Below are positions 1-64,000 of a stretch of DNA of 64,000 nt, piece by piece. The notes beneath the pieces were generated by a model. That model saw only the letters and a list, made by a program, of their open reading frames with translations, was not told the DNA's origin and did no database searches. This DNA comes from Amycolatopsis thermophila (GTDB lineage: Bacteria; Actinomycetota; Actinomycetes; Mycobacteriales; Pseudonocardiaceae). Where the stretch lies: NCBI RefSeq assembly GCF_030814215.1, contig NZ_JAUSUT010000001.1, positions 4,092,001 to 4,156,000 of the forward strand. The letters are read 5' to 3'. Both the position numbers and the translations under genes were made by a program. The stretch's first letter is position 1. Every line of letters begins with the position of its first letter.

Positions 1-318
1 GAGCAGTTCAGCCGGGACAAGGTGGTCCGGGGCGTCCGCCGCGCCTGCCAGGGCCGGCCGGTCGACGACGACGCGTTGCAGCAGCTCGCCCAGCGGGTCG
101 AGGAGTCGATCCGCGCGGCCGGGGTCGCCGAGATCCCGAGCCACGAGGTCGGACTGGCCATCCTCGGGCCGCTGCGGGAACTCGACGAGGTCGCCTACCT
201 CCGGTTCGCCAGCGTCTACCGCTCCTTCTCCTCGGTCGAGGACTTCGAGAAGGAGATCGCGGACCTGCGCAAGGCCATGGCAGACAAGCACGGCGACGAA
301 AGCGCGGCCGGGGCGTGA
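1..318 (+). CDS. nrdR: Transcriptional repressor NrdR, C-terminal part (5' end outside window)
   Basis: The frame is open from base 1 to a TGA at 316-318 and encodes about 105 residues of the ATP-cone domain and C-terminal tail of NrdR. The N-terminal zinc ribbon lies outside the window. NrdR senses ATP/dATP through its ATP cone and represses ribonucleotide reductase genes by binding NrdR boxes. The visible stretch has the family features [19 protein letters not shown] and the conserved RFASVYRSF. It sits 29 bases upstream of nrdJ, the usual actinobacterial nrdR-nrdJ pair. A B12 riboswitch or NrdR box, if present, would be upstream and is not visible. Confidence 0.95.
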
Positions 319-347
319 GCCCGGCGCGCAGCGGGAGGGACGAATTC

Positions 348-3173
<2,826 letters not shown>

Positions 3174-3189
3174 TCGACCAAGTGACGTG

Positions 3190-3217
3190 AGAGGGCCGGG
3201 CGCTCGCCCGGCCCTCT
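3190..3217 (+). terminator. Rho-independent-type hairpin after nrdJ
   Basis: A perfect inverted repeat (AGAGGGCCGGG, six-base loop, CCCGGCCCTCT) starts 16 bases after the nrdJ stop and is followed by TTGCGTTG. There is no long T tract, as is common in high-GC actinobacteria. Confidence 0.8.
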
Positions 3218-3257
3218 TGCGTTGTCACGTTCCGGTGGATCATCCAGTCTGGTCGGT

Positions 3258-4010
3258 ATGCCTGGAACCAACCTCGTCACCGGCGGCACCGGCGTGCTCG
3301 GCCGGGAGGTCGCCCGCCGTCTCCTCGCGCCGGGCCGGGAGGTCCGTGTGCTGAGCCGCCGTCCGGCGCCGGACGGTTCGCCCTACGCGTGGCGAACCGG
3401 CGACCTCCGCACGGGCACCGGGATCGGCGCGGCGGTCGAAGGAGCCGAGGTGATCGTGCACTGCGCGACGACACTCGGCGGGAAGGACGTGGCGGCCACG
3501 AGGACGCTGATCGACGCGGCCCGGTCCGGCATGCCGCACCTGGTCTACGTCTCGATCGTCGGTGTCGACCGCATTCCGCTGCCCTACTACCGGGCGAAAC
3601 TCGCGGCGGAGGAGGCCGTGGTGTCCTCGGGTCTGCCATGGACGATCCTGCGTGCGACCCAGTTCCACACCCTCATCCGGCTCGTCGTGGACCTCCAGCG
3701 CCGGCTCCCGGTCGTGTTCCGCCCCGCCGGTTTCCGCTTCCAGCCGGTCGATCCGGGCGAGGTCGCGGCGCGTCTGGCCGAGCTCGCGCTGGAGGGCGCC
3801 GCCGGACGCGTGCCGGACATGGGCGGGCCCGAGGTCCGTGACTTCCGCGACCTCGCGCGGGCAACCCTGCGCGCCGCCAACCGCCGCCGCCCGATGATCC
3901 CGGTCCCGATCCCCGGCGCGATCGGCCGCGGCTACCGGGATGGCCACCACCTGACGCCGAACGCGGCCGGCCGCGTCACGTTCGAGCAGTTCCTCGGTTC
4001 GGGGAGTTAG
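3258..4010 (+). CDS. NAD(P)-binding atypical SDR / NmrA-like protein
   Basis: About 250 aa. The N-terminal Rossmann motif TGGTGVLGREVARRL (about residues 7-21) is followed by the RVLSRRP strand that often selects NADP(H). The fold continues through HCATTLGG and VYVSIVGVDR, the pattern of extended or atypical SDRs of the NmrA/TMR type. These proteins are NAD(P)H-dependent reductases or redox sensors; no substrate can be deduced. ATG 3258 is preferred; TTG 3222 is in frame but falls against the nrdJ terminator. No recognisable operon partner. Confidence 0.75.
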   Translation: MPGTNLVTGGTGVLGREVARRLLAPGREVRVLSRRPAPDGSPYAWRTGDLRTGTGIGAAVEGAEVIVHCATTLGGKDVAATRTLIDAARSGMPHLVYVSIVGVDRIPLPYYRAKLAAEEAVVSSGLPWTILRATQFHTLIRLVVDLQRRLPVVFRPAGFRFQPVDPGEVAARLAELALEGAAGRVPDMGGPEVRDFRDLARATLRAANRRRPMIPVPIPGAIGRGYRDGHHLTPNAAGRVTFEQFLGSGS

Positions 4011-4014
4011 GCCC

Positions 4015-4440
4015 GTGAGCCGAGGCGGCAGCCGAAGACGGACGACCGCTTGGGCCGTGTCCGGCAAGTCATCGGAGCCAGAGGGTGATGGCGGCGATGG
4101 TGAGTTCGGCGTTGAAACAGCGTTCGACCACGTTGCGCCGCTTGCAGGCCTCGGCGTCGAAGGCGGACGGGCGCCCGCCCGCGACGGGAGCCCTGGGCCG
4201 TGCGGCGGGCAATCTGATCCTCGCGCTCACGGTTGACGAACCGGATCCGCCGGTCCGCATCGCCTGCCAGGTTGAAGGGTGCGATACGCCTTGTCCGCGA
4301 CCACCGCATCGGGTCGGCACCGTGGTCGACCCGGTCCTATCCCGGCGACCGCGATCCCGTCGAGCCCCGGCACCAGCTGCGGATTGTCCCCGGCGTGGCC
4401 CCGCATCGTCGTTGACGATCACCTCGTCCCGCAACCGCTC
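4015..4440 (-). pseudogene. Remnant of an IS5-family (IS427-type) DDE transposase
   Basis: Reading leftward, pieces of the C-terminal catalytic half of an IS5-group transposase appear in different frames. Near 4320-4390 there is GDNPQLVPGLDGIAVAG followed by VVADKAY; near 4090-4180 there is GGRPSAFDAEACKRRNVVER, then directly LTIAAITLWLR. The stretch normally between NVVER and the final helix is missing, and at least one frameshift separates the pieces, so no functional transposase is possible. No terminal inverted repeats were found. Bases 4441-4529, up to the LysR gene, hold nothing recognisable. Confidence 0.75.
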
Positions 4441-4529
4441 ATGCGCCGTCTTCCGCGGCCCATCCGTTCGGGCAGGTCACGACACGGCGCACCGGTGCCG
4501 CCGACGACCACGACTGGCCGAGTCGCGCA

Positions 4530-5360
4530 TCAGGCCGCCATGGCGTAGAGCACGTCACGCAGGTCGTCCTCGCGGTCCGTGCGCCACACGACCCGCAACG
4601 CCAGCTCGGCGCTGTCTGCCATCGGTAATGACACGAGGGTCCCGTCCGCGAGGTCGCTCGCGACCGCGAAATCCGGCAGCAGCGCGATGCCCAGCCCCTG
4701 GGTCACCCAGGCGCGGATAGTCGAGACGCTGTCGAACTCCAGCCGTCTGCCGTGTGCACCCAGCAGCCGGTCGGCGGCCATCCGGAACGAGCACCCGTCG
4801 GGCGTCACCAGGAGGACGTCGTCGCCGGTCCGGCCGGGCTTGGACACCAGGAACAACCGCACGGTCTCGATGTCCACGAAGGACAGATCGCCGCCGTCGA
4901 AACCCAGGGTGCCCAACGCTGATCCGGTGTCCAGCAGCAGTCCGGCGTCGAGTTCGCCGTCGGCGACCGCCTGCAGCAGGGGTTGCCGCATCAGTGATCG
5001 CACCGCCAGGTCGAGGTCCGGCCGCCGGTCGCCGAGGCGGGCGACCACGGCCGGCAGCCGCGTGGCGACGAGCGTCTCGAGCGCACCGACCGCGAACCGC
5101 GTGCGCTCGTCGCTCACCAGCCGCCGGATCGACTCGGCCTGGTCGAGCAGCCGTCGCGCCTCGGGCAGCAGCAACCGCCCCCGCTCGCCGAGCACCATGC
5201 CGTTCGGCTTCCGCTCGAACAGCACCAGGCCGAGCGAAGCCTCGAGCGAGCGCACGTGTTCCGACACGGTCGCCGGCGACAGGCCGAGCCGTTCGGCCGC
5301 ACCGGTCACCGTCCCCACCGAGGCGACCGCCACGAACGCCCGCAACTGCCGCAGTTCCAT
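4530..5360 (-). CDS. LysR-family transcriptional regulator
   Basis: 276 aa with the standard LysR layout: an N-terminal winged helix-turn-helix (MELRQLRAFVAVA through VSEHVRSLEASLG, residues 1-58), a linker helix, and a periplasmic-binding-like effector domain from about residue 88. The ATG at 5360 is the canonical MELRQL start. It is divergent from an MFS exporter whose start lies about 215 bases away, and the shared intergenic region has two similar CGG-N5-CCG dyads, one next to each gene. Control of itself and the exporter is therefore likely by inference. The effector is unknown. Confidence 0.93.
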   Translation of the reverse strand: MELRQLRAFVAVASVGTVTGAAERLGLSPATVSEHVRSLEASLGLVLFERKPNGMVLGERGRLLLPEARRLLDQAESIRRLVSDERTRFAVGALETLVATRLPAVVARLGDRRPDLDLAVRSLMRQPLLQAVADGELDAGLLLDTGSALGTLGFDGGDLSFVDIETVRLFLVSKPGRTGDDVLLVTPDGCSFRMAADRLLGAHGRRLEFDSVSTIRAWVTQGLGIALLPDFAVASDLADGTLVSLPMADSAELALRVVWRTDREDDLRDVLYAMAA

Positions 5361-5384
5361 GAGTTCAGCCTAGCGAGCGAGCAT

Positions 5385-5397
5385 TCGGAAAACCCGA
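5385..5397. promoter_or_regulatory. Candidate LysR operator, proximal to the regulator
   Basis: TCGGAAAACCCGA is a T-N11-A dyad with CGG-N5-CCG arms, 25 bases upstream of the lysR start. A similar dyad is repeated at 5504-5517. T-N11-A is the classic LysR box. Confidence 0.5.
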
Positions 5398-5503
5398 AAG
5401 CCGCAGGCTGCGGCGCTTCCGGTGGGGAGATTCAACAGCCGTGACGCGCCTACCGGCTCGCCGGGGCACCGAGCCTGTCCGCGAGACCGGAGAGCCGCCC
5501 GCA

Positions 5504-5517
5504 TCCGGAAATCCCGA
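5504..5517. promoter_or_regulatory. Candidate LysR operator, proximal to the MFS gene
   Basis: TCCGGAAATCCCGA carries the same CGG-N5-CCG core as 5385-5397 and the same flanks (GCAT before, CCGCA...TGCGG after). The two copies form a roughly 30-base direct repeat about 120 bases apart. Confidence 0.5.
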
Positions 5518-5575
5518 ACACCGCATGCGGATCGGCCCGTTGAGCGACCCCGGCCATACCCGGAGAGTCGCCGCC

Positions 5576-6883
5576 GTGACGACAACCGCTACCCGGGGCA
5601 GCCTGCTCGGCGTCTCCCTCGCGTACTTCCTGGTCCTGCTGGACACCACCGTGCTCACCGTCGCGCTGCCGGACATCCGCGACGACCTCGGCGGGTCGTT
5701 CGCCGGCCAGCAGTGGGTGGTCAACGGCTACACCGTCTCGTTCGCCGCGTTCCTGCTCGGCGGAGGCGCGCTCGCCGACCGCGTCGGCCCGCTGCGCGTG
5801 TTCCGCTGGGGTGTGGCGGGTTTCGGCGTGCTCTCGCTGGTCTCCGCGGCCGCGCCGACGCTGCCCGTGCTCGTCGTGCTGCGCGTGCTGCTCGGGATCG
5901 CCGGTGCGGCGTGCCTGCCCAGCTCCCTCTCCCTGATCAGCCGCCTCCACCCGGACCCCGCCGCGCGGGCGAAGGCGCTCGGGGCGTGGGCCGCGATCAC
6001 GGGCGTCGCGCTCGCGACCGGGCCGATCGTCGGCGGACTGCTGGTCGATCTGGCGGGGTGGCGCGCGGTGTTCGTGGTCAACGTGCCGTTGGCGGTCCTA
6101 GGGCTGGCCCTCACCCGCGGCCGCGAAACCACGACGGGCGGTCGTGGTTTCGACGTGAAGACCCAGCTCGCCGCCTGCGTGGTCCTCGGGCTGGTGACCG
6201 AGGCGATCGTCGACTCCCGGCCGCTCGCGCTCGTCCCCGCCGCACTCGTGGCCGCGGTGTTCCGGTTCTGGGAGCGCCGTTCCGCGGCCCCCGCCGTGCC
6301 ACCCGTGCTGGTACGCACCCGGGCCGTGGCCACGAACCTGTTCGCCGGCGCCGCGGTCAACTTCGTCCTGTCCGGGACGTTGTTCGCCGTGACGCTGCTG
6401 CTGCGGAACGAGCGGCACCTCGACCCGGTCCAGACCGGCCTGGCCTTCCTGCCGCTCACCCTGCCCACCGCGTTCAACCCGTTGCTGACCAGCCGGATCG
6501 TCGTCGCCCGTGGTCCACGGCTCCCCGTCGTCGCGGGCCTGACGCTGCTGACCGCGGGCGCGCTCGTCCTCGCGGCGGGGACCCGTGCGCCCTACCCGGT
6601 GCTCGCGTGCGGACTGCTCCTGCTCGGGTTCGGTGTCTCCCTCGCACTGCCCGCGCTGGTCACCGGTGTGGTGACCGCGGCGCCCGACGGGTACGCCGGA
6701 ACCGCCGGTGGCCTGCTCAACGCCGTCCGCCAGGTCGGGGCGACCGTCGGCGTCGCGGCGATGGGCAGCGTGGTGGCCACCGGCGGGTTCGGCTGGGCGT
6801 TCCTGCTCGCCGCCGCGCTGACGGCGGCCGCTCAGGCGGCGAGCTTCCGCCAGAGGAACTCGAACAGCAACGCCCACTTGTAG
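5576..6883 (+). CDS. MFS transporter, DHA2/EmrB-QacA drug-exporter type
   Basis: About 435 aa integral membrane protein. It opens with the DHA2 signature LDTTVLTVALPDI in helix 1 and has motif A-like residues GGGALADRVG between helices 2 and 3. Proton-driven efflux of small molecules is the family role; the substrate is not predictable. GTG 5576 has GGAGAG eight bases upstream and gives a normal N-terminus; longer in-frame starts (5441, 5525) add a polar leader that covers the candidate operator. The 3' end runs 52 bases into the 3' end of the opposing peptidase gene, so the last 17 codons are antisense to it. Divergent from the LysR gene. Confidence 0.9.
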   Translation: MTTTATRGSLLGVSLAYFLVLLDTTVLTVALPDIRDDLGGSFAGQQWVVNGYTVSFAAFLLGGGALADRVGPLRVFRWGVAGFGVLSLVSAAAPTLPVLVVLRVLLGIAGAACLPSSLSLISRLHPDPAARAKALGAWAAITGVALATGPIVGGLLVDLAGWRAVFVVNVPLAVLGLALTRGRETTTGGRGFDVKTQLAACVVLGLVTEAIVDSRPLALVPAALVAAVFRFWERRSAAPAVPPVLVRTRAVATNLFAGAAVNFVLSGTLFAVTLLLRNERHLDPVQTGLAFLPLTLPTAFNPLLTSRIVVARGPRLPVVAGLTLLTAGALVLAAGTRAPYPVLACGLLLLGFGVSLALPALVTGVVTAAPDGYAGTAGGLLNAVRQVGATVGVAAMGSVVATGGFGWAFLLAAALTAAAQAASFRQRNSNSNAHL

Positions 6884-8838
6884 GCCAGCTGCTCGTTGTC
6901 CGCGGCGGCGCCGTGCCCGCCCTCGATGTTCTCGTAGTACCGCACGTCGTGGCCCTGTTCGAGCATGCGCGCCATCATCTTGCGCGCGTGCGCCGGGTGC
7001 ACGCGGTCGTCGCGGGTGGACGTCATGAACAGCGTGGGCGGGTATTTCCGTCCCGGGTGGACGTTCTGGTACGGCGAGTACTTCGAGATGTACTCCCATT
7101 CCGCGGGGTCGTCCGGGTCGCCGTACTCGGCCATCCACGACGCACCGGCCAGCAGCAGGTGGTAGCGCTTCATGTCCAGCAACGGGACCTGGCTGACGAT
7201 CGCCCCGAACAGCTCGGGGTACCGGGTCAGCATGACACCCATCAGCAGGCCGCCGTTGCTGCCGCCCTGGATGCCCAGGCCTTCCGGCGTCGTGATGCCG
7301 CGGTCGGCGAGGTCCGCGGCGACCGCGGCGAAGTCCTCGTAGACGAGGTGGCGGTTTTCCTTGATGGCACCGGTGTGCCAGCCGGGGCCGTACTCGCCGC
7401 CGCCACGGATGTTGGCCAGCACGTAGGTGCCGCCGCGCGCGAGCCACCCGCGCCCGATCACGCCGCTGTAGGCGGGCAGGCGGGACACCTCGAACCCCCC
7501 GTAGCCGGTGAGCATCGTCGGGCCGTCCCCGTTGCGCGGGCGCACCACGAAGTACGGGATCCGCGTGCCGTCCTTCGACGTCGCGAAGTGCTGCTCGACG
7601 GTGGTGTCCGTGGCGTCGAAACGGGCCGGGGCCTGCTTGAGGACCTCGGTCGCGCCGCCGACGTGCCCGTAGGACAGGGTCGAGGGCTGGGTGAAACCGC
7701 TGGTGTTGAGCAGGTACTCGTCGCTGTCGTCGGGATCGGTGTCGATGATCTCGGCGGTGCCCAGCTCCGGCGCGCCGGCCAGCGGCTGCCTGCGCCAGCC
7801 CTCGCCGGGGGTGAGGACGTGCAGCTCGGTGTGCACGTCGGCGAGGGTGGTGAGCAGCAGGTGGTTCCGCGTCCAGTCCCAGGACTCCAGTGAGGTCCGG
7901 CCGTCCGGCTCGAACAGGACGGTCAGGTCGCGGGCGCCGGCCAGGTAGTCGTCGAACCGCGCGGCGAGCAGCGTGCCCGGGGCGTACTCGCGGCCGCCGA
8001 CGGTCCACGCGGTCCGCGTGCGGATCAGCAGCCACTCGCGGTGCGCGCTCGCGTGCGCATCCTCTGGCACGTCCAGCTTGACCAGCCCGTCGGGCGTGCG
8101 GAGGAACTTCTCGGTGCGGTAGAAGTCGATGGCCCGGCCGACGAAGTCGCGCTCGAACCCGGGAGTGGGATCGTGGTACGCGAACACCGCCACGTCGTCC
8201 GGCTTGCCCTCGAACACCGTGACGGCCTCGGACAACGGCGTGCCCCGGCGCCACTCCTTCGTGATCCGGGGGTAGCCCGAGGCGGTCATCGACCCGGGTC
8301 CGAAGTCGGTGCCGACGTAGATCAGGTCCTCGTCGATCCAGCCGACCCGGCTCTTGGCCTCCGGCAGTTCGAAACCGCCCGCGACGAACTCGCGCGTCTC
8401 CAGGTCGAACTCGCGCACCACGGCCGCGTCCGCGCCGCCGCGCGACAACTCGGCCAGACCACGGCGGTACGACGGCCGCAGCACCGCCGCGCCCTGCCAG
8501 ACCCAGTTCTCGCCCTCGGCTTCGGCGAGCGCGTCGACGTCGAGCAGGACGTCCCACTCCGGGCGCTCGGTGCGGTAGGAGTCGAGCGTGGTCCGCCGCC
8601 ACAGACCGCGCGGGTGCGCCGCGTCCTGCCAGAAGTTGTAGAAGTACTCGCCACGCCGGCGGATGTAGGGGATCCGGTCGTCGGCGTCGAGCACCTCGCG
8701 GGCCTCGTCGCGCAGCTGCTCGAACCGCGTGCTGCCGGTGAGCTCGGCGACGGATTCGGCGTTGCGCTGCCGAACCCAGTCGAGCGCCCGCTCACCGGTC
8801 ACGTCCTCGAGCCACAGGTACGGGTCTTCGTCAGCCAT
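6832..8838 (-). CDS. Prolyl oligopeptidase (S9) family serine peptidase
   Basis: About 668 aa, the usual size for cytosolic S9A prolyl oligopeptidases: an N-terminal beta-propeller beginning MADEDPYLWLEDV, and a C-terminal alpha/beta-hydrolase. The catalytic triad is visible: Ser527 in QGGSNGG, Asp in TRDDRVHP (610/611), and His642 in EGGHGAA. The enzyme cleaves short peptides after proline. ATG 8838 matches the conserved N-terminus and has GGATGGGG upstream; TTG 8871 would overlap the neighbouring gene. No signal peptide is seen. It follows the maleylpyruvate-isomerase-like gene by 29 bases on the same strand. Confidence 0.93.
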   Translation of the reverse strand: MADEDPYLWLEDVTGERALDWVRQRNAESVAELTGSTRFEQLRDEAREVLDADDRIPYIRRRGEYFYNFWQDAAHPRGLWRRTTLDSYRTERPEWDVLLDVDALAEAEGENWVWQGAAVLRPSYRRGLAELSRGGADAAVVREFDLETREFVAGGFELPEAKSRVGWIDEDLIYVGTDFGPGSMTASGYPRITKEWRRGTPLSEAVTVFEGKPDDVAVFAYHDPTPGFERDFVGRAIDFYRTEKFLRTPDGLVKLDVPEDAHASAHREWLLIRTRTAWTVGGREYAPGTLLAARFDDYLAGARDLTVLFEPDGRTSLESWDWTRNHLLLTTLADVHTELHVLTPGEGWRRQPLAGAPELGTAEIIDTDPDDSDEYLLNTSGFTQPSTLSYGHVGGATEVLKQAPARFDATDTTVEQHFATSKDGTRIPYFVVRPRNGDGPTMLTGYGGFEVSRLPAYSGVIGRGWLARGGTYVLANIRGGGEYGPGWHTGAIKENRHLVYEDFAAVAADLADRGITTPEGLGIQGGSNGGLLMGVMLTRYPELFGAIVSQVPLLDMKRYHLLLAGASWMAEYGDPDDPAEWEYISKYSPYQNVHPGRKYPPTLFMTSTRDDRVHPAHARKMMARMLEQGHDVRYYENIEGGHGAAADNEQLAYKWALLFEFLWRKLAA

Positions 8839-8867
8839 GTCCCCATCCTGCCAGGTGGGGATGGTTT

Positions 8868-9428
8868 TCAACGCCAGGCGGGGTCCCGGCCGGTCAGCGC
8901 GAGGAACCGGTCGAGCTCGCCGGCGTCCGGACCGACCTCGAGCACCGGTGCGAAGACGTCGTCGTCGGGACGCGGCCGGGCGCGCATTCGCTCGGCGAAC
9001 CGCAGCGCGACGTGCACGGCCTCGGCGTCGGGCTGGTAGGGCACGCCGAAGGTGCGGGCGAGGTCCCAGCCGTGGGCGACCGAGTCGACCAGGTGCATGG
9101 TGAGCGCGACCGAACCGGGGAAGGTGCCGAACTCGCGCACGGTCACCTCGCGGGTCAGGACGGCGTCGTCGGCCGCGGCGGACAGGAAGGCGTCGACCGA
9201 ATCGGCGTAGGCGCGGTACGGATCGTCGCCGAGCGAACCGCTGTGCCAGTCGGCCGCGGACCCCTCCCGCAGCGCCACGGCGAACCCGTGATTCTCACTC
9301 ACCTGGTGGATGAGCAGGTCGCCCAGCGTCCAGCCCGTGCACGGGGTGCGCAGGCCGAGGTCGGTGGTGCCGGAGACGATCTTGTCGACGGTGCGGAGAA
9401 CGCGGCGGTCCAGGTCACGGATGTCCAT
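8868..9428 (-). CDS. TIGR03086-type metal-binding protein (DinB / mycothiol-dependent maleylpyruvate isomerase superfamily)
   Basis: 186 aa four-helix-bundle protein. The N-terminal TPCTGWTLGDLLIHQVSEN and later HLVDSVAHGWDLARTFG carry the spaced histidines that bind the divalent metal in this superfamily. Members include mycothiol-dependent enzymes, but most actinobacterial copies have no assigned reaction. ATG 9428 gives MDIRDLDRR. It is divergent from the MocR regulator with an 81-base intergenic region and lies just ahead of the S9 peptidase on the same strand, so control by MocR is possible but inferred. Confidence 0.8.
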   Translation of the reverse strand: MDIRDLDRRVLRTVDKIVSGTTDLGLRTPCTGWTLGDLLIHQVSENHGFAVALREGSAADWHSGSLGDDPYRAYADSVDAFLSAAADDAVLTREVTVREFGTFPGSVALTMHLVDSVAHGWDLARTFGVPYQPDAEAVHVALRFAERMRARPRPDDDVFAPVLEVGPDAGELDRFLALTGRDPAWR

Positions 9429-9464
9429 GCCGCCCACGCTAGGCCGGAAAGTGGCCCGGTCGAA

Positions 9465-9496
9465 GGTCCAAAGATGGGCAGAGCGAGGTGGGCCAA
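9465..9496. promoter_or_regulatory. Possible MocR operator half-sites
   Basis: Two direct copies of GG(T/G)CCAA, at 9465-9471 and 9490-9496, are spaced 25 bases apart in the divergent promoter between the DinB-like gene and the MocR regulator. Direct repeats of this kind are typical of GntR/MocR targets; the assignment is inference. Confidence 0.35.
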
Positions 9497-9509
9497 TTAG
9501 GCTCGGGGA

Positions 9510-10934
9510 ATGGACATCCAGATCGAACTGGGGGCCGGCCGTGGCCGGCGGGATGCCATCTACCGCCAGATCCGCGAAGCGATCCTCGACGGGCGCCTGC
9601 GTGCGGGTGACGCGTTGCCGCCGACGCGGGAGCTGGCGCAGCGTCTCGTGGTTTCGCGCAACACCGTGAGCGCCGCGTACGACCGGCTGGTCGCCGAGGG
9701 ATTCCTGGAGGCCAGGGTGGGGTCGGGCACCTTCGTGGGAGCGGGCGCCCGGCGGGACGGTGCCGGCCCGGGTGAGCGGGCGGCGGCCCTGACCGCGTCC
9801 GCCGCCTGGGACGACGTACCCCGTCCGCCGCGCCGGTTCGCGGAACGGCCGGAGTACGACTTCCGCTCCGGCGCCCCGGACGTGTCGCTGTTCCCGTTCG
9901 AGACCTGGCGGCGGCTGATGACCCAGCAGCTGCGCCGGTCCCACCACGACCTGCTCACCTACGGCGACCCGCAGGGGCACGCCGGTTTGCGCGCCGCCAT
10001 CGCGCGGCACATCGGAGTCTCCCGCGACGTCCGCGTCGCCGCCGACGACGTGCTCGTCACCAACGGCTCGCAGCAGGCGGTGGATCTCGCCGCCCGTGTG
10101 CTGCTGGAGCCGGGTGACCGGGTCGCGGTCGAGGAGCCCGGTTACCCGCCGCCGCGGCAGCTTTTCGCGACGCTGGGTGCGCGGCCGGTCGGGGTGCCCG
10201 TCGACGAGGAGGGGATCGTCGTGGACGCCATCCCCGACGGCTGCCGCCTGGTGTACGTGACGCCGTCGCACCAGTTCCCGCTCGGGGTCCCGATGTCGAT
10301 GGCGCGGCGCCTGGCGCTGATCGAATGGGCGTGCCGCAACGACGCGGCGATCCTCGAGGACGACTACGACACCGAGTTCCGCTACACCGGACGTCCGCTG
10401 GAACCGTTGCGCAGCTTGGATTCCAGCGGTCGCGTGCTCTACATCGGATCGTTCTCGAAGGTGCTGCTGCCCGGCCTCCGCCTCGGATTCCTCGTCGCGC
10501 CACCGGGTCTGCGCCCGGCGCTGGCGAAGGCGAAGTACCTCACCGACTGGCATTCGGCGAGCCCCGCGCAGGCGGCGCTCGCGGAATTCATGGACACCGG
10601 CGAGTACGCCCGGCACATTCGCCGCACGCGGCGCGAGTACGCCGCGCGGCGGGACGTGGTGCGCGGCGTCGTCGAGCGGGACTTCCCGGAGCTGCGGCTG
10701 ATCGGGTCCTCGGCCGGGCTGCACGTCAGCGCGATGAGTTCGGCACCGGTCCGCCCGATGGTGCTCGCCGCGCGGAAGGCGGGGGTGCGGATCTACGCGC
10801 TCGGTGATTTCACCCGGCCGCGGGACGCGCTGGAGGGCCTGGTCTTCGGCTTCGGGGCGATCCCGCGCGAGCGCATCGAACGGGGGCTGCGTGAACTGCG
10901 GGCTTTCGCGGACAGCGACCGGGCACTAACCTGA
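9510..10934 (+). CDS. MocR/PdxR-type PLP-dependent transcriptional regulator (GntR + class I aminotransferase)
   Basis: 474 aa fusion. Residues 1-75 form a GntR winged helix (YRQIREAILDGRL, LPPTRELAQRL, SRNTVSAAYDRL); from about 110 there is a fold-type I aminotransferase domain. The PLP lysine is in YIGSFSKVLLPGLRLGF, and the cofactor aspartate is in LEDDYDTEFRY. Proteins of this class sense PLP or an aminated effector and usually control the divergent gene and themselves. GGGGA precedes the ATG. Neighbouring genes do not reveal a vitamin B6 or GABA pathway, so the target is open. Confidence 0.9.
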   Translation: MDIQIELGAGRGRRDAIYRQIREAILDGRLRAGDALPPTRELAQRLVVSRNTVSAAYDRLVAEGFLEARVGSGTFVGAGARRDGAGPGERAAALTASAAWDDVPRPPRRFAERPEYDFRSGAPDVSLFPFETWRRLMTQQLRRSHHDLLTYGDPQGHAGLRAAIARHIGVSRDVRVAADDVLVTNGSQQAVDLAARVLLEPGDRVAVEEPGYPPPRQLFATLGARPVGVPVDEEGIVVDAIPDGCRLVYVTPSHQFPLGVPMSMARRLALIEWACRNDAAILEDDYDTEFRYTGRPLEPLRSLDSSGRVLYIGSFSKVLLPGLRLGFLVAPPGLRPALAKAKYLTDWHSASPAQAALAEFMDTGEYARHIRRTRREYAARRDVVRGVVERDFPELRLIGSSAGLHVSAMSSAPVRPMVLAARKAGVRIYALGDFTRPRDALEGLVFGFGAIPRERIERGLRELRAFADSDRALT

Positions 10935-10969
10935 TGTGAGCCGGGTCACGTCCAGCTGGGAGGCTGCCG

Positions 10970-11398
10970 ATGCGGATCGCCGACTTACTGCGGAACAAGG
11001 GCCACTGGGTCGCGACGGTGCGACCCGAGTCGTCCATCACCGATCTGCTCGCCGGTCTGGCCGAACACAACGTGGGCGCCATGGTCGTGGCCGGCGAGGA
11101 CGGCATCGCGGGCATCGTCTCCGAGCGCGATGTGGTGCGCAAACTGCACGAACGCGGACCGGCCCTGCTGGAGCGGCCGGTGTCGGAGATCATGACGACG
11201 GTGGTCGCGACCTGCACGCCGCGTGATTCGGTGGACGACCTGAGCGTGCTGATGACGCAGCGGCGCGTGCGGCACGTGCCTGTCGTCGAGGGTGGGCGGC
11301 TGGTCGGGATCGTCAGCATCGGCGACGTGGTGAAGACCCGGATGGAGGAGCTGGAGGCGACGCAGCAGCAGCTGGCGGCCTACATCGCGCAGGGTTGA
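10970..11398 (+). CDS. CBS-domain pair protein
   Basis: 142 aa made of two CBS motifs, about residues 8-65 and 72-130, each with the conserved GIVSERDVV and GIVSIGDVV signature. Such stand-alone pairs bind adenine nucleotides and act as energy sensors; the partner is unknown. GGGAGG lies seven bases upstream of the ATG. The gene ends four bases before the converging DUF2293 gene. Confidence 0.9.
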   Translation: MRIADLLRNKGHWVATVRPESSITDLLAGLAEHNVGAMVVAGEDGIAGIVSERDVVRKLHERGPALLERPVSEIMTTVVATCTPRDSVDDLSVLMTQRRVRHVPVVEGGRLVGIVSIGDVVKTRMEELEATQQQLAAYIAQG

Positions 11399-11402
11399 GG
11401 CG

Positions 11403-12446
11403 TCAGGCCCGTTGCCAGCGTGCCAGGACGCGGTCGAGGTCCGGTCGGATCCGTTCGCGGGCTTCGGCGCGCGGCACGCCGTCCATGAGCATCCGGTCGT
11501 AGGCGGTGTCGAGGTGCCGGACGGAGGCGATCACCGCGAGGCGCACCGCATTCTCGTCCAGGGCCCGCCCGGCGGCGGACCGCCCGACCCGGCCGCTGCC
11601 GCGGGTCCCGGCGTGCTCGGCGATGAGGTGTGCCCGTTCGGCCGGGCAGCCCGGGTAGAGCTGCTGGATGCCGGCGGCGAAGGCGGCCTGGAATTCGACG
11701 TCCTGCACCGCGCGGCGTTGTGCGTCGCGTTCCCGCCGCCGGGCGCGGACGTCCTCGTCGGCGAGGCACTGTCGTTCGGCCCGGTCCAGCGCGTCCGCCT
11801 CGACGAGGATCCCTTGGCGTTCGTAACGTTTGCGCCGCCGGTTGAAGCGCTGGACCAGGACGCAGAGGGTGCTTTCCCGCCTGGCGCGGCGGGACAGCGC
11901 GGCGTTGCCCGCGGGCAGCAGGACGAGGTGGTCGAAGTCCGCGCAGGTCAGGCAGAGGGGGCCCGCGGGGAGGACGAGGTCGCCGGGCTCGCCCGGGTCG
12001 CCGCAGCCGGCACAGCTCCAGGCGCGGTCGGCGGTGTTCACGGTCAGGTCGGGTGCCTTGTTCTGCCGTTCGGCGAGACGGGCCCGCTGCTTGTCGGACA
12101 GGTCGGCGGAGAGCCAGTGGGTGCGGCAGAGCGCGTCGAGGGTGTCGTCGTCGGTGAACCGCAGATCGCGGCGGTCCCGGGTGGCGGCGGTGTAGGTCGT
12201 GCCGGCCGGGGTGAGCCCGTTCTCCTTGGCCCAGTCGTGGAGGCAGCGGAGCGCTTCGGTGATGCGCTCGTTGTCGACGGGCAGCGCTTCGGTGAGCGGG
12301 CTGAAGCGCCCCTGCCGCCACGCTTCGACGCGGTGAGCGGGCACCCATCCCAGCGAGACGAACACCTCGACCGGAGCAACGTACTTGCGCTGGGCAAGCG
12401 AAGCAGCCGCCACGGAGGCCACGCGGCCACGCAATTTCCCACCCAT
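11403..12446 (-). CDS. DUF2293 domain-containing protein
   Basis: 347 aa, no characterised function. The C-terminal third (about 255-340) is the DUF2293 domain: LYPGCPAERAHLIAEHA, GSGRVGRSAAGRALD, and VRHLDTAYDRMLMDGV. The middle (about 165-190) has a CAGCGDPGE...LCLTCAD four-cysteine arrangement suggesting a zinc ribbon. The N-terminus is basic (MGGKLRGR). The zinc-ribbon suggestion is mine. Convergent with the CBS gene; the upstream side is the noncoding repeat stretch 12447-13013. Confidence 0.8.
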   Translation of the reverse strand: MGGKLRGRVASVAAASLAQRKYVAPVEVFVSLGWVPAHRVEAWRQGRFSPLTEALPVDNERITEALRCLHDWAKENGLTPAGTTYTAATRDRRDLRFTDDDTLDALCRTHWLSADLSDKQRARLAERQNKAPDLTVNTADRAWSCAGCGDPGEPGDLVLPAGPLCLTCADFDHLVLLPAGNAALSRRARRESTLCVLVQRFNRRRKRYERQGILVEADALDRAERQCLADEDVRARRRERDAQRRAVQDVEFQAAFAAGIQQLYPGCPAERAHLIAEHAGTRGSGRVGRSAAGRALDENAVRLAVIASVRHLDTAYDRMLMDGVPRAEARERIRPDLDRVLARWQRA

Positions 12447-12604
12447 CGGGCGGAAAGTGTAGCCAGTGTTCGTCGGCCCACGGCCGTGGACGGGCCCTTC
12501 GGCGCCTGCTGTGGACCTTGGCGCGGGATCGTTGCGTCCCCTTCCGCTGGGCCGCCGCCCCGGCCGTTTGCTCCCGCCTCGCAGCCGTTGGGGCTCTCTG
12601 ACAC

Positions 12605-12768
12605 CCCCGAACCGCTCAGCTTGCCCCCGCGTCTGGGTGATCGGCGCCGGCTGGGAGCCCGTTTCCGCAAGGGCTCGCGGTCATCACCCGGAACGGCTCA
12701 GCCTGCCCCGCGTCTGGGCGATTGGCGCCGGCCGGAAGGCCGCTCCCGCAAGGGCTCACAGTCGTCAC
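12605..12768. repeat. 81-base tandem repeat, two diverged copies
   Basis: Within the 567-base gene-free stretch 12447-13013, two copies with period 81 (the GTCTGGG core at 12631 and 12712) share CCGCGTCTGGG, GGCGCCGG and CCGCAAGGGCTC. A third partial copy begins near 12768. Open frames here are GC-driven and lack start signals. I see no gene in the rest of the stretch. Confidence 0.75.
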
Positions 12769-13013
12769 CAGACGGCTCCCTGCCCGGGGTGAACGCAGCG
12801 GCTTCGACCGTGCCTGTCCCGATCCGCTCACCGACTCCGCAGCCGAGAGGCTGCGTGCCGCAAAGCCTGTGGTCTTTGACAACCGTCCCGGCCAACTCCG
12901 CGCCCGGCCCCGCGTCCAGTGACATCGCCCGCGGCACCTCGTCGCGTGCCCGTCCCCGCCCAACACTCCGTCGGACCAACCCGCTGGTCCCGGCACCGAC
13001 CACTGCTGTCACA

Positions 13014-13952
13014 TCAGGGCAATCCGGCCACCGTCGGCCGCAGGGCGCTGATCCCGGCCGTCAGCGCGACGCGCCCGCTGGCGAAGGTGGTCCCCCGCGG
13101 CAGTTCGGTCAACAGCACCGCGATGTAGCGGTAGTCCCGGCCGGCCAGCCCGGTCGTGTTCAGCACCACCGCCCGGCTGATCTCCATCCAGCCCTGCTTC
13201 ACCGCGCGCGGCTGCCCCGGCAGACCGTCCGGGATGCCGAAGTGCTGCGGGAACCCGTCCGAGGCCGTGCTGCGGATCGCCGCCAGCCCGTCGAGGATCG
13301 GCTGCCGCGCCTCCGGCGGGACCTGGGTGGTCAGGTAGCGGTAGACGGCGACGAGGTCGTTCGGCGTCGTCCTCGTCATCTCCCACTGCTCGGAAATCCG
13401 CGGTGGACGGGTGTTCGGCAGATGCATCAGATCGGCCATGCGGGTGATGATCGCCCCGCGTCCGCCCGAGTTCCAGTACGACTCGGCGTCGCCGTCGTGG
13501 CTCAGTGACAGCATCTCCACGATGCGGGCGCGCTGGGTCTCGCTCGGCGCGTGCCAGCCGCCGGTGTGCAGCACGTCCAGCGCCATCAGGAGCTTGACCA
13601 CGGAGGCGGCGTAGAACTGCCGGTCCCCGTGGGCCGAGGCGAGCAGCTCGCCGGTGGCCGTGTCGTACAGCGCCAGGCCGACGGTGGTGCCGGAGACCTT
13701 GTCGTTCACCGCATCCGTGACCGCGCCGGCGAGGCGATCGCGCTCGCCTTGGTTGAGTGTCGAATGGGCGGTGCTGACCGGGACGCTGGACGACGTCGTC
13801 ACCGTTGTCGTCGTGACCGCGGTGGACGTCGGCCCGGCGACGGACACGGTGTCGGTGTCCGCTCGACCGGCGGTCAGCGAGGTGACGACCACGGCGATGG
13901 CGACTCCCGCGCCCAGGCCGGCGAGCACGAGGCGCCATTTCATGTCCCGCAT
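13014..13952 (-). CDS. Membrane-anchored serine hydrolase, class A beta-lactamase-like
   Basis: About 312 aa. An N-terminal signal anchor (residues 6-25, LVLAGLGAGVAIAVVV) is followed by a Thr/Ser-rich linker to about 65 and a beta-lactamase/transpeptidase-like domain. The nucleophile motif SxxK is S117-V-V-K120, and the late KQG in AVKQGW is in the KTG-box position. No convincing SDN motif or Omega-loop Glu was identified, so true beta-lactamase activity is doubtful; a peptidoglycan-related hydrolase is as likely. The ATG at 13952 (MRDMKW) has GGACGG upstream and is chosen over an ORF extension beginning in the divergent promoter. Divergent from the DUF4192 gene; the 245 bases between hold no other gene. 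Confidence 0.8.
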   Translation of the reverse strand: MRDMKWRLVLAGLGAGVAIAVVVTSLTAGRADTDTVSVAGPTSTAVTTTTVTTSSSVPVSTAHSTLNQGERDRLAGAVTDAVNDKVSGTTVGLALYDTATGELLASAHGDRQFYAASVVKLLMALDVLHTGGWHAPSETQRARIVEMLSLSHDGDAESYWNSGGRGAIITRMADLMHLPNTRPPRISEQWEMTRTTPNDLVAVYRYLTTQVPPEARQPILDGLAAIRSTASDGFPQHFGIPDGLPGQPRAVKQGWMEISRAVVLNTTGLAGRDYRYIAVLLTELPRGTTFASGRVALTAGISALRPTVAGLP

Positions 13953-14197
13953 AACGTCCGTCCCCGTGAAACCGTGCCCATCATGATCACTGTACGGGAC
14001 AGCCACTCAATTCTCGTATGGATCTTGATCAGGTTTCTACTGTGGACCGGCGCGCGGGGACGCGCACTTTAGCGCATACCTCCGACAAAACCGGGCCGCT
14101 CGCCTGAGAACCCGGCGAGTTGTCCACATCGTCCTCAACCATCCACAGAATTCCGTTCTGTTCCTGGGTGATCCGTTTCCTGCCGCATAGTGGAGTC

Positions 14198-15298
14198 ATG
14201 ACATCGACCACCACCCACACCGGCACGGACGGCCGCGTCACCGTCCGCATCTCCGATCCCGGCGAGCTGATCGCGGCGGTGCCGCACCTGCTTTCGTTCC
14301 GGCCCGGGCCGTCCGTCGTACTGCTCAACCATGCGGGCGCGAAAGAGCGGCGAATCCTCCCGGTGATCCGCGCGGATCTCCCCGACGAGAGCTTCGAGCC
14401 CGACGCGGTGCGCGAACTCGTGCGCCGCCTGCTCCGACATCCCGGCGCCGGGGTGACGGTCGTGATCATCGGCTGTCGTCCCGGGCACCGGGCACCGCCG
14501 GGGGAGGTGCCGCACAAGCAGCTGGCCGGCCTGCTGGTCCGCGCGCTCGACGACGTCGGCCGGCCGGTCGACCACGCGTTGTGGGTGCCGGAGATCCGTG
14601 CCGGCGTGCCGTGGAGGTGCTACCTCGACGACTGCCCGCCAGGTGTTCTGCCGGACGACCGGGACACCGTCATGGCCGCGGCGATGGCGACCCGCGGCTG
14701 GGTGACCTACGACAGCCGCGAGGAGATGTCGCGACTGCTGGACCCGGACGATCCAGCGGCGATCGAGCGACGGCAACGCATGCTGGACGCGGCGGTGGAC
14801 AGGCTGGCGGAAGCACCCGCACCGGAAGCCATCGCCGCCGCGATGGGTCATTTCGGCGCCGAGGAGTCCGCGGCGCACCTGTCCGTCGTGCGTGCCGCGC
14901 TGGCTCGCGCCGAGGCGGGTGACCTCGACCTGAGCGACGAGGACGTCGTGTCCCTGGCGATGGCCTTGTCGAACCTCGAGGTGCGGGATCGGTGCCTGAG
15001 GACCGCCGAGCCGCCCGGCGAGCCGGCGTCGAACGCGGCGGAGCGCCTGTGGCTCGAGCTGGTGCGCCGCACGCCACCGCCGGAGCGCGCCGAGCCGGCC
15101 GTCTTGCTGGGCTACTCGGCCTACCGCCGCGGCGACTGCGTCCTGGCCGGCCTGGCGTTCGACAACGCCCTGACCGCCCGGCCCGGCCACCGCCTCGCCG
15201 AGCTCCTCGACCTGTGCCTGGACCGCCAGATCCCACCCGCCGCGCTGAGCAGACTGAGCCACCCGAACGGAGGTGCCCCGATGGCGAACACCCCCTAG
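14198..15298 (+). CDS. DUF4192 domain-containing protein
   Basis: About 366 aa, soluble, no known function. It belongs to the actinobacterial DUF4192 family: the start ISDPGELIAAVPHLLSFRP is the signature, followed by VVLLNHAGAKERR and a C-terminal alpha-helical repeat region (FDNALTARPGHRLAELLD) resembling a TPR. ATG 14198 gives the family N-terminus; the ribosome site TGGAG is close to it. The 3' side opens into the long repeat stretch toward galE. Confidence 0.85.
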   Translation: MTSTTTHTGTDGRVTVRISDPGELIAAVPHLLSFRPGPSVVLLNHAGAKERRILPVIRADLPDESFEPDAVRELVRRLLRHPGAGVTVVIIGCRPGHRAPPGEVPHKQLAGLLVRALDDVGRPVDHALWVPEIRAGVPWRCYLDDCPPGVLPDDRDTVMAAAMATRGWVTYDSREEMSRLLDPDDPAAIERRQRMLDAAVDRLAEAPAPEAIAAAMGHFGAEESAAHLSVVRAALARAEAGDLDLSDEDVVSLAMALSNLEVRDRCLRTAEPPGEPASNAAERLWLELVRRTPPPERAEPAVLLGYSAYRRGDCVLAGLAFDNALTARPGHRLAELLDLCLDRQIPPAALSRLSHPNGGAPMANTP

Positions 15299-15461
15299 CC
15301 CCGGCCGGGCGACCAGCTCAGAACCGGCCAGCCCGCGCCCGGCGACCGGCTCGTCGTGCGCCGGCGCACTGGTGCACCCCGCCCGCGGACCGGCCGCGGA
15401 GTGCCGCAGGACCGATCAGCTGAGCCCGCTGACCGGCGCGCGGTGCCTCGGAGCTCCGGTC

Positions 15462-15657
15462 CGTGCCCAGCGCCCGGCTTCCGGCCTGCGGTGGCCTGGA
15501 GCCCGGGGGCCGTGCCCAGCGCCCGGCTTCCGGCCTGCGGTGCCCTGGAGCCCGGGGGCCGTGCCCAGCGCCCGGCTTCCGCTCCGCGGTGTCCCGGCGC
15601 CCTGGGTCCGTGCCCAGCGCCCGGCTACCGGCCGGTCGTCCGCTGGTGCATGGGTCC
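15462..15657. repeat. 49-base tandem minisatellite, four copies
   Basis: Copies begin at 15462, 15511, 15560 and 15609, each opening CGTGCCCAGCGCCCGGCT. The first two differ at a single base; the third and fourth diverge in the second half. A weak fifth copy may precede them at 15413. The period is not a multiple of three, which argues against coding. It lies in the convergent, gene-free 1.15-kb stretch 15299-16446 between the DUF4192 gene and galE. Confidence 0.85.
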
Positions 15658-15798
15658 ACCGCTCCACGTGACCAGCCTGCGGAGTGCCGCAGTCCGGGTC
15701 CGCTGAGCTGGCTGGCTGGCCGTGGTGCCGGTGCACTGGTTCACGGCACCCGGCGGCCAGCCTGCGGTGCGCCGCAGCCCCGGTCCGCCGAGCCTGCT

Positions 15799-16060
15799 GA
15801 CCAGCCTGCGGAGTGCGGCACTCCCGGTCCGGGCCCGGCGACCGGTCCGCGGTGTCCCGCACGCCCGGTCCGTGCCCAGCGTCCGGCACGCGGCGTGCCG
15901 CAGCCCCGGTCCGCCGAGCCCGGTGACCAGCCTGCCGGACTGCGGCCGTCCCGGCCCGCGTCCGGCGACCGGTCCGCGGTGTCCCGGAGCCCCGGTCCGT
16001 GCCCAGCGCCCGGCACGGGGTGCGCCGCAGCCCCGGTCCGCCGAGCCCGCTGACCAGGCC
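15799..16060. repeat. 126/127-base direct repeat, two copies plus start of a third
   Basis: The segment starting GACCAGCCTG at 15799 recurs at 15925, and its first bases recur at 16052. Shared internal blocks include CGGCGACCGGTCCGCGGTG and CAGCCCCGGTCCGCCGAGCC. It is part of the same gene-free stretch as the 49-base repeats and shares the GTGCCCAGC word with them. I see no gene in the remaining parts of 15299-16446. Confidence 0.8.
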
Positions 16061-16446
16061 GCGAAAGCCCCAGCACTGGCCGACCGAGCCCGGTGGCCTG
16101 CCCACGGAGTGCTCCAGCGCCGGTGCACCGAGCCCTGCACCCGGCTGGCGCACCGGCGCACGAGCCGTGACCGCCGCAGCCCCGGCGGCCCCTCCACTGA
16201 GCGCCCGATGCCGGTCCGGTCCCGAGCAGCATCTGGTGGACCACCACAGGATGTGCCCGGGCCGAGCATCGGGAGCCGCATCGGCGCGACACGGCCACCG
16301 GCTCCCCCACGGAGTCCAGCGCCGACCGGGAAGCCCGCGGGGGCACCAACGGCTCGCCGCCGCCCGTGCAGCGCCGGAGCCACCGGCGTCGCACGCACCC
16401 GCCACCAGGAGCCGGCGTCACGACGCAGCCGGGACGGCAGGCAGCG

Positions 16447-17436
16447 TCAGCTGTCGAGGGCCCGCCGGTCCTGCGTGAAGCGCCACGCGTCGCTGACGAT
16501 GGCCTCGAGGTCGGCGCGCTCGGGCTTCCAGCCGAGCTCCTCGCGGGCCCGGTCGCTGGCCGCCACGAGCACGGCGGGGTCGCCGGCCCGCCGGGGCGCC
16601 ACCTCGGCCGGGATGGGGTGACCGGTGACCGCCCGGCAAGCCTCGATGACCTGGCGCACGGAGAACCCGGTGCCGTTGCCCAGGTTGTAGATGCGGTGCT
16701 CACCCGGGCGTGCGTGGGTGAGGGCGAGCAAGTGCGCGTCGGCGAGGTCGGCGACGTGGATGTAGTCGCGGATGGCGGTGCCGTCGTCGGTGGGGTAGTC
16801 CTCGCCGAAGATGCTCACCTGCGGGCGGTCCCCGGTGGCGACCTGCAGCACCAGCGGGATGAGGTGGGTCTCGGTGGTGTGCCGCTCCCCGAAGCGGCCG
16901 TAGGCGCCGGCGACGTTGAAGTACCGCAGGCTCACGGCGGCCAGCCCGTGCGCCCGCGCGTAGCTGGTGATCGCGTGGTCGATGGCCAGCTTGGAGGCAC
17001 CGTAGGTGTTGGTGGGCATCGTGGGAGCGGTCTCGGGGATGGGGCTGCGCTCCGGCTCCCCGTAGGTCGCCGCCGTGGAGGAGAACACCAGGCGGGGCGT
17101 GCCGTGCGCACGCATCGCATCGAGCAACCGGATGGAGGTGAGCACGTTCCCGTGCCAGTACTTGGCCGGGTCCTGCATCGACTCGCCGACGAGGGACTTC
17201 GCCGCGAAGTGCAGCACGCCGTCGAAGCCCTCGCCGAGCAGGGAGGCCGTCGCGTCGGCGGCGTCGCCCTCGACGAAGCGCGCGCCGTCGGGGACGGCGT
17301 CCGCGTGGCCCGTGGACAGGTCGTCGACCACGACGACCTCGTGCCCCGCTTCCAGCAGGCGGGCCGTGCAGACACTGCCGACGTAGCCGGCACCACCCGT
17401 GACGATCAGCTTGAGGCGCGAGGAGTCGGAAGCCAT
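16447..17436 (-). CDS. galE: UDP-glucose 4-epimerase
   Basis: About 329 aa extended SDR interconverting UDP-glucose and UDP-galactose (Leloir pathway). The N-terminal NAD site [10 protein letters not shown] is near residues 10-19, followed by [16 protein letters not shown]. The catalytic triad region has [12 protein letters not shown] and NTYGASK (Tyr-x3-Lys). The C-terminal [22 protein letters not shown] motif is typical of GalE. The ATG at 17436 is chosen; upstream in-frame codons give a non-homologous leader. It lies next to galK on the same strand, with 93 bases between its start and the galK stop, making a galactose unit. Confidence 0.95.
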
Positions 17437-17529
17437 GGTCTCGTCGAAGGCCTTTCTCGAGAACGAAGGAGGTGTCCGCCAGTGTGGACCATCAACCTGT
17501 GAGTCCCGCACCGGTCCCGCCCCGCCGGG

Positions 17530-18702
17530 TCACAGCTCGTCGCGCCGCGCTCCCGGCGACGGGACCGCCACGAAGGCACGCGGCGCGCGGTAGCCCGCGC
17601 GGGCGAAGGCCGCGGCGACCGCCGTTTCCACTGTGTCCACAGCGGACTCCGGCACGAGCGCGATCGCGGTGCCACCGAAACCACCGCCGGTCATGCGGGC
17701 CCCGAGGGCGCCGGTCTCGTTGGCCACGTCCACCGCGAGGTCCAGCTCCGGGCACGAGATGCGGTAGTCGTCGCGCATGCTGAGGTGCGAGGCGGTCAGC
17801 AGCGGGCCGATGTCGCCGATGCGGCCGTCCCGCAGCAGCGCGACGACGTCGAGCACGCGCTGGTTCTCCGTCACGATGTGCCGGACCAGCGGCCCGAGCT
17901 CGCCGGGCAGCCGGTCGACGGCGCTGTCGAGGTCGTCCGGGCCCACGTCCCGCAGGGCCTTGACGCCCAGCAGGTCGGCGGCGCGCTCGGTGCCCCGGCG
18001 CCGCTCGCCGTAGCCGCCTTCGCTGTGGGCGTGCTTGACGCGCGTGTCGATGGCCAGGATGCGCAGGCCCGCGGCGGCCGCGTCGAAGGGCACCTGCTCC
18101 ATCTCGCCGGAGCGCACGTCGAGGAACAGGACGTGACCGTCGATGCAGCACAGCGCCGCGGTCTGGTCGAGCACGCCGGTGGGGGCGCCGACGAAGTCGT
18201 TCTCGGCGCGCTGGGCCCAGCGCGCGATCTCGGAGCGGCGGTCGAGGTCGGGGTCGTCCTCCCCGGCGAGCCCGAGCAGCGCGAGGGCGACCGCGCACTC
18301 CAGCGCGGCGGACGAGGACAGCCCGGCACCGGTGGGCACGTCGCCGGCCAGCACGATGTCGGCGCCGCGCTCGACGCCGTGGTCGCGCAGCACCCAGGCG
18401 ACGCCGGCCGGGTAGGCGGACCAGCCCTCGACACTGCCCGGACGCAGGTCCGGGATGGTCATCGGGGCGGCGTCCTGGATGCGGCCGTCCGAGCCGAGGG
18501 TCGCGACGGTGAGCACCTGGTCGCTCCGCGGGGACGCGGCGGCGGCGAGCCGGTGCGGCAGGGCGAACGGCAGCACGAAGCCGTCGTTGTAGTCGGTGTG
18601 CTCCCCGATGAGGTTGACCCGGCCCGGGGCCGACCACACGCCTGCCGGGGGCCGGCCGTGCACCGATCGGAACGCCTCCGCGGCTGCGCGCGCGGAGTTC
18701 AC
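17530..18702 (-). CDS. galK: Galactokinase
   Basis: 390 aa GHMP kinase making galactose-1-phosphate. The galactose-binding signature [18 protein letters not shown] is near residues 24-41; the ATP-binding [16 protein letters not shown] follows near 125; the C-terminal [13 protein letters not shown] is motif 3. The GTG start at 18702 overlaps the ideR stop (GTGA), so translation is probably coupled to ideR. This is unusual regulatory company for a sugar kinase, although dtxR-galE linkage is known in corynebacteria. galE follows downstream. Confidence 0.95.
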
Positions 18703-19394
18703 TTGGCCTGCGCCAGAACCGCGTGCAACACCGACATGGGCACCTGGACGGCACCGAGCTCGCCGGTCACCTCCGCCGTGCCGCCGCCGTCGGCGCGGCG
18801 CACCGACACGATGCTGCCGGGGGCGATCCCCGCCCGCTTCATGTCGACCATCAGCTTCTCGTCGAGCTGGATGTGCTCGGCCAGCCGGCGGATCTCCGCC
18901 TTGCCGCCGCCGGAGCGCGCGAAGTCGTCGAGCCGCACGAGGTCGGCCTCGGCCGGCGGCGCGGGCTGCCCGCCCTCGCCGAGCTTGTCCAGACCGGGGA
19001 TCGGGTTGCCGTAGGGGGAGGTGGTCGGGTGGTCCAGCAGCCGGACCAGCTTGCGCTCCACCGCTTCGCTCATGACGTGCTCCCAGTGGCACGCCTCGGT
19101 GTGCACGTGCTCCCACTCCAGCCCGATGACGTCCAGCAGCAGCCGCTCCGCGAGGCGGTGCTTGCGCATGACGGCGATCGCGAGCTCGCGGCCGTGGTCG
19201 GTGAGCTGGAGGTGGCGGTCGTCGGCCACGCGCACCAGCCCGTCGCGTTCCATCCGCGCCACCGTCTGGCTGACCGTCGGACCGCTCTGCTGCAGGCGCT
19301 CGGCGATTCGGGCGCGCAGCGGTACGACACCTTCCTCTTCGAGCTCGAAGATGGTCTTCAAGTACATCTCTGTGGTGTCGATGAGATCGTTCAC
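18699..19394 (-). CDS. ideR: Iron-dependent regulator of the DtxR/IdeR family
   Basis: 231 aa. Residues 1-65 form the winged helix ([37 protein letters not shown]); 66-140 is the metal-binding and dimerisation domain with [20 protein letters not shown] and [10 protein letters not shown], which carry the His, Glu and Cys ligands of both metal sites; [13 protein letters not shown] and a C-terminal SH3-like domain complete it. It controls iron uptake and storage genes. The GTG at 19394 has AAGGGGAC upstream and matches the IdeR N-terminus; an in-frame start at 19490 would overlap the acuC promoter. Its stop overlaps galK by four bases. Confidence 0.95.
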
Positions 19395-19441
19395 GATGTC
19401 CCCTTCGTCCGCGACAATCCATGGTAGTCGTTCCGGGCGAC

Positions 19442-19458
19442 GGTCACCCCAGGTGACC
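19442..19458. promoter_or_regulatory. Palindromic operator candidate between ideR and acuC
   Basis: GGTCACC-CCA-GGTGACC, a perfect 7-base dyad with a 3-base spacer, lies midway in the 104-base divergent promoter region. It does not resemble an iron box; the cognate regulator is unknown. Confidence 0.4.
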
Positions 19459-19498
19459 GGGAGGATAATCCCGCTCCTCACGGCTACCATCGGACGTC

Positions 19499-20668
19499 AT
19501 GCAGCCCGCCGTCGTCTGGGATCCCGCCCTGCTCGGTTACGACCTCGGCGGAGACCACCCGTTCAACCCGGTCCGGCTTGATCTGACCGTCCGGCTCGCC
19601 ACTGAACTCGGGGTTCTCGACGGGGTCGAGATGCTCGTGCCCGAGCCCGCCACCGACACCGAGTTGTACCGCATCCATTCTGAGGAGTACCTGGCGGCAG
19701 TGCGGCTCGCGCCGACCGCGGGCTGGGACGTCGGTCACGGCCTCGGCACCGCCGACAACCCGGTGTTCAGCGACATGCACGAGGCGTCCGCCCTCGTCGT
19801 CGGCTCGACTCTGCTGGGTGCCCGCAAAATCGCTGACGGTGAAGCCCGGCGAGCGGTGAACATCGCGGGCGGGCTGCACCACGCGATGCGCGACCACGCC
19901 TCGGGGTTCTGCGTCTACAACGACTGCGCCGTCGCCGTCTCGTGGCTGCTCGACCACGGATTCGACCGCATCGCCTACATCGACACCGACGTCCACCACG
20001 GCGACGGAGTCCAGGCCGCCTTCTACGACGACCCGCGCGTGCTCACCGTGTCCCTGCACCAGCACCCGTTCACCCTGTGGCCGGGCACCGGTTACAGCGC
20101 CGAGACCGGCTCCGGCGAGGCCGAGGGCACGGCGGTGAACGTCCCGCTGCCCCCGGGCACCCGCGACGGCGGCTGGCTGCGCGCGTTCCACGCGGTCGTG
20201 CCGTCGCTGCTCGAGGTGTTCCGCCCGCAGATCCTGGTCACCCAGTGCGGTGTCGACTCGCACGAGGAGGACCCGCTGGCGGACCTGTCATTGTCCGTCG
20301 ACGGACATCGTACGATTTACGCTACTCTGCGTGACCTCGCCGAGCGGTACACCGAGGGTCGCTGGCTCGCCGTCGGCGGTGGCGGCTACCAGCTGATCCG
20401 GGTGGTGCCGCGCTCGTGGACGCACCTGCTGGCGACGGTGCTCAACCGGGACGTGAAGCCCGAGACCCCGCTGCCGCCGGGCTGGGTCGGCACGGTCCTG
20501 CGAGCCGCGCCGAGCGCCGAACTGCCGCCCGAGATGACCGACGGGCGCGACACGACGTACCGGCCGTGGGGCGACGGGGCCGACGACCCGGTCGACGTGG
20601 CCATTCGCGACACGCGGCGCGCATTGTTCCCGCTGCACGGCCTGGACCCGGACGACCCGCGGGACTGA
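19499..20668 (+). CDS. acuC: Acetoin utilization protein AcuC (class I histone-deacetylase fold)
   Basis: 389 aa zinc lysine deacetylase. The active-site pair is in GGLHHAMRDHASGFC, and zinc ligands are in YIDTDVHHGDGVQ and the later CGVDSHEEDPLADL; GGGGYQL closes the pocket. AcuC-type enzymes remove acetyl groups from acyl-CoA synthetases and restore activity. The next gene, 28 bases downstream, is a GNAT/acyl-CoA-synthetase-like acetyltransferase, so the pair probably forms a reversible acetylation switch. Divergent from ideR. Confidence 0.93.
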   Translation: MQPAVVWDPALLGYDLGGDHPFNPVRLDLTVRLATELGVLDGVEMLVPEPATDTELYRIHSEEYLAAVRLAPTAGWDVGHGLGTADNPVFSDMHEASALVVGSTLLGARKIADGEARRAVNIAGGLHHAMRDHASGFCVYNDCAVAVSWLLDHGFDRIAYIDTDVHHGDGVQAAFYDDPRVLTVSLHQHPFTLWPGTGYSAETGSGEAEGTAVNVPLPPGTRDGGWLRAFHAVVPSLLEVFRPQILVTQCGVDSHEEDPLADLSLSVDGHRTIYATLRDLAERYTEGRWLAVGGGGYQLIRVVPRSWTHLLATVLNRDVKPETPLPPGWVGTVLRAAPSAELPPEMTDGRDTTYRPWGDGADDPVDVAIRDTRRALFPLHGLDPDDPRD

Positions 20669-20696
20669 CCCGACACCACCGAGGAATCGACGTGAG

Positions 20697-23600
20697 ATGA
20701 GCACCACCGACAAGCCCGGCGAACCGTACGAGGAACCCGGCGCCCGGGTTGGCGGCGCCGCGGACGGGACGGGGCAGAACCGGACCGTGAGCGAGGCGGG
20801 TGCCGACCAGGCCCGGGAGGGCCAGGCGGCCGGGGCGGGCCAGGGCCGCCCGGACCAGCCCGTCGGGCCGGGGCCGGGTAAGGCCGCGGCAGCGAGCCGC
20901 CGGAACCAGCCTGCCGGCGCAGGACCGAGTGACCCTGCGGCAGCGAGCCGCCAGAACCAGGCTGCGGGCTCCGGGCGGGCTGATGCGGCGGCAGCGGGCG
21001 GCCAGAATCAGGCCGCGGGTTCCGGGCAGGGTGGTGCGGCAGCGAGCCGCCAGAACGGGCCCGCCGGTTCGGGACCGGATGACGCCGAGGCAGCGAGCCA
21101 CCCGGATCGGCCTGCCGGTTCCGGACGGGGTGCCGCTGCGGCCGCGAGCCGCGAGCCCGAGCCCGCCGGCTCAGGACGAGGTGCGGCCGCAACGCCGAGC
21201 CACCAGGACCAGCCTGCCGGCCCGGCGCGCGGCGAAGCCGTGGCAGCAGGTCCCGCGGCGGGCCACGATGACCAGCCCGCCGGCAGGGCGCGCGGCGAAG
21301 CCGCGGCAGCAGTTCCCGCTGCGGGTCACGAGGACCAACCGGCCGGCGCGGGGGAGCAAGGCACCGCGGTGGCGGATCCCGCGGCACCCGATCAGGGCCG
21401 AGATGCCGAGCCCGGCCGGGAGCGTCCGGACGAGCACCCCGCCCGCGACCCCTACCACTACCCGCGCCACTGGGAGGCCGACGTCCTCCTCAGCGACGGC
21501 GGCACCGTCCACTTGCGACCCATCGTGCCGAGTGACGCGGACGCCCTGGTCTCCTTCCACGCCAAGCTCTCCGAGCGCACCCGGTACCTGCGCTACTTCG
21601 GCGCGTACCCGCGCATCCCGCAGCGCGACCTGGAGCGGTTCTCCGTCGTGGACCACCACGATCGCGTCGCGTTCGTGGCTCTGCTCGGTGACGACATCAT
21701 CGCGGTGGGACGGTACGAGCGGCTCGGGCACGGGCCGTCCGCCGAGGTGGCGTTCGTCGTCGACGACGCGCACCAGGGCCGCGGCGTCGGGTCGATCCTG
21801 CTGGAGCACCTGGCCGCGGCCGCGTCCGAGTGCGGTCTGCGCCGGTTCGTCGCCGAGGTGCTCGCCGAGAACGCCGCCATGGTGCGGGTCTTCCGGGACG
21901 CCGGCTACCAGGTCAGCCGCGCCATCGAGGAGGGCGTGCTGCACCTGGAATTCGACATCGACCCCACCGAAGAATCCCTGGCCGTCGCCCGGGCGAGGGA
22001 ACAGGCCGCCGAGGCCCGCAGCGTCCACAACCTGCTGCACCCGCGCTCGGTCGCCGTCATCGGGGCCTCCGCCGACCCCACCAAGGTCGGCTATTCCGTC
22101 CTGTCGAACCTGCTGGCCGCGGACTTCGCCGGCACCGTCTACCCGGTCAACCCGGAACACCGCTCGGTGCGCGGTGTACGGGCTTACCCGTCCGTTGTGG
22201 ACATTCCGGATCCGGTTGACCTCGCGGTGGTCGCGGTGCCGGCCGACCAGGTCGAGTCCGTTCTGGACGGTGCGCTCGCCAAGGGTGTCAAGACCCTGCT
22301 CATCGTCACCGCCGGGTTCGGCGAGGCGGGACCGCATGGCCTGCACGCCGAGCTGCGCCTGGTCGGCGAGGCGCGGGCGCACGGCATGCGCGTGGTCGGC
22401 CCGAACGCGCTCGGCGTGCTCAACACCGATCCCGCGGTCCGGCTCAACGCCACGCTCGCGCCACGCCTGCCCAAACGCGGCCGCGCCGGGTTCTTCTGCC
22501 AGTCGGGCGCTCTGGGCACGGCGATCCTCGCCGACGCCGAGGCCCGCGGGCTGGGGTTGTCGACGTTCGTCTCCGCCGGTAACCGGGCTGACGTCTCGGG
22601 CAACGACCTGCTGCAGTACTGGGAAACCGACCCGAACACCGACCTCGTCCTGCTCTACCTGGAATCGTTCGGCAACCCGCGCAAGTTCGCCCGGCTGGCG
22701 CGGCGGCTCGGCCGCAACAAGCCGATCGTCGCGGTGAAGTCCGGGCGGCACGCGGTGCGACCGCAGCTGGCCGCCACCTCCGCCGAGGTCGACGAGGCGA
22801 GCGTGCAGGCGCTGTTCGAGCAGGCCGGCGTGGTGCGGGTGGAGACGCTGGCGCAGCTGTTCGACACCGCGCTGGTGTTCGCGCACCAGCCGTTGCCCGC
22901 CGGGCCGCGGATCGGCATCGTGGGCAACTCCAGCGCCATCGGGCTGCTGGCCGCCGACACCGCGCGGGCGCAGGGGCTGCGTCTGGCCTTCGACCCGGTC
23001 GACGTCGGCCCGCAGGCCGGCCCGGACGACTTCGCCGCCGCGGTGCGGGAGGCGCTGAACAACCCCGAGACGGACGCGCTGGTGGCGGTGTTCGTGCCGC
23101 CGCTGTCGATCCCGGGCAGCACGTACGCACGGGCGTTGCGGGAGGCGGCGCAGGATCTGGACCAGCGCAAACCGATCGTCTCGACGTTCCTGGCCGCCGA
23201 GGGCGTGCCGGACGAGCTGGCGGTGCCCGGGCCGGACGGCGCGCCGGGGCCCGGGTCGATCCCGTCGTTCCCGAGCCCCGAGCGGGCGGTGAACGCGCTG
23301 GCGAAGGTTGTCCGGTATGCGGCGTGGCGGCAGCGCCCGCAGGGGACCCTGATCCGGCCCGATGGGCTGCACGTCGAGCAGGCGGAGCAGGTCGTGGGGG
23401 AGATCCTGGCGGGCGGCGACAAGAACGTGGTGCTCGAGGACAGCGACATCGTGCGCCTGCTCGGGTGTTACGGCATCGACGTGGTGCCGTTCCGGGTGGT
23501 GTCGAGCGCGGACGGTGCGGTGGCGGCCGCCGAAGAGCTGGGGTACCCGGTGACGGTGAAGGCCGTGGACGAGCGATTGCGCGGACGGCCGGACCTCGCG

Positions 23601-24113
23601 GGCGTGCGACTGGACCTGGCGTCGCCCGACGCGGTTCGGCGCGGCTACGAGGATCTGAGCGAGGTGTCGGGGGAGCAGGACGTCTACGTCCAGAAGATGG
23701 CGCCGAAGGGCATCTCGTGCCTGATCGGCCTGCAGGACGACCCGTCGTTCGGCAGCCTGGTGTCGTTCGGGTTGTCCGGGCTGGTGAGCACGCTGCTCGG
23801 GGACCGGGCCTACCGGGCGGTGCCACTGACCGACGTGGACGCCGCGACGCTCATCCGCGAACCGAAGACGGCCCCGCTGCTGACCGGCTACCGCGGCGAC
23901 GAGCCCGCGGACCTCGCGGCGTTGCAGGACCTGGTGCTGCGGGTGGCGGCGCTCGCGGAGGATCACCCGGAGGTGCGGGCGCTGACCCTCGACCCGGTGA
24001 TGGCCTCGCCGGAGGGGGCGTTCGTGGCCAACGCGCGCATCGTGCTGGGGCCGCCGCCCGCGCGCCCGGACACCGGACCGCGCCGCTTGCGGCCGATCAA
24101 CGCGGGCTTCTGA
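20697..24113 (+). CDS. Pat-type protein lysine acetyltransferase: N-terminal GNAT fused to NDP-forming acyl-CoA synthetase-like domains
   Basis: 1138 aa. Residues 1 to about 245 are low-complexity Ala/Gly/Pro/Gln with loose repeats of PAGSGRG and AAASRQNQ type. About 250-420 is a GNAT domain with acetyl-CoA loop HQGRGVGSILLEHL. From 444 (HPRSVAVIGASADP) runs an ADP-forming acetyl-CoA synthetase alpha-like region; the last 225 residues resemble the ATP-grasp beta subunit. In active synthetases the catalytic His lies in an SHTG motif after the KSGR strand; here that position reads AATSAEVD (about 690-697), so ligase activity is probably lost and the domain regulatory. Databases often label such proteins acetate-CoA ligase. 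Linked to acuC. Confidence 0.85.
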   Translation: MSTTDKPGEPYEEPGARVGGAADGTGQNRTVSEAGADQAREGQAAGAGQGRPDQPVGPGPGKAAAASRRNQPAGAGPSDPAAASRQNQAAGSGRADAAAAGGQNQAAGSGQGGAAASRQNGPAGSGPDDAEAASHPDRPAGSGRGAAAAASREPEPAGSGRGAAATPSHQDQPAGPARGEAVAAGPAAGHDDQPAGRARGEAAAAVPAAGHEDQPAGAGEQGTAVADPAAPDQGRDAEPGRERPDEHPARDPYHYPRHWEADVLLSDGGTVHLRPIVPSDADALVSFHAKLSERTRYLRYFGAYPRIPQRDLERFSVVDHHDRVAFVALLGDDIIAVGRYERLGHGPSAEVAFVVDDAHQGRGVGSILLEHLAAAASECGLRRFVAEVLAENAAMVRVFRDAGYQVSRAIEEGVLHLEFDIDPTEESLAVARAREQAAEARSVHNLLHPRSVAVIGASADPTKVGYSVLSNLLAADFAGTVYPVNPEHRSVRGVRAYPSVVDIPDPVDLAVVAVPADQVESVLDGALAKGVKTLLIVTAGFGEAGPHGLHAELRLVGEARAHGMRVVGPNALGVLNTDPAVRLNATLAPRLPKRGRAGFFCQSGALGTAILADAEARGLGLSTFVSAGNRADVSGNDLLQYWETDPNTDLVLLYLESFGNPRKFARLARRLGRNKPIVAVKSGRHAVRPQLAATSAEVDEASVQALFEQAGVVRVETLAQLFDTALVFAHQPLPAGPRIGIVGNSSAIGLLAADTARAQGLRLAFDPVDVGPQAGPDDFAAAVREALNNPETDALVAVFVPPLSIPGSTYARALREAAQDLDQRKPIVSTFLAAEGVPDELAVPGPDGAPGPGSIPSFPSPERAVNALAKVVRYAAWRQRPQGTLIRPDGLHVEQAEQVVGEILAGGDKNVVLEDSDIVRLLGCYGIDVVPFRVVSSADGAVAAAEELGYPVTVKAVDERLRGRPDLAGVRLDLASPDAVRRGYEDLSEVSGEQDVYVQKMAPKGISCLIGLQDDPSFGSLVSFGLSGLVSTLLGDRAYRAVPLTDVDAATLIREPKTAPLLTGYRGDEPADLAALQDLVLRVAALAEDHPEVRALTLDPVMASPEGAFVANARIVLGPPPARPDTGPRRLRPINAGF

Positions 24114-24674
24114 CACTGAGCGTTGAGCGCGGTCTTGCTGGTGGTGGCCTGTCTCGCTGGGCCGGTGGTAGGTGGGTGAGTGGTCCATTGGTGCGGCGGT
24201 GGGCGCCGGTGCGCCGATGGGTCAGTGGTGCGCACACGAGTGGACCGTTGGCGTGGCGCGCGCCGGCTGGCGTGCGCGTGGCGGGGGCCACGCCCGGGGC
24301 GCGAACGGTCCATTCGGGCGGTGGTGAGCGCGAGTGGATCGGTGGTGTGTTGGTGAGGGGACCGTTGGCGGTGGGGAGCTGATGGACGCGTGGCGGGCGT
24401 GCGAGTGGGCCGGTCGTGGGGAGGCGAAGGGGCCAGCGGTGTGGTGGCGAGCGCGGGTTGACCGGTGGTGCGGGTGGGCGGCCGTTGGCGGTGGAGGCGG
24501 TGGAGCTGATGGACCAGCGGTGAGAGCGCGGACGGACCGTCGATGTGCTGGGGAGCGCTGATGGACCAGTGGTGTGGCCACGAATGGACCATTGGTGCCC
24601 TCGCCAGCGCTCCCGCGACCACTGGGCCCCCGCGGCGTGTGGGCGACGGAGACGGCGCCCGTCGGGAGGCGGGT
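24114..24674. repeat. Gene-free stretch of degenerate short repeats
   Basis: 561 bases between converging genes, filled with variants of GGACCRTTGGYG and GGACCAGTGGTG (for example 24181, 24243, 24359, 24563 and 24588). Spacing is irregular. The 13-mer GAACGGTCCATTC at 24303-24315 recurs exactly at 61719-61731. No start or ribosome site supports a gene. Confidence 0.65.
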
Positions 24675-25004
24675 TTACTCGGCCGACTTGAGGATCGGGC
24701 GCAGGTCGTCCATCTGGTCGAACAGGTGCCAGATGTAGGAGGACGTCCCGTGTTCGCGGTGGGGGTGGAGGTCCGCCAGCGCCGGGTCGTCGCGATAGCT
24801 CGCGAACGCTTCGGGCGACTCCCACTCCACCAGGATCATCACCTGCCGCGGGGCGATGTCCCCGGTGGCGCTCTCACGGAACTTTCCCAGCGCGACGACC
24901 CGCCCGCCGTGGGCGGCGACCTCGGCCGCGGACCGGCGCGAGTACGCCAGGTACTCGTCCCGGTCGGCGACGTCGAACAGGTTCAGCGCATAGACCTTGC
25001 CCAT
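24675..25004 (-). CDS. DUF1330-family protein (dimeric alpha-beta barrel fold)
   Basis: 109 aa, small soluble protein. VYALNLFDVADRDEYLAYSR and later MILVEWESPEAFASYRDDP match DUF1330 and related ferredoxin-like (EthD/ABM) proteins. The function is unknown; the fold often binds small hydrophobic ligands or acts in oxidation. The start at ATG 25004 has no strong ribosome site. It stands alone, flanked on both sides by repeat stretches. Confidence 0.75.
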   Translation of the reverse strand: MGKVYALNLFDVADRDEYLAYSRRSAAEVAAHGGRVVALGKFRESATGDIAPRQVMILVEWESPEAFASYRDDPALADLHPHREHGTSSYIWHLFDQMDDLRPILKSAE

Positions 25005-25090
25005 CAGTGCAGCTTAGAACCCGATCACCCGCCCGGGGGCGGGTTAGCCGGTATACGCCTTCGGGCGGCGAGTGGCGGGTGCCCTGCGAG

Positions 25091-25520
25091 GCGGGTGTAC
25101 ACAGGCGGGCGGGTGGTGCCCTCCGACCGGCGTCTATATCGGCGGGGAGCGAGCCCCAGGCTGGCGGCGGTCGGCGGCCGGCGGGCAGCGGGCGGGTGGT
25201 GCCCAGCGACGCGGGTGATCCGCGGGCGGCGAGCCCCGGCGGCGAGCAGCGGGCGGCGAGCGGCGGGTGCCCCTACGACGCGGGTGCACCCAGGCGGGCG
25301 GGTGGTGCCCTGTGACCCGCATCTGCATCGGCGAGTGGCGAACCCCCGGCGGGCGGACGGCGAGCGGTGCGCCCCCGGCGGGCAACGAGCGACAGGGTCC
25401 TGCGACGTGGGTGCACACAGGCGGGCAGCGAGCGGCGGGAGGCGGGTGTACACAGGCGGGCAGCGAGCGGCGGCAGGCGGGTGCCCTACGAGGCGGGTGC
25501 ACACGGGCGTCCGGCGAGCG
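25091..25520. repeat. Degenerate direct repeats in gene-free stretch 25005-25581
   Basis: At least five copies of a unit containing GCGGGTGYACACAGGCGGGC occur at about 25091, 25280, 25405, 25442 and 25492; several continue with AGCGAGCGGCGG. Spacing is irregular (about 35-190 bases). The stretch lies between the DUF1330 gene and the 3' end of fadD17; I see no gene in it. Confidence 0.7.
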
Positions 25521-25581
25521 GCCTACCACCCGTGCACCAGCCGAGCGCGGGTGCAAACCTCCCCGGAGCCGGACACCACCT

Positions 25582-27132
25582 TCAGGGCCGCACCACCTCG
25601 TCCGCGCCCGACCCGGCACCCACGGTGCAGTAAGCGCTTTCCCGACCCACCCTCGACCACACCGGATCCGGGCAGTGCACCCCCTCCGCCGACAGCTGCC
25701 GCTTCATGATCTTGTACGTCGAGGTCCGGGGGAGTTCTCGCACCACCCGGACGTAGCGGGGCAGCTGCTTGGGCCCCAGATCCTCCTGCCGGGCCAGGAA
25801 AGCCCCGAACTCCTCCGGGCCCAGCGGCCCGGCCAGCACCACCGCGGCCATCACCTGGTCACCCACCGCCGGATCGGGGACCGCGTACACCGCGGCCTCC
25901 GCGATCGCCGGGTGGCGCAGCAGCACCCGCTCGATCGGCGCCGTGCCCAGGTTCTCGCCGTCCACCCGCAACCAGTCGCCCAGGCGGCCGGCGAAGTAGC
26001 AGAACCCGGCGTCGTCCACATAGGCCAGATCACCCGTGTGGTACCGGCCGTCGCGCAGGCGTTCGGCGTCCGCCGCGGGGTTCTTGTAGTACCCGGCGAA
26101 CGCGCCGGCCCCCCGGGTGTTCACCAGCTCCCCGACGACACCGGGCGGGCACTCCACCCCGGTCTCCGGATCCAGGATCGCCACCCCCTCCGGAAGTCTG
26201 CCCAACGAACCGGCCGGCGTGTCCGGCGTCCGCGCGAACCCGATCCCGCCCTCGGTCGACCCGAACGCGTCCACCACGCGACACCCGAACCGCCGGCCGA
26301 ACGCCGCGAGGTCCGCCTCCGCACCCTCGTTCCCGTACACGATCCGCAGCGGGTTGTCGGCGTCGTCCGCTGCCGAGGGTGTCGCCAGCACGTACGACAA
26401 CGGCTTGCCCACGTAGTTCGCGTACGTGACCCCGAACCGGCGCACGTCGGGCAGGAAACCGGACGCCGAGAACCGCCGCCGCAACGCCAGCGTCGCCCCG
26501 GCCGCCAGCCCGACCGACCACCCGGCCATGATCGCGTTCGAGTGGAACATCGGCATCGACAGGTAGACGCAATCCGAAGAGGACAGTCCGAACCGGTCTG
26601 CCAGCATCCGGCCCGGAGCGGCGATCTTGTCGTGCGTGCAGCGCACCGCCTTCGGATCACCGCTGGTACCCGATGTGAAGATCAGCATCAGCAGGTCGTC
26701 GGCACGTGCGGGTACCGGCGTCAACGGCGAGCCCGCGCACGAATCCAGCAACGCGGCCCACTCCGGCCCGTCCAGGTCCAGCACCGGGACGTCCATCCCG
26801 GTCAGCAACGCCGCGTGCCGTCCCTCCGTCAGCACCAGCTCGCAGTCCGCCAGCCGGATGTCCCGCTCCAGCGCCGCACCCCGCCGCGTCGGGTTCAGCC
26901 CCACCAGCACCGACCCCGACAACGCGCACCCGCCGAGCAGGAACGAGAACGACGGCACGTTGTCCGCCAGGATCCCCACGTGCTTCACGGGCCCGGTGAG
27001 CACCGACCGCAACACCGCGGCGTGGTCCGCGCACTGCTGCACGTGCTCCCGCCACGTCCACGACGAGTCCTCGAACCGCAGACCGGGCCGGTCGTCGCCG
27101 GCCCGCGCCAGCAGCAGCTCGGTGACCGTCAT
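25582..27132 (-). CDS. fadD17: Acyl-CoA synthetase FadD17-like (sterol side-chain locus)
   Basis: 516 aa adenylate-forming enzyme activating a carboxylate as acyl-AMP, then CoA thioester. The P-loop-like A3 motif is TSGTSGDPKA, A5 is FGSTEGG, and the A7-A8 region is YHTGDLAYVDDAGF; the catalytic Lys is probably in TSTYKIMKRQL near the C-terminus. The order fadD17-chsE5-chsE4, divergent from fdxD, matches Mycobacterium Rv3506-Rv3504 beside mce4, supporting a steroid acyl substrate; this is inference. The ATG at 27132 overlaps the chsE5 stop (ATGA). The tail after RVGRES is longer than usual. Confidence 0.88.
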   Translation of the reverse strand: MTVTELLLARAGDDRPGLRFEDSSWTWREHVQQCADHAAVLRSVLTGPVKHVGILADNVPSFSFLLGGCALSGSVLVGLNPTRRGAALERDIRLADCELVLTEGRHAALLTGMDVPVLDLDGPEWAALLDSCAGSPLTPVPARADDLLMLIFTSGTSGDPKAVRCTHDKIAAPGRMLADRFGLSSSDCVYLSMPMFHSNAIMAGWSVGLAAGATLALRRRFSASGFLPDVRRFGVTYANYVGKPLSYVLATPSAADDADNPLRIVYGNEGAEADLAAFGRRFGCRVVDAFGSTEGGIGFARTPDTPAGSLGRLPEGVAILDPETGVECPPGVVGELVNTRGAGAFAGYYKNPAADAERLRDGRYHTGDLAYVDDAGFCYFAGRLGDWLRVDGENLGTAPIERVLLRHPAIAEAAVYAVPDPAVGDQVMAAVVLAGPLGPEEFGAFLARQEDLGPKQLPRYVRVVRELPRTSTYKIMKRQLSAEGVHCPDPVWSRVGRESAYCTVGAGSGADEVVRP

Positions 27133-28184
27133 GACGCCGCGAGCAGGTCGCCCAGCACCCGCAGCTGCGCCGTCGCGCCGCCGAGGGTGAACTCGAGCCG
27201 CTTGGCCGCCACGAAGTACCGGTGCAGCGAGTGGTCGGTGTCGATGCCGACGCCGCCGTGGAGGTGGACCGCGCTGTGCGCGACCCGGTGCCCGGCCTCG
27301 GCCGCCCAGTACTTCGCCGTCGCGACCTCCGCCGAGGCCGGCAACTCCGCCGACAGGCGCCACGCGGCCTGCCACACCGTCAGGCGGACCGCCTCCACGT
27401 CGACGTAGGCGTCCGCGAGCCGGTGCCGCACCGCCTGGAACGCCCCGATCGCGTGCCCGAACTGCTGCCGCTGCCGCGCGTACTCCGCAGTGCGGTGCAG
27501 CGCGGCCTCCAGCACGCCGAGCTGCTGCGCGCACAGTCCCACCGTCGCGTGCTCGCGCAACCAGACGTCCGAGACCGGCACCCGCGTGGCCGGGACGCCG
27601 CTCAGCTCGACGAGCCCGGCGTCGGCGTGGTCGATCACGCTCTGCGACTCGATCTCCGCCCGTTCGGCGTCGAGCGCGAACACCGCGGTTCCCTCGGACG
27701 TGTGCGCGGGGACGAGCAGGGCGTCGGCGAACGACGCGAACGGCACGGCGGTCTGCGCGCCGGACACGCGCCAGCCGGCGGACCCGTCCGGTTCCGCCGT
27801 GAACCCGCACGGCGCCCCAGCGTCCGGCAACACGAGCGCGAGCACCGCCTGCCCGCGCACGGCCGGCACCAACCACTTCTCGATCAGCCGGCCGTCCCCG
27901 GATCCGGCGACCGCCGTCGCCGCCACCACCGTCGGCAGGTAGGGCACCTCGGCGACGGCCCGTCCGATCTCGGTGAGCACCGCGCACCGCCCGAGGACGC
28001 CGAGCCCGCCACCGCCGACCGGCGACGGCAGCGCCGCGTCGATCACCCCGGCACGCGCCAGCTCACCCCAGGCCGCCCGGTCGAAGCCGCCCTCGCCGTG
28101 CGGGCTCGGCGTCGCCTTCTCGGCGAGGATCCGGCGGACGAGTGCCGCCAGCTCGGTGACGTCCTCACTCAGCGCGAAGTCCAC
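27129..28184 (-). CDS. chsE5: Acyl-CoA dehydrogenase, ChsE5/FadE27-like subunit
   Basis: 351 aa. It has the acyl-CoA dehydrogenase fold but is short, as for the smaller subunit of the heterotetrameric ChsE4-ChsE5 enzyme that oxidises the cholesterol side chain. The C-terminal domain has RQRQQFGHAIGAFQAVRHRLAD and HLHGGVGIDTDHSLHRYF, the latter contacting FAD across the dimer interface in the family. Overlapped by fadD17 by four bases; chsE4 precedes it with nine bases between. Steroid specificity follows from gene order, not from residues I can point to. Confidence 0.88.
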   Translation of the reverse strand: MDFALSEDVTELAALVRRILAEKATPSPHGEGGFDRAAWGELARAGVIDAALPSPVGGGGLGVLGRCAVLTEIGRAVAEVPYLPTVVAATAVAGSGDGRLIEKWLVPAVRGQAVLALVLPDAGAPCGFTAEPDGSAGWRVSGAQTAVPFASFADALLVPAHTSEGTAVFALDAERAEIESQSVIDHADAGLVELSGVPATRVPVSDVWLREHATVGLCAQQLGVLEAALHRTAEYARQRQQFGHAIGAFQAVRHRLADAYVDVEAVRLTVWQAAWRLSAELPASAEVATAKYWAAEAGHRVAHSAVHLHGGVGIDTDHSLHRYFVAAKRLEFTLGGATAQLRVLGDLLAAS

Positions 28185-28193
28185 GGTTCCTCC

Positions 28194-29375
28194 TCAGCGG
28201 GTGACGGGCAGGGACAGGGCGGTCGCGGCGATGAGGTCGCGCTGGATCTCGTTCGTGCCGCCGCCGAAGGTGAGGATCAGCGCCGACCGGTGGGCGCGTT
28301 CGAGCCGTCCGCGCAGCACCGCGCCCGGCGACCCGGTGCGCACCGCCGCCGCGGGCCCCACCACCTCCATGAGCAGCCGGTACGCCTCGATCGCCAGCTC
28401 GGTGCCGAACACCTTCGTCGCCGACGCCTCCGCCGCACCCAGGTCGCCGGACTCCGCCGCCCACGCGATGCGCCAGTTCCGCAGCTTGAGGTACTCGGCG
28501 TGGGCGTGCACCCGGGCCAGGTGCATCCGGACCCACTCGGCGTCGATGACCCGGCTGCCGTCCGGCTGCTTGGTCTCCTGCGCCCACGCCCGCACCTCGG
28601 CCAGCGCGGAGATGATCGGCGCGGCCGAGGTCAGCGCGACCCGCTCGTGGTTGAGCTGGTTCGTGATGAGCGGCCAGCCCGCGTTCTCGTCGGCGATCCG
28701 GGCGGACACCGGCACCCGCACGTCGTCGTAGAAGGTTGCGCTGGTTCCCGGACCGGCGACCGTGCGGACCTTCGTCCAGGAGAACCCGGGCGCGTCGGTC
28801 GGCACGACCAGGATGCTCAGGCCCTTGTGCCGCTTCGCGTCCGGATCGGTGCGCGCGGCCAGCCACACGTAGTCGGCGTACTCGATCAGGCTCGTCCACA
28901 TCTTCTGGCCGTTGACCACGTACTCGTCGCCGTCGCGGACCGCCCGGGTGCGCAGCGACGCCAGGTCGGTGCCCGCCTCCGGCTCGGAGTAGCCGATCGA
29001 GAAGTGCAGCTCTCCGCCGGCGATCCGCGGCAGGTAGAACGCCTTCTGCTCGGGCGTGCCGAACCGCATGATCGTGGGCCCGATCGTGTTGACCGTCAGG
29101 AACGGGACCGGCACCCCGGCCACGGCCGCCTCGTCGGTGAAGACGAGCTGGTCGAGCATGGGCCGCGCCTGCCCGCCGTACTCTTCCGGCCACCCGATCG
29201 CGAGCCAGCCGTCGCGGCCCAGTTCGCGCACGATCTCCTTGTAGGCCTTGCCGTCCCCGTACTCACCGCCGTCGCCGGCCAGCGCCTCGCGCCGCTCCGG
29301 GGTCATCAGCCGCGCGAAGTAGTCGCGCAGCTCGTCGCGCAACTTCTCCTGCCCGGTCGTGTAGCTGATCCGCAT
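28194..29375 (-). CDS. chsE4: Acyl-CoA dehydrogenase, ChsE4/FadE26-like subunit
   Basis: 393 aa full-length acyl-CoA dehydrogenase. Features include the FAD and substrate motif GYSEPEAGTDLASLRTRA, DGDEYVVNGQKMWTS, and the C-terminal FGGGTNEIQRDLIA. In mycobacteria FadE26 pairs with FadE27 to desaturate C27 or C24 steroid CoA esters. First gene of the leftward fadE-fadD17 arm; its promoter shares the intergenic region with fdxD and includes the KstR-like site at 29434-29447. Confidence 0.92.
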   Translation of the reverse strand: MRISYTTGQEKLRDELRDYFARLMTPERREALAGDGGEYGDGKAYKEIVRELGRDGWLAIGWPEEYGGQARPMLDQLVFTDEAAVAGVPVPFLTVNTIGPTIMRFGTPEQKAFYLPRIAGGELHFSIGYSEPEAGTDLASLRTRAVRDGDEYVVNGQKMWTSLIEYADYVWLAARTDPDAKRHKGLSILVVPTDAPGFSWTKVRTVAGPGTSATFYDDVRVPVSARIADENAGWPLITNQLNHERVALTSAAPIISALAEVRAWAQETKQPDGSRVIDAEWVRMHLARVHAHAEYLKLRNWRIAWAAESGDLGAAEASATKVFGTELAIEAYRLLMEVVGPAAAVRTGSPGAVLRGRLERAHRSALILTFGGGTNEIQRDLIAATALSLPVTR

Positions 29376-29433
29376 ACCGTCACCTCCGGCCCGGACGGTC
29401 GTTGCTGGAAGCAGACCGGCCCCGGCGCTAGTC

Positions 29434-29447
29434 TAGAACACGTTCTA
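29434..29447. promoter_or_regulatory. KstR-type operator in the chsE4-fdxD divergent promoter
   Basis: TAGAACACGTTCTA exactly fits the KstR consensus (TAGAAC-NN-GTTCTA), 32 bases before fdxD and 58 before chsE4. KstR represses cholesterol catabolism genes until a sterol CoA thioester releases it. Both arms are therefore likely controlled here. Confidence 0.85.
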
Positions 29448-29479
29448 TTTCTATCAGCAGAACCGCCGAGGAGGAAGTC

Positions 29480-29671
29480 ATGCGGGTCGGGGTCGACCGG
29501 TCGCTGTGCGAGGCGAACGAGGTGTGCATCGGGTTCGCGCCCGCCGTCTTCGAGCTGGACGACGAGGAGGAGTTGCGGATCGTCCAGTCGGACGTGCCCG
29601 AATCGGAAGTAGAACGTGTTTCGCAAGCTGTTGCGGCTTGCCCGAAGAATGCGCTGTTCACCGAGGAGTAA
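29480..29671 (+). CDS. fdxD: [3Fe-4S]-type ferredoxin FdxD-like
   Basis: 63 aa. MRVGVDRSLCEANEVC has Cys10 and Cys16, and Cys54 lies in AACPKNAL; the gap left by a missing central Cys is the pattern of actinobacterial [3Fe-4S] ferredoxins that feed P450s. In mycobacteria this position is Rv3503c (fdxD) in the KstR regulon. GAGGAGGAA lies just upstream of the ATG. The acidic middle suits a redox partner surface. A second KstR-like half-site falls within the gene. Confidence 0.93.
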   Translation: MRVGVDRSLCEANEVCIGFAPAVFELDDEEELRIVQSDVPESEVERVSQAVAACPKNALFTEE

Positions 29672-29699
29672 ACGCCGGAAACTGGGGCTTGTCCGCGAC

Positions 29700-29713
29700 G
29701 AGAACAGATTCTA
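29700..29713. promoter_or_regulatory. Second, weaker KstR-like site
   Basis: GAGAACAGATTCTA matches the KstR pattern apart from the first base and the right-arm G (A instead), and lies 12 bases before the GTG of the hsd4A-like gene. A one-sided copy, TAGAACGTGTTTCG, is at 29610-29623 inside fdxD. Confidence 0.5.
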
Positions 29714-29724
29714 GTCTGACCGTC

Positions 29725-30615
29725 GTGGAAGGTGAGAGGGAACCGCGCGTGGCCATCGTGACCGGCGCCGGGGCGGGACTGGGCCGGGCCGAGGCGCTCG
29801 CGCTGGCCCGGTCGGGTGCCGCGGTCGTCCTGAACGACGTCACCGATGCCGCCAAGACGGTGGTGGACGAGATCGAGGCGGAGGGCGGGCAGGCGCTGCT
29901 CGTCACCGGGGACGTCGGCGAGCGCGCCACCGCGGACGCGCTCGTCGAAGCCGCGGTGGAGCACTTCGGCGGACTGCACGTCGTCGTCAACAACGCGGGC
30001 GTACTGCGCGACCGGATGATCTTCTCGATGTCCGACGAGGAGTGGGACACCGTGATCCGCGTGCACCTGCGCGGGCACTTCCTGTTGTCCCGCAACGCCA
30101 CGGCGTACTGGCGCACCCGGTCGAAGGCGTCCGGCGGGCCGGTGCCGGCGCGGATCGTCAACACCGCGTCGGAGGCGTTCCTCGTCGGTTCCGCCGGTCA
30201 GCCCAACTACGCGGCGGCCAAAGCGGGCATCGTCGGCCTCACCGTCGCGACCGCCCGCGGCGCCGCGCGCTACGGCGTGCGCGCCAACGCCATCTGCCCC
30301 CGCGCCCGCACCGCGATGACCGCCGAGGTCTTCGGCGACGCCCCGGCCGAGGGGGTGGACCCGCTCTCGGTCGAGCACGTCGCCCCGCTCGTCGCCTACC
30401 TGGCCTCGGAGCGGGCGGACCGGATCAACGGCCAGGTGTTCGTGGTGCACGGCGGGATGGTCGCGCTGCTGCGCCCGCCCGCCGTCGAGCGGCGCTTCGA
30501 CACGAACGGTCCGCTGTGGACGGCCGACGAGCTGGACTCCACCGTCGGCGCCCACTTCGCCGGCCGAGACCCCGAGACGATGTTCGCCGCCACCGAGATC
30601 CTGGAGCTCCCATGA
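29725..30615 (+). CDS. hsd4A: SDR of the 17-beta-hydroxysteroid dehydrogenase / Hsd4A type
   Basis: About 296 aa. Glycine-rich NAD site TGAGAGLGR near residues 12-20, NNAG near 92, and catalytic Ser and Tyr-x3-Lys in TASEAFLVGSAGQPNYAAAK. The family (Rv3502c) oxidises 17-hydroxysteroids and side-chain beta-hydroxyacyl-CoA; the MFE-2-like segment VLRDRMIFSMSDEEWD fits this. GTG 29725 is the first plausible start; no ribosome site precedes it, so a leaderless mRNA from a promoter at the 29700 site is possible. Its stop overlaps the aldehyde dehydrogenase start (ATGA). Confidence 0.85.
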   Translation: MEGEREPRVAIVTGAGAGLGRAEALALARSGAAVVLNDVTDAAKTVVDEIEAEGGQALLVTGDVGERATADALVEAAVEHFGGLHVVVNNAGVLRDRMIFSMSDEEWDTVIRVHLRGHFLLSRNATAYWRTRSKASGGPVPARIVNTASEAFLVGSAGQPNYAAAKAGIVGLTVATARGAARYGVRANAICPRARTAMTAEVFGDAPAEGVDPLSVEHVAPLVAYLASERADRINGQVFVVHGGMVALLRPPAVERRFDTNGPLWTADELDSTVGAHFAGRDPETMFAATEILELP

Positions 30616-32126
30616 CACTCACCGTGCAGCCGCACCGCGAAGCCCTCGGCCTCAAGACCGGCCGGCTCTACCTCGACGGCCAGTGGGGCCCGGGGACCGG
30701 CGGTGACTCGTGGACCCACCGGCACCCGGCCACCGGCGAGGAGATCGGCGAGTTCGCCATCGCCACCGAGGCCGACGTCGACGCCGCGGTCGCCTCGGCG
30801 CGCGTGGCCTTCGAGTCCGGCGCCTGGTCCGGCTCGCGTGCCAGCACCCGTGTCGCGGTCCTGCACCGCTACGCCGATCTGCTGCGCGAGCACGCCGAGG
30901 AGCTGCGGGCGCTGCAGGCGCTGGACAACTCGGTGCCGCTGTCGTTCAGCAGCACGATCTACGCGACCTCGGTCGGCGCGGCCGCCGACGTGTTCGACCA
31001 CCACGCCGGCTGGGTGGACAAGCTCGGCGGTGAGACGCTCACGCCGTACCAGGGCGGCGACCACCTGGCGATGACGTTCCGCGAGCCGATCGGCGTGGTG
31101 GCGGCGATCCTGCCGTGGAACGCGCCGTTCCTGCTCTTCGCGCAGAAGGTGGCGCCGGCGCTGGCGGCCGGATGCACCATCGTGCTCAAACCCTCGGAGT
31201 ACTGCACGTTCACCGTGCTGCGCATGGTCGAACTGCTCGTCGAAGCCGGGCTGCCGGGCGGCACGCTCAACGTCGTCACCGGCCCCGGCGACCCGGTCGG
31301 CGAAGCCCTGATCACGCATCCCGGGGTGGACAAGGTCAGCTTCACCGGCAGCCGCGCGGTGGGCAAGCACATCGTCGAGGCCTCCGCCGGCACGCTCAAG
31401 CGGGTGTCGCTCGAGCTGGGCGGCAAGAGCCCCGCGCTGGTGTTCGCCGACGCGCCCAACGTCGGCCTGGCCGCCGCGACCGTGGTCGGCGCGGTCACCA
31501 TGGGCCTGTCCGGCCAGGCGTGCGTGGCCAACACCCGCGCGCTGGTGCACCGGGACGTCTACGACGAGTTCCTCGGCGCCGCGCAGGGCATGGCGCAGGC
31601 GATGACCTACGGCGACCCGTTCGACCCGGGTGTGATGGCGAGCCCGTTGATCAACTCCAAGCAGCTGGCGCGCGTGCTCGGCTACATCGAGAAGGGCAAG
31701 TCCGAGGGTGCCCGCCTGGTGACCGGCGGCGAGCGGCTCGGCGGTGACCTGGCGTGCGGCAACTTCGTCGGCCCGACCATCTTCGCCGACGTGGACAACG
31801 GCGCCACCATCGCGCAGGAGGAGATCTTCGGTCCGGTGCTGGCCGTGGTCCCGTTCAGCGACGAAGACGAGGCCGTGCGGCTGGCCAACGACACCGAGTA
31901 CGGCCTGGGTGCGGGGCTGTTCACCGCCGACGTCCAGCGCGCGTTCCGCGTGTCGCGCAAGCTGCGGGCGGGCACGATCGGCATCAACGGCTTCCAGATC
32001 GAGCCGCACCTGCCCTTCGGCGGGTTCAAGCAGTCCGGCCTGGGCCGGGAGGGCGGCAGGTCGTCGATCGAGGCCTACACCGAGCTCAAGTCGGTGTACC
32101 TCCCGCTGACCGACGAGACGATGTGA
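30612..32126 (+). CDS. NAD(P)-dependent aldehyde dehydrogenase
   Basis: 504 aa, standard ALDH superfamily. Rossmann part with ILPWNAPF and LKPSEYC; SFTGSRAVGK; catalytic Glu in LELGGKSPALVF; catalytic Cys in LSGQACVANTR; EEIFGPVLAVVPF near the C-terminus. It oxidises an aldehyde to the acid; in this setting a sterol side-chain C26/C27 aldehyde is possible but not shown. Four-base overlaps and TGATG with neighbours place it firmly in the operon between hsd4A and yrbE4A, a position not occupied by ALDH in Mycobacterium. Confidence 0.9.
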   Translation: MTLTVQPHREALGLKTGRLYLDGQWGPGTGGDSWTHRHPATGEEIGEFAIATEADVDAAVASARVAFESGAWSGSRASTRVAVLHRYADLLREHAEELRALQALDNSVPLSFSSTIYATSVGAAADVFDHHAGWVDKLGGETLTPYQGGDHLAMTFREPIGVVAAILPWNAPFLLFAQKVAPALAAGCTIVLKPSEYCTFTVLRMVELLVEAGLPGGTLNVVTGPGDPVGEALITHPGVDKVSFTGSRAVGKHIVEASAGTLKRVSLELGGKSPALVFADAPNVGLAAATVVGAVTMGLSGQACVANTRALVHRDVYDEFLGAAQGMAQAMTYGDPFDPGVMASPLINSKQLARVLGYIEKGKSEGARLVTGGERLGGDLACGNFVGPTIFADVDNGATIAQEEIFGPVLAVVPFSDEDEAVRLANDTEYGLGAGLFTADVQRAFRVSRKLRAGTIGINGFQIEPHLPFGGFKQSGLGREGGRSSIEAYTELKSVYLPLTDETM

Positions 32127-32887
32127 TGGGACGCCTCGACGGCAAGACCGCGCTGATCACCGGCGCGGCACGCGGACAGGGTGCGGCCGCCGCGCGGCGC
32201 TTCACCGAAGAGGGCGCGCGCGTGGTGATCGCCGACGTCGCCGACGCGGAGGGCAGGGCCCTCGCGGACGAGATCGGGGCGGTCTACCAGCACCTCGACG
32301 TCTCCCGCGAGGACGACTGGGCCGCGGCCGTGCGCCGCGCCGAGGACGAGTTCGGCGGCCTCACCGTGCTGATGAACAACGCCGGGATCCTGCATTTCTC
32401 GGAGCTGGCCGGCACGTCACTGGCCGATTACGAACGCGTCATCCGGATCAACCAGATCGGGGCGTTTCTCGGGATGCGCTCGGTCGTTGAACCGATGACG
32501 CGGGCCGGTGGCGGCTCGATCATCAACGTGTCCTCTGTGGAGGGTCTGGCCGGCATGCCGTTCCTCGTCGCCTACACCGCGAGCAAGTTCGCGATCCGCG
32601 GGATGACGAAGGTGGCCGCGCTGGAGCTGGGGAGCAAGGGCATCCGGGTCAATTCGGTCCATCCCGGCATGATCGACACCAAGATGGTGTCCGACGCCGC
32701 AGGCGGCGCCGAGATCGACACGTCCTGGGTCGGCAAGAAGGTCGCGCTGGGACGGGTCGGCCAGCCGGCGGAGATCGCGCAGCTGGCGGTGTTCCTGGCC
32801 TCCGACGAGAGTTCCTACTCGACGGGTGCGGAGTTCGTCGCGGACGGCGGGGCGACGGCCACCCATGCGTTGAACGTCCAGGGGTGA
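32126..32887 (+). CDS. SDR, 3-alpha/20-beta-hydroxysteroid dehydrogenase-like
   Basis: 253 aa classical SDR. NAD motif TGAARGQG at about 13-20, NNAG at about 85, catalytic Ser in NVSSVEGLAG and Tyr in YTASKFAIRG, and the terminal SDESSYSTGAEFVADGG. It resembles mycobacterial FabG3 (20-beta-hydroxysteroid dehydrogenase) in overall pattern. The start overlaps the ALDH stop by one base (TGATG). About 100 bases separate it from yrbE4A. The steroid substrate is inferred from locus and similarity. Confidence 0.88.
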   Translation: MGRLDGKTALITGAARGQGAAAARRFTEEGARVVIADVADAEGRALADEIGAVYQHLDVSREDDWAAAVRRAEDEFGGLTVLMNNAGILHFSELAGTSLADYERVIRINQIGAFLGMRSVVEPMTRAGGGSIINVSSVEGLAGMPFLVAYTASKFAIRGMTKVAALELGSKGIRVNSVHPGMIDTKMVSDAAGGAEIDTSWVGKKVALGRVGQPAEIAQLAVFLASDESSYSTGAEFVADGGATATHALNVQG

Positions 32888-32986
32888 TCGACTTCACGGG
32901 AATACGAAGTAAACACCGCTAACGCAAAGCGGTTTCCCCTCGGGGAGTAAGACTCAGGGCAACGAGGCTGGGGTCGCGGAGGTGTG

Positions 32987-33781
32987 ATGGGGTCACGCAC
33001 GGGAACGCTCACGATACCGGGCACCGCCGCGCTCACCCAGGTCGGTCGCCTGTCCACACTGGCCTGGGAGGTGCTGCGGGCGCTGCCGCGCAGGCCGTTC
33101 CAGTTCCGCGAGTGGATCCTGCAGTGCTGGTTCTTCGCGAGCGTCACCATCCTGCCGACCGCGCTCGTCGCGATCCCGTTCGGAGCGGTGATCGCGCTGC
33201 AGCTGGGGTCGCTGACCCAGCAGATCGGTGCGCAGTCGTTCACCGGCGCGGCCAGCGCGCTCGCGATCGTGCAGCAGGCGGCCCCGCTGATCACCGCGCT
33301 CCTCGTCGCCGGCGCGGGCGGAAGCGCGGTCTGCGCGGACATCGGCGCGCGGAAGATCCGCGAGGAGATCGACGCGATGGAGGTGCTCGGGGTCAACCCG
33401 ATCCAGCGCCTCATCGTGCCGAGGGTGCTCGCCGCGATGGTCGTGTCCGTGCTGCTCAACGGCCTGGTCAGCGTGGTCGGCGTGCTCGGTGGCTACTTCT
33501 TCAACGTCGTCATGCAGGGCGGCACGCCGGGCGCCTACCTGGCCAGTTTCAACGCGCTGGCGCAGCTGCCCGACCTCTACGTCAGCGAGATCAAGGCGGT
33601 GCTGTACGGGTTCGTGGCCGGGGTGGTGGCCGCCTACCGCGGGCTCAACCCGGCCGGCGGGCCGAAGGGCGTCGGCGACGCGGTGAACCAGGCCGTCGTC
33701 ATCACGTTCCTGCTGCTGTTCCTCATCAACGTCGTGCTGACCGCCATCTACCTGCGGATCATTCCGCCGAAAGCGTTGTGA
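32987..33781 (+). CDS. yrbE4A: Mce4 permease subunit YrbE4A
   Basis: 264 aa MlaE-type integral membrane permease, first of the pair forming the transmembrane core of the Mce4 ABC-type importer. Five to six hydrophobic helices; the EExDAMEVLGVNPIQRLIVPR segment is the cytoplasmic coupling motif contacted by the ATPase (MceG, encoded elsewhere). ATG 32987 has GGAGG four bases upstream. The 99 bases before it have no KstR-like site; a small CCGCT/AGCGG hairpin occurs there. The stop overlaps yrbE4B (TGATG). Confidence 0.95.
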   Translation: MGSRTGTLTIPGTAALTQVGRLSTLAWEVLRALPRRPFQFREWILQCWFFASVTILPTALVAIPFGAVIALQLGSLTQQIGAQSFTGAASALAIVQQAAPLITALLVAGAGGSAVCADIGARKIREEIDAMEVLGVNPIQRLIVPRVLAAMVVSVLLNGLVSVVGVLGGYFFNVVMQGGTPGAYLASFNALAQLPDLYVSEIKAVLYGFVAGVVAAYRGLNPAGGPKGVGDAVNQAVVITFLLLFLINVVLTAIYLRIIPPKAL

Positions 33782-34644
33782 TGACCGCCGAGACGCTGGA
33801 CCGACAACCGGGGGTGTCCGACCGGACGCTCGAGATGATCGCGCGTCCGGGCGCCGCGCTGGAGGGCCTGGGCAGTCAGCTCTCCTTCTACTTCCGCGCA
33901 CTCGCGTGGGCGCCGCGCACGCTTCGCCGCTACAGCAGGGAAACGCTGCGGCTGCTGACCGAGGTCTGTTTCGGCACCGGCGGTCTGGCCGTGATCGGCG
34001 GGACACTCGGCGTGATGATCGGCATGACCCTGTTCACCGGCCTGATCGTCGGCCTGCAGGGTTACGCGGCGCTCAACCAGCTCGGCACGGCGGCGCTGAC
34101 CGGGTTCATCTCGGCCTACTTCAACACGCGTGAGGTCGCGCCGCTGGCCGCCGGGCTGGCGTTGTCGGCCACCGTCGGCTGCGGCTTCACCGCGCAGCTG
34201 GGCGCGATGCGGATCTCCGAGGAGATCGACGCGCTCGAGGTGATGGCGGTGCCGAGCCTGCCGTACCTGGTCACCACGCGCGTGCTGGCCGGCCTGGGCG
34301 CGGTGATCCCGCTCTACGCCGTCGGGCTGCTCTCGTCCTACCTGGCCTCCCGCCAGGTCACGGTGTGGCTCTACGGCCAGTCCGCCGGCACCTACGACCA
34401 CTACTTCGGGCTGTTCCTGCCGCCCGAGGACGTGCTGTGGTCGTTCGGCAAGGTGATCGTGTTCAGCGTGCTGGTGATCCTGTCGCACTGCTACTACGGC
34501 TACACCGCGAGCGGCGGGCCGGCGGGTGTCGGGGTCGCGGTGGGGCGCGCGGTGCGCACGTCGATCGTGCTGATCTCGGTGCTCGACTTCTTCCTCAGCC
34601 TCGCGGTCTGGGGCGCGACGACGACGGTGAGGATCGCCGGATGA
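33781..34644 (+). CDS. yrbE4B: Mce4 permease subunit YrbE4B
   Basis: 287 aa MlaE-family permease. It contains FTAQLGAMRISEEIDALEVMAV (the EEIDALEVM coupling helix) and multiple membrane segments. It forms a heterodimer with YrbE4A that accepts sterol delivered by the Mce4 proteins. Start overlaps the yrbE4A stop by one base, and its own stop overlaps mce4A (ATGA). Confidence 0.95.
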   Translation: MTAETLDRQPGVSDRTLEMIARPGAALEGLGSQLSFYFRALAWAPRTLRRYSRETLRLLTEVCFGTGGLAVIGGTLGVMIGMTLFTGLIVGLQGYAALNQLGTAALTGFISAYFNTREVAPLAAGLALSATVGCGFTAQLGAMRISEEIDALEVMAVPSLPYLVTTRVLAGLGAVIPLYAVGLLSSYLASRQVTVWLYGQSAGTYDHYFGLFLPPEDVLWSFGKVIVFSVLVILSHCYYGYTASGGPAGVGVAVGRAVRTSIVLISVLDFFLSLAVWGATTTVRIAG

Positions 34645-35963
34645 GGAGGGCGGTGCTGCTGCGGCGACTCTGGTACCAGGTGCTGGGCCTGGTGTTCCTC
34701 GTCGTGTGCGGGCTGTTCTTCGCCACCACGGTGGCCGCCTACAACAAGGCGTTCACCCCGGTCGCGATGGTGCGGCTGGAGACCGACCACGCCGGCAACC
34801 AGCTGCGGCAGGGCTCGGACGTCAAGATCCGCGGTGTCGTGGTCGGCGAGGTGCGCTCGATCAGCGCGCTCGGCGACCACGCTGCCCTGGAGCTCGCGCT
34901 GGACCCCGGGCAGCTCGGCCTGATCCCGGCCAACGTGTCGGCCCGGCTGCTGCCCAAGACGCTGTTCGGCGAACGCTACGTGGCCCTGCAGATCCCGCCC
35001 GACCCGGCGCCGCGGCACCTCGCGGCGGGCGATGTCATCCCGCAGGACCGCAGCAGCTCGGCGATCGAGCTGGAACAGGTGCTCGACGACGTCATGCCCC
35101 TGCTGCAGGCCGTCCAGCCGCAGAAGCTGGCCAGCACGCTCAGCGCGGTCTCCACGGCGCTGGAGGGACGCGGCGAGCAGCTCGGGGCCACCCTGGTCCA
35201 CCTGTCCGACTACCTCGCGGGACTCGACCCGTCGCTGCCGGACATCAAGGCCGACATCACCGGGCTGGCGAACGCGGCCGACACCTACAACCAGGCCGCC
35301 CCGGACTTCCTGCAGGCCCTGTCCGACCTCACGACCACGACGAAGACGCTGGTGGACAAGCAGCAGACCCTGGCGCAGGTCTACGCGTCGGTCACGAACG
35401 TCAGCACCGACCTGGACACCTTCCTGCAGGTCAACCGGACCAACCTGATCAACCTCACGGTCACCTCGCGGTCCACTTTGGATGTCCTGGCGAAGTACGC
35501 GCCCGAGTACCCGTGCCTGCTGCGGCAGCTGGCCGAGGCCGTGCCGCGCGCGTACGAGGCGTTCGGCGCCGGAACCGACAAGATGAACCACGTGACGATC
35601 CGCTTCGTCGCCGACCGGACCAAGTACGAACCGGGCAAGGACGAACCGGCGTACCTCGACAAGCGCGGGCCGCGCTGCTACCCGATGGTGCTGCCGCCGG
35701 GACGCTGGCCGCAGTACCCGCCGGGCGGGCCGGTCCAGGACGGCTCGACGCACCCGCCGGCCGGTCCCGGCGCGAGCGTTCCGTTGCCCAGCAACGGGAT
35801 CATCGAGAGCGGCTCGTCCACCACGGGCTCGGTCGCGAACTCACCGGCGGAGCAGGACCTGATCGCCGCGCTGGTGGCGCCGGCCGCACCGCAGGACGTT
35901 CCCGAGTGGGCGAGCCTGCTCGTCGGGCCGCTCTACCGCGGAGCGGAGGTGGAGGTCCAGTGA
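34641..35963 (+). CDS. mce4A: Mce4A, substrate-channel MCE protein
   Basis: 440 aa. One N-terminal membrane anchor (about 9-33), then the MCE domain (about 40-120: VRLETDHAGNQLRQGSDVKI, RGVVVGEV), then a long helical tail predicted to form the hexameric tunnel with Mce4B-F, and a Pro/Gly/Ser-rich C-terminus. Carries sterol across the periplasm. A Cys pair (YPCLL and GPRCYP) in the tail is a common Mce feature. Part of the tightly overlapping operon. Confidence 0.95.
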   Translation: MRRAVLLRRLWYQVLGLVFLVVCGLFFATTVAAYNKAFTPVAMVRLETDHAGNQLRQGSDVKIRGVVVGEVRSISALGDHAALELALDPGQLGLIPANVSARLLPKTLFGERYVALQIPPDPAPRHLAAGDVIPQDRSSSAIELEQVLDDVMPLLQAVQPQKLASTLSAVSTALEGRGEQLGATLVHLSDYLAGLDPSLPDIKADITGLANAADTYNQAAPDFLQALSDLTTTTKTLVDKQQTLAQVYASVTNVSTDLDTFLQVNRTNLINLTVTSRSTLDVLAKYAPEYPCLLRQLAEAVPRAYEAFGAGTDKMNHVTIRFVADRTKYEPGKDEPAYLDKRGPRCYPMVLPPGRWPQYPPGGPVQDGSTHPPAGPGASVPLPSNGIIESGSSTTGSVANSPAEQDLIAALVAPAAPQDVPEWASLLVGPLYRGAEVEVQ

Positions 35964-37000
35964 AGGGGTTCGTCCCGTCCCTGATCAAGATCCTCGTGTT
36001 CGCCGCGGTCACGGTCCTGCTCACCGGGATCCTCGGCGCGACCATCGCCAACACCAACTTCGGCGTCACCTCCACCTACACCGCGCGCTTCACCGACGCC
36101 TCCGGCCTGCACGAGGGCGACGACGTGCGGATCGTCGGCGTGAAGGTCGGGCAGGTGGACGGCATCACGGTCGACCAGGACGGCGACGACAGCTACGCCG
36201 ACGTGCACTTCACCGTCCAGTCGGCCTACCGCCTGCCCGGCTCGGTCACGGCGACCGTCAAGTACCGCAACCTGGTCGGGCAGCGGTACCTGTCGCTGGG
36301 CACCAACACCGGCGGCGACGACCAGCTCCCGGCGGGCGGCATGATCCCGCCGGAGCGCACCCAGCCCGCGCTGAACCTCACCGTGCTGTTCAACGGGTTC
36401 AAGCCGCTGTTCGCCGCGCTCGATCCGCAGCAGGTCAACCAGTTGTCCTACGAGATCATCCAGGTCTTCCAGGGCGAGGGTGGCACGATCGAGAGCCTGC
36501 TGTCGCACACCGCGTCGCTCACCCAGACCATCGCCGACCGCGACCAGGTGATCGGCCAGGTCATCGGCAACCTCAACACCGTCCTGACGACCGTGAACGA
36601 CCGCGGTCCGCAACTGTCCACTTTGATCGACCAGACCCAGCAGCTGGTGACCGGGCTGGCGCAGCAGCGCGGCCCGATCGGCGACGCGGTCTCGGCGCTG
36701 GGTGAGCTCACCGACGCCACCGCCGGCCTGCTCGCCGACGCGCGCCCGCCGCTCAAGGACGACATCGCCGCGCTCGGCGCGCTGTCGGGCACCCTCGCCG
36801 ACGCCGGACCGCTGATCGACGAGCTGCTCAAGAAGCTGCCCGGGAACCTGGACAAGTTCACCCGGACCCTGAGCTACGGCAGCTGGTACAACTACTACCT
36901 CTGCGGCCTGACGGGGACGATCGGCATCACGTCGCTGAACATCACCCTGCCCATGCTCCCCCTTCCGGCTACCGAGCTTCCGGAGAGGTGCCGGCCATGA
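35960..37000 (+). CDS. mce4B: Mce4B
   Basis: 346 aa. GTG start overlapping the mce4A stop (GTGA). N-terminal helix LIKILVFAAVTVLLTGILGA, MCE domain with GLHEGDDVRIVGVKVGQVDG, coiled helical region through residue 290, and the C-terminal NYYLCGLTG that recurs in Mce family members. One of six non-identical subunits in the tunnel. Confidence 0.93.
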   Translation: MKGFVPSLIKILVFAAVTVLLTGILGATIANTNFGVTSTYTARFTDASGLHEGDDVRIVGVKVGQVDGITVDQDGDDSYADVHFTVQSAYRLPGSVTATVKYRNLVGQRYLSLGTNTGGDDQLPAGGMIPPERTQPALNLTVLFNGFKPLFAALDPQQVNQLSYEIIQVFQGEGGTIESLLSHTASLTQTIADRDQVIGQVIGNLNTVLTTVNDRGPQLSTLIDQTQQLVTGLAQQRGPIGDAVSALGELTDATAGLLADARPPLKDDIAALGALSGTLADAGPLIDELLKKLPGNLDKFTRTLSYGSWYNYYLCGLTGTIGITSLNITLPMLPLPATELPERCRP

Positions 37001-38028
37001 AGGCGCTCAAGGACCGCAACCAGGCCGCCGTCGGCGCGGTGACCCTCGTGCTCGTCGTCCTCGTGACGCTCGTGTCGTACTTCTCCGACGAACTGCCGCT
37101 GCTCGGCACCGGCACCACCTACCAGGCCTACTTCGCCGAGTCGGCGGGTCTCGCCCCGGACAACGAGGTGCAGGTGGCCGGCGTGAAGGTCGGCCAGGTC
37201 ACCCACGTGTCGCTGGCGGGCAAGAAGGTGCTGGTCGAGTTCAAGGTGGCGAACACGCGCGTCGGCGACCGGTCCACCGCCTCGATCGAGATCAAGACGT
37301 TGCTGGGGGAGAAGTACCTGGCGCTCCAGCCGAAGGGTGCGGGCACCCAGAGCCCGGACGAGCCGATCCCGGTCGAGCGGACTCGCACGCCGTTCCAGCT
37401 GCAGGACGCGTTCCAGCAGCTGAGCACCACGGTCGGGCAGATCGACACCACCCAGCTCGCGCAGAGCTTCGAAGCGGTGTCGGACGCGCTCAAGGACACC
37501 CCGCAGCCGCTGCGGGACACGCTGTCCGGGCTGTCGGCCCTGTCGCGCACGATCTCCTCGCGGGACGCGGAGCTGCACAACCTGCTGGCGAACACCAGCC
37601 AGGTGTCCCAGACGCTCGCCGACCGCAATGCCCAGCTGACCGCGATCATCAACGACGGCAACCTGCTGCTCGGCGAGCTGCAACGGCGCCGGGACGCGAT
37701 CAGCGCCCTGCTCACCGGCACCCGGCAGCTCGCCACGCAGCTGTCCGGACTGGTCGCCGACAACCGCGCCCGGCTGCAGCCGACGCTGGAGCGACTCGGC
37801 CAGGTCACCGACATCCTGCAGAGCAACCAGGACAACCTCAGCCGAAGCCTCGAGCTGCTCGCGCCGTTCACCCGCGTCGGCGCGAACGCCACCGGCAACG
37901 GGCGCTGGTTCGAGGGCTACATCTGCGGCCTGCTGCCGCCGGTGATCAAGGCGGGCGGGCTGTCCATGAACCCCGAGGGCTGCACGCCGCCGCTCGCCGC
38001 GCCGGACCAGGGACTGGGGGGCCGATGA
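36997..38028 (+). CDS. mce4C: Mce4C
   Basis: 343 aa. ATG 36997 (GGAGAGG upstream) overlaps mce4B by four bases. Signal-anchor AAVGAVTLVLVVLVTLVSYF, MCE domain GLAPDNEVQVAGVKVGQV, extended helical region, and the terminal EGYICGLLPP motif shared with other subunits. Confidence 0.93.
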   Translation: MKALKDRNQAAVGAVTLVLVVLVTLVSYFSDELPLLGTGTTYQAYFAESAGLAPDNEVQVAGVKVGQVTHVSLAGKKVLVEFKVANTRVGDRSTASIEIKTLLGEKYLALQPKGAGTQSPDEPIPVERTRTPFQLQDAFQQLSTTVGQIDTTQLAQSFEAVSDALKDTPQPLRDTLSGLSALSRTISSRDAELHNLLANTSQVSQTLADRNAQLTAIINDGNLLLGELQRRRDAISALLTGTRQLATQLSGLVADNRARLQPTLERLGQVTDILQSNQDNLSRSLELLAPFTRVGANATGNGRWFEGYICGLLPPVIKAGGLSMNPEGCTPPLAAPDQGLGGR

Positions 38029-39212
38029 CGCTCGACACGAAAGCCTCGCGCAGCGCCTACCGGTGGGTCGCCACCGGGTGCGTGCTCGCGCTGCTCGTGA
38101 CCACCGGGCTGTTCCTGGTCCTCCGGGACAGCGGCGGCACGAAGATCTCCGCGCTCTTCGACCGGACCGTCGGCCTCTACGCCGGATCGTCGGTGCGCGT
38201 GCTGGGCGTACAGGTCGGCGAGATCACCGCCGTGACGCCGGAGGGCGCGAACGTGCGGGTCGACATGCGGGTCGATGACGACGTGCCGATCCCCGCCGGC
38301 GCCGGCGCCGTCGTGGTCGCGCCGAGCCTGGTCAGCGACCGGTACGTGCAGCTGACCCCGGCCTACGACAGCGGCCCGGTGATGGCGTCGGGCACGCTCA
38401 TCCCGCAGGACCGCACGGCGACGCCGATGGAGCTGGACGACCTCTACGGCACGCTCGACAAGCTGTCCACCAGCCTCGGGCCCAACGGCGCCAACGCGAA
38501 CGGTGCGCTGTCCGACCTGCTCAACACCGCGGCGGCGAACCTGAGCGGCAACGGGGAGAACCTCAACGACACCGTCACCGCGCTGGCGAACCTCTCGCGC
38601 ACACTGGACAACTCCAAGGACGACCTGTTCTCCACCGTGCGCAACCTCCAGACGTTCACCACGACGCTGGCCGGCAGCGACGCGCAGCTCAACGAGTTCT
38701 ACCGGCGCCTCGGTGACGTGACCGGGTTCCTCGCCGACGACTCCGGCGACGTCGCCTCGGCGCTGAACGCGCTGGGCTCCTCGCTCGGCGACGTGCAGAG
38801 CTTCGTCGCGGAGAACAAGGACCTGCTGACCTCCAACGTGGACAAGCTGGCGAGCATCACGCAGGTCCTGGTGGACCAGCGGGCGGCACTGGCCGAGGTG
38901 CTCGACGTCGGCCCGACCGGCATGACCAACTTCATCAACTCCTACGACGCGGCGTCCGGCAGCATCGCGATCCGCTACAACGCCAACGAGTTCACCAACC
39001 CGCTGATCACCACGCTGTGCCGGCTGATCAAGGCCTCGACACCCGTCGGCCTGCCGACGACCGTCAGCGACGTGTGCCAGGCGATCGCCCCGGTGGTCGA
39101 GGGCATCGCGAAGGTGCCTTCGATCCCGCAGCTGCTCGCCGACATCAACAGCGGCAAGCTGCCGCCGCTGCCGCTGCTGCCGCTGATCGACATCCCGGAG
39201 GCGGGCTCATGA
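38025..39212 (+). CDS. mce4D: Mce4D
   Basis: 395 aa. N-terminal helix VATGCVLALLVTTGLFLVL, MCE domain with GLYAGSSVRVLGVQVGEI, then helical tail. ATGA overlap with mce4C, and its stop overlaps mce4E. Confidence 0.93.
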   Translation: MTLDTKASRSAYRWVATGCVLALLVTTGLFLVLRDSGGTKISALFDRTVGLYAGSSVRVLGVQVGEITAVTPEGANVRVDMRVDDDVPIPAGAGAVVVAPSLVSDRYVQLTPAYDSGPVMASGTLIPQDRTATPMELDDLYGTLDKLSTSLGPNGANANGALSDLLNTAAANLSGNGENLNDTVTALANLSRTLDNSKDDLFSTVRNLQTFTTTLAGSDAQLNEFYRRLGDVTGFLADDSGDVASALNALGSSLGDVQSFVAENKDLLTSNVDKLASITQVLVDQRAALAEVLDVGPTGMTNFINSYDAASGSIAIRYNANEFTNPLITTLCRLIKASTPVGLPTTVSDVCQAIAPVVEGIAKVPSIPQLLADINSGKLPPLPLLPLIDIPEAGS

Positions 39213-40390
39213 GGCGCCTGACCGGGGTCCTGTGCGGGGTGCTGCTGCTCGTGGCCGGCTGCGGGTCGGCCGGGTTCTCCGGGCTCTACAACACGCCGCT
39301 GCCCGGCGGCGCCGACCTCGGCGACCACCCGTTCCGCATCACCGCGGAGTTCGCCGACGTCCTCGACCTGGTGCCGCAGGCCGCGGTGAAGGTCAACGAC
39401 GTGGCCATCGGGCGGGTCGACACGATCGAACTGGCGCCGGACACCAGGTCCGCGATCGTGCGGATGAGCGTCAACGGTGACCTGAAGATGCCGGAGAACT
39501 CCTTCGCCCAGCTGCGCCAATCGAGCCTGCTGGGGGAGAAGTTCGTGCAGCTCGCCGAACCGGCCGGGGAAGCGGCTGCCGGCGCGCTGCACGAAGGGTC
39601 GGTCATCCCGCTCGCGCGCACCAACCGCAACCCCGAGGTCGAAGAGGTCCTCGGCGCGCTGTCGCTGCTCCTCAACGGCGGCGGGGTGAACCAGCTGGCG
39701 GACATCACGCGGGAGCTGAACCACGCGCTGACCGGCAACGAGGCGGAGATCCGGGCGCTGCTGTCCCGGGTGGACCGGCTCGCGACCGAGCTGGACGGGC
39801 AGAAGACGGAGATCGTCCGCGCCATCGACGGGCTCAACCGGCTGTCCGGAACCCTGGTCGCGCAGACCGCGAACCTGACCAACGCGCTCGACAACCTCGC
39901 GCCCGGCATGGCCGTGGTGACCCAGCAGCGCGACCAGCTGGTCGGGATGCTCCAGTCGCTCGACCACCTGTCCGGGGTCGCCGTCGACACGATCAACGCC
40001 AGCCGCGACTCGCTCGTGGCGGACCTGCGGGCCCTGCAGCCGACACTGTCCAAACTGGCCGAGGCGGGCACGAACCTGCCGGAGGCGCTGAAGATCCTGC
40101 CCACCTACCCGCTGCCCGACGTCGCCGGCGATGTCATCAGGGGCGACTACGCGAACGTCACCGCCCGGATCGACCTGAACCTCGACTCGATCTTCCAGAA
40201 CATCGCCAACTCCGGCCACTTCCCGACGATCGACCTGCCGGGCGGCAACCCCGGCGCGGCGCAGACCGCGGACGTCCCGTTGCCGCTCACCCCGCAGCAG
40301 ACGGCGCCGACCGGCACCCAGCAGCAGCCGACCGGGTTGCTGCCCGGGGTCACCGGGCTGCTCGGCAGCCTCCTGGGAGGCACGCCGTGA
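39209..40390 (+). CDS. mce4E: Mce4E, lipoprotein subunit
   Basis: 393 aa lipoprotein: signal GVLCGVLLLVAGC with a lipobox ending at Cys18, so lipid-anchored rather than membrane-spanning, as usual for MceE. MCE domain (AAVKVNDVAIGRVDTIEL) and helical region follow; the C-terminus is Pro/Thr/Gln-rich. Four-base overlaps on both sides. Confidence 0.94.
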   Translation: MRRLTGVLCGVLLLVAGCGSAGFSGLYNTPLPGGADLGDHPFRITAEFADVLDLVPQAAVKVNDVAIGRVDTIELAPDTRSAIVRMSVNGDLKMPENSFAQLRQSSLLGEKFVQLAEPAGEAAAGALHEGSVIPLARTNRNPEVEEVLGALSLLLNGGGVNQLADITRELNHALTGNEAEIRALLSRVDRLATELDGQKTEIVRAIDGLNRLSGTLVAQTANLTNALDNLAPGMAVVTQQRDQLVGMLQSLDHLSGVAVDTINASRDSLVADLRALQPTLSKLAEAGTNLPEALKILPTYPLPDVAGDVIRGDYANVTARIDLNLDSIFQNIANSGHFPTIDLPGGNPGAAQTADVPLPLTPQQTAPTGTQQQPTGLLPGVTGLLGSLLGGTP

Positions 40391-41625
40391 TCACCCGCAA
40401 GCACCGGATCCAGCTGCTGGCGTTCCTGCTGATCGCGCTCGCGTCGGTCGGCTACGCGGGCGGCAAGTACGCCGGGCTGGACCGGCTGTTCGGCACCAGT
40501 GGGTACCTGGTGACGGCGAACCTGTCCGAGTCCGGCGGGATCTTCGAGGGGGCGGAGGTCACCTACCGCGGCGTCGCGGTCGGGCGGGTGTCGAAGCTGC
40601 ACCTGACGGGGCAGGGCGTCTCGGTCGACCTGGACATCTCCTCCGGCGAGAAGATTCCGGCCGACACCGAGGCCGTGGTGGCGACCCGGTCGGCGGTCGG
40701 CGAGCAGTACGTCGACCTGCGGCCGCGGCACCAGGACGGACCGTACCTGGAGAACGGGTCGGTGATCACCAGTGACCGCACCGCCATCCCGCTGTCCCCG
40801 GACACCGTGCTGGCCAACCTCGACCAGCTGGTGTCCAGTGTGGACACGCAGTCGCTGAGGACCGTGGTGGACGAGACCTACCGGGCCTTCGCCGGCAGCG
40901 GGCAGGACCTCCAGCAGCTGCTCGACACGGCGAACTCCGTCACCACCACCGCGACCGAGAACCTGCCGCAGACCACCCGGCTGCTGTCGGACGGGCGCAC
41001 GGTGCTGGACACGCAGCAGCGGCAGTCCGCCACGATCACCTCGATCGCGACGCAGATGCGCACGATCGCCGCGCAGCTCAAGGGCGCCGACCCCGACCTG
41101 CGCAAGGTGATCGACTCGACGCCCGGGCTCGCGCAGGACATCGACAGCATCCTGGCGACGTCCGGCACGGACCTCGGCGTGCTGACCGCGAACCTGCTCA
41201 CCACCGCACAGATCACGTCGGTGCGCACGGACGCGATCGAGGAACTGCTGGTCGCCTACCCGGTGATCTCGGCGTTCACGCGGTCGGTGTGGTCCAACGG
41301 CGAGGGGCACCTCGGGCTGGTGCTGAACTTCTTCGACCCGCACTCGTGCACGAAGGGCTACGAGACGACGAAGCAGCGCCCGGCGAACGACACGAGCGAG
41401 ATCCCGGCGAACGAGCAGGCCTACTGCGCGGAGCCGCCGGGCAGCGCGACGGGGGTGCGGGGCGCGCAGAACGCGCCGTATGCGGGCAAGCCGGTCAACC
41501 CGGCGAAGCCGTCGCCGGTGCAGGCTCCGCCGCCGGGTCAGACTTCCCCGCAGCTGCCGGGCGTGCTGGGACTGGTCAGCGGGACCGCGGGGTCGCTCGG
41601 GCAGCTCCTGGGGCTGCCCGGATGA
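40387..41625 (+). CDS. mce4F: Mce4F
   Basis: 412 aa. GTG start overlapping mce4E (GTGA). N-terminal anchor IQLLAFLLIALASVGYAGG, MCE domain GGIFEGAEVTYRGVAVGRV, helical tunnel region, and an extended Pro-rich tail with the HSCTKGYE...AYCAEPPG Cys pair typical of MceF. Confidence 0.94.
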   Translation: MITRKHRIQLLAFLLIALASVGYAGGKYAGLDRLFGTSGYLVTANLSESGGIFEGAEVTYRGVAVGRVSKLHLTGQGVSVDLDISSGEKIPADTEAVVATRSAVGEQYVDLRPRHQDGPYLENGSVITSDRTAIPLSPDTVLANLDQLVSSVDTQSLRTVVDETYRAFAGSGQDLQQLLDTANSVTTTATENLPQTTRLLSDGRTVLDTQQRQSATITSIATQMRTIAAQLKGADPDLRKVIDSTPGLAQDIDSILATSGTDLGVLTANLLTTAQITSVRTDAIEELLVAYPVISAFTRSVWSNGEGHLGLVLNFFDPHSCTKGYETTKQRPANDTSEIPANEQAYCAEPPGSATGVRGAQNAPYAGKPVNPAKPSPVQAPPPGQTSPQLPGVLGLVSGTAGSLGQLLGLPG

Positions 41626-42107
41626 CGCGGTTGCCGCGCGTCCTGGGCGCGCTGGCCGTGGTGGCGGTGCTCGCCGCGGCGTGGTTCGGGTGGGGCTGGT
41701 GGCAGGCGGCCACCGACGCGGGCCTGGTGCGGGCCCGGGACCGGGACGCGGTCGTGGCCGCCGCGGGCGAGGCGCTGGTCACGCTGAACACCATCGACTA
41801 CCGCGACGGCCCGGCGGCGATCGACCGGTGGATCGCCGTCACGAGCGGGCAGCTGGGGTCGTCCCTGAACGGCGACCGGCAGACGCAGCAGGACCGGGCG
41901 AAGACCGCGCAGCTGGTGGCGACGGCGTCGCTGCGGCAGATCGCGGTGACGGAGCTGACGGGGGACACCGCGCGGGTCATCGCGGTGCTCGACGTGTCGA
42001 TCGCGACCGGCGGTGGCGCGCCGAAACCGGGACGCAGTCACGTGATCGCGGACGTCTCCCGCGTCGAGGGGACGTGGAAGGTGACGTCCGTGCAGGCGGC
42101 GACATGA
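41622..42107 (+). CDS. Mce-associated membrane protein
   Basis: 161 aa. One N-terminal helix (ALAVVAVLAAAWFGWGWW) then a periplasmic alpha/beta domain ending VEGTWKVTSVQAA. Mas proteins follow mce operons and are thought to stabilise the transporter. ATG overlaps mce4F and the stop overlaps the next gene. Confidence 0.88.
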   Translation: MTRLPRVLGALAVVAVLAAAWFGWGWWQAATDAGLVRARDRDAVVAAAGEALVTLNTIDYRDGPAAIDRWIAVTSGQLGSSLNGDRQTQQDRAKTAQLVATASLRQIAVTELTGDTARVIAVLDVSIATGGGAPKPGRSHVIADVSRVEGTWKVTSVQAAT

Positions 42108-42604
42108 CGCGCCGGATCGCGACGTGGGTGTCGGTGCTGACCGCCGTGGTGGTGCTGGCCGGCGGGTTCGCCGGGTGGGCCGCGGTGCGGGCCGGGGAGT
42201 GGCGGACGCCGAACGCCGCGCTCGCCGACGCTGCCGCTACCGGGGAGGTGTCGGAACAGGTTTCCGCGGCGTTGAAGGCGGTTTTCTCCTACGACTACGG
42301 CAACCTCGCGCGGACCGAGCGGGCCGCGGCTTCCGTTCTGGTCGATGACGCGGTGGCGCAGTACCGCGACACGTTCGCCGCGGCGCAGCGGCAGGCGGCG
42401 GAGCAGAAGCTGATCCGGACGACGGCGGTGAAGTCGTTGGGGGTCCAGGACTTGCGTGACGGCGAGGCGCGGGTGCTGGCGTTCCTGGATCAGCAGACGT
42501 TGAACACCGTGTCGGGACAGCAGACTTCGTCGTCCGCGGCGGTGTCCGTGCTGGCGCGGAAGGTCGATGGTTCCTGGAAGATCGCTTCCCTCACCCCGTT
42601 GTGA
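42104..42604 (+). CDS. Mce-associated membrane protein, second copy
   Basis: 166 aa with the same architecture as its neighbour: helix WVSVLTAVVVLAGGFAGWAAV, then VFSYDYGNLARTERAAASVL and a closing VDGSWKIASLTPL. It is the last gene of the 13-kb mce4 operon; no hairpin terminator was found before the converging anti-sigma gene. Confidence 0.88.
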   Translation: MTRRIATWVSVLTAVVVLAGGFAGWAAVRAGEWRTPNAALADAAATGEVSEQVSAALKAVFSYDYGNLARTERAAASVLVDDAVAQYRDTFAAAQRQAAEQKLIRTTAVKSLGVQDLRDGEARVLAFLDQQTLNTVSGQQTSSSAAVSVLARKVDGSWKIASLTPL

Positions 42605-42629
42605 CGGGGGCCGGGCGGGGTTGCCGCGC

Positions 42630-43559
42630 TCACTTCGCCAGGCGCAGCAGGGCGTACTGCGTGGTGCTGCCCGCGACCGTGTGGGTGCGGACCAGGTCGG
42701 CGAGCTGGTGCACCAGCAGCAGACCCCGCCCGCCGCGGGCGGTGGGGCTTCGCGGGAGCCGGCCGGCCAGGGGGTCGCTCAGGTGGCCGCCATCACGCAC
42801 GGCGCAGCACAGGTGGCCGTCCGTGTGCCACAGGTGCACCCGGCAGGAGCCGGTGGCGTGCCGGATGCTGTTGGTCACCAGCTCCGTCACGATCAGCTCC
42901 AGGTCGGGGACCCGCGGCTCGTCCAGGCCGAGCGACCGCGCGTACGCCGCCGCCCAACGCCGGGCGGGGCGGACGCCGGTCTCACCGGTGACCGTGAACT
43001 CCGCGGGCGCGGGCACGCCGGGCAGGGGCTGGTTGTACCGGGCGACCACGTCGTCGGGCGCGTAACGCGCGCTTGTGTAGCGCCGGTCCGCCTCCCACAC
43101 CTCCGGGTGCGTGGCGCGGGCGTCCTCGACCACGTGGGCGTCCAGCGCGCCGGTGTCGTAGGGGCAGACGATCGTCACGTCCCGACCGGCGAAGGCGTGG
43201 TTGATCAGCGCCTCGTGCTGGGCGCACGCCGGGTACTCGGTCTCCGAGCGCCCCGCCCAGATCGGTTCCCCGACGATGCGCACGTGCCGGTCCGGGTGGG
43301 GGTCGGCGAACTTGCGCAGCACCGCCGGGATGATCCGGCCCGGGTTGCGGCCGGCCACCGTCATGTCCAGCCACAGCACACCGTCCGCGGCCGCGCCCAC
43401 CGCCGCCCGCAGCACCCGCAGGCGGTCCCCGGGCACCGCCACCGCCACCGGCTCGCCGCTCGCCAGGCCCTCGGTGACGAACGGGACGAGCGCGTCGAGG
43501 TACTCCTCGTCCGAGGAGTAGAACAGCGCAGGATGCACGAACTCGCCGGCCACGGTCAC
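42630..43559 (-). CDS. RsbA-like anti-sigma regulator: MEDS domain + HATPase_c
   Basis: 309 aa. N-terminal MEDS sensor (HPALFYSSDEEYLDALVPFV ... VVEDARATHPEVW, residues 5-180), then a GHKL kinase-like domain with N box LIVTELVTNSIRHA, DGG and GGRGLLLVHQLADLV. Such proteins bind and release sigma-B-type factors or anti-anti-sigma STAS partners. The GTG at 43559 overlaps the stop of the broken MEDS-STAS gene upstream (GTGA), the remnant of what was probably its partner pair. Confidence 0.85.
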   Translation of the reverse strand: MTVAGEFVHPALFYSSDEEYLDALVPFVTEGLASGEPVAVAVPGDRLRVLRAAVGAAADGVLWLDMTVAGRNPGRIIPAVLRKFADPHPDRHVRIVGEPIWAGRSETEYPACAQHEALINHAFAGRDVTIVCPYDTGALDAHVVEDARATHPEVWEADRRYTSARYAPDDVVARYNQPLPGVPAPAEFTVTGETGVRPARRWAAAYARSLGLDEPRVPDLELIVTELVTNSIRHATGSCRVHLWHTDGHLCCAVRDGGHLSDPLAGRLPRSPTARGGRGLLLVHQLADLVRTHTVAGSTTQYALLRLAK

Positions 43560-44110
43560 ACGATCGCCTCCACCCGTACCGACGGTACGCCCAGAAGGCC
43601 GACCAGACGCGTCACCCCCGCCCACGCCGTGCGCGGCACCAGCGTCCAGCCCCGTTCACCGGCGCCCACCGGGTGCGACAGGCTCTCGTAGTCCAGGAAC
43701 CGCAAGCCGGTCACGTCGGGCACGAGCCCGCCGTCCACCGGGTGCGGATCGGTCCGCCGCAACGCGCGGTCGAGCAGGTCAGCGGTGGTCAGGTCCGGTT
43801 TCGCCGGTGAGGCCGGCCGGTGAGGCCGGCGCCGTGCGCGGTCGACCCGAGGATCCGGAGCCCGGCGTTGAAGGTGCCGGCCGGGTGCACACGCCACCTG
43901 CGCCACCACGTCGTCGCCGAGGCGGCCGGGGGTGTGCAGGTCCGCGGCCGGCGCCGCCTCCGTGGCCTCGGCGTAGCGGTCCGCCTGCGTGTGCGGATCG
44001 ACCACCGCGCCGGCCGGGCACGGGGCCGCCACCGGGATCGCGCGGGCGGCGTGCGCAGAGCCTCCGCCACGCCCGGGCAGGTGCCCGGCCAGGCCGCTGT
44101 GGCCGCACCC
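43556..44110 (-). pseudogene. Degraded MEDS-STAS (anti-anti-sigma-type) gene
   Basis: Reading leftward, the MEDS signature PAGAVVDPHTQADRYAEATE runs into AADLHTPGRLGDDVVAQVAC, where the middle of the MEDS domain is missing; the following HPAGTFNAGLRILGSTAHG continues in another frame; the STAS-like tail TTADLLDRALRR, VPDVTGLRFLDY, TRLVGLLGVPSVRVE returns to the first frame. A 158-residue frame is open (GTG 44032), so a shortened product cannot be excluded, but the family N-terminus and core are gone. The identification is by recalled pattern, not alignment. Confidence 0.6.
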
Positions 44111-44194
44111 GGCGTGCCAGCCTGGACGGCCCTGCGCGAGCCGCGCCCGGGAACTCGCGTGCCCGGGCCCGGATCGCGGACAGCGGGCAGGCGA

Positions 44195-45991
44195 CTACTT
44201 CTGGTACAGACCCTCGATGAAGGTCGCGTAGTTCTTGGTGACCACGTTGCGCTTGAGTTTCAGGCTCGGCGTGATCTCCCCACCGGCCTCGGTGAAGTCG
44301 TTGCCGAGGATGACGAACTTCTTGATCGCCTCGGCGTGCGAGACCTGCTTGTTGGCCTCGTCGACGGCGCCCTGCACGGCCGCGAGCAGGTCCGGGTCCT
44401 GCGCCAGGTCGGCGACGGTGGCGCCGGCCGGCTTGCCGTTCTGCGACTTCCAGGCCGGGAAGAACTCCTCGTCGATCGTGATCAGCGCGGCGATGAAGGG
44501 GCGCTGGTCACCGACCACCATGGCCTGGCTGATCAGCGGGTGGGCGCGCATGGTGTCCTCGAGGCCGGACGGGGCGACGTTCTTGCCGCCCGCCGTCACG
44601 ATGATCTCCTTCTTGCGCCCGGTGATCCGCAGGAACCCGTCGTCGTCGAGCTCGCCGAGGTCGCCGGTGTGGAACCAGCCGTCCTCGAGCGCCTCCTTGG
44701 TCGCGGTCTCGTTGTTGAAGTAGGCGTCGAACACGACGTCGCCCTTGAGCAGGACCTCGCCGTCGTCGGCGATGCGCACCGAGGTGCCCGCCACCGGGCG
44801 GCCGACGGTGCCGACGCGGAACGCGTCCTGGGTGTTGACGTTCGCCGCGGCCGAGGTCTCGGTCAGGCCGTAGCCCTCGAACACCGGCACGCCGATGCCG
44901 CGGAAGAAGTGCGCCAGGCGGGCGCCCAGCGGCGCGCCGCCGGACACCGCGGCGATGCAGCGACCGCCGAGCGCGGCCCGCAGCTTGCCGTAGACGAGCT
45001 TGTCGAACAGGAAGTGCTGCGCCTTCAGCGCCAGGCCCGCCCCGCCGGAGTCCTGCGCCTCGCTGTAGGAGACGGCCACCTGCTCAGCGGCGTCGAAGAT
45101 CTTGCCCTTGCCCTCGCTGTGCGCCTTCTGCTTCGCGCCGTTGTAGACCTTCTCGAACACGCGCGGCACGGCCACCACGAACGTCGGGCGGAAGGTGCCC
45201 AGGTCGGCGACCAGGTTCTTGACGTCCGGGGTGTGGCCCAGGGTGACGCGCGCGGTGATCGCGGTGACGGCGATGGCGCGGGCCAGCACGTGCGCCAGCG
45301 GCAGGAAGCACAGCAGCGAGTTGCCCTGCTCCATCAGCTGCGGGAACGCGTTGATGTCGGCCCGGATCTCGGCGAGCAGGTTGCGGTGGGTCAGCTCGAC
45401 GCCCTTGGGACGGCCGGTGGTGCCCGAGGTGTACACGATGGTGGCCAGGTCGCCCGCCCGCACCGCGCGGCGCCGCTCGTGCACGGTGTCGTCGGCGACC
45501 TCGGCGCCCAGCGTGGTCAGCTCGTCCACCGCGGGACGGCCGGCCTCGATCTGCCAGGTGTACTGCAGCGCGGGCAGCCGGTCGCGGACCTCGTCGACGG
45601 CGGCCAGGTGCTCCCCGGTCTCCACGAACACGCCCTTGGCGCCGGAGTCGGACAGGATCCAGGCCACCTGCTCGGGCGAGGAGGTGTCGTAGATCGGCAC
45701 GGTGACCGCGCCGGCGGCCCAGATCGCGAAGTCGAGCAGCGTCCACTCGTAGCGGGTCTTGGACATCAGGCCGACCCGGTCGCCGCGCTCGATCCCGGCC
45801 TCGACCAGGCCCTTCGCGACGCCGATGACCTGGGCGGCGAACTCGCGGGCGGTGACGTCCAGCCAGGAGCCGTCCACCTGCCGCCGGAAGCTGATCGCGT
45901 CGGGGAAGCGCTCGGCGTTCGCCCACACGATGTCGGCGAGGTTCTCGTCGTCGGCAACCGGCTGCAGTGCCGGGGCGCTGTACTCGCGCAC
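44195..45991 (-). CDS. fadD15: Long-chain-fatty-acid-CoA ligase, FadD15 type
   Basis: 598 aa. AMP-binding motif YTSGTTGRPKGVELTH, then FEGYGLTETS, the P-loop-linked DGWFHTGDLGELDDDGFLRI, and the catalytic hinge GRKKEIIVTAGGKNVAP; the C-terminal lysine segment is TPSLKLKRNVV. Activates fatty acids for lipid synthesis or degradation. GTG 45991 has GGAGG six to seven bases upstream. In Mycobacterium it borders the Rv2186c-Rv2183c genes; here the same genes lie to its right, divergent from it. Confidence 0.93.
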   Translation of the reverse strand: MREYSAPALQPVADDENLADIVWANAERFPDAISFRRQVDGSWLDVTAREFAAQVIGVAKGLVEAGIERGDRVGLMSKTRYEWTLLDFAIWAAGAVTVPIYDTSSPEQVAWILSDSGAKGVFVETGEHLAAVDEVRDRLPALQYTWQIEAGRPAVDELTTLGAEVADDTVHERRRAVRAGDLATIVYTSGTTGRPKGVELTHRNLLAEIRADINAFPQLMEQGNSLLCFLPLAHVLARAIAVTAITARVTLGHTPDVKNLVADLGTFRPTFVVAVPRVFEKVYNGAKQKAHSEGKGKIFDAAEQVAVSYSEAQDSGGAGLALKAQHFLFDKLVYGKLRAALGGRCIAAVSGGAPLGARLAHFFRGIGVPVFEGYGLTETSAAANVNTQDAFRVGTVGRPVAGTSVRIADDGEVLLKGDVVFDAYFNNETATKEALEDGWFHTGDLGELDDDGFLRITGRKKEIIVTAGGKNVAPSGLEDTMRAHPLISQAMVVGDQRPFIAALITIDEEFFPAWKSQNGKPAGATVADLAQDPDLLAAVQGAVDEANKQVSHAEAIKKFVILGNDFTEAGGEITPSLKLKRNVVTKNYATFIEGLYQK

Positions 45992-46103
45992 GGTGGACCT
46001 CCGTCGTTCAGGGTGTTACTCGCCAGTCACAACTTAGCGTCGGTGACACCTTACGACCAAGGGGGCGAGCCCCCGTTCACACGGGCATGACATTCTGCTG
46101 GGC

Positions 46104-46505
46104 GTGAGCACGCTCAACGGGGCGCCGCCCGGCATCGACATCGTCGACGAGACCTTCCTCGCGGTGCCGCCCGGCACGGTGGCGGCGGTGTTCGCCGACC
46201 CGGCGGCCTGGCGGCGGTACTGGCCGGACCTGGTGCTCGAGGTCTACACCGACCGCGGCGACGAGGGCCTGCGCTGGACCGTGCGGGGCGCCCTGGTCGG
46301 CACGATGGAGGTGTGGCTGGAGCGCAGCCTCGACGGCACCCTGCTGCACTACTTCCTCCGCGCCACCCCGGCGACGCCGATGACCCCGCGGCAGCTGCGC
46401 CGCGAGTTCGACCGGCGGGCCCGCGCCGCGAAGGCCGTGGCTCTCGGGCTGAAGGAGGTCCTGGAGGACGGGCGGGAGCCCGGCGTGCCCCCGCAGGGTT
46501 CTTAG
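46104..46505 (+). CDS. SRPBCC-family protein (Rv2186c-like)
   Basis: 133 aa START/polyketide-cyclase fold: VDETFLAVPPGTVAAVFADPAAW and RYWPDLVLEVYTDRGDEG. No catalytic residues assignable; such proteins bind hydrophobic ligands. Start GTG 46104. Its place next to fadD15 resembles Rv2186c-Rv2187. Confidence 0.8.
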   Translation: MSTLNGAPPGIDIVDETFLAVPPGTVAAVFADPAAWRRYWPDLVLEVYTDRGDEGLRWTVRGALVGTMEVWLERSLDGTLLHYFLRATPATPMTPRQLRREFDRRARAAKAVALGLKEVLEDGREPGVPPQGS

Positions 46506-46526
46506 CATCGCTAAACTGGGGGGATC

Positions 46527-47318
46527 ATGCGCGTTCATGTGGTGTCGGACGTCCACGGCAACACCGAGGCCCTGGCGCGGGCCGGTGAGGGTGCCGACGC
46601 CCTGATCGTCCTCGGCGACCTGCTCGACTTCGTCAACTACCACCAGCACGACCAGGGCATCCTCGGCACGCTGTTCGGCGCCGAGAAGGTCGCGACGTTC
46701 GCCCGGCTGCGCCGCGAGGGCACCCGCGAGGAGTCGATCGCCTTCTCCCGGTCGCTGTGGTCGAGCCTCGACGACCCGGCCGCCGCCGTGGAGGACGCCG
46801 TCCGCGAGCAGTACACCGCCCTGTTCGGGGCGATGACGGCCCCGACCTATGCGATCGCCGGCAACGTGGACTCGCCGGACCTGTGGCCGGAGTTCGCGGG
46901 GGACGACGTGCGCCTGGTCGAGGGCGAGGTCGTCGAGATCGGCGGCCTGCGGTTCGGCTTCGCCGGCGGGGTGGTGCTGCCGGCGGGCGCCACGATCCGC
47001 CGGTCGAACCCGGTGTGGCGGCCGTTCCTGCGCACGCAGGAGGAGTTCGACGAGGTCGTCGGCAAGCTCACCGACATCGACGTGCTGTGCACCCACCAGC
47101 CGCCCGCGCTGCCCGAGCTGACCTACGACGTGGTCGCGCGGCGGCACGAGCTGGGCTCGTCGGCGCTGCGCGGGCTGGTCTACGCGGAGCAGCCGCGCTG
47201 GTCGCTGTTCGGCCACGTGCACCAGCCCCTGTCGCGCCGGCTGCGCGTCGGCCGGACGGAGTGCCGCAACGTCGGTCACTTCAAGGTCACCGAGCGGCCC
47301 TACGTGCTGCGGTGGTGA
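46527..47318 (+). CDS. Metallophosphoesterase
   Basis: 263 aa calcineurin-like dinuclear-metal phosphoesterase. Metal motifs in order: DVHGN (8-12), GDLLDF (32-37), GNVD (about 111), CTHQP (about 189), and GHVHQP (about 231). Role probably in nucleotide or cyclic nucleotide turnover; not assignable. It stands between the two SRPBCC genes of the block. Confidence 0.9.
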   Translation: MRVHVVSDVHGNTEALARAGEGADALIVLGDLLDFVNYHQHDQGILGTLFGAEKVATFARLRREGTREESIAFSRSLWSSLDDPAAAVEDAVREQYTALFGAMTAPTYAIAGNVDSPDLWPEFAGDDVRLVEGEVVEIGGLRFGFAGGVVLPAGATIRRSNPVWRPFLRTQEEFDEVVGKLTDIDVLCTHQPPALPELTYDVVARRHELGSSALRGLVYAEQPRWSLFGHVHQPLSRRLRVGRTECRNVGHFKVTERPYVLRW

Positions 47319-47357
47319 CTGCGGTGCGGGCGGGGCGCAGGCGGTAACCTCTCCGCC

Positions 47358-47801
47358 ATGGCCGAGCAGTCCACGCAGTCCATCGAGGTCGACGCGCCGC
47401 CCGAGAAGGTCATGGCGGTGATCGCGGACTTCGCGTCGTACCCGGAATGGGCCAAGCAGGTCCGGGAGACCGAGGTGCTCGCCACCGACGACGACGGCCG
47501 CCCCAAGCAGGTCAAGCTGACGCTGGACGCCGGGCCGATCAAGGACGTCTACACGCTGGAGTACGACTGGGCCGCCGACGGCCGCTCGGTCAGCTGGCAC
47601 CTGGTGCGCGGCCAGATGCAGAAGGCGCAGGACGGCCGCTACGAGCTGGAGACCGTCGGGGAGGGCCGCACCCGCGTCACCTACACCCTGTCGGTCGAGC
47701 TGGTGCTGCCGATGATCGGGCTGCTGCGCCGCAAGGCCGAGAAGATGGTGATGGACACCGCGCTGAAGGAGCTCAAGCGCCGCGTGGAGGACCTCGCCTG
47801 A
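47358..47801 (+). CDS. SRPBCC-family protein (Rv2185c-like)
   Basis: 147 aa; STQSIEVDAPPEKVMAVIADFASYPEW starts the ligand-binding fold and KEVVMDTALKELKRRVE-like ending (VMDTALKELKRRVEDLA) closes it. Matches the actinobacterial family around Rv2185c. Fourteen bases separate it from the next gene, suggesting one operon. Confidence 0.85.
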   Translation: MAEQSTQSIEVDAPPEKVMAVIADFASYPEWAKQVRETEVLATDDDGRPKQVKLTLDAGPIKDVYTLEYDWAADGRSVSWHLVRGQMQKAQDGRYELETVGEGRTRVTYTLSVELVLPMIGLLRRKAEKMVMDTALKELKRRVEDLA

Positions 47802-47815
47802 GGGCGGGGCGGCGG

Positions 47816-48958
47816 ATGACCCGGCTGCTGCTGTTCACGGGCAAGGGAGGCGTCGGCAAGACGACCCTCGCGGCGGCGACGGCCGCCGGGCTGGCGGCGC
47901 GCGGCTACAAGACCCTCGTGGTGTCCACGGATCCCGCGCACTCGCTCGCTGACGCGTTCGGTAGGCGCCTGGGCCGCGAGCCGTCCGATGTGGATACGCG
48001 GCTGCACGGCGCGCAGGTGGATTCGCGCGGCCTGGTCGACGACATCTGGCAGGACCTGCGGGGCCGCCTCAAGACCGCGCTCGCGGGCGCCGGGGTGGAC
48101 GCGCTGGACGCCGAGGAGCTGAGCGTCCTGCCCGGCGTGGACGAGCTGCTCGCCCTGACCGAGGTGCAGCGCCTGGCCGAGGCGGGCCGCTGGGACGTCG
48201 TGGTCGTGGACTGCGGGCCGACCGCGGAGACACTGCGGCTGCTGGCGCTTCCCGAGGCCGTCTCCGGGTACCTGGACAAGGTGTTCGGCTGGCAGCTCAC
48301 GCTCACCGGGTCCCGCGCCGTGGTCCGGTCCGTGCGCGAGCTCGCGGCGCACGTGCGGTCCCTGCGCGACCTGCTGACCGACCCGGCGATCACCACGGTG
48401 CGGCTCGTGCTGACGCCCGAGCGGGTCGTGGTCGCCGAGGCGCGGCGCACGCTCAGCTCGCTCGCGCTGCGCGGGATCCGGGTCGACGGCCTGATCGCGA
48501 ACCGGCTCATGCCGGCGCCCGGGGTGTGGCGCGGGCCGGCGGCGTCCTGGATGCGCACCCGCCGCCGCGCGCAGGATCGCGTGCTGGGCGAGCTGACGTG
48601 GCAGCTGTCCCGGGTGGAGTTCCGCGCCGAGGAACCGGTCGGCTTGCCCGCGCTGCGCGACATCGCGACCGAGTTGTACGGCGAGTCCGATCCGCTGAGC
48701 GGGGACGGTTCCGCGGCCGCGCCGCTGCTCACGGTGACCGAAGTGGACGGTGGTTACCGCCTGCGCCTGGCCCTGCCGCTGGACCGCGACGCCGACCTCG
48801 ACCTCGCTCGCGTCGACGACGACCTGTCCGTCACCGTCGACGGGTTCCGCCGCCTGGTGGCACTGCCGGAGCCGTTGCGCCCCTGCCGGATCACCGGTGC
48901 CGAGTCCGATGCGGACGGTCTCGTCGTCTCGCTGACCAAACCCGGGGAGGACGCATGA
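47816..48958 (+). CDS. ArsA-family ATPase (Rv2184c-like)
   Basis: 380 aa P-loop ATPase: FTGKGGVGKTTLAAATAA is the deviant Walker A of the ArsA/GET3 class; VSTDPAHSLADAFG is switch-like; DVVVVDCGPTAETLRLL is Walker B. The C-terminal part lacks ArsA metalloid-binding cysteines, so anion export is unlikely. Overlaps the next gene by four bases. Confidence 0.88.
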   Translation: MTRLLLFTGKGGVGKTTLAAATAAGLAARGYKTLVVSTDPAHSLADAFGRRLGREPSDVDTRLHGAQVDSRGLVDDIWQDLRGRLKTALAGAGVDALDAEELSVLPGVDELLALTEVQRLAEAGRWDVVVVDCGPTAETLRLLALPEAVSGYLDKVFGWQLTLTGSRAVVRSVRELAAHVRSLRDLLTDPAITTVRLVLTPERVVVAEARRTLSSLALRGIRVDGLIANRLMPAPGVWRGPAASWMRTRRRAQDRVLGELTWQLSRVEFRAEEPVGLPALRDIATELYGESDPLSGDGSAAAPLLTVTEVDGGYRLRLALPLDRDADLDLARVDDDLSVTVDGFRRLVALPEPLRPCRITGAESDADGLVVSLTKPGEDA

Positions 48959-49344
48959 CCACCGGCGAAGGTGTGACCGCGGCGAGCCTGGCCGAGGAGA
49001 TCCGCCTGCTCGTCGAGATGGTCGCCGAGCGGGCGGCGCCCTGGCTGGACGGGGTCGTGGCCGCCGGCCACGGCGGGACGGAGGCGACCGGCGAGGGCGC
49101 GGGCGCCGACTGCGGCTGGTGCCCGCTGTGCGCCGTCGTCGCGGTCGTGCGCGGCGAGAAGCCCGAGTTCGTGGCCCGCGTGCTGGAGCAGGCGGCGCAG
49201 GTGATCGCGTTGCTGCGCGCGGTGCTGGCCGACCGGTGGGACCCGCAGGAGGGCGTGCACATGCCCGGGTTCCAGCCGCCGCCGCGCCCGCGGCCCGAGT
49301 CCGGCCGGGTGCAGCGCATCCCGGTCCAGTGGCGGGAGAACTAG
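48955..49344 (+). CDS. Small Cys-containing protein (Rv2183c-like)
   Basis: 129 aa. Helical N-terminal half, then CGWCPLCAVV, whose Cys spacing (C-x2-C-x2-C) suggests metal or redox function. The Pro/Arg-rich tail is otherwise unremarkable. GGGGAGG upstream of the ATG; it overlaps the ATPase stop and its own TAG shares one base with the ROK start, so it is translationally coupled on both sides. Confidence 0.8.
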   Translation: MTTGEGVTAASLAEEIRLLVEMVAERAAPWLDGVVAAGHGGTEATGEGAGADCGWCPLCAVVAVVRGEKPEFVARVLEQAAQVIALLRAVLADRWDPQEGVHMPGFQPPPRPRPESGRVQRIPVQWREN

Positions 49345-50312
49345 TGCTCGCGATCGGTCTGGACGTCGGCGGCACGAGCGTCCGCGCCGGCGTGGTGGAC
49401 GAGCACGGCTCGATCCTGGACACCGCCCGCGCGGGCACGCCGGGTGCGGAGTCCGCGCTCGAGGACGCGATCACCGGGGTGATCGACGAGCTGCGCAACC
49501 GGCACAGCGGCCTCGGCGACCGCGGCGAGGTCGGCGCGGTCGGGCTGGCGGTTGCCGGGTTCATCGCCAACGACCGCCGCACGGTGATGTTCGCGCCGCA
49601 CCTGGCGTGGCGCCACGCCCCGGTCGCGGACCGGATCAGCAAGCGCGTCGGCCTGCCGGTGACCCTGGAACACGACGCCAACGCCGCCGCGGTCGGGGAG
49701 CACCGGTTCGGCGCCGCCCGCGGCGCCGGGGTCGCGGCGCTGGTCGCGATCGGCACCGGGATCGGCGCGGGCCTGCTGCTGGACGGCGAGCTGTACCGGG
49801 GCGCGAACGGGGTCGCGCCGGAACTGGGGCACCTGACCGTGGTGCCGGACGGGCGCGCCTGCCCGTGCGGGAAGTACGGCTGCTGGGAGCGCTACTGCAG
49901 CGGGACGGCGCTGGCGGCGACGGCGATCGAGCTGCTGGCGCGGTACCCCGGCAGTTCGACGATCCTGGCCAGGGACATCGCGATCGACCCCGGCGCGCTG
50001 ACCGGCCGCCGGGTGGCGGGCGCCGCCCGCGACGGGGACCCGATCGCCCAGCGCGCGGTGGCGGAGCTGGCGAAGTGGCTCGGCGAGGGGCTCGCGCTGG
50101 TCGCGGACGTGTTCGACCCGGAGGTCGTGGTGATCGCGGGCGGGGTGTCGGAGTCGGCGCCGCTGTTCCTCGACGAGGCCCGCGAGCACTACGCGGCGGC
50201 CGTCACCGGAGGCAGGCACCGGCCGCTGGCGCGCATCCGCACCGCGCAGCTGGGCGACGATGCCGCCCTGGTCGGCGCCGCCGCGCTCGCCCTGGAAGCC
50301 CGAGCGGTGTGA
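49344..50312 (+). CDS. ROK-family glucokinase
   Basis: 322 aa. N-terminal phosphate motif IGLDVGGTSVRAGVVD, sugar site EHDANAAAVGEHRFG, phosphate-2 GTGIGAGLLLDGEL, ROK zinc motif CPCGKYGCWERYC (structural Zn), and AGGVSESAPLF. Phosphorylates glucose from ATP or polyphosphate. GTG start at 49344, next to a GGGAG site at 49334. Confidence 0.9.
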   Translation: MLAIGLDVGGTSVRAGVVDEHGSILDTARAGTPGAESALEDAITGVIDELRNRHSGLGDRGEVGAVGLAVAGFIANDRRTVMFAPHLAWRHAPVADRISKRVGLPVTLEHDANAAAVGEHRFGAARGAGVAALVAIGTGIGAGLLLDGELYRGANGVAPELGHLTVVPDGRACPCGKYGCWERYCSGTALAATAIELLARYPGSSTILARDIAIDPGALTGRRVAGAARDGDPIAQRAVAELAKWLGEGLALVADVFDPEVVVIAGGVSESAPLFLDEAREHYAAAVTGGRHRPLARIRTAQLGDDAALVGAAALALEARAV

Positions 50313-50324
50313 CAAGCTGGGGGG

Positions 50325-51194
50325 ATGACCCCTGATGACGGCGACGGCTTCGTGTACTGCGAGCGCGGCCATCGGCACTGGGGCCTGTACGGTGCCGCCG
50401 GCCTGCTGCTGACCGATCCCGAGCGGGGCGTGCTGTTGCAGCACCGGGCCTGGTGGACGCACCACGGCGAGACGTGGGCACTGCCCGGCGGTGCCCGGCG
50501 CGGTCACGAGTCGGCGCGCGAGGCCGCCACGCGGGAGGCCGAGGAGGAGGCCGCGGTGCCGGTCGCCGCGGTGCGCCCGACGGCCGAGTCCGTTGTCGAC
50601 CACGGCGGCTGGACCTACACGACGGTGCTCGCCGGCACCCGCCACCCGGTGCGCGAGCGGGTCGTGAACGAGGAGAGCGCCGAGCTGCGCTGGGTGCCGC
50701 CCGAGGAGGTCGCGTCGTTCCCCCTGCACCGGGATTTCGCCGCCGCGTGGCCGTCGCTGCACGAGCAGCTCGGACGCGAGCTGGTGCTGGTGGTCGACGC
50801 GGCGAACGTGGTGGGCTCACGGCCGGACGGGTGGTGGCGCGACCGGGCCGGCGCCGCGGAGCGGTTGCGGGACCGGTTGAGCGGACTGGTGCACACCGGC
50901 GTGCGCGGAGCCGACATCGGGCTGGGCGACCACGCGTGGTCCTGGTGGCCGCGGGTGCGGATGGTCGTCGAGGGGCAGGCGCGCGACGTCGCACCGGCCG
51001 ACGACGTCGAGGTGATCGCCGCCGTGCGGGACGGTGACTCGCAGATCGTGGAGAGCGTCCGCAAGGCGCGCGACGCGCGCCCGGAGGACCACGTCGTGGT
51101 CGTCACGGCGGACCGCGAGTTGCGGTCCCGGGTGGAGGCCGAGGGCGCGGGCGTGCTGGGCCCGTCGGCGTTCCTGAACCTGGTCTCCGAGTAG
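50325..51194 (+). CDS. Nudix hydrolase fused to a NYN/PIN-like domain
   Basis: 289 aa. Residues about 15-145 are Nudix: the box GGARRGHESAREAATREAEE (G-x5-E-x7-REUxEE pattern, with GxE variations) follows LPGG. Residues 150-289 start VLVVDAANVVGSRPDGWWRD and contain acidic residues (DGDSQIVE, VVTADRELRSR) of NYN/PIN-type nucleases. A combined nucleotide-cleaning and RNA-acting enzyme is possible; the second domain's activity is unproven. Confidence 0.75.
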   Translation: MTPDDGDGFVYCERGHRHWGLYGAAGLLLTDPERGVLLQHRAWWTHHGETWALPGGARRGHESAREAATREAEEEAAVPVAAVRPTAESVVDHGGWTYTTVLAGTRHPVRERVVNEESAELRWVPPEEVASFPLHRDFAAAWPSLHEQLGRELVLVVDAANVVGSRPDGWWRDRAGAAERLRDRLSGLVHTGVRGADIGLGDHAWSWWPRVRMVVEGQARDVAPADDVEVIAAVRDGDSQIVESVRKARDARPEDHVVVVTADRELRSRVEAEGAGVLGPSAFLNLVSE

Positions 51195-51209
51195 TTCAGG
51201 CGGTCGCGG

Positions 51210-51803
51210 TCAGCGGAGCGCGGTGCTCAGCTCGTCGACGCCGGATGCGAGCAGTTCGCCCAGATCGGCCGCGGGATCGCGCAGCCACTGTTCGTACGCC
51301 GCCAGTGCGATGCCCAGGGCCGTGTAGGCGATCGTCTGCGCGGCCAGCGACGAGGCGTCCACCCCGAGCCGGTCCGCCGCGAACTCCGCGATCACCTGAC
51401 GCCAGTCCGCGTACCGCAGCGTCGAGTGCGCCTGCAGCGCCGGGGTGGTCAGGATCAGCTCCATCCGCCGCCGGTGCCAGGGCGCCTCGTCCGGGGCGAC
51501 GCGGTTGAAGTCGACCAGCGCCTCGCGGATGACGGCGAGCAGCGGGCGGTCCGGCGGGTACGACGCGAGCCGTTTGCGCATGCGGTCCAGCTGGCCGTCG
51601 AAGTCGCCCCAGGCGACGTCGTTCTTCGACGGGAAGTAGCGGAAGAACGTACGCCGCCCGATGCCGGCGGCCTTCGCGATGTCGTCGATCGTGGTGCGGT
51701 CGAACCCCCGGCTGGTGAACAGCTCGAACGCCACGTGCTCGACCTCGGCACGTGACGTGATCGGCTTGCGCCCCGCCCGGTGGGCATCCGCCTTTTCGGT
51801 CAT
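51210..51803 (-). CDS. mftR: Mycofactocin system TetR-family regulator
   Basis: 197 aa TetR. HTH: VEHVAFELFTSRGFDRTTIDDIA and IGRRTFFRYFPSKNDVAWG, typical MftR motifs, then a ligand-binding helical domain. Regulates the divergent mft genes; acyl-CoAs have been reported as ligands for MftR. The ATG at 51803 is preferred because an upstream GTG (51821) would start inside the palindrome at 51817-51829. Confidence 0.9.
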   Translation of the reverse strand: MTEKADAHRAGRKPITSRAEVEHVAFELFTSRGFDRTTIDDIAKAAGIGRRTFFRYFPSKNDVAWGDFDGQLDRMRKRLASYPPDRPLLAVIREALVDFNRVAPDEAPWHRRRMELILTTPALQAHSTLRYADWRQVIAEFAADRLGVDASSLAAQTIAYTALGIALAAYEQWLRDPAADLGELLASGVDELSTALR

Positions 51804-51816
51804 CCCTCTTCCATTC

Positions 51817-51829
51817 GGCACTCGGTGCC
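51817..51829. promoter_or_regulatory. Candidate MftR operator
   Basis: GGCAC-TCG-GTGCC, a perfect 5-base dyad, lies between the divergent mftR and mftA genes, 14 bases before the mftR start. A hexamer ATTATC, usable as -10, follows on the plus strand at 51830. Assignment is by position only. Confidence 0.5.
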
Positions 51830-51888
51830 ATTATCGTCCCAGAAGCGCGGCCGCAGCGGAGCGGCCGGATCGCCGAAGGGAGCATCCC

Positions 51889-51993
51889 ATGTCCGACAAG
51901 ATGACCGCCGACTCTGCCCCCAAGGACACGCTCGTCGAAGAGGACCTGCTCGTGGAAGAGGTCTCCATCGACGGCATGTGCGGCGTCTACTGA
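51889..51993 (+). CDS. mftA: Mycofactocin precursor peptide MftA
   Basis: 34 aa, too short for most gene callers. The acidic leader ends in the conserved core IDGMCGVY, whose last Val-Tyr is decarboxylated and cyclised by MftC to build the redox cofactor. AGGGAGC precedes the ATG at 51889. mftB begins five bases after its stop. Confidence 0.96.
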   Translation: MSDKMTADSAPKDTLVEEDLLVEEVSIDGMCGVY

Positions 51994-51998
51994 CCGTC

Positions 51999-52262
51999 GT
52001 GTTCGATCCCGACCGGGCCTACCGGTGCTCCCCGCGGGTCGCGTTGCGGCCGGAACCGTTCGGGGCGCTCGCCTACGACTTCGGCACCCGGAGGCTTTCG
52101 TTCCTGAAGACGAAGATCCTGGTCGAGGTGGTGCGCACGCTCGGGGACAAACCCGACGTGCACACCACCCTCGACGCCGCCGGCGTCCCCGACGACCAGC
52201 GCCAGAGCTACCTGAAGGCGCTGGCGGGACTCGCCGACAACGGCACGATCGAACCGCGCTGA
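51999..52262 (+). CDS. mftB: Mycofactocin precursor-binding chaperone MftB
   Basis: 87 aa from GTG 51999. RiPP recognition element (PqqD-like) with YDFGTRRLSFLKTKIL and VVRTLGD segments; binds the MftA leader and delivers it to MftC. No strong ribosome site, so coupling to mftA translation is likely. Confidence 0.9.
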   Translation: MFDPDRAYRCSPRVALRPEPFGALAYDFGTRRLSFLKTKILVEVVRTLGDKPDVHTTLDAAGVPDDQRQSYLKALAGLADNGTIEPR

Positions 52263-52282
52263 ACCACCACGAAGGGCGTGCG

Positions 52283-53485
52283 ATGAAGCTCGTCGAACAC
52301 TTCAAGCAGGGGCTCAACTCGCCCATCTGCCTGACCTGGGAACTCACCTACGCCTGCAACCTGTCGTGCGTGCACTGCCTGTCCTCGTCGGGCCGCCGCG
52401 ACCCGCGCGAGCTGAGCACGCAGGAGTGCAAGGCCGTCATCGACGAGCTGCAGCGCATGCAGGTCTTCTACGTCAACATCGGCGGTGGCGAACCGACCGT
52501 GCGCTCCGACTTCTGGGAGCTCGTCGAGTACGCGGTGGACCACCAGGTGGGCGTCAAGTTCTCCACCAACGGCGTCAAACTCACGCCGGAGCGGGCGCGC
52601 TGGCTCGCCGCGACCGACTACGTCGACGTGCAGATCTCGCTCGACGGCGCGACCGCCGAGGTCAACGACCACGTCCGCGGCCCCGGCTCGTACGACACCG
52701 CGATGCGGGCGATGCGGAACCTCTCCGACGCCGGGTTCCGCGACTTCAAGCTCAGCGTCGTGATGACCCGGCACAACGTCGGGCAGCTCGACGAGTTCAA
52801 GGCCATCGCCGACCGCTACGGCGCCCAGTTGCGCATCACGCGGCTGCGCCCGTCCGGTCGCGGTGCCGACACCTGGGACGAGCTGCACCCCACCGCGGAG
52901 CAGCAGCTCGAGCTCTACGAGTGGCTCGTCGCCAACGGCGAGAAGGTCCTCACCGGCGACTCGTTCTTCCACCTCAACGCGCTCGGCTCGGACCCGCTGC
53001 CGGGCCTGAACCTGTGTGGCGCGGGCCGGGTGGTGTGCCTGATCGACCCCGTCGGCGACGTCTACGCGTGCCCGTTCGCGATCCACGAGGAGTTCCTCGC
53101 CGGCAACGTCCGCGACGAGGGCGGGTTCGCCGGGGTGTGGACGGGGTCCGCGCTGTTCGAGCGCCTGCGCGGCCCGCAGACCGGCGGCGCGTGCACGTCG
53201 TGCTCGGCCTACGACGCCTGCCAGGGCGGGTGCATGGCGGCGAAGTTCTTCACCGGACTGCCGCTGGACGGGCCCGACCCCGAGTGCGTCAAGGGGCACG
53301 GCGAGCTGGCCCTGCAGACCGTGGGCGCGCCCGCGCCACGGTCGCATGTGGACCATTCGCACCGCACGACCCGCCGGAGCCGCAAGGTCGCGGTGGACAT
53401 CGGGTTCGGCCCGCCGTCCGACGGCGCCCGGCCGGACCGGGCCTGCGACACCAGCCCGCTCGCGGGGTTCCAGCCCGCGCGATGA
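52283..53485 (+). CDS. mftC: Mycofactocin radical SAM maturase MftC
   Basis: 400 aa. Radical-SAM cluster CNLSCVHC (Cys25, Cys29, Cys32); GGGEPTVRSDF; STNGVKLT; ISLDGATAEVND. The C-terminal SPASM part has LCGAGRVVC, VYACPF, and CTSCSAYDACQGGC for auxiliary clusters. Converts the MftA C-terminus by oxidative decarboxylation and C-C bond formation. GAAGG upstream of ATG 52283. Ends overlapping OYE 1. Confidence 0.97.
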   Translation: MKLVEHFKQGLNSPICLTWELTYACNLSCVHCLSSSGRRDPRELSTQECKAVIDELQRMQVFYVNIGGGEPTVRSDFWELVEYAVDHQVGVKFSTNGVKLTPERARWLAATDYVDVQISLDGATAEVNDHVRGPGSYDTAMRAMRNLSDAGFRDFKLSVVMTRHNVGQLDEFKAIADRYGAQLRITRLRPSGRGADTWDELHPTAEQQLELYEWLVANGEKVLTGDSFFHLNALGSDPLPGLNLCGAGRVVCLIDPVGDVYACPFAIHEEFLAGNVRDEGGFAGVWTGSALFERLRGPQTGGACTSCSAYDACQGGCMAAKFFTGLPLDGPDPECVKGHGELALQTVGAPAPRSHVDHSHRTTRRSRKVAVDIGFGPPSDGARPDRACDTSPLAGFQPAR

Positions 53486-55299
53486 GCAGGCTCGCCGGCC
53501 CCGTGCGGGTCGGCGGCCGTACCGCCCCGAGCCGGGTCCTCTTCGGTCCGCACGAAACGAACCTGGCCCGGGGCCGCCGGCTCGCCGACCGCCACGTCGC
53601 CTACTACCGGCGGCGGGCCGAGGGCGGTGCCGGGATCGTCGTCACCGAGACGGCGAGCGTGCACGACTCCGACTGGCCCTACGAGCGCGCACCGCTGGCC
53701 GCGCTGTGCGGTCCCGGTTGGTCGTCCGTCGCGGACGCCTGCCGTCCACACGGGACGCTGGTGGTGGCCTCGCTCGGGCACGCCGGCGGCCAGGGGAGTT
53801 CGGCCCACCACCAGTCGGCGCTGTGGGCGCCGTCCCGCGTGCCGGACGCGGTGAGCCGGGAGCTGCCGATGGCCATGGAAGAGCGGGAGATCTCGGCGCT
53901 CCTCGAGGGATTCCGTGACTCGGCCGCGCTGGCCGAGGAGTCCGGTGTGGACGGTGTGGAGATCGACGCCGGTCAGCATTCCCTGCTGCGGCAGTTCTGC
54001 TCGGGGCTGACGAACCAGCGCACCGACCGCTACGGCGCCGACCGGGGACTGCTGCTGCGCGAGGTGCTGGCCGCGGTGCGCGAGGTGATCGGCGACCGGA
54101 TCCTCGGGCTGCGGCTGGCCTGCGACGAGGGCGCGCCGTGGGCGGGCATCACGCCCGCGTCGGTGCCCGAGGTGGACGGCGTGGACTACCTGGTGCCCGT
54201 GCGCGGCTCGGCGTTCGCGGACGCCCGTCCTGATCTGCGCACCGAGCCGGGGTTCAACTCGCGGATGTGCCGGGCGTTGTCCGGGCGCGTGCTGACCGTG
54301 TTGCAGGGCAGCGTGGTCGATCCCGCCGAGGCGGAGCGGTCACTGGAGTTCGCCGGGCTGGTCGAGATGACCCGCGCGCAGATCGCCGACCCCGACCTCG
54401 TCCGGCACGTGCGGGCGGGGACGCGGCCGCGGCCGTGCGTGCTGTCCAACCAGAGGTGCCGGGTGCGCGACCCGCGCAACCCGATCGTCAGTTGCATCGG
54501 CGAGCCGCGCAGCGGGCACGAGACCGAGGACCCGCCCGTGGGGGAGCCGGGTTCCGGCGAGGTGCTGGTCGTCGGCGGGGGACCGGCCGGGCTGGAGGCC
54601 GCGCGGGTCCTCGCGCTGCGGGGTTTCGACGTCGAGTTGACCGAGCGGGCCGAGCGGGTCGGCGGCATGGTCCGGGTCGCGGCGAGGGTCACCGGGCGGG
54701 ACCGGCTCGCCGGGCTCGTCGACTGGCTGGAGTCCGAGGTCCGGCGCCTGGGCGTGCGCGTGCGGACCGGCGTGGAGACCACCGCGGCGGACGGGCGCCC
54801 GGTGATCGTGGCAACGGGCAGTGTCGCGGGGCCCCGCGACTACGCCGTCGACGGCGGGCGCGTGCTGGACGTGGTCGACGTGCTGACCGGGGCGGTGCCG
54901 GTGCCCGGCGGGCCGGTCGTGGTGCACGACCCGCTCGGCGACTGGGTCGGTGCGGGGGTCGCGGAACTCCTCGCGGCCCGGCACCCGGTGGCGATCGTCA
55001 GCCCGGACCCGGTGATCGCCACCCAGGTGGCCGACCTCGCCGAGGTCAACGCGCGGCTGCAGCGGGCCGGGGTCGCGCTCGCGAAGCGGTCCCGGCTGCG
55101 GGAGGTGTGTGCGGACCACGTCGTGCTGGAGGACGTGTTCACCGCGGAACGCCGTGCGCTGGCCTGCGCCGCTGTGGTCCATTGTGGACACCGATTGCCG
55201 AACGCGGCACTGGCCGGGCAGGCGGTCGGCGACGCGGTCGCGCCGCGGACGATCCACGAGGCCGTCCTGGACGGCCGTCGCGCGGCGGTGGCGCTGTGA
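53482..55299 (+). CDS. Mycofactocin system FadH/OYE-family oxidoreductase 1
   Basis: 605 aa. N-terminal OYE TIM barrel with FMN (about 1-300), then an iron-sulfur motif region and a C-terminal NAD(P)/FAD-type domain (VLVVGGGPAGLEAARVLAL, about 360 on). In FadH the 4Fe-4S cluster uses C-x2-C-x3-C-x11-C; here it reads Cys319, Ser322, Cys326, Cys338, so one ligand is replaced by serine and a normal cluster is doubtful. ATGA overlap with mftC. Probably couples flavin chemistry to mycofactocin; the reaction is unknown. Confidence 0.88.
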   Translation: MSRLAGPVRVGGRTAPSRVLFGPHETNLARGRRLADRHVAYYRRRAEGGAGIVVTETASVHDSDWPYERAPLAALCGPGWSSVADACRPHGTLVVASLGHAGGQGSSAHHQSALWAPSRVPDAVSRELPMAMEEREISALLEGFRDSAALAEESGVDGVEIDAGQHSLLRQFCSGLTNQRTDRYGADRGLLLREVLAAVREVIGDRILGLRLACDEGAPWAGITPASVPEVDGVDYLVPVRGSAFADARPDLRTEPGFNSRMCRALSGRVLTVLQGSVVDPAEAERSLEFAGLVEMTRAQIADPDLVRHVRAGTRPRPCVLSNQRCRVRDPRNPIVSCIGEPRSGHETEDPPVGEPGSGEVLVVGGGPAGLEAARVLALRGFDVELTERAERVGGMVRVAARVTGRDRLAGLVDWLESEVRRLGVRVRTGVETTAADGRPVIVATGSVAGPRDYAVDGGRVLDVVDVLTGAVPVPGGPVVVHDPLGDWVGAGVAELLAARHPVAIVSPDPVIATQVADLAEVNARLQRAGVALAKRSRLREVCADHVVLEDVFTAERRALACAAVVHCGHRLPNAALAGQAVGDAVAPRTIHEAVLDGRRAAVAL

Positions 55300-57227
55300 G
55301 CCTGTTGTTCTCCCCGTTGCGGATCGGGCCCGTCGAGGTGCGCAACCGGATCGTGTTCGCCGCGCACCTGACCAACTACGCCACCGACGGGCTGCCGACC
55401 GAGCAGCACGCCGCCTACTACGCGGCGCGCGCGGCGGGCGGGACCGGGCTCATCGTGTCCGAGGAGCACGTCGTGCACCCGTCGGACCAGCCGTACGAGA
55501 AGGTGATCCGGGGCCACCGGCCGGAGGTCGTGCCGGGCTACCGGCGGATCACCGACGCGGTGCACGCGCACGGGGTGCCGATCTTCGCGCAGCTCAACCA
55601 CAACGGTGGCCAGGCGTCGTCGATGTACACGCGGCGCCCGGTGTGGGCGCCCTCGCCGGTGCCGGACCCGCTGTTCCGGGAGGTGCCGAAGGCGATGACC
55701 GCCGCGGAGATCGCCGAGGTCGTCGCCGGGTACGGGCGGGTCGCGCGGCACTGCGCCGAGGGCGGCTTCGACGGCGTGGAGATCCAGTGCTCGCAGTCCT
55801 CGCTGGTCCGGGGGTTCCTGGCGCCGGGGACGAACCTGCGGACCGACGGCTACGGCGGGTCGCTGGCGAACCGGGCGCGGATCCTGCTGGAGATCCTCGA
55901 CGTCGTGCGCGCGTCGATCGGCCCGGATCGCGCGCTCGGTGTGCGGTTGTCCGGCGACGACCTGGTCGCCGGTGGCGTCACGCTCGACGAGGCGGTCGAG
56001 GTGGCGCGGATGGTGGAGCCGGCCGTGGACTACCTGAACACCTCGGTCGGGGTGGCGACGTCGTCGCTGTACATGGTCGAGCCGTCGATGGCGGTGCCGC
56101 GCGGGTACGCCCTCCCGGTGGCCGAGGCGGTGCGGCGCGCGGTGTCGGTGCCGGTGGTCGGGGTCGGCCGGATCAAGTCGCCCGAGGAGGCCGAACGCGC
56201 GCTGGCCGAGGGGCGGTGCGACCTGGTCGGCGTCGTGCGCGGGCAGATCGCGGACCCGTCGTTCGCCCGGAAGGCCCGGGCCGGGCAGCCGGTGCGGACG
56301 TGCCTGTCGTGCAACCAGGAGTGCGCCGGGCGGATGGGGCTCAACCGCTGGCTCGGGTGCGTGGAGAACCCGCTCGCCGGCCGCGAGGCCGTGCCGCTGC
56401 CCGCGCCCGGGCCCCGTCCGAAGCGGGTGCTCGTGGTCGGAGGGGGACCGGCCGGCCTGCAGGCGGCGGCCACCGCCGCGCAGCGCGGCCACCGGGTGAC
56501 GGTGTTCGAGCGCTCGGCCGAGCCCGGCGGGCAGATCGCACTGGCGGCGACCGCGCCGGGCCGGGCCGAGCTGGGTGACCTGGTGCGCAACCTGCTCGCC
56601 GACTGCGCGCGGGCCGGGGTCGCGGTGCGCACCGGTGTCGCCGCGACGGCGGCTCTGGTGCGGGACGAGGCGCCGGACGCGGTGGTGCTCGCGACGGGCG
56701 CCCGGGCGCGGTTGCCGTCGTGGGCCTCGGGGTTGCCGCGGGTGGTGCACGCGCGGGACGTGCTGTCCGGGGTCGCGCCGTCGGGGGAGGTGGTGGTGGT
56801 CGACGAGGTCGGTTTCCACCCGGCGACGTCGGTGGCGGAGCTGCTGGCCCGGCGCGGCTGCCGGGTGACGCTGTCGACACCCGGGATGGTGGCCGGGCAG
56901 GACCTGGGGATCACCCTGGACCGGGAGATGTTCGCCCGGCGCGCGCACGGGCTCGGGATCGCGGAGCGGACGGACGAGATGGTGCTCGCGGCCGCCGCGA
57001 CGGAGGATGGGGGTGTGGCGATGCGGGTCCTGACGCACACGACCGGTGAGACCAGGGAGGTCCGCTGCGACTGGGTGGTGTGCGCGACGCACCAGGACCC
57101 CGAGGACGACCTGTGGCGCTCCCTGCGCGACGCGCCGTTCCCGGTCCTGCGCGCGGGTGACTGCGTCACCCCGCGACGCGCCCACGCCGCGATCGTGGAG
57201 GGCCACCGCGCGGGGGTGTCGCTGTGA
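55296..57227 (+). CDS. Mycofactocin system FadH/OYE-family oxidoreductase 2
   Basis: 643 aa, same domain plan as OYE 1, GTG start overlapping it by four bases. The 4Fe-4S motif is complete: Cys336, Cys339, Cys343, Cys355 (C-x2-C-x3-C-x11-C as in 2,4-dienoyl-CoA reductase). FMN barrel with QLNHNGGQASS and YGGSLANRARI; FAD-type fold starts VLVVGGGPAGLQAAATAAQ. Different from OYE 1 also in the barrel (FAQLNHNGG vs ASLGHAGG). Likely partner or downstream oxidoreductase. Confidence 0.9.
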   Translation: MSLLFSPLRIGPVEVRNRIVFAAHLTNYATDGLPTEQHAAYYAARAAGGTGLIVSEEHVVHPSDQPYEKVIRGHRPEVVPGYRRITDAVHAHGVPIFAQLNHNGGQASSMYTRRPVWAPSPVPDPLFREVPKAMTAAEIAEVVAGYGRVARHCAEGGFDGVEIQCSQSSLVRGFLAPGTNLRTDGYGGSLANRARILLEILDVVRASIGPDRALGVRLSGDDLVAGGVTLDEAVEVARMVEPAVDYLNTSVGVATSSLYMVEPSMAVPRGYALPVAEAVRRAVSVPVVGVGRIKSPEEAERALAEGRCDLVGVVRGQIADPSFARKARAGQPVRTCLSCNQECAGRMGLNRWLGCVENPLAGREAVPLPAPGPRPKRVLVVGGGPAGLQAAATAAQRGHRVTVFERSAEPGGQIALAATAPGRAELGDLVRNLLADCARAGVAVRTGVAATAALVRDEAPDAVVLATGARARLPSWASGLPRVVHARDVLSGVAPSGEVVVVDEVGFHPATSVAELLARRGCRVTLSTPGMVAGQDLGITLDREMFARRAHGLGIAERTDEMVLAAAATEDGGVAMRVLTHTTGETREVRCDWVVCATHQDPEDDLWRSLRDAPFPVLRAGDCVTPRRAHAAIVEGHRAGVSL

Positions 57228-58051
57228 CGGGTGTCGTGGGAGGCTCCGGGCGTGGTGATGATCAAGTGAGCGGGCGGGTGGCCCTCGTGACCGGGGCGGC
57301 GCGCGGCATCGGCGCGGCCGTCGTGCACCGCCTCGCCGGCGAGGGGTGGCGGGTCGTCGCGGTGGATGTCGGTGAGGACCTGCCCGGGGTGCCCTACCCG
57401 CTCGGCCGGCGGGAGCAGCTCGCCGAGGTGGCCGCGAAGTGGCCCGGCCAGGTTCTCGACGTCGTCGCCGACGTGCGGGACCAGCAGGCCCTCGACGGGG
57501 CCGTGGCCACCGCCGAGGGCGAGTTCGGGGGCCTGGACGCCGCCGTCGCCGCGGCCGCCGTCATGGCCGGCGGGCGGCCCCTGTGGGAGACCACCGATTC
57601 CGAATGGGAATCGCTCTTCGCCTCCGGCGTGGACGGTGTCTTCCACCTGGCCCGCGCGGCCGTCCCGGCCCTGCTGCGCCGGCCGCAGCCGCGCACCGGG
57701 CGGTTCGTCGCGCTCGCCTCGGCCGCCGCGCACACCGGCCTGTGGCGCCTGGCCGGCTACAACGCCGCCAAGCACGCCGTGGTCGGCCTGATCCGCGGCC
57801 TGGCGACCGACCTGCGCGGCACGGGCGTCACCGCCACGGCGGTCTCACCCGGCTCGACCCGCACCAGCATGCTCGACGCCACCGCCGCCCTCTACGACCT
57901 GGACGACGTCGAGGAGTTCGCCCAGCACCAGCTCGCCGAGCGCCTGCTGGAACCCGAGGAGGTGGCCGCCGCGGTGTGCTGGCTGTGCGGCCCGGACGCC
58001 GGCGCGATCACCGGCACGGTGGTGCACGCGGACGGGGGGTTCACGGCATGA
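57224..58051 (+). CDS. Mycofactocin-coupled SDR family oxidoreductase
   Basis: 275 aa from GTG 57224, which overlaps the OYE 2 stop by four bases; a GTG at 57266 (VSGRVALVTGAARG) is an alternative closer to the family start. NAD site TGAARGIG; catalytic Tyr-x3-Lys in YNAAKHAVVGL with ASAAAHTGLW before it; GTVVHADGGF at the end. Members keep NAD tightly bound and depend on mycofactocin in place of free coenzyme exchange (known for the TIGR04504 group). Confidence 0.85.
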   Translation: MTGVVGGSGRGDDQVSGRVALVTGAARGIGAAVVHRLAGEGWRVVAVDVGEDLPGVPYPLGRREQLAEVAAKWPGQVLDVVADVRDQQALDGAVATAEGEFGGLDAAVAAAAVMAGGRPLWETTDSEWESLFASGVDGVFHLARAAVPALLRRPQPRTGRFVALASAAAHTGLWRLAGYNAAKHAVVGLIRGLATDLRGTGVTATAVSPGSTRTSMLDATAALYDLDDVEEFAQHQLAERLLEPEEVAAAVCWLCGPDAGAITGTVVHADGGFTA

Positions 58052-59460
58052 CGACACTGCGGCTCGACCCGTCCACCAAGGCGGTCGGCGGCGGGCGCGT
58101 CCTCGTCGGCGGTGCGCCCCTGCGGGTCATCAGGCTGTCCGCGACCGGCGCCCGCCTGTTCGCGGCCTGGTGCGACGGCGAACCGGTCGGCGACAAGCCC
58201 CACCACCGGCGCCTCGCCGACAAGCTGATCCTCGCCGGCATGGTCCACCCCGCCTACGACGACGCGAAGCTGACCCCGCAGGACGTCACGGTCGTCGTCC
58301 CGGTCCGCGACCACGCCGACCGGCTCGCCGGGCTCCTGCCGCACCTGGCCGAGGTGCGCGAAACCCTCGTCGTCGACGACGGGTCCGCCGTTCCGGTGCC
58401 GCACGCCGTCGACCGGCACCCGGTCCCGCGCGGGCCGGCCGCGGCCCGCAACACCGGCTGGCGCAAGGTCACCACCGAACTGGTCGCCTTCCTCGACGCC
58501 GACACCCGGCCGGAACCGGGCTGGCTCGAGCCGCTGCTGGCCCAGTTCGAGGACCCGGCCGTGGTGGCCGTCGCGCCCCGCGTGCGGAGCGAACCGGGTG
58601 CCGGCACGCTCTCCCGCTACGAGCGGTTGCGGTCCTCTTTGGACATGGGACCGGTCCCGGCCCAGGTCCGGCCGCGCGGCCGCATCACCTACCTGCCGAC
58701 CGCCGCGCTGGTCGTGCGAACCTCGGCGCTGCAGGCGATCCACGGCTTCGACGAGGAGCTGCGCTTCGGGGAGGACGTCGATCTGATCTGGCGCCTCGTC
58801 GACGCCGGCGGCTCCGTGCGGTACGAGCCGCGGTCCGAAGTGGTCCACGCACCGCGCAGCACCTGGCGTGGCTGGCTCCAACAGCGGTACAGCTACGGCA
58901 CTTCCGCCGGCCCGCTCGCCCGCCGACACGGCCGCAAGGCCCTGGCACCGGTCCGCGTGTCCGGCTGGACCGCACTGGCGTGGCTCGCGATCGCCGCGGG
59001 ACGCCCGAAAACCGGTGCCGCGATCGCGCTCGCCACCGCCGCTTTGTTGCCGCGCAAGCTGAAACCACTCGACGTGCCGGCCGAGGAGGCCCTCGGCATC
59101 GCGCTGCGCGGGCACGTCGCGGCGGGCCGGTTCCTCGCCGACGCCCTCACCGGCGCGTGGGGCCCGGTCGCGGTCCCCCTGCTGGCGCTGTCCCGGCGGG
59201 GACGGCGCGTGCTCGCCCTGGCCTACGCCCGCCACCTCCTCGACTGGGCGCGCACCCGGCCGGACGTCGGCCCGGCGCGGTGGCTGCTGGCGCGCGCCGC
59301 CGACGACCTCGCCTACGGGGCCGGGGTGTGGCGCGGCTGCCTGGCCGAGCGGCAAGCCGGTCCGCTGATCCCGGACCTGGCCAACTGGCCCGCTCGCCGC
59401 CCACCAGCACCCTCGACGGAGGCGCTGCGCGGCGCGGACTCGATCCGGAAACGCCGGTGA
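58048..59460 (+). CDS. mftF: Mycofactocin glycosyltransferase MftF
   Basis: 470 aa GT2 family. TVVVPVRDHADRLAGLL and LVVDDGSAVPVP bind UDP-sugar; FLDADTRPEPGWLEPL is the DxD-like site; FGEDVDLIWRLVDAGG binds acceptor. Adds beta-1,4-glucose units to mycofactocin. The N-terminal 75 residues form a PqqD-like segment that may recognise the precursor. Overlaps the SDR and mftE (both 4 bases). Confidence 0.92.
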   Translation: MTTLRLDPSTKAVGGGRVLVGGAPLRVIRLSATGARLFAAWCDGEPVGDKPHHRRLADKLILAGMVHPAYDDAKLTPQDVTVVVPVRDHADRLAGLLPHLAEVRETLVVDDGSAVPVPHAVDRHPVPRGPAAARNTGWRKVTTELVAFLDADTRPEPGWLEPLLAQFEDPAVVAVAPRVRSEPGAGTLSRYERLRSSLDMGPVPAQVRPRGRITYLPTAALVVRTSALQAIHGFDEELRFGEDVDLIWRLVDAGGSVRYEPRSEVVHAPRSTWRGWLQQRYSYGTSAGPLARRHGRKALAPVRVSGWTALAWLAIAAGRPKTGAAIALATAALLPRKLKPLDVPAEEALGIALRGHVAAGRFLADALTGAWGPVAVPLLALSRRGRRVLALAYARHLLDWARTRPDVGPARWLLARAADDLAYGAGVWRGCLAERQAGPLIPDLANWPARRPPAPSTEALRGADSIRKRR

Positions 59461-60170
59461 ACCTCGCCGACCTGGCCTGGCCCGAACTGGGCGAGCGCCG
59501 CCTGCTGGCCGTGCCGCTGGGCGCGGTCGAGCAGCACGGGCCGCACCTGCCGTACACGGTGGACACCGAGATCGCGGTCGAACTGTGCCGTCGTCTGGGG
59601 CAGGCGCGGCCGGAGGTGGTCGTCGCGCCCGCGCTGCCCTACGGTTCCAGTGGCGAGCACGCCGGTTTTCCGGGCACCCTCTCGATCGGTCAGGAAGCAA
59701 CGGAACTCGTCGTGACCGAACTGGTGCGTTCCGCCGACGCGTTCGCCGGGGTGTTGCTGGTGTCCGCGCACGGTGGCAACGCGTTCCCCCTGCACCGGGC
59801 TGTGAAGCGGCTGCGGTACGAGGGGCGCAACGTGCGCGCGTGGAGCCCCGACGGCCCGGCCGACGACTCGCACGCGGGGCGGCTGGAGACGTCGGTGATG
59901 CTGGCGCTGCGGCCGGAATCGGTGCGGACGCAGCGGTTCGAGGCGGGCAACACCGCGCCGTTGCCGGAGTTGATCGGGCGGTTGCGCTCGGAAGGGGTGC
60001 GCGGGGTGAGCCCGAACGGTGTGCTGGGTGATCCGCGCGGGGCGAGCGCGGAGGCGGGGCGCGCCGCACTCAGCCGTTGGACGGAAGCTCTACTTGATGT
60101 TGCCGCAACGCTTGCCAGAGATGGCATCATGGAGCAGTCGGTGCATGAGACCCCTGTCACAAAGAGGTGA
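59457..60170 (+). CDS. mftE: Mycofactocin creatininase-family peptidase MftE
   Basis: 237 aa. Metal ligands in EQHGPHLPYTVDT and HGGN; YGSSGEHAGFPGTLS and a late Glu in RLETSVM complete the creatininase motif. Cleaves the Val-Tyr-derived moiety from the processed precursor. GTG start overlaps mftF; the stop is five bases from the alcohol dehydrogenase start. Confidence 0.93.
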   Translation: MNLADLAWPELGERRLLAVPLGAVEQHGPHLPYTVDTEIAVELCRRLGQARPEVVVAPALPYGSSGEHAGFPGTLSIGQEATELVVTELVRSADAFAGVLLVSAHGGNAFPLHRAVKRLRYEGRNVRAWSPDGPADDSHAGRLETSVMLALRPESVRTQRFEAGNTAPLPELIGRLRSEGVRGVSPNGVLGDPRGASAEAGRAALSRWTEALLDVAATLARDGIMEQSVHETPVTKR

Positions 60171-60175
60171 TCGGT

Positions 60176-61291
60176 GTGAAGACCAAGGCCGCCGTCCTGC
60201 ATTCCGCGGGCAAGCCGTTCGAGATCGAGGAGCTCGAACTCGACGGTCCACGCGAAGGTGAGGTCCTGATCAAGTACACGGCCGCCGGGCTGTGCCACTC
60301 CGACCTCCACCTGATCGACAACGACCTGGTGCCGCGGTTCCCGATCGTGGGCGGGCACGAGGGTTCCGGCATCATCGAGGACGTCGGGCCCGGCGTCACC
60401 AAGGTCAAGCCGGGCGACCACGTCGTCTGCAGCTTCATCCCGAACTGCGGCACCTGCCGCTACTGCGCCACCGGCCGGTCGAACCTGTGCGACATGGGTG
60501 CCACGATCCTCGACGGTGGCATGCCGGACGGCAGCTTCCGCTTCCACCGCGGCGGCACCGATTACGGTGCGATGTGCATGCTGGGCACGTTCTCGGAGCG
60601 GGCCACGATCTCGCAGCACTCCGTGGTGAAGGTCGACGAGTGGCTGCCGCTGGAGACCGCGGTGCTGGTCGGGTGCGGGGTGCCGACGGGCTGGGCGTCG
60701 GCCAACTACGCCGGCGGGGTGCGCGCCGGCGACACGACGGTCATCTACGGCATCGGCGGGATCGGGATCAACGCCGTGCAGGGCGCGGCGCACGCCGGTG
60801 CCGCGAACGTGATCGCGGTCGACCCGGTGGCGTTCAAGCGGGAGAAGGCGCTCGAACTCGGCGCGACCCACGCGTTCGCGACGGCCGCCGAGGCCGCGGA
60901 GAAGGTCGCGGAGCTGACCTGGGGCCAGATGGCGGACCAGGCGCTGATCACCGTGGGCACCGTGGAAGAGGACGTCGTCACCGACGCGTTCAACGTGGTC
61001 GGCAAGGGTGGCACCGTCGTGATCACCGGGCTGGCTAACCCGGAGAAGCTGACGGTGCACCTGTCGGGCGGCGTGATGACCCTGTTCGAGAAGACGGTCA
61101 AGGGAACGCTCTTCGGGTCGGCCAACCCGCAGTACGACATCCTCCGGCTGCTTCGCCTGTACCAGGCGGGGCACCTGAAGCTGGACGAACTCGTGACGAA
61201 GCGGTACTCGCTCGAGGAGGTCAACGAGGGCTACCAGGACCTGCGTGACGGCAAGAACATCCGCGGGGTGATCACGCACGCGGCCGACTGA
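60176..61291 (+). CDS. NDMA-dependent (mycofactocin-linked) alcohol dehydrogenase
   Basis: 371 aa zinc alcohol dehydrogenase of the nicotinoprotein type. Catalytic ligands in GLCHSDLH (Cys40) and GGHEGSG (His60, Glu61); structural zinc Cys90, Cys93, Cys96, Cys104; NAD fold YGIGGIGINAVQGAAHAG. These enzymes hold NAD and pass electrons to mycofactocin, or to NDMA in vitro. GTG 60176 has AGAGGTGA upstream and fits the conserved KTKAAVLH start. Confidence 0.92.
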   Translation: MKTKAAVLHSAGKPFEIEELELDGPREGEVLIKYTAAGLCHSDLHLIDNDLVPRFPIVGGHEGSGIIEDVGPGVTKVKPGDHVVCSFIPNCGTCRYCATGRSNLCDMGATILDGGMPDGSFRFHRGGTDYGAMCMLGTFSERATISQHSVVKVDEWLPLETAVLVGCGVPTGWASANYAGGVRAGDTTVIYGIGGIGINAVQGAAHAGAANVIAVDPVAFKREKALELGATHAFATAAEAAEKVAELTWGQMADQALITVGTVEEDVVTDAFNVVGKGGTVVITGLANPEKLTVHLSGGVMTLFEKTVKGTLFGSANPQYDILRLLRLYQAGHLKLDELVTKRYSLEEVNEGYQDLRDGKNIRGVITHAAD

Positions 61292-61315
61292 GGCCGGTTC
61301 TTCGGGTTTCGTGCT

Positions 61316-61349
61316 CCGGCTCCGGCTCCGGGCCCGGAGCCGGAGCCGG
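61316..61349 (+). terminator. 34-base perfect palindrome after the alcohol dehydrogenase
   Basis: A 17-base inverted repeat with no spacer (centre GGG|CCC at 61332/61333), 25 bases after the stop. Strong stem, but followed by GC-rich sequence without a T run; probably ends the mft operon. Confidence 0.65.
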
Positions 61350-61598
61350 GCCGGGGTTGGGGTTGGTCCGGCCTGGTTCGCGGGCCGGGCCGGGTCGGTT
61401 CGCAGGGCTGGGGCTGGGTCGGTGGGCCGGGTCCGGGGCTGGTCCGGCTCGTTCACTGGTGCCGGTCCGGCTCGCTCGCGGTGCCGATCCGGTTCGTTCG
61501 CGGACGGGTCCGACCGGATCGCGGGTTCGGCGCCCGGCTCCGGTCCGGCTCGGTTCTGGTCCGGAGGGCTGAGGTCGGTTTCTCGGGTTCGGCTGGTT

Positions 61599-61636
61599 CA
61601 GTGAGGGCGGAGGCCTGTTGGCCTCCGCCCTCACTG
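61599..61636. terminator. Strong 17-base-stem hairpin
   Basis: A perfect inverted repeat (17-base arms, loop TGTT), followed by TGTTT, lies 307 bases after the alcohol dehydrogenase gene. It is symmetric enough to work in both directions; what it terminates is unclear as no gene is seen between. Confidence 0.75.
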
Positions 61637-61641
61637 TGTTT

Positions 61642-61670
61642 CCGTGGCCGTGGCCGTGGCCGTGGCCGTG
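61642..61670. repeat. CCGTGG hexanucleotide microsatellite
   Basis: Four full copies and a partial copy of CCGTGG in tandem, just after the hairpin at 61599-61636. Confidence 0.85.
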
Positions 61671-61699
61671 CTGCCCGGCTGCGAGTCGAGGGCGCTCAC

Positions 61700-62300
61700 T
61701 GGGCGATGGTGGTCGGGTGAACGGTCCATTCATCGCCGCGCGGTTGGCGCCTCCGCGAACGGGCGAGCCGGTGGGCGTGTGGTGAACTCACGGGTGGATC
61801 GTTCGTGCGCTCACGGGTGGATCGTTCGTGCGCGCACGCCGGGGTCCAGTCGATGGCGGTGTGGATGGGCCACTCGCGTCTTGGCCGGAGGGCTGGTCGT
61901 GGCCGTGCGAGAGGGACATTCGCGCCGCGGCGCAAGGGGCGAGCGGCGCCTGCCCGCCTCGCGCACTGGTCAGCGCCCCCGCGCAAGAAGCGAACGGCGC
62001 CCCCTCGCCTCGACTGATCAGCGGCACGGCCCCGCCTACCTCGCACACTGACACGGTCCCGCCTACCTCGCACATTGGTCAGCGGCGCGGCCCACCTGCC
62101 TCAACACATGATCAGCGGCACGATCTCACCCGCCTCATGCGCGGATCAACGCCGTCCCCACCGCCCTCCCCACCCGCCGGGCCATCCTGACCAACGCCCC
62201 ACCCACGACCGACACCCGCCAACGCCACCCGCCACCCCGGAACACTGATCAACCACCGCACCGGATAGACCATCCAGCCCAACCTCGTGCGACGTTCGGC
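61700..62300. repeat. Degenerate repeats in the gene-free stretch before the Mo-hydroxylase gene
   Basis: The whole gap 61292-62439 has no gene. This part holds GTGGATCGTTCGTGCG twice (about 61795 and 61815), a 27-base repeat CCCGCCTACCTCGCACA (copies at 62026 and 62053), and GAACGGTCCATTC at 61719 that is also at 24303. From 61350 to 61590 the DNA is simple GGTCCGGCT-type sequence; 62301-62439 holds the promoter region of the next gene. Confidence 0.6.
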
Positions 62301-62439
62301 TGTGTTCGCGTCACAGTTCAGTGGCATGAGACTGTCATCCGGTCACAGAGATACCCCCTGGCGGCTACGGATCGTTGACCCTGCCTCCCCGGATTCCTAT
62401 CGTGACCGCGATCAACGTGGATCTCGGAAGGACTACTCC

Positions 62440-64000
62440 ATGGCGCTTCAACGTCGATCGCCCGCGGACGGGGACGGGGCTCCGGCCCTGGAACGGCGCC
62501 GGTTCCTGGGATACCTCCTCGCGGCGCCCACCCTCGCGGTCGCGGCGCGGCTCGGCGGTGACCTCGCCTCCCCGGCGCCCGCCGACGCCGCCATCCCCAC
62601 CCTCCCCGGCCCCGCCGACATCCTCGACCTCGGCGACGCCCTCACCCTGGCCGCGATGCCGACCTCCAACCTCATCGCGATCCAGCTCAACCGTGACGAC
62701 ACGGTCTCCTTCGCGGTGCCCCGCGCCGAGGTCGGCCAGGGCATCACCACCACCGTCGCCATGCTCATCGCCGAGGAGATGGACCTCCCGCTGAGCAAGG
62801 TGGGCGTCAACCTCGCCGACGCGCGCCCCGAACTGGTCTTCAACCAGCTCACCGGCGGCTCCAACTCGGTCCGCTCCCTCTACAACCCGGTCCGCACCGC
62901 GGCCGCCATCGCGCGCGCCCGCTTGCTGGCCACCGCCGCCGAGCAGTGGAAGGTCGACGCCGCCACGCTCACCACCCGCGACGGTGTCGTCCGCTCGGCT
63001 TCCGGGCTGACCGCGTCCTACGGCTCGCTCGCCGAGGCCGCCGCCTCGTCCCGCACCGAGGAAACCACCGCGACCCTCAAGAAGACCTCCGAGTTCCGCA
63101 TCATCGGCAAGCCCACGACCCGCATCGACGCGCTCGACGCGGTCACCGGGCGCAAGCAGTTCACGATGGACCTGCAGGTCCCGAACGCCAAGCCGACCAT
63201 GGTCTGCCGCCCGCCCACGATCAACGGCACGGTCAAGGCCGTCCGCAACCTCGCCGAGGTCAAGGCGATGCCGGGCGTCACCGACGTCGTCACCGTCTCC
63301 TCCGGCGTCGCCGTCCGGGCCGAGACCTTCGGCCAGTGCATCGACGCCGTCCGAGCGCTCAAAGTGGACTGGGGTCCGGGCACAGTGGACGGTGAGTCCG
63401 ACGCCAGTGTCGAGGCGAAACTGCGCGCCGCCGCCCTCCCGCTCGCCGTGCCGCCGGTGCTGACCCAGTCCATCGACGCCGAGTTCGTGTTCGCCTTCGC
63501 CAGCAACAGCGCGCTCGAGACCAACTGTGCCATCGCCGACGTCCGCGCCGACCGCGCCGAGATCTGGTCCGGCCTGAAGTCCCCGATCGTCGCGCAGGAA
63601 CAGATCGCGACCATGCTCGGACTGCCCATCCCGGCGGTCAAGGTGCACGTCGTCACCGGCGGCGGTTCGTTCGGGCGCAAGCTGTTCGGTGACGCGGCGC
63701 TGGAGGCCGCGGAGATCTCGAAGAAGATGGGCAAGCCGGTCAAGCTCATGTGGCACCGCGCCGACGACGCCCGCCACGGCCGCACGCACCCGATGTGCAT
63801 CTCCCGCGTCCGGGTCAACCACGCCCTGGGCAACGTCGTCAGCTACGAGCAGCGGCACACCAGCGTCACCACCGACTTCGGGCACGGCCTCGGCGAGATC
63901 CTCACCGCGGTCGCGGCGAAGCTGCCGGTCGGCGACATCGGGTTCTCCCAGACGGTGTTCATGCTGTCCACCTCGATGCCCTACAACTTCGGCGCCACCA
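62440..64000 (+). CDS. Xanthine dehydrogenase-family molybdopterin-binding subunit, Tat-exported (3' end outside window)
   Basis: First 520 residues, open to the window end. Residues 19-45 form a twin-arginine signal (ERRRFLGYLLAAPTLAVAAR), placing the protein outside the membrane, as in IorB/aldehyde-oxidoreductase-type isoquinoline or aldehyde dehydrogenases. Mo-cofactor motifs are VEIGQG-like AEVGQGITTTVA near 90, LTGGSNSVRSLY, and GGGSFGRKLFGDAALEAAEI near 410. GGAAGGA lies seven bases ahead of ATG 62440. No [2Fe-2S] subunit is seen before it; partner genes may follow. Confidence 0.85.
   Translation, partial: MALQRRSPADGDGAPALERRRFLGYLLAAPTLAVAARLGGDLASPAPADAAIPTLPGPADILDLGDALTLAAMPTSNLIAIQLNRDDTVSFAVPRAEVGQGITTTVAMLIAEEMDLPLSKVGVNLADARPELVFNQLTGGSNSVRSLYNPVRTAAAIARARLLATAAEQWKVDAATLTTRDGVVRSASGLTASYGSLAEAAASSRTEETTATLKKTSEFRIIGKPTTRIDALDAVTGRKQFTMDLQVPNAKPTMVCRPPTINGTVKAVRNLAEVKAMPGVTDVVTVSSGVAVRAETFGQCIDAVRALKVDWGPGTVDGESDASVEAKLRAAALPLAVPPVLTQSIDAEFVFAFASNSALETNCAIADVRADRAEIWSGLKSPIVAQEQIATMLGLPIPAVKVHVVTGGGSFGRKLFGDAALEAAEISKKMGKPVKLMWHRADDARHGRTHPMCISRVRVNHALGNVVSYEQRHTSVTTDFGHGLGEILTAVAAKLPVGDIGFSQTVFMLSTSMPYNFGAT

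Follow-up and report, generated by a model that had tools for sequence, protein, structure and literature searches.

The mycofactocin operon of the window and its genome

The window, a stretch of 64,000 nucleotides from Amycolatopsis thermophila (C1:4092001-4156000), contains an OYE-type mycofactocin operon. Gene calls and NCBIfam profiles identified the ten genes named in the original prediction, each above the curated cut-off of its own model. The features are as follows.

51210..51821, minus strand: mftR, TetR-type regulator (TIGR03968, 279.6 bits, cut-off 224.9); there is also an ATG at 51803
51889..51993, plus strand: mftA, precursor peptide with C-terminus SIDGMCGVY (TIGR03969, 53.6 bits, cut-off 25)
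51999..52262, plus strand: mftB, chaperone (TIGR03967, 111.8 bits, cut-off 33)
52283..53485, plus strand: mftC, radical SAM maturase (TIGR03962, 657.5 bits, cut-off 265)
53482..55299, plus strand: OYE1, mycofactocin system FadH/OYE oxidoreductase 1 (TIGR03996, 767.1 bits, cut-off 627.9)
55296..57227, plus strand: OYE2, mycofactocin system FadH/OYE oxidoreductase 2 (TIGR03997, 949.9 bits, cut-off 793.15)
57224..57227, plus strand: 4-base overlap of OYE2 and SDR, the site of etfA-fixC-fixX-etfB in near relatives (L082 and L123 compared with the window)
57224..58051, plus strand: mycofactocin-coupled SDR (TIGR04504, 407.8 bits, cut-off 250)
58048..59460, plus strand: mftF, glycosyltransferase (TIGR03965, 441.8 bits, cut-off 280)
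59457..60170, plus strand: mftE, peptidase (TIGR03964, 264.7 bits, cut-off 172)
60167..61291, plus strand: NDMA-dependent (mycofactocin-coupled) alcohol dehydrogenase, ADH (TIGR03989, 561.7 bits, cut-off 440)

The genes for MftA, MftB and MftC, which mark a mycofactocin system, are adjacent, and this mftC is the only over-cut-off copy in a genome-wide profile search. OYE1 and OYE2 belong by score to TIGR03996 and TIGR03997. The junctions are tight: 5 bp between mftA and mftB, 20 bp between mftB and mftC, and then the predicted 4-base overlaps, six of them, from mftC to the ADH gene.

The TIGR03966 profile found no mftD in the operon or in the whole 64-kb window, as had been claimed. The genome-wide search proposed at the time gave a single match over the cut-off, at C1:69537-70688 (730 bits, cut-off 470.85), on the same contig but millions of bases from the window; its product carries an FMN_dh domain. 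The genome thus has the MftD of a mycofactocin system, though encoded outside the operon, and the OYE pair therefore need not perform the MftD step there. No mft_etfA passes the cut-off anywhere in this genome (best match 146.9 bits), and the window lacks the module of mft_etfA, fixC, fixX and mft_etfB that accompanies the OYE pair in some relatives.

MftG is also missing over the cut-off, a point absent from the original prediction: the best TIGR03970 match has an E-value of 1.5e-66, and the genome is not among the 67 that pass. In a published survey about 25% of mftC genomes have no MftG, its replacement being left open (PMC11778925); hence MftG does not define a mycofactocin system.

Co-occurrence of mftD, the OYE pair and the ETF module

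We analysed co-occurrence in an order-level set of 199 genomes, 100 with mftC and 99 without. OYE1 is present in 24 of the former and in none of the latter. All 76 mftC genomes lacking OYE1 have mftD, as do 20 of the 24 encoding OYE1. The remaining four are the only mftC genomes without mftD, and all carry the OYE pair; they are 90-100% complete and reach at most 147 bits in a loose mftD search. In Rhodococcus yananensis and Rhodococcus sp. SMB37, the order mftC-mftD-OYE1-SDR-OYE2 places both systems side by side. The original prediction had proposed that mftD lies elsewhere, or that the OYE pair does its step or acts as a redox partner, and had named an mftD elsewhere in the genome, together with wide co-occurrence of mftD and OYE pairs, as what would refute it. 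This is largely what we found. An unlinked mftD survives from that proposal, but the OYE pair as a general replacement of MftD does not, given the two Rhodococcus clusters and the 20 of 24 genomes with both. Nor is the pair a simple MftG replacement, as 15 of the 24 OYE1 genomes have an over-cut-off TIGR03970 match. The scores of these 15 matches are about 397-463 bits, in some cases only when neighbouring pieces are included, compared with 574-716 for most members of family f7; they may not be true MftG. TIGR04542 has matches in 3 of the 199 genomes.

A wider scan with OYE1 covered the best 80 loci, from which we took on 31 genomes; the other 49 were left out (at most 38% identity to OYE1). 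Genes of the ETF module were called with family profiles at some loci and otherwise by tblastn to the proteins of L093. Twelve of the 31 genomes (L128, L132, L134-L137, L139, L141, L145, L146, L148 and L150) were not scored, because OYE1 or OYE2 lies close to a contig end, or because OYE2 or mftC is not in view. L138 was scored as having the module from etfA and fixC alone, L129 and L144 as lacking it at loci without visible mftC, and G147, where OYE2 lies at a contig end, as lacking it from a genome-wide mft_etfA search. Thermogemmatispora (L161) was kept apart from the counts.

Among the 42 scoreable OYE loci, 15 have etfA and fixC behind OYE2, and 14 of these also have fixX and etfB. In near relatives the module sits exactly at the OYE2/SDR junction. 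An over-cut-off mftD is missing from 13 of these 15 genomes and present in all 27 without the module (Fisher exact test, p = 4e-9, although the rows are related), so that mftD is missing only where ETF/FixC genes still stand behind OYE2. The two genomes with both are G113 and S. aridisoli. Four module-less loci (L087, L088, L089 and L091) keep an EtfA fragment. At the 12 unscored loci, mftD is over the cut-off in three (L132, L146 and L148) and absent from nine, seven of the latter being truncated. L137 (Frankia sp. AgB1.9), which is mftD-less and has no mftC in view, carries a disrupted OYE2 that continues into the frame of an acyl-CoA dehydrogenase. L139 has mftC and OYE1, no OYE2 or ETF genes within the following 10 kb and no mftD, and is a possible counter-example to the tie between module and mftD absence.

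MAGs make up 6 of the 10 named genomes with the module. Incomplete assembly is nevertheless unlikely to explain every missing mftD, since the gene is also lacking in three genomes listed as isolates (Kutzneria buriramensis, Kutzneria sp. 744 and Amycolatopsis sp. GM8) and in Thermogemmatispora aurantia. The latter has mftA, mftB, mftC and mftF, and its OYE pair and etfA-fixC-fixX-etfB are located about 146 kb from them; neither mftD nor MftG has a match over the cut-off. In 11 of the 13 mftD-less genomes with the module, MftE, MftF or mycofactocin-coupled dehydrogenases are in view. The best TIGR03966 matches in GM8 (297.6 bits) and L136 (349.4 bits) fall below the cut-off, and each is interrupted by one stop codon.

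The window clade (the window genome, G121, G133 and A. tucumanensis) has mftD, no ETF genes and no over-cut-off MftG. What is probably one genus includes GM8, with the module and no mftD, G113, with both, and the window clade, with mftD alone. In the mftD tree, the gene of G113 and those of the window clade belong to separate starred clades, a sign of independent gains.

Evolution and active site of OYE2

On the OYE2 tree the state of the ETF module changes twice, too few times for significance in a pair test, and counts do not separate gain from loss; both module-less clades have mftD. On the mftC tree, three pairs on starred branches agree and none is against.

In the alignment with histamine dehydrogenase, residue 167 of OYE2 falls on the His of that enzyme's YGAH motif. 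The Tyr and His of this motif are catalytic in the trimethylamine dehydrogenase (TMADH)/histamine dehydrogenase family. Position 167 is His in 15 of 15 proteins from loci with the module; it is Gln in all four of the window clade and in 18 of 23 of the other module-less clade. His167 persists in 5 of the 27 module-less loci, four of family f12 plus P. hydrocarbonoxydans. The motif Tyr corresponds to Gln164 in OYE2: the window protein has Gln164 and Gln167, the module-linked members Gln164 and His167. OYE2 of the window lineage would also have changed from Cys219 to Ser and from Phe274 to Pro. Identity of OYE2 to that of S. aridisoli is 83.5-84.6% in two Amycolatopsis with the module and 70.4-71.8% in the four window-clade proteins, the largest drop among eight genes compared. 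OYE2 is not unique in diverging, since in the window clade mftR also lost 5-7 points to S. aridisoli and up to 10 to Kutzneria.

The window OYE2 (structure model pLDDT 86) combines an OYE barrel, a 4Fe-4S Cys motif with all four Cys retained and a nucleotide domain without an NAD(P)H motif, as in TMADH and histamine dehydrogenase. In the motif table, one Fe-S Cys of the window OYE1 is replaced by Ser (CVLSNQRC). OYE2 lacks the second GxGxxG motif, where histamine dehydrogenase aligns with a motif-less strand; the pattern occurs in 2 of 48 OYE2 and 1 of 50 OYE1 sequences, which look like displaced chance matches.

Interpretation and comparison with known systems

By itself, the OYE pair does not generally substitute for MftD, in view of the 20 of 24 and Rhodococcus co-occurrences; the 13 of 15 against 0 of 27 genomes without mftD suggest that the pair with the ETF module may do so. 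MftA would be cyclised by MftB and MftC, released by MftE and glycosylated by MftF, and in the window organism the unlinked MftD would deaminate the amine intermediate AHDP to premycofactocin. Ancestrally, OYE1-OYE2, a putative FMN/4Fe-4S flavoprotein pair resembling trimethylamine/histamine dehydrogenase, may have oxidised AHDP in place of MftD, passing electrons to a dedicated ETF, then to FixC/FixX and to quinone. We see an even balance of chances that this ancestral ETF-coupled alternative existed and that the window lineage acquired mftD and lost the ETF genes while retaining an altered OYE pair. We are less confident of the fuller scenario: there would be two premycofactocin routes, MftD or quinone-linked OYE1-OYE2-EtfAB-FixCX. 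Lineages that gained mftD would have moved from the OYE route to the MftD route, and their OYE2 would afterwards have lost the active-site His and assumed a different function; the window would belong to a genome that has already made this switch. The changes in the window OYE2, His167 to Gln among them, would then accompany a derived redox task, perhaps mycofactocinol re-oxidation.

Several observations count against this explanation. A pure deaminase should vanish once MftD is present, yet the pair is kept in 27 such loci. G113 and S. aridisoli have both systems, Gln164 replaces the motif Tyr, His167 persists in some module-less loci, and L137 and L139 fit poorly. In addition, MftG is over the cut-off in none of the 15 genomes with the module, compared with 20 of the 27 OYE genomes without it, and the module may thus stand in for MftG instead. 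It would then be a mycofactocinol dehydrogenase feeding the quinone pool, to which ETF and FixC/FixX point and for which the open question of the MftG substitute leaves room, and mftD absence would have another cause. We consider this rather unlikely, as it leaves the 13 of 15 mftD-less genomes unexplained, and the OYE pair accompanies a 578-bit MftG in the R. yananensis cluster and shares a contig with MftG in Rhodococcus sp. SMB37. Moreover, the window clade lacks both ETF genes and MftG but has mftD; mftD therefore fits better as what took over.

A role outside cofactor biosynthesis is less probable still. OYE1 and OYE2 would be linked to mycofactocin but act as reductases or dehydrogenases on an external substrate (dienoyl-CoA, steroid or similar), with another 2-hydroxyacid-oxidase paralogue serving mftD-less genomes. 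Profile and fold comparisons place 2,4-dienoyl-CoA reductase and 2-naphthoyl-CoA reductase among their nearest relatives of known structure, and TIGR03966 paralogues of 147-298 bits occur in many genomes. However, mftD-bearing genomes have such paralogues too, L127 and L140 (mftD-less, with the module) have no TIGR03966 match at 1e-40, OYE1 is confined to mftC genomes in the order set, and OYE2 lacks the features of an NADPH-dependent FadH-type ene-reductase. That the OYE pair performs the MftD step in the window genome itself is very improbable. The pair does occupy the mftD slot of the operon and accompanies every mftD-less mftC genome of the order set, but this genome has its own mftD, lacks the ETF genes and encodes an OYE2 with Gln for His167.

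MftD is regarded as a required step, which creates the redox centre of mycofactocin. Should the OYE-ETF module take over where mftD is lacking, a second enzymology for this key step becomes directly testable and two uncharacterised flavoenzyme families gain a substrate, with Amycolatopsis as a close comparison.

The window shares with the mycobacterial mftABCDEF(G) cluster mftR, mftA, mftB, mftC, mftE, mftF, the NDMA-ADH/SDR partners and the core peptide IDGMCGVY. It differs in its unlinked mftD, its lack of an over-cut-off MftG and the OYE pair after mftC. Mycofactocin-like Saccharopolyspora clusters in the BGCFlow study (PMC11162802) likewise have mft genes and TIGR03997 but no mftD in the cluster. 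That study's description, at the cluster level, is silent on ETF genes or mftD elsewhere in the genome; it cites S. erythraea as a producer of methylated mycofactocin and notes that antiSMASH 6.1.1 needed the MftD profile to call a mycofactocin cluster. The mycofactocin association is already in the family names of TIGR03996/TIGR03997 and NF038209/TIGR04503 (mft_etfA/B), whose one-line descriptions neither assign a function nor mention mftD absence; the window matches the OYE families and has no over-cut-off mft_etfA. Compared with FadH and 2-naphthoyl-CoA reductase, OYE2 has Ser169 at the site of FadH's Tyr and no second GxGxxG. From trimethylamine/histamine dehydrogenase and Pno, which are FMN, 4Fe-4S and ETF-linked enzymes, the window differs in its 25-30% identity, in Gln164 at the motif Tyr and in having a tandem of two OYE proteins. 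A precedent comes from A. tumefaciens S33, where Pno, an amine oxidase of this family, is encoded in a cluster that also contains etfAB and ETF-QO genes (PMC5500553).

Operon layout and the unlinked mftD

All ten genes predicted for the operon (mftR, mftA, mftB, mftC, the two OYE genes, an SDR gene, mftF, mftE and an NDMA-type alcohol dehydrogenase gene) are present, each scoring above its curated NCBIfam cut-off. The 4-base overlaps, noted earlier at most junctions, occur at every one from mftC through the alcohol dehydrogenase, with gaps of 5 bases between mftA and mftB and of 20 bases between mftB and mftC. MftA ends in SIDGMCGVY. Amycolatopsis tucumanensis supplies the closest named OYE1 (82%) among the matches listed, from which very near records may be omitted. 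One of the four Fe-S cysteines of OYE1 (53482-55299) is a serine (CVLSNQ) in the window, in G113 (in the window's genus by the kinship computed here) and in Amycolatopsis sp. GM8; it is a cysteine in two further order-set genomes (G121 and G133) and in A. tucumanensis.

The suggestion that mftD lies elsewhere proved right. The genome, one contig of 7,315,124 bases with the window at C1:4092001-4156000, encodes a single MftD above the cut-off (730.1 bits vs 470.85) at C1:69537-70688. Even on a circular chromosome, no less than 3.2 Mb would separate it from the operon. We found no second MftC above the cut-off in this genome, and inspection of translations in the 20 kb neighbourhood of mftD recognized no mft-like genes. 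A third FadH/OYE-type gene lies outside the operon (G000:C1:297236-299104; 456 bits for TIGR03997, below the cut-off).

Distribution of the OYE pair, the ETF genes and mftD

We surveyed 199 genomes of the window's order, at least 90% complete. Hits above the cut-off were found for mftC in 100, mftD in 96, MftG in 67, OYE1 in 24 and OYE2 in 17. OYE1 is restricted to genomes with mftC (24/24; 0 of the 99 without). The proposed co-occurrence of the OYE genes with mftD loss held in one direction: the four mftC-encoding genomes without mftD (G008, G049, G057 and G078, a single family) all encode OYE1, and a loose mftD search of them reached only 147 bits. It did not hold in the other, as 20 genomes with OYE1 have mftD. 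All 76 mftC-encoding genomes lacking OYE1 encode mftD, within 20 kb of mftC on one contig in 61 cases, a proximity seen in none of the 20 genomes with both OYE1 and mftD (read by eye, separate contigs counting as not within). Two mftD copies above the cut-off occur in G081, G088, G105, G136, G144, G157, G186 and G207, and also in G030, where copies of mftC, mftD and MftG repeat near both ends of one contig, probably a contig overlap.

In the four mftD-less genomes, the place after mftC holds OYE1-OYE2 and genes for ETF alpha, a FixC-like flavoprotein, a FixX-like ferredoxin and ETF beta, then mftE; two relatives in the same family lacking OYE1 have mftC-mftD-mftE instead. The ETF subunits of one such module locus, L093, match mft_etfA (413.3 vs 240 bits) and mft_etfB (302.6 vs 200). 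Only five of the 199 genomes have mft_etfA above the cut-off, all with OYE1. The module lies precisely between OYE2 and the SDR gene in G113 and GM8, where the window has a 4-base overlap.

We also scanned named genomes with an OYE1 alignment and listed the best 80 loci. Of these, 31 (L122-L151, L161) were searched for mftD, and 26 genomes (25 of the 31, plus L152) for MftG. The 31 comprise 10 loci with the module (ETF+), 8 without it and with OYE2 in view (ETF-), 12 that could not be scored, and L161, treated separately. Pooling the scored loci with the 24 OYE1-encoding order-set genomes gave 15 ETF+ and 27 ETF- rows. mftD above the cut-off was not found in 13 of the 15 ETF+ genomes, the exceptions being G113 and Saccharopolyspora aridisoli, and was present in 27/27 ETF- genomes; MftG exceeded the cut-off in 0/15 and 20/27, respectively (Fisher exact test, p = 4e-9 for mftD and 2e-6 for MftG, on rows related by descent). 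By record titles, the mftD-less ETF+ genomes include three isolates (two Kutzneria and GM8) and six MAGs. In K. buriramensis, MftC, OYE1, OYE2, mft_etfA, mft_etfB, MftF and MftE all exceed their cut-offs.

Some loci depart from these layouts. Family f12 has a lone C-terminal EtfA FAD-binding domain after OYE2 in four loci, possibly a remnant or a repurposed ETF domain:

Lone EtfA FAD-binding domains after OYE2
L087, 13952-14248: EtfA FAD-binding domain
L088, 14190-14477: EtfA FAD-binding domain
L089, 7548-7913: EtfA FAD-binding domain
L091, 7242-7901: EtfA FAD-binding domain (PF00766; best family mft_etfA, below the cut-off)

In L091, genes for a MoxR-type ATPase and a VWA protein sit between OYE1 and OYE2. 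An Acidimicrobiia MAG (L134, 5482-5884) has three tandem mftA-like C-termini before mftB, one SIDGMCGVY and two QQHGMCGVY, which could be an assembly repeat. Frankia sp. AgB1.9 (L137, 10001-14502) has OYE1 and a truncated OYE2 continuing into an acyl-CoA dehydrogenase frame, with mftC not in view and no genome-wide mftD match at 1e-40; this looks like a decaying locus.

Evolutionary history

Thermogemmatispora aurantia belongs to another phylum, Chloroflexota. Within about 7 kb it carries genes for MftC (419.6 bits) and MftB (78.1 bits), a gene resembling mftF and a C-terminus resembling that of MftA (DFTIDGICGVY). Some 146 kb away (genes were read over 400 kb of the first contig) lie two OYE genes, then etfA, fixC, fixX and etfB. 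At 884.8 bits the second OYE gene passes the OYE2 cut-off; the first reaches neither cut-off (694.3 bits to OYE2, 428.4 to OYE1), and the ETF pair has mft_etfA/B as best families, below their cut-offs. We found no mftD above the cut-off (best 164 bits) and no MftG match at 1e-60 in this species.

The OYE2 tree requires two changes of ETF state, a count that leaves gain versus loss undirected. With Thermogemmatispora adjoining the root, our reading is that the module was lost twice, once in the Amycolatopsis clade that includes the window and once in a clade of 23 rows; every row of both has mftD. Independent pairs number two on the OYE2 tree, too few for significance, and three on starred branches of the mftC tree, with none against. 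In the midpoint-rooted mftD tree, the window-clade mftD groups with OYE-encoding genomes of other families (95*) and that of G113 with G157 (99*), on the opposite side, which suggests that the two were acquired separately.

OYE2 identity to S. aridisoli is 83.5-84.6% in the two ETF+ Amycolatopsis vs 70.4-71.8% in the four ETF- ones, the window clade's largest drop. For OYE1, mftC, SDR, mftF and mftE the two groups are at most 4 points apart; the ETF- Amycolatopsis stand 5-6 points higher in mftB and 5-7 points lower in mftR. With Kutzneria as the reference, OYE2 drops by 7-10 points and mftR by up to 10. Since mftR identity falls too, OYE2 is not the sole gene that moved.

Putative role of the module and relation to known systems

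We think that the full OYE-ETF module is a putative ETF-coupled dehydrogenase that would turn AHDP into premycofactocin in genomes without mftD. This reading draws on the module and mftD largely replacing each other, on the loss of the shared histidine of OYE2 (residue 167, Gln in the window) in most lineages without the module, every one of which encodes mftD, and on a family that includes amine-oxidising enzymes such as Pno, whose cluster holds etfAB and an ETF-quinone oxidoreductase (PMC5500553). The main rival casts the module as a mycofactocinol dehydrogenase standing in for MftG, which fits the lack of MftG above the cut-off in ETF+ genomes but does not fit the window clade, where the ETF genes are absent and no MftG exceeds the cut-off. 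Retention of the OYE pair together with MftD, seen in 27 loci, shows some further role for the pair.

The OYE1/OYE2 and mft_etfA/B families are already named in NCBIfam. In the open-licence literature, with subscription papers mostly outside this scope, we found neither a function for the OYE pair nor a link between mycofactocin and electron transfer flavoprotein; as far as this search reaches, the connection of the ETF module with missing mftD and an altered OYE2 active site seems new. There are earlier records of mycofactocin systems without mftD: TIGR03966 was reported in most, not all, mycofactocin species (Haft 2011, PMC3023750), and BGCFlow lists 17 Saccharopolyspora clusters without mftD and with TIGR03997, in a study that names S. 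erythraea as a maker of methylated mycofactocin (PMC11162802).
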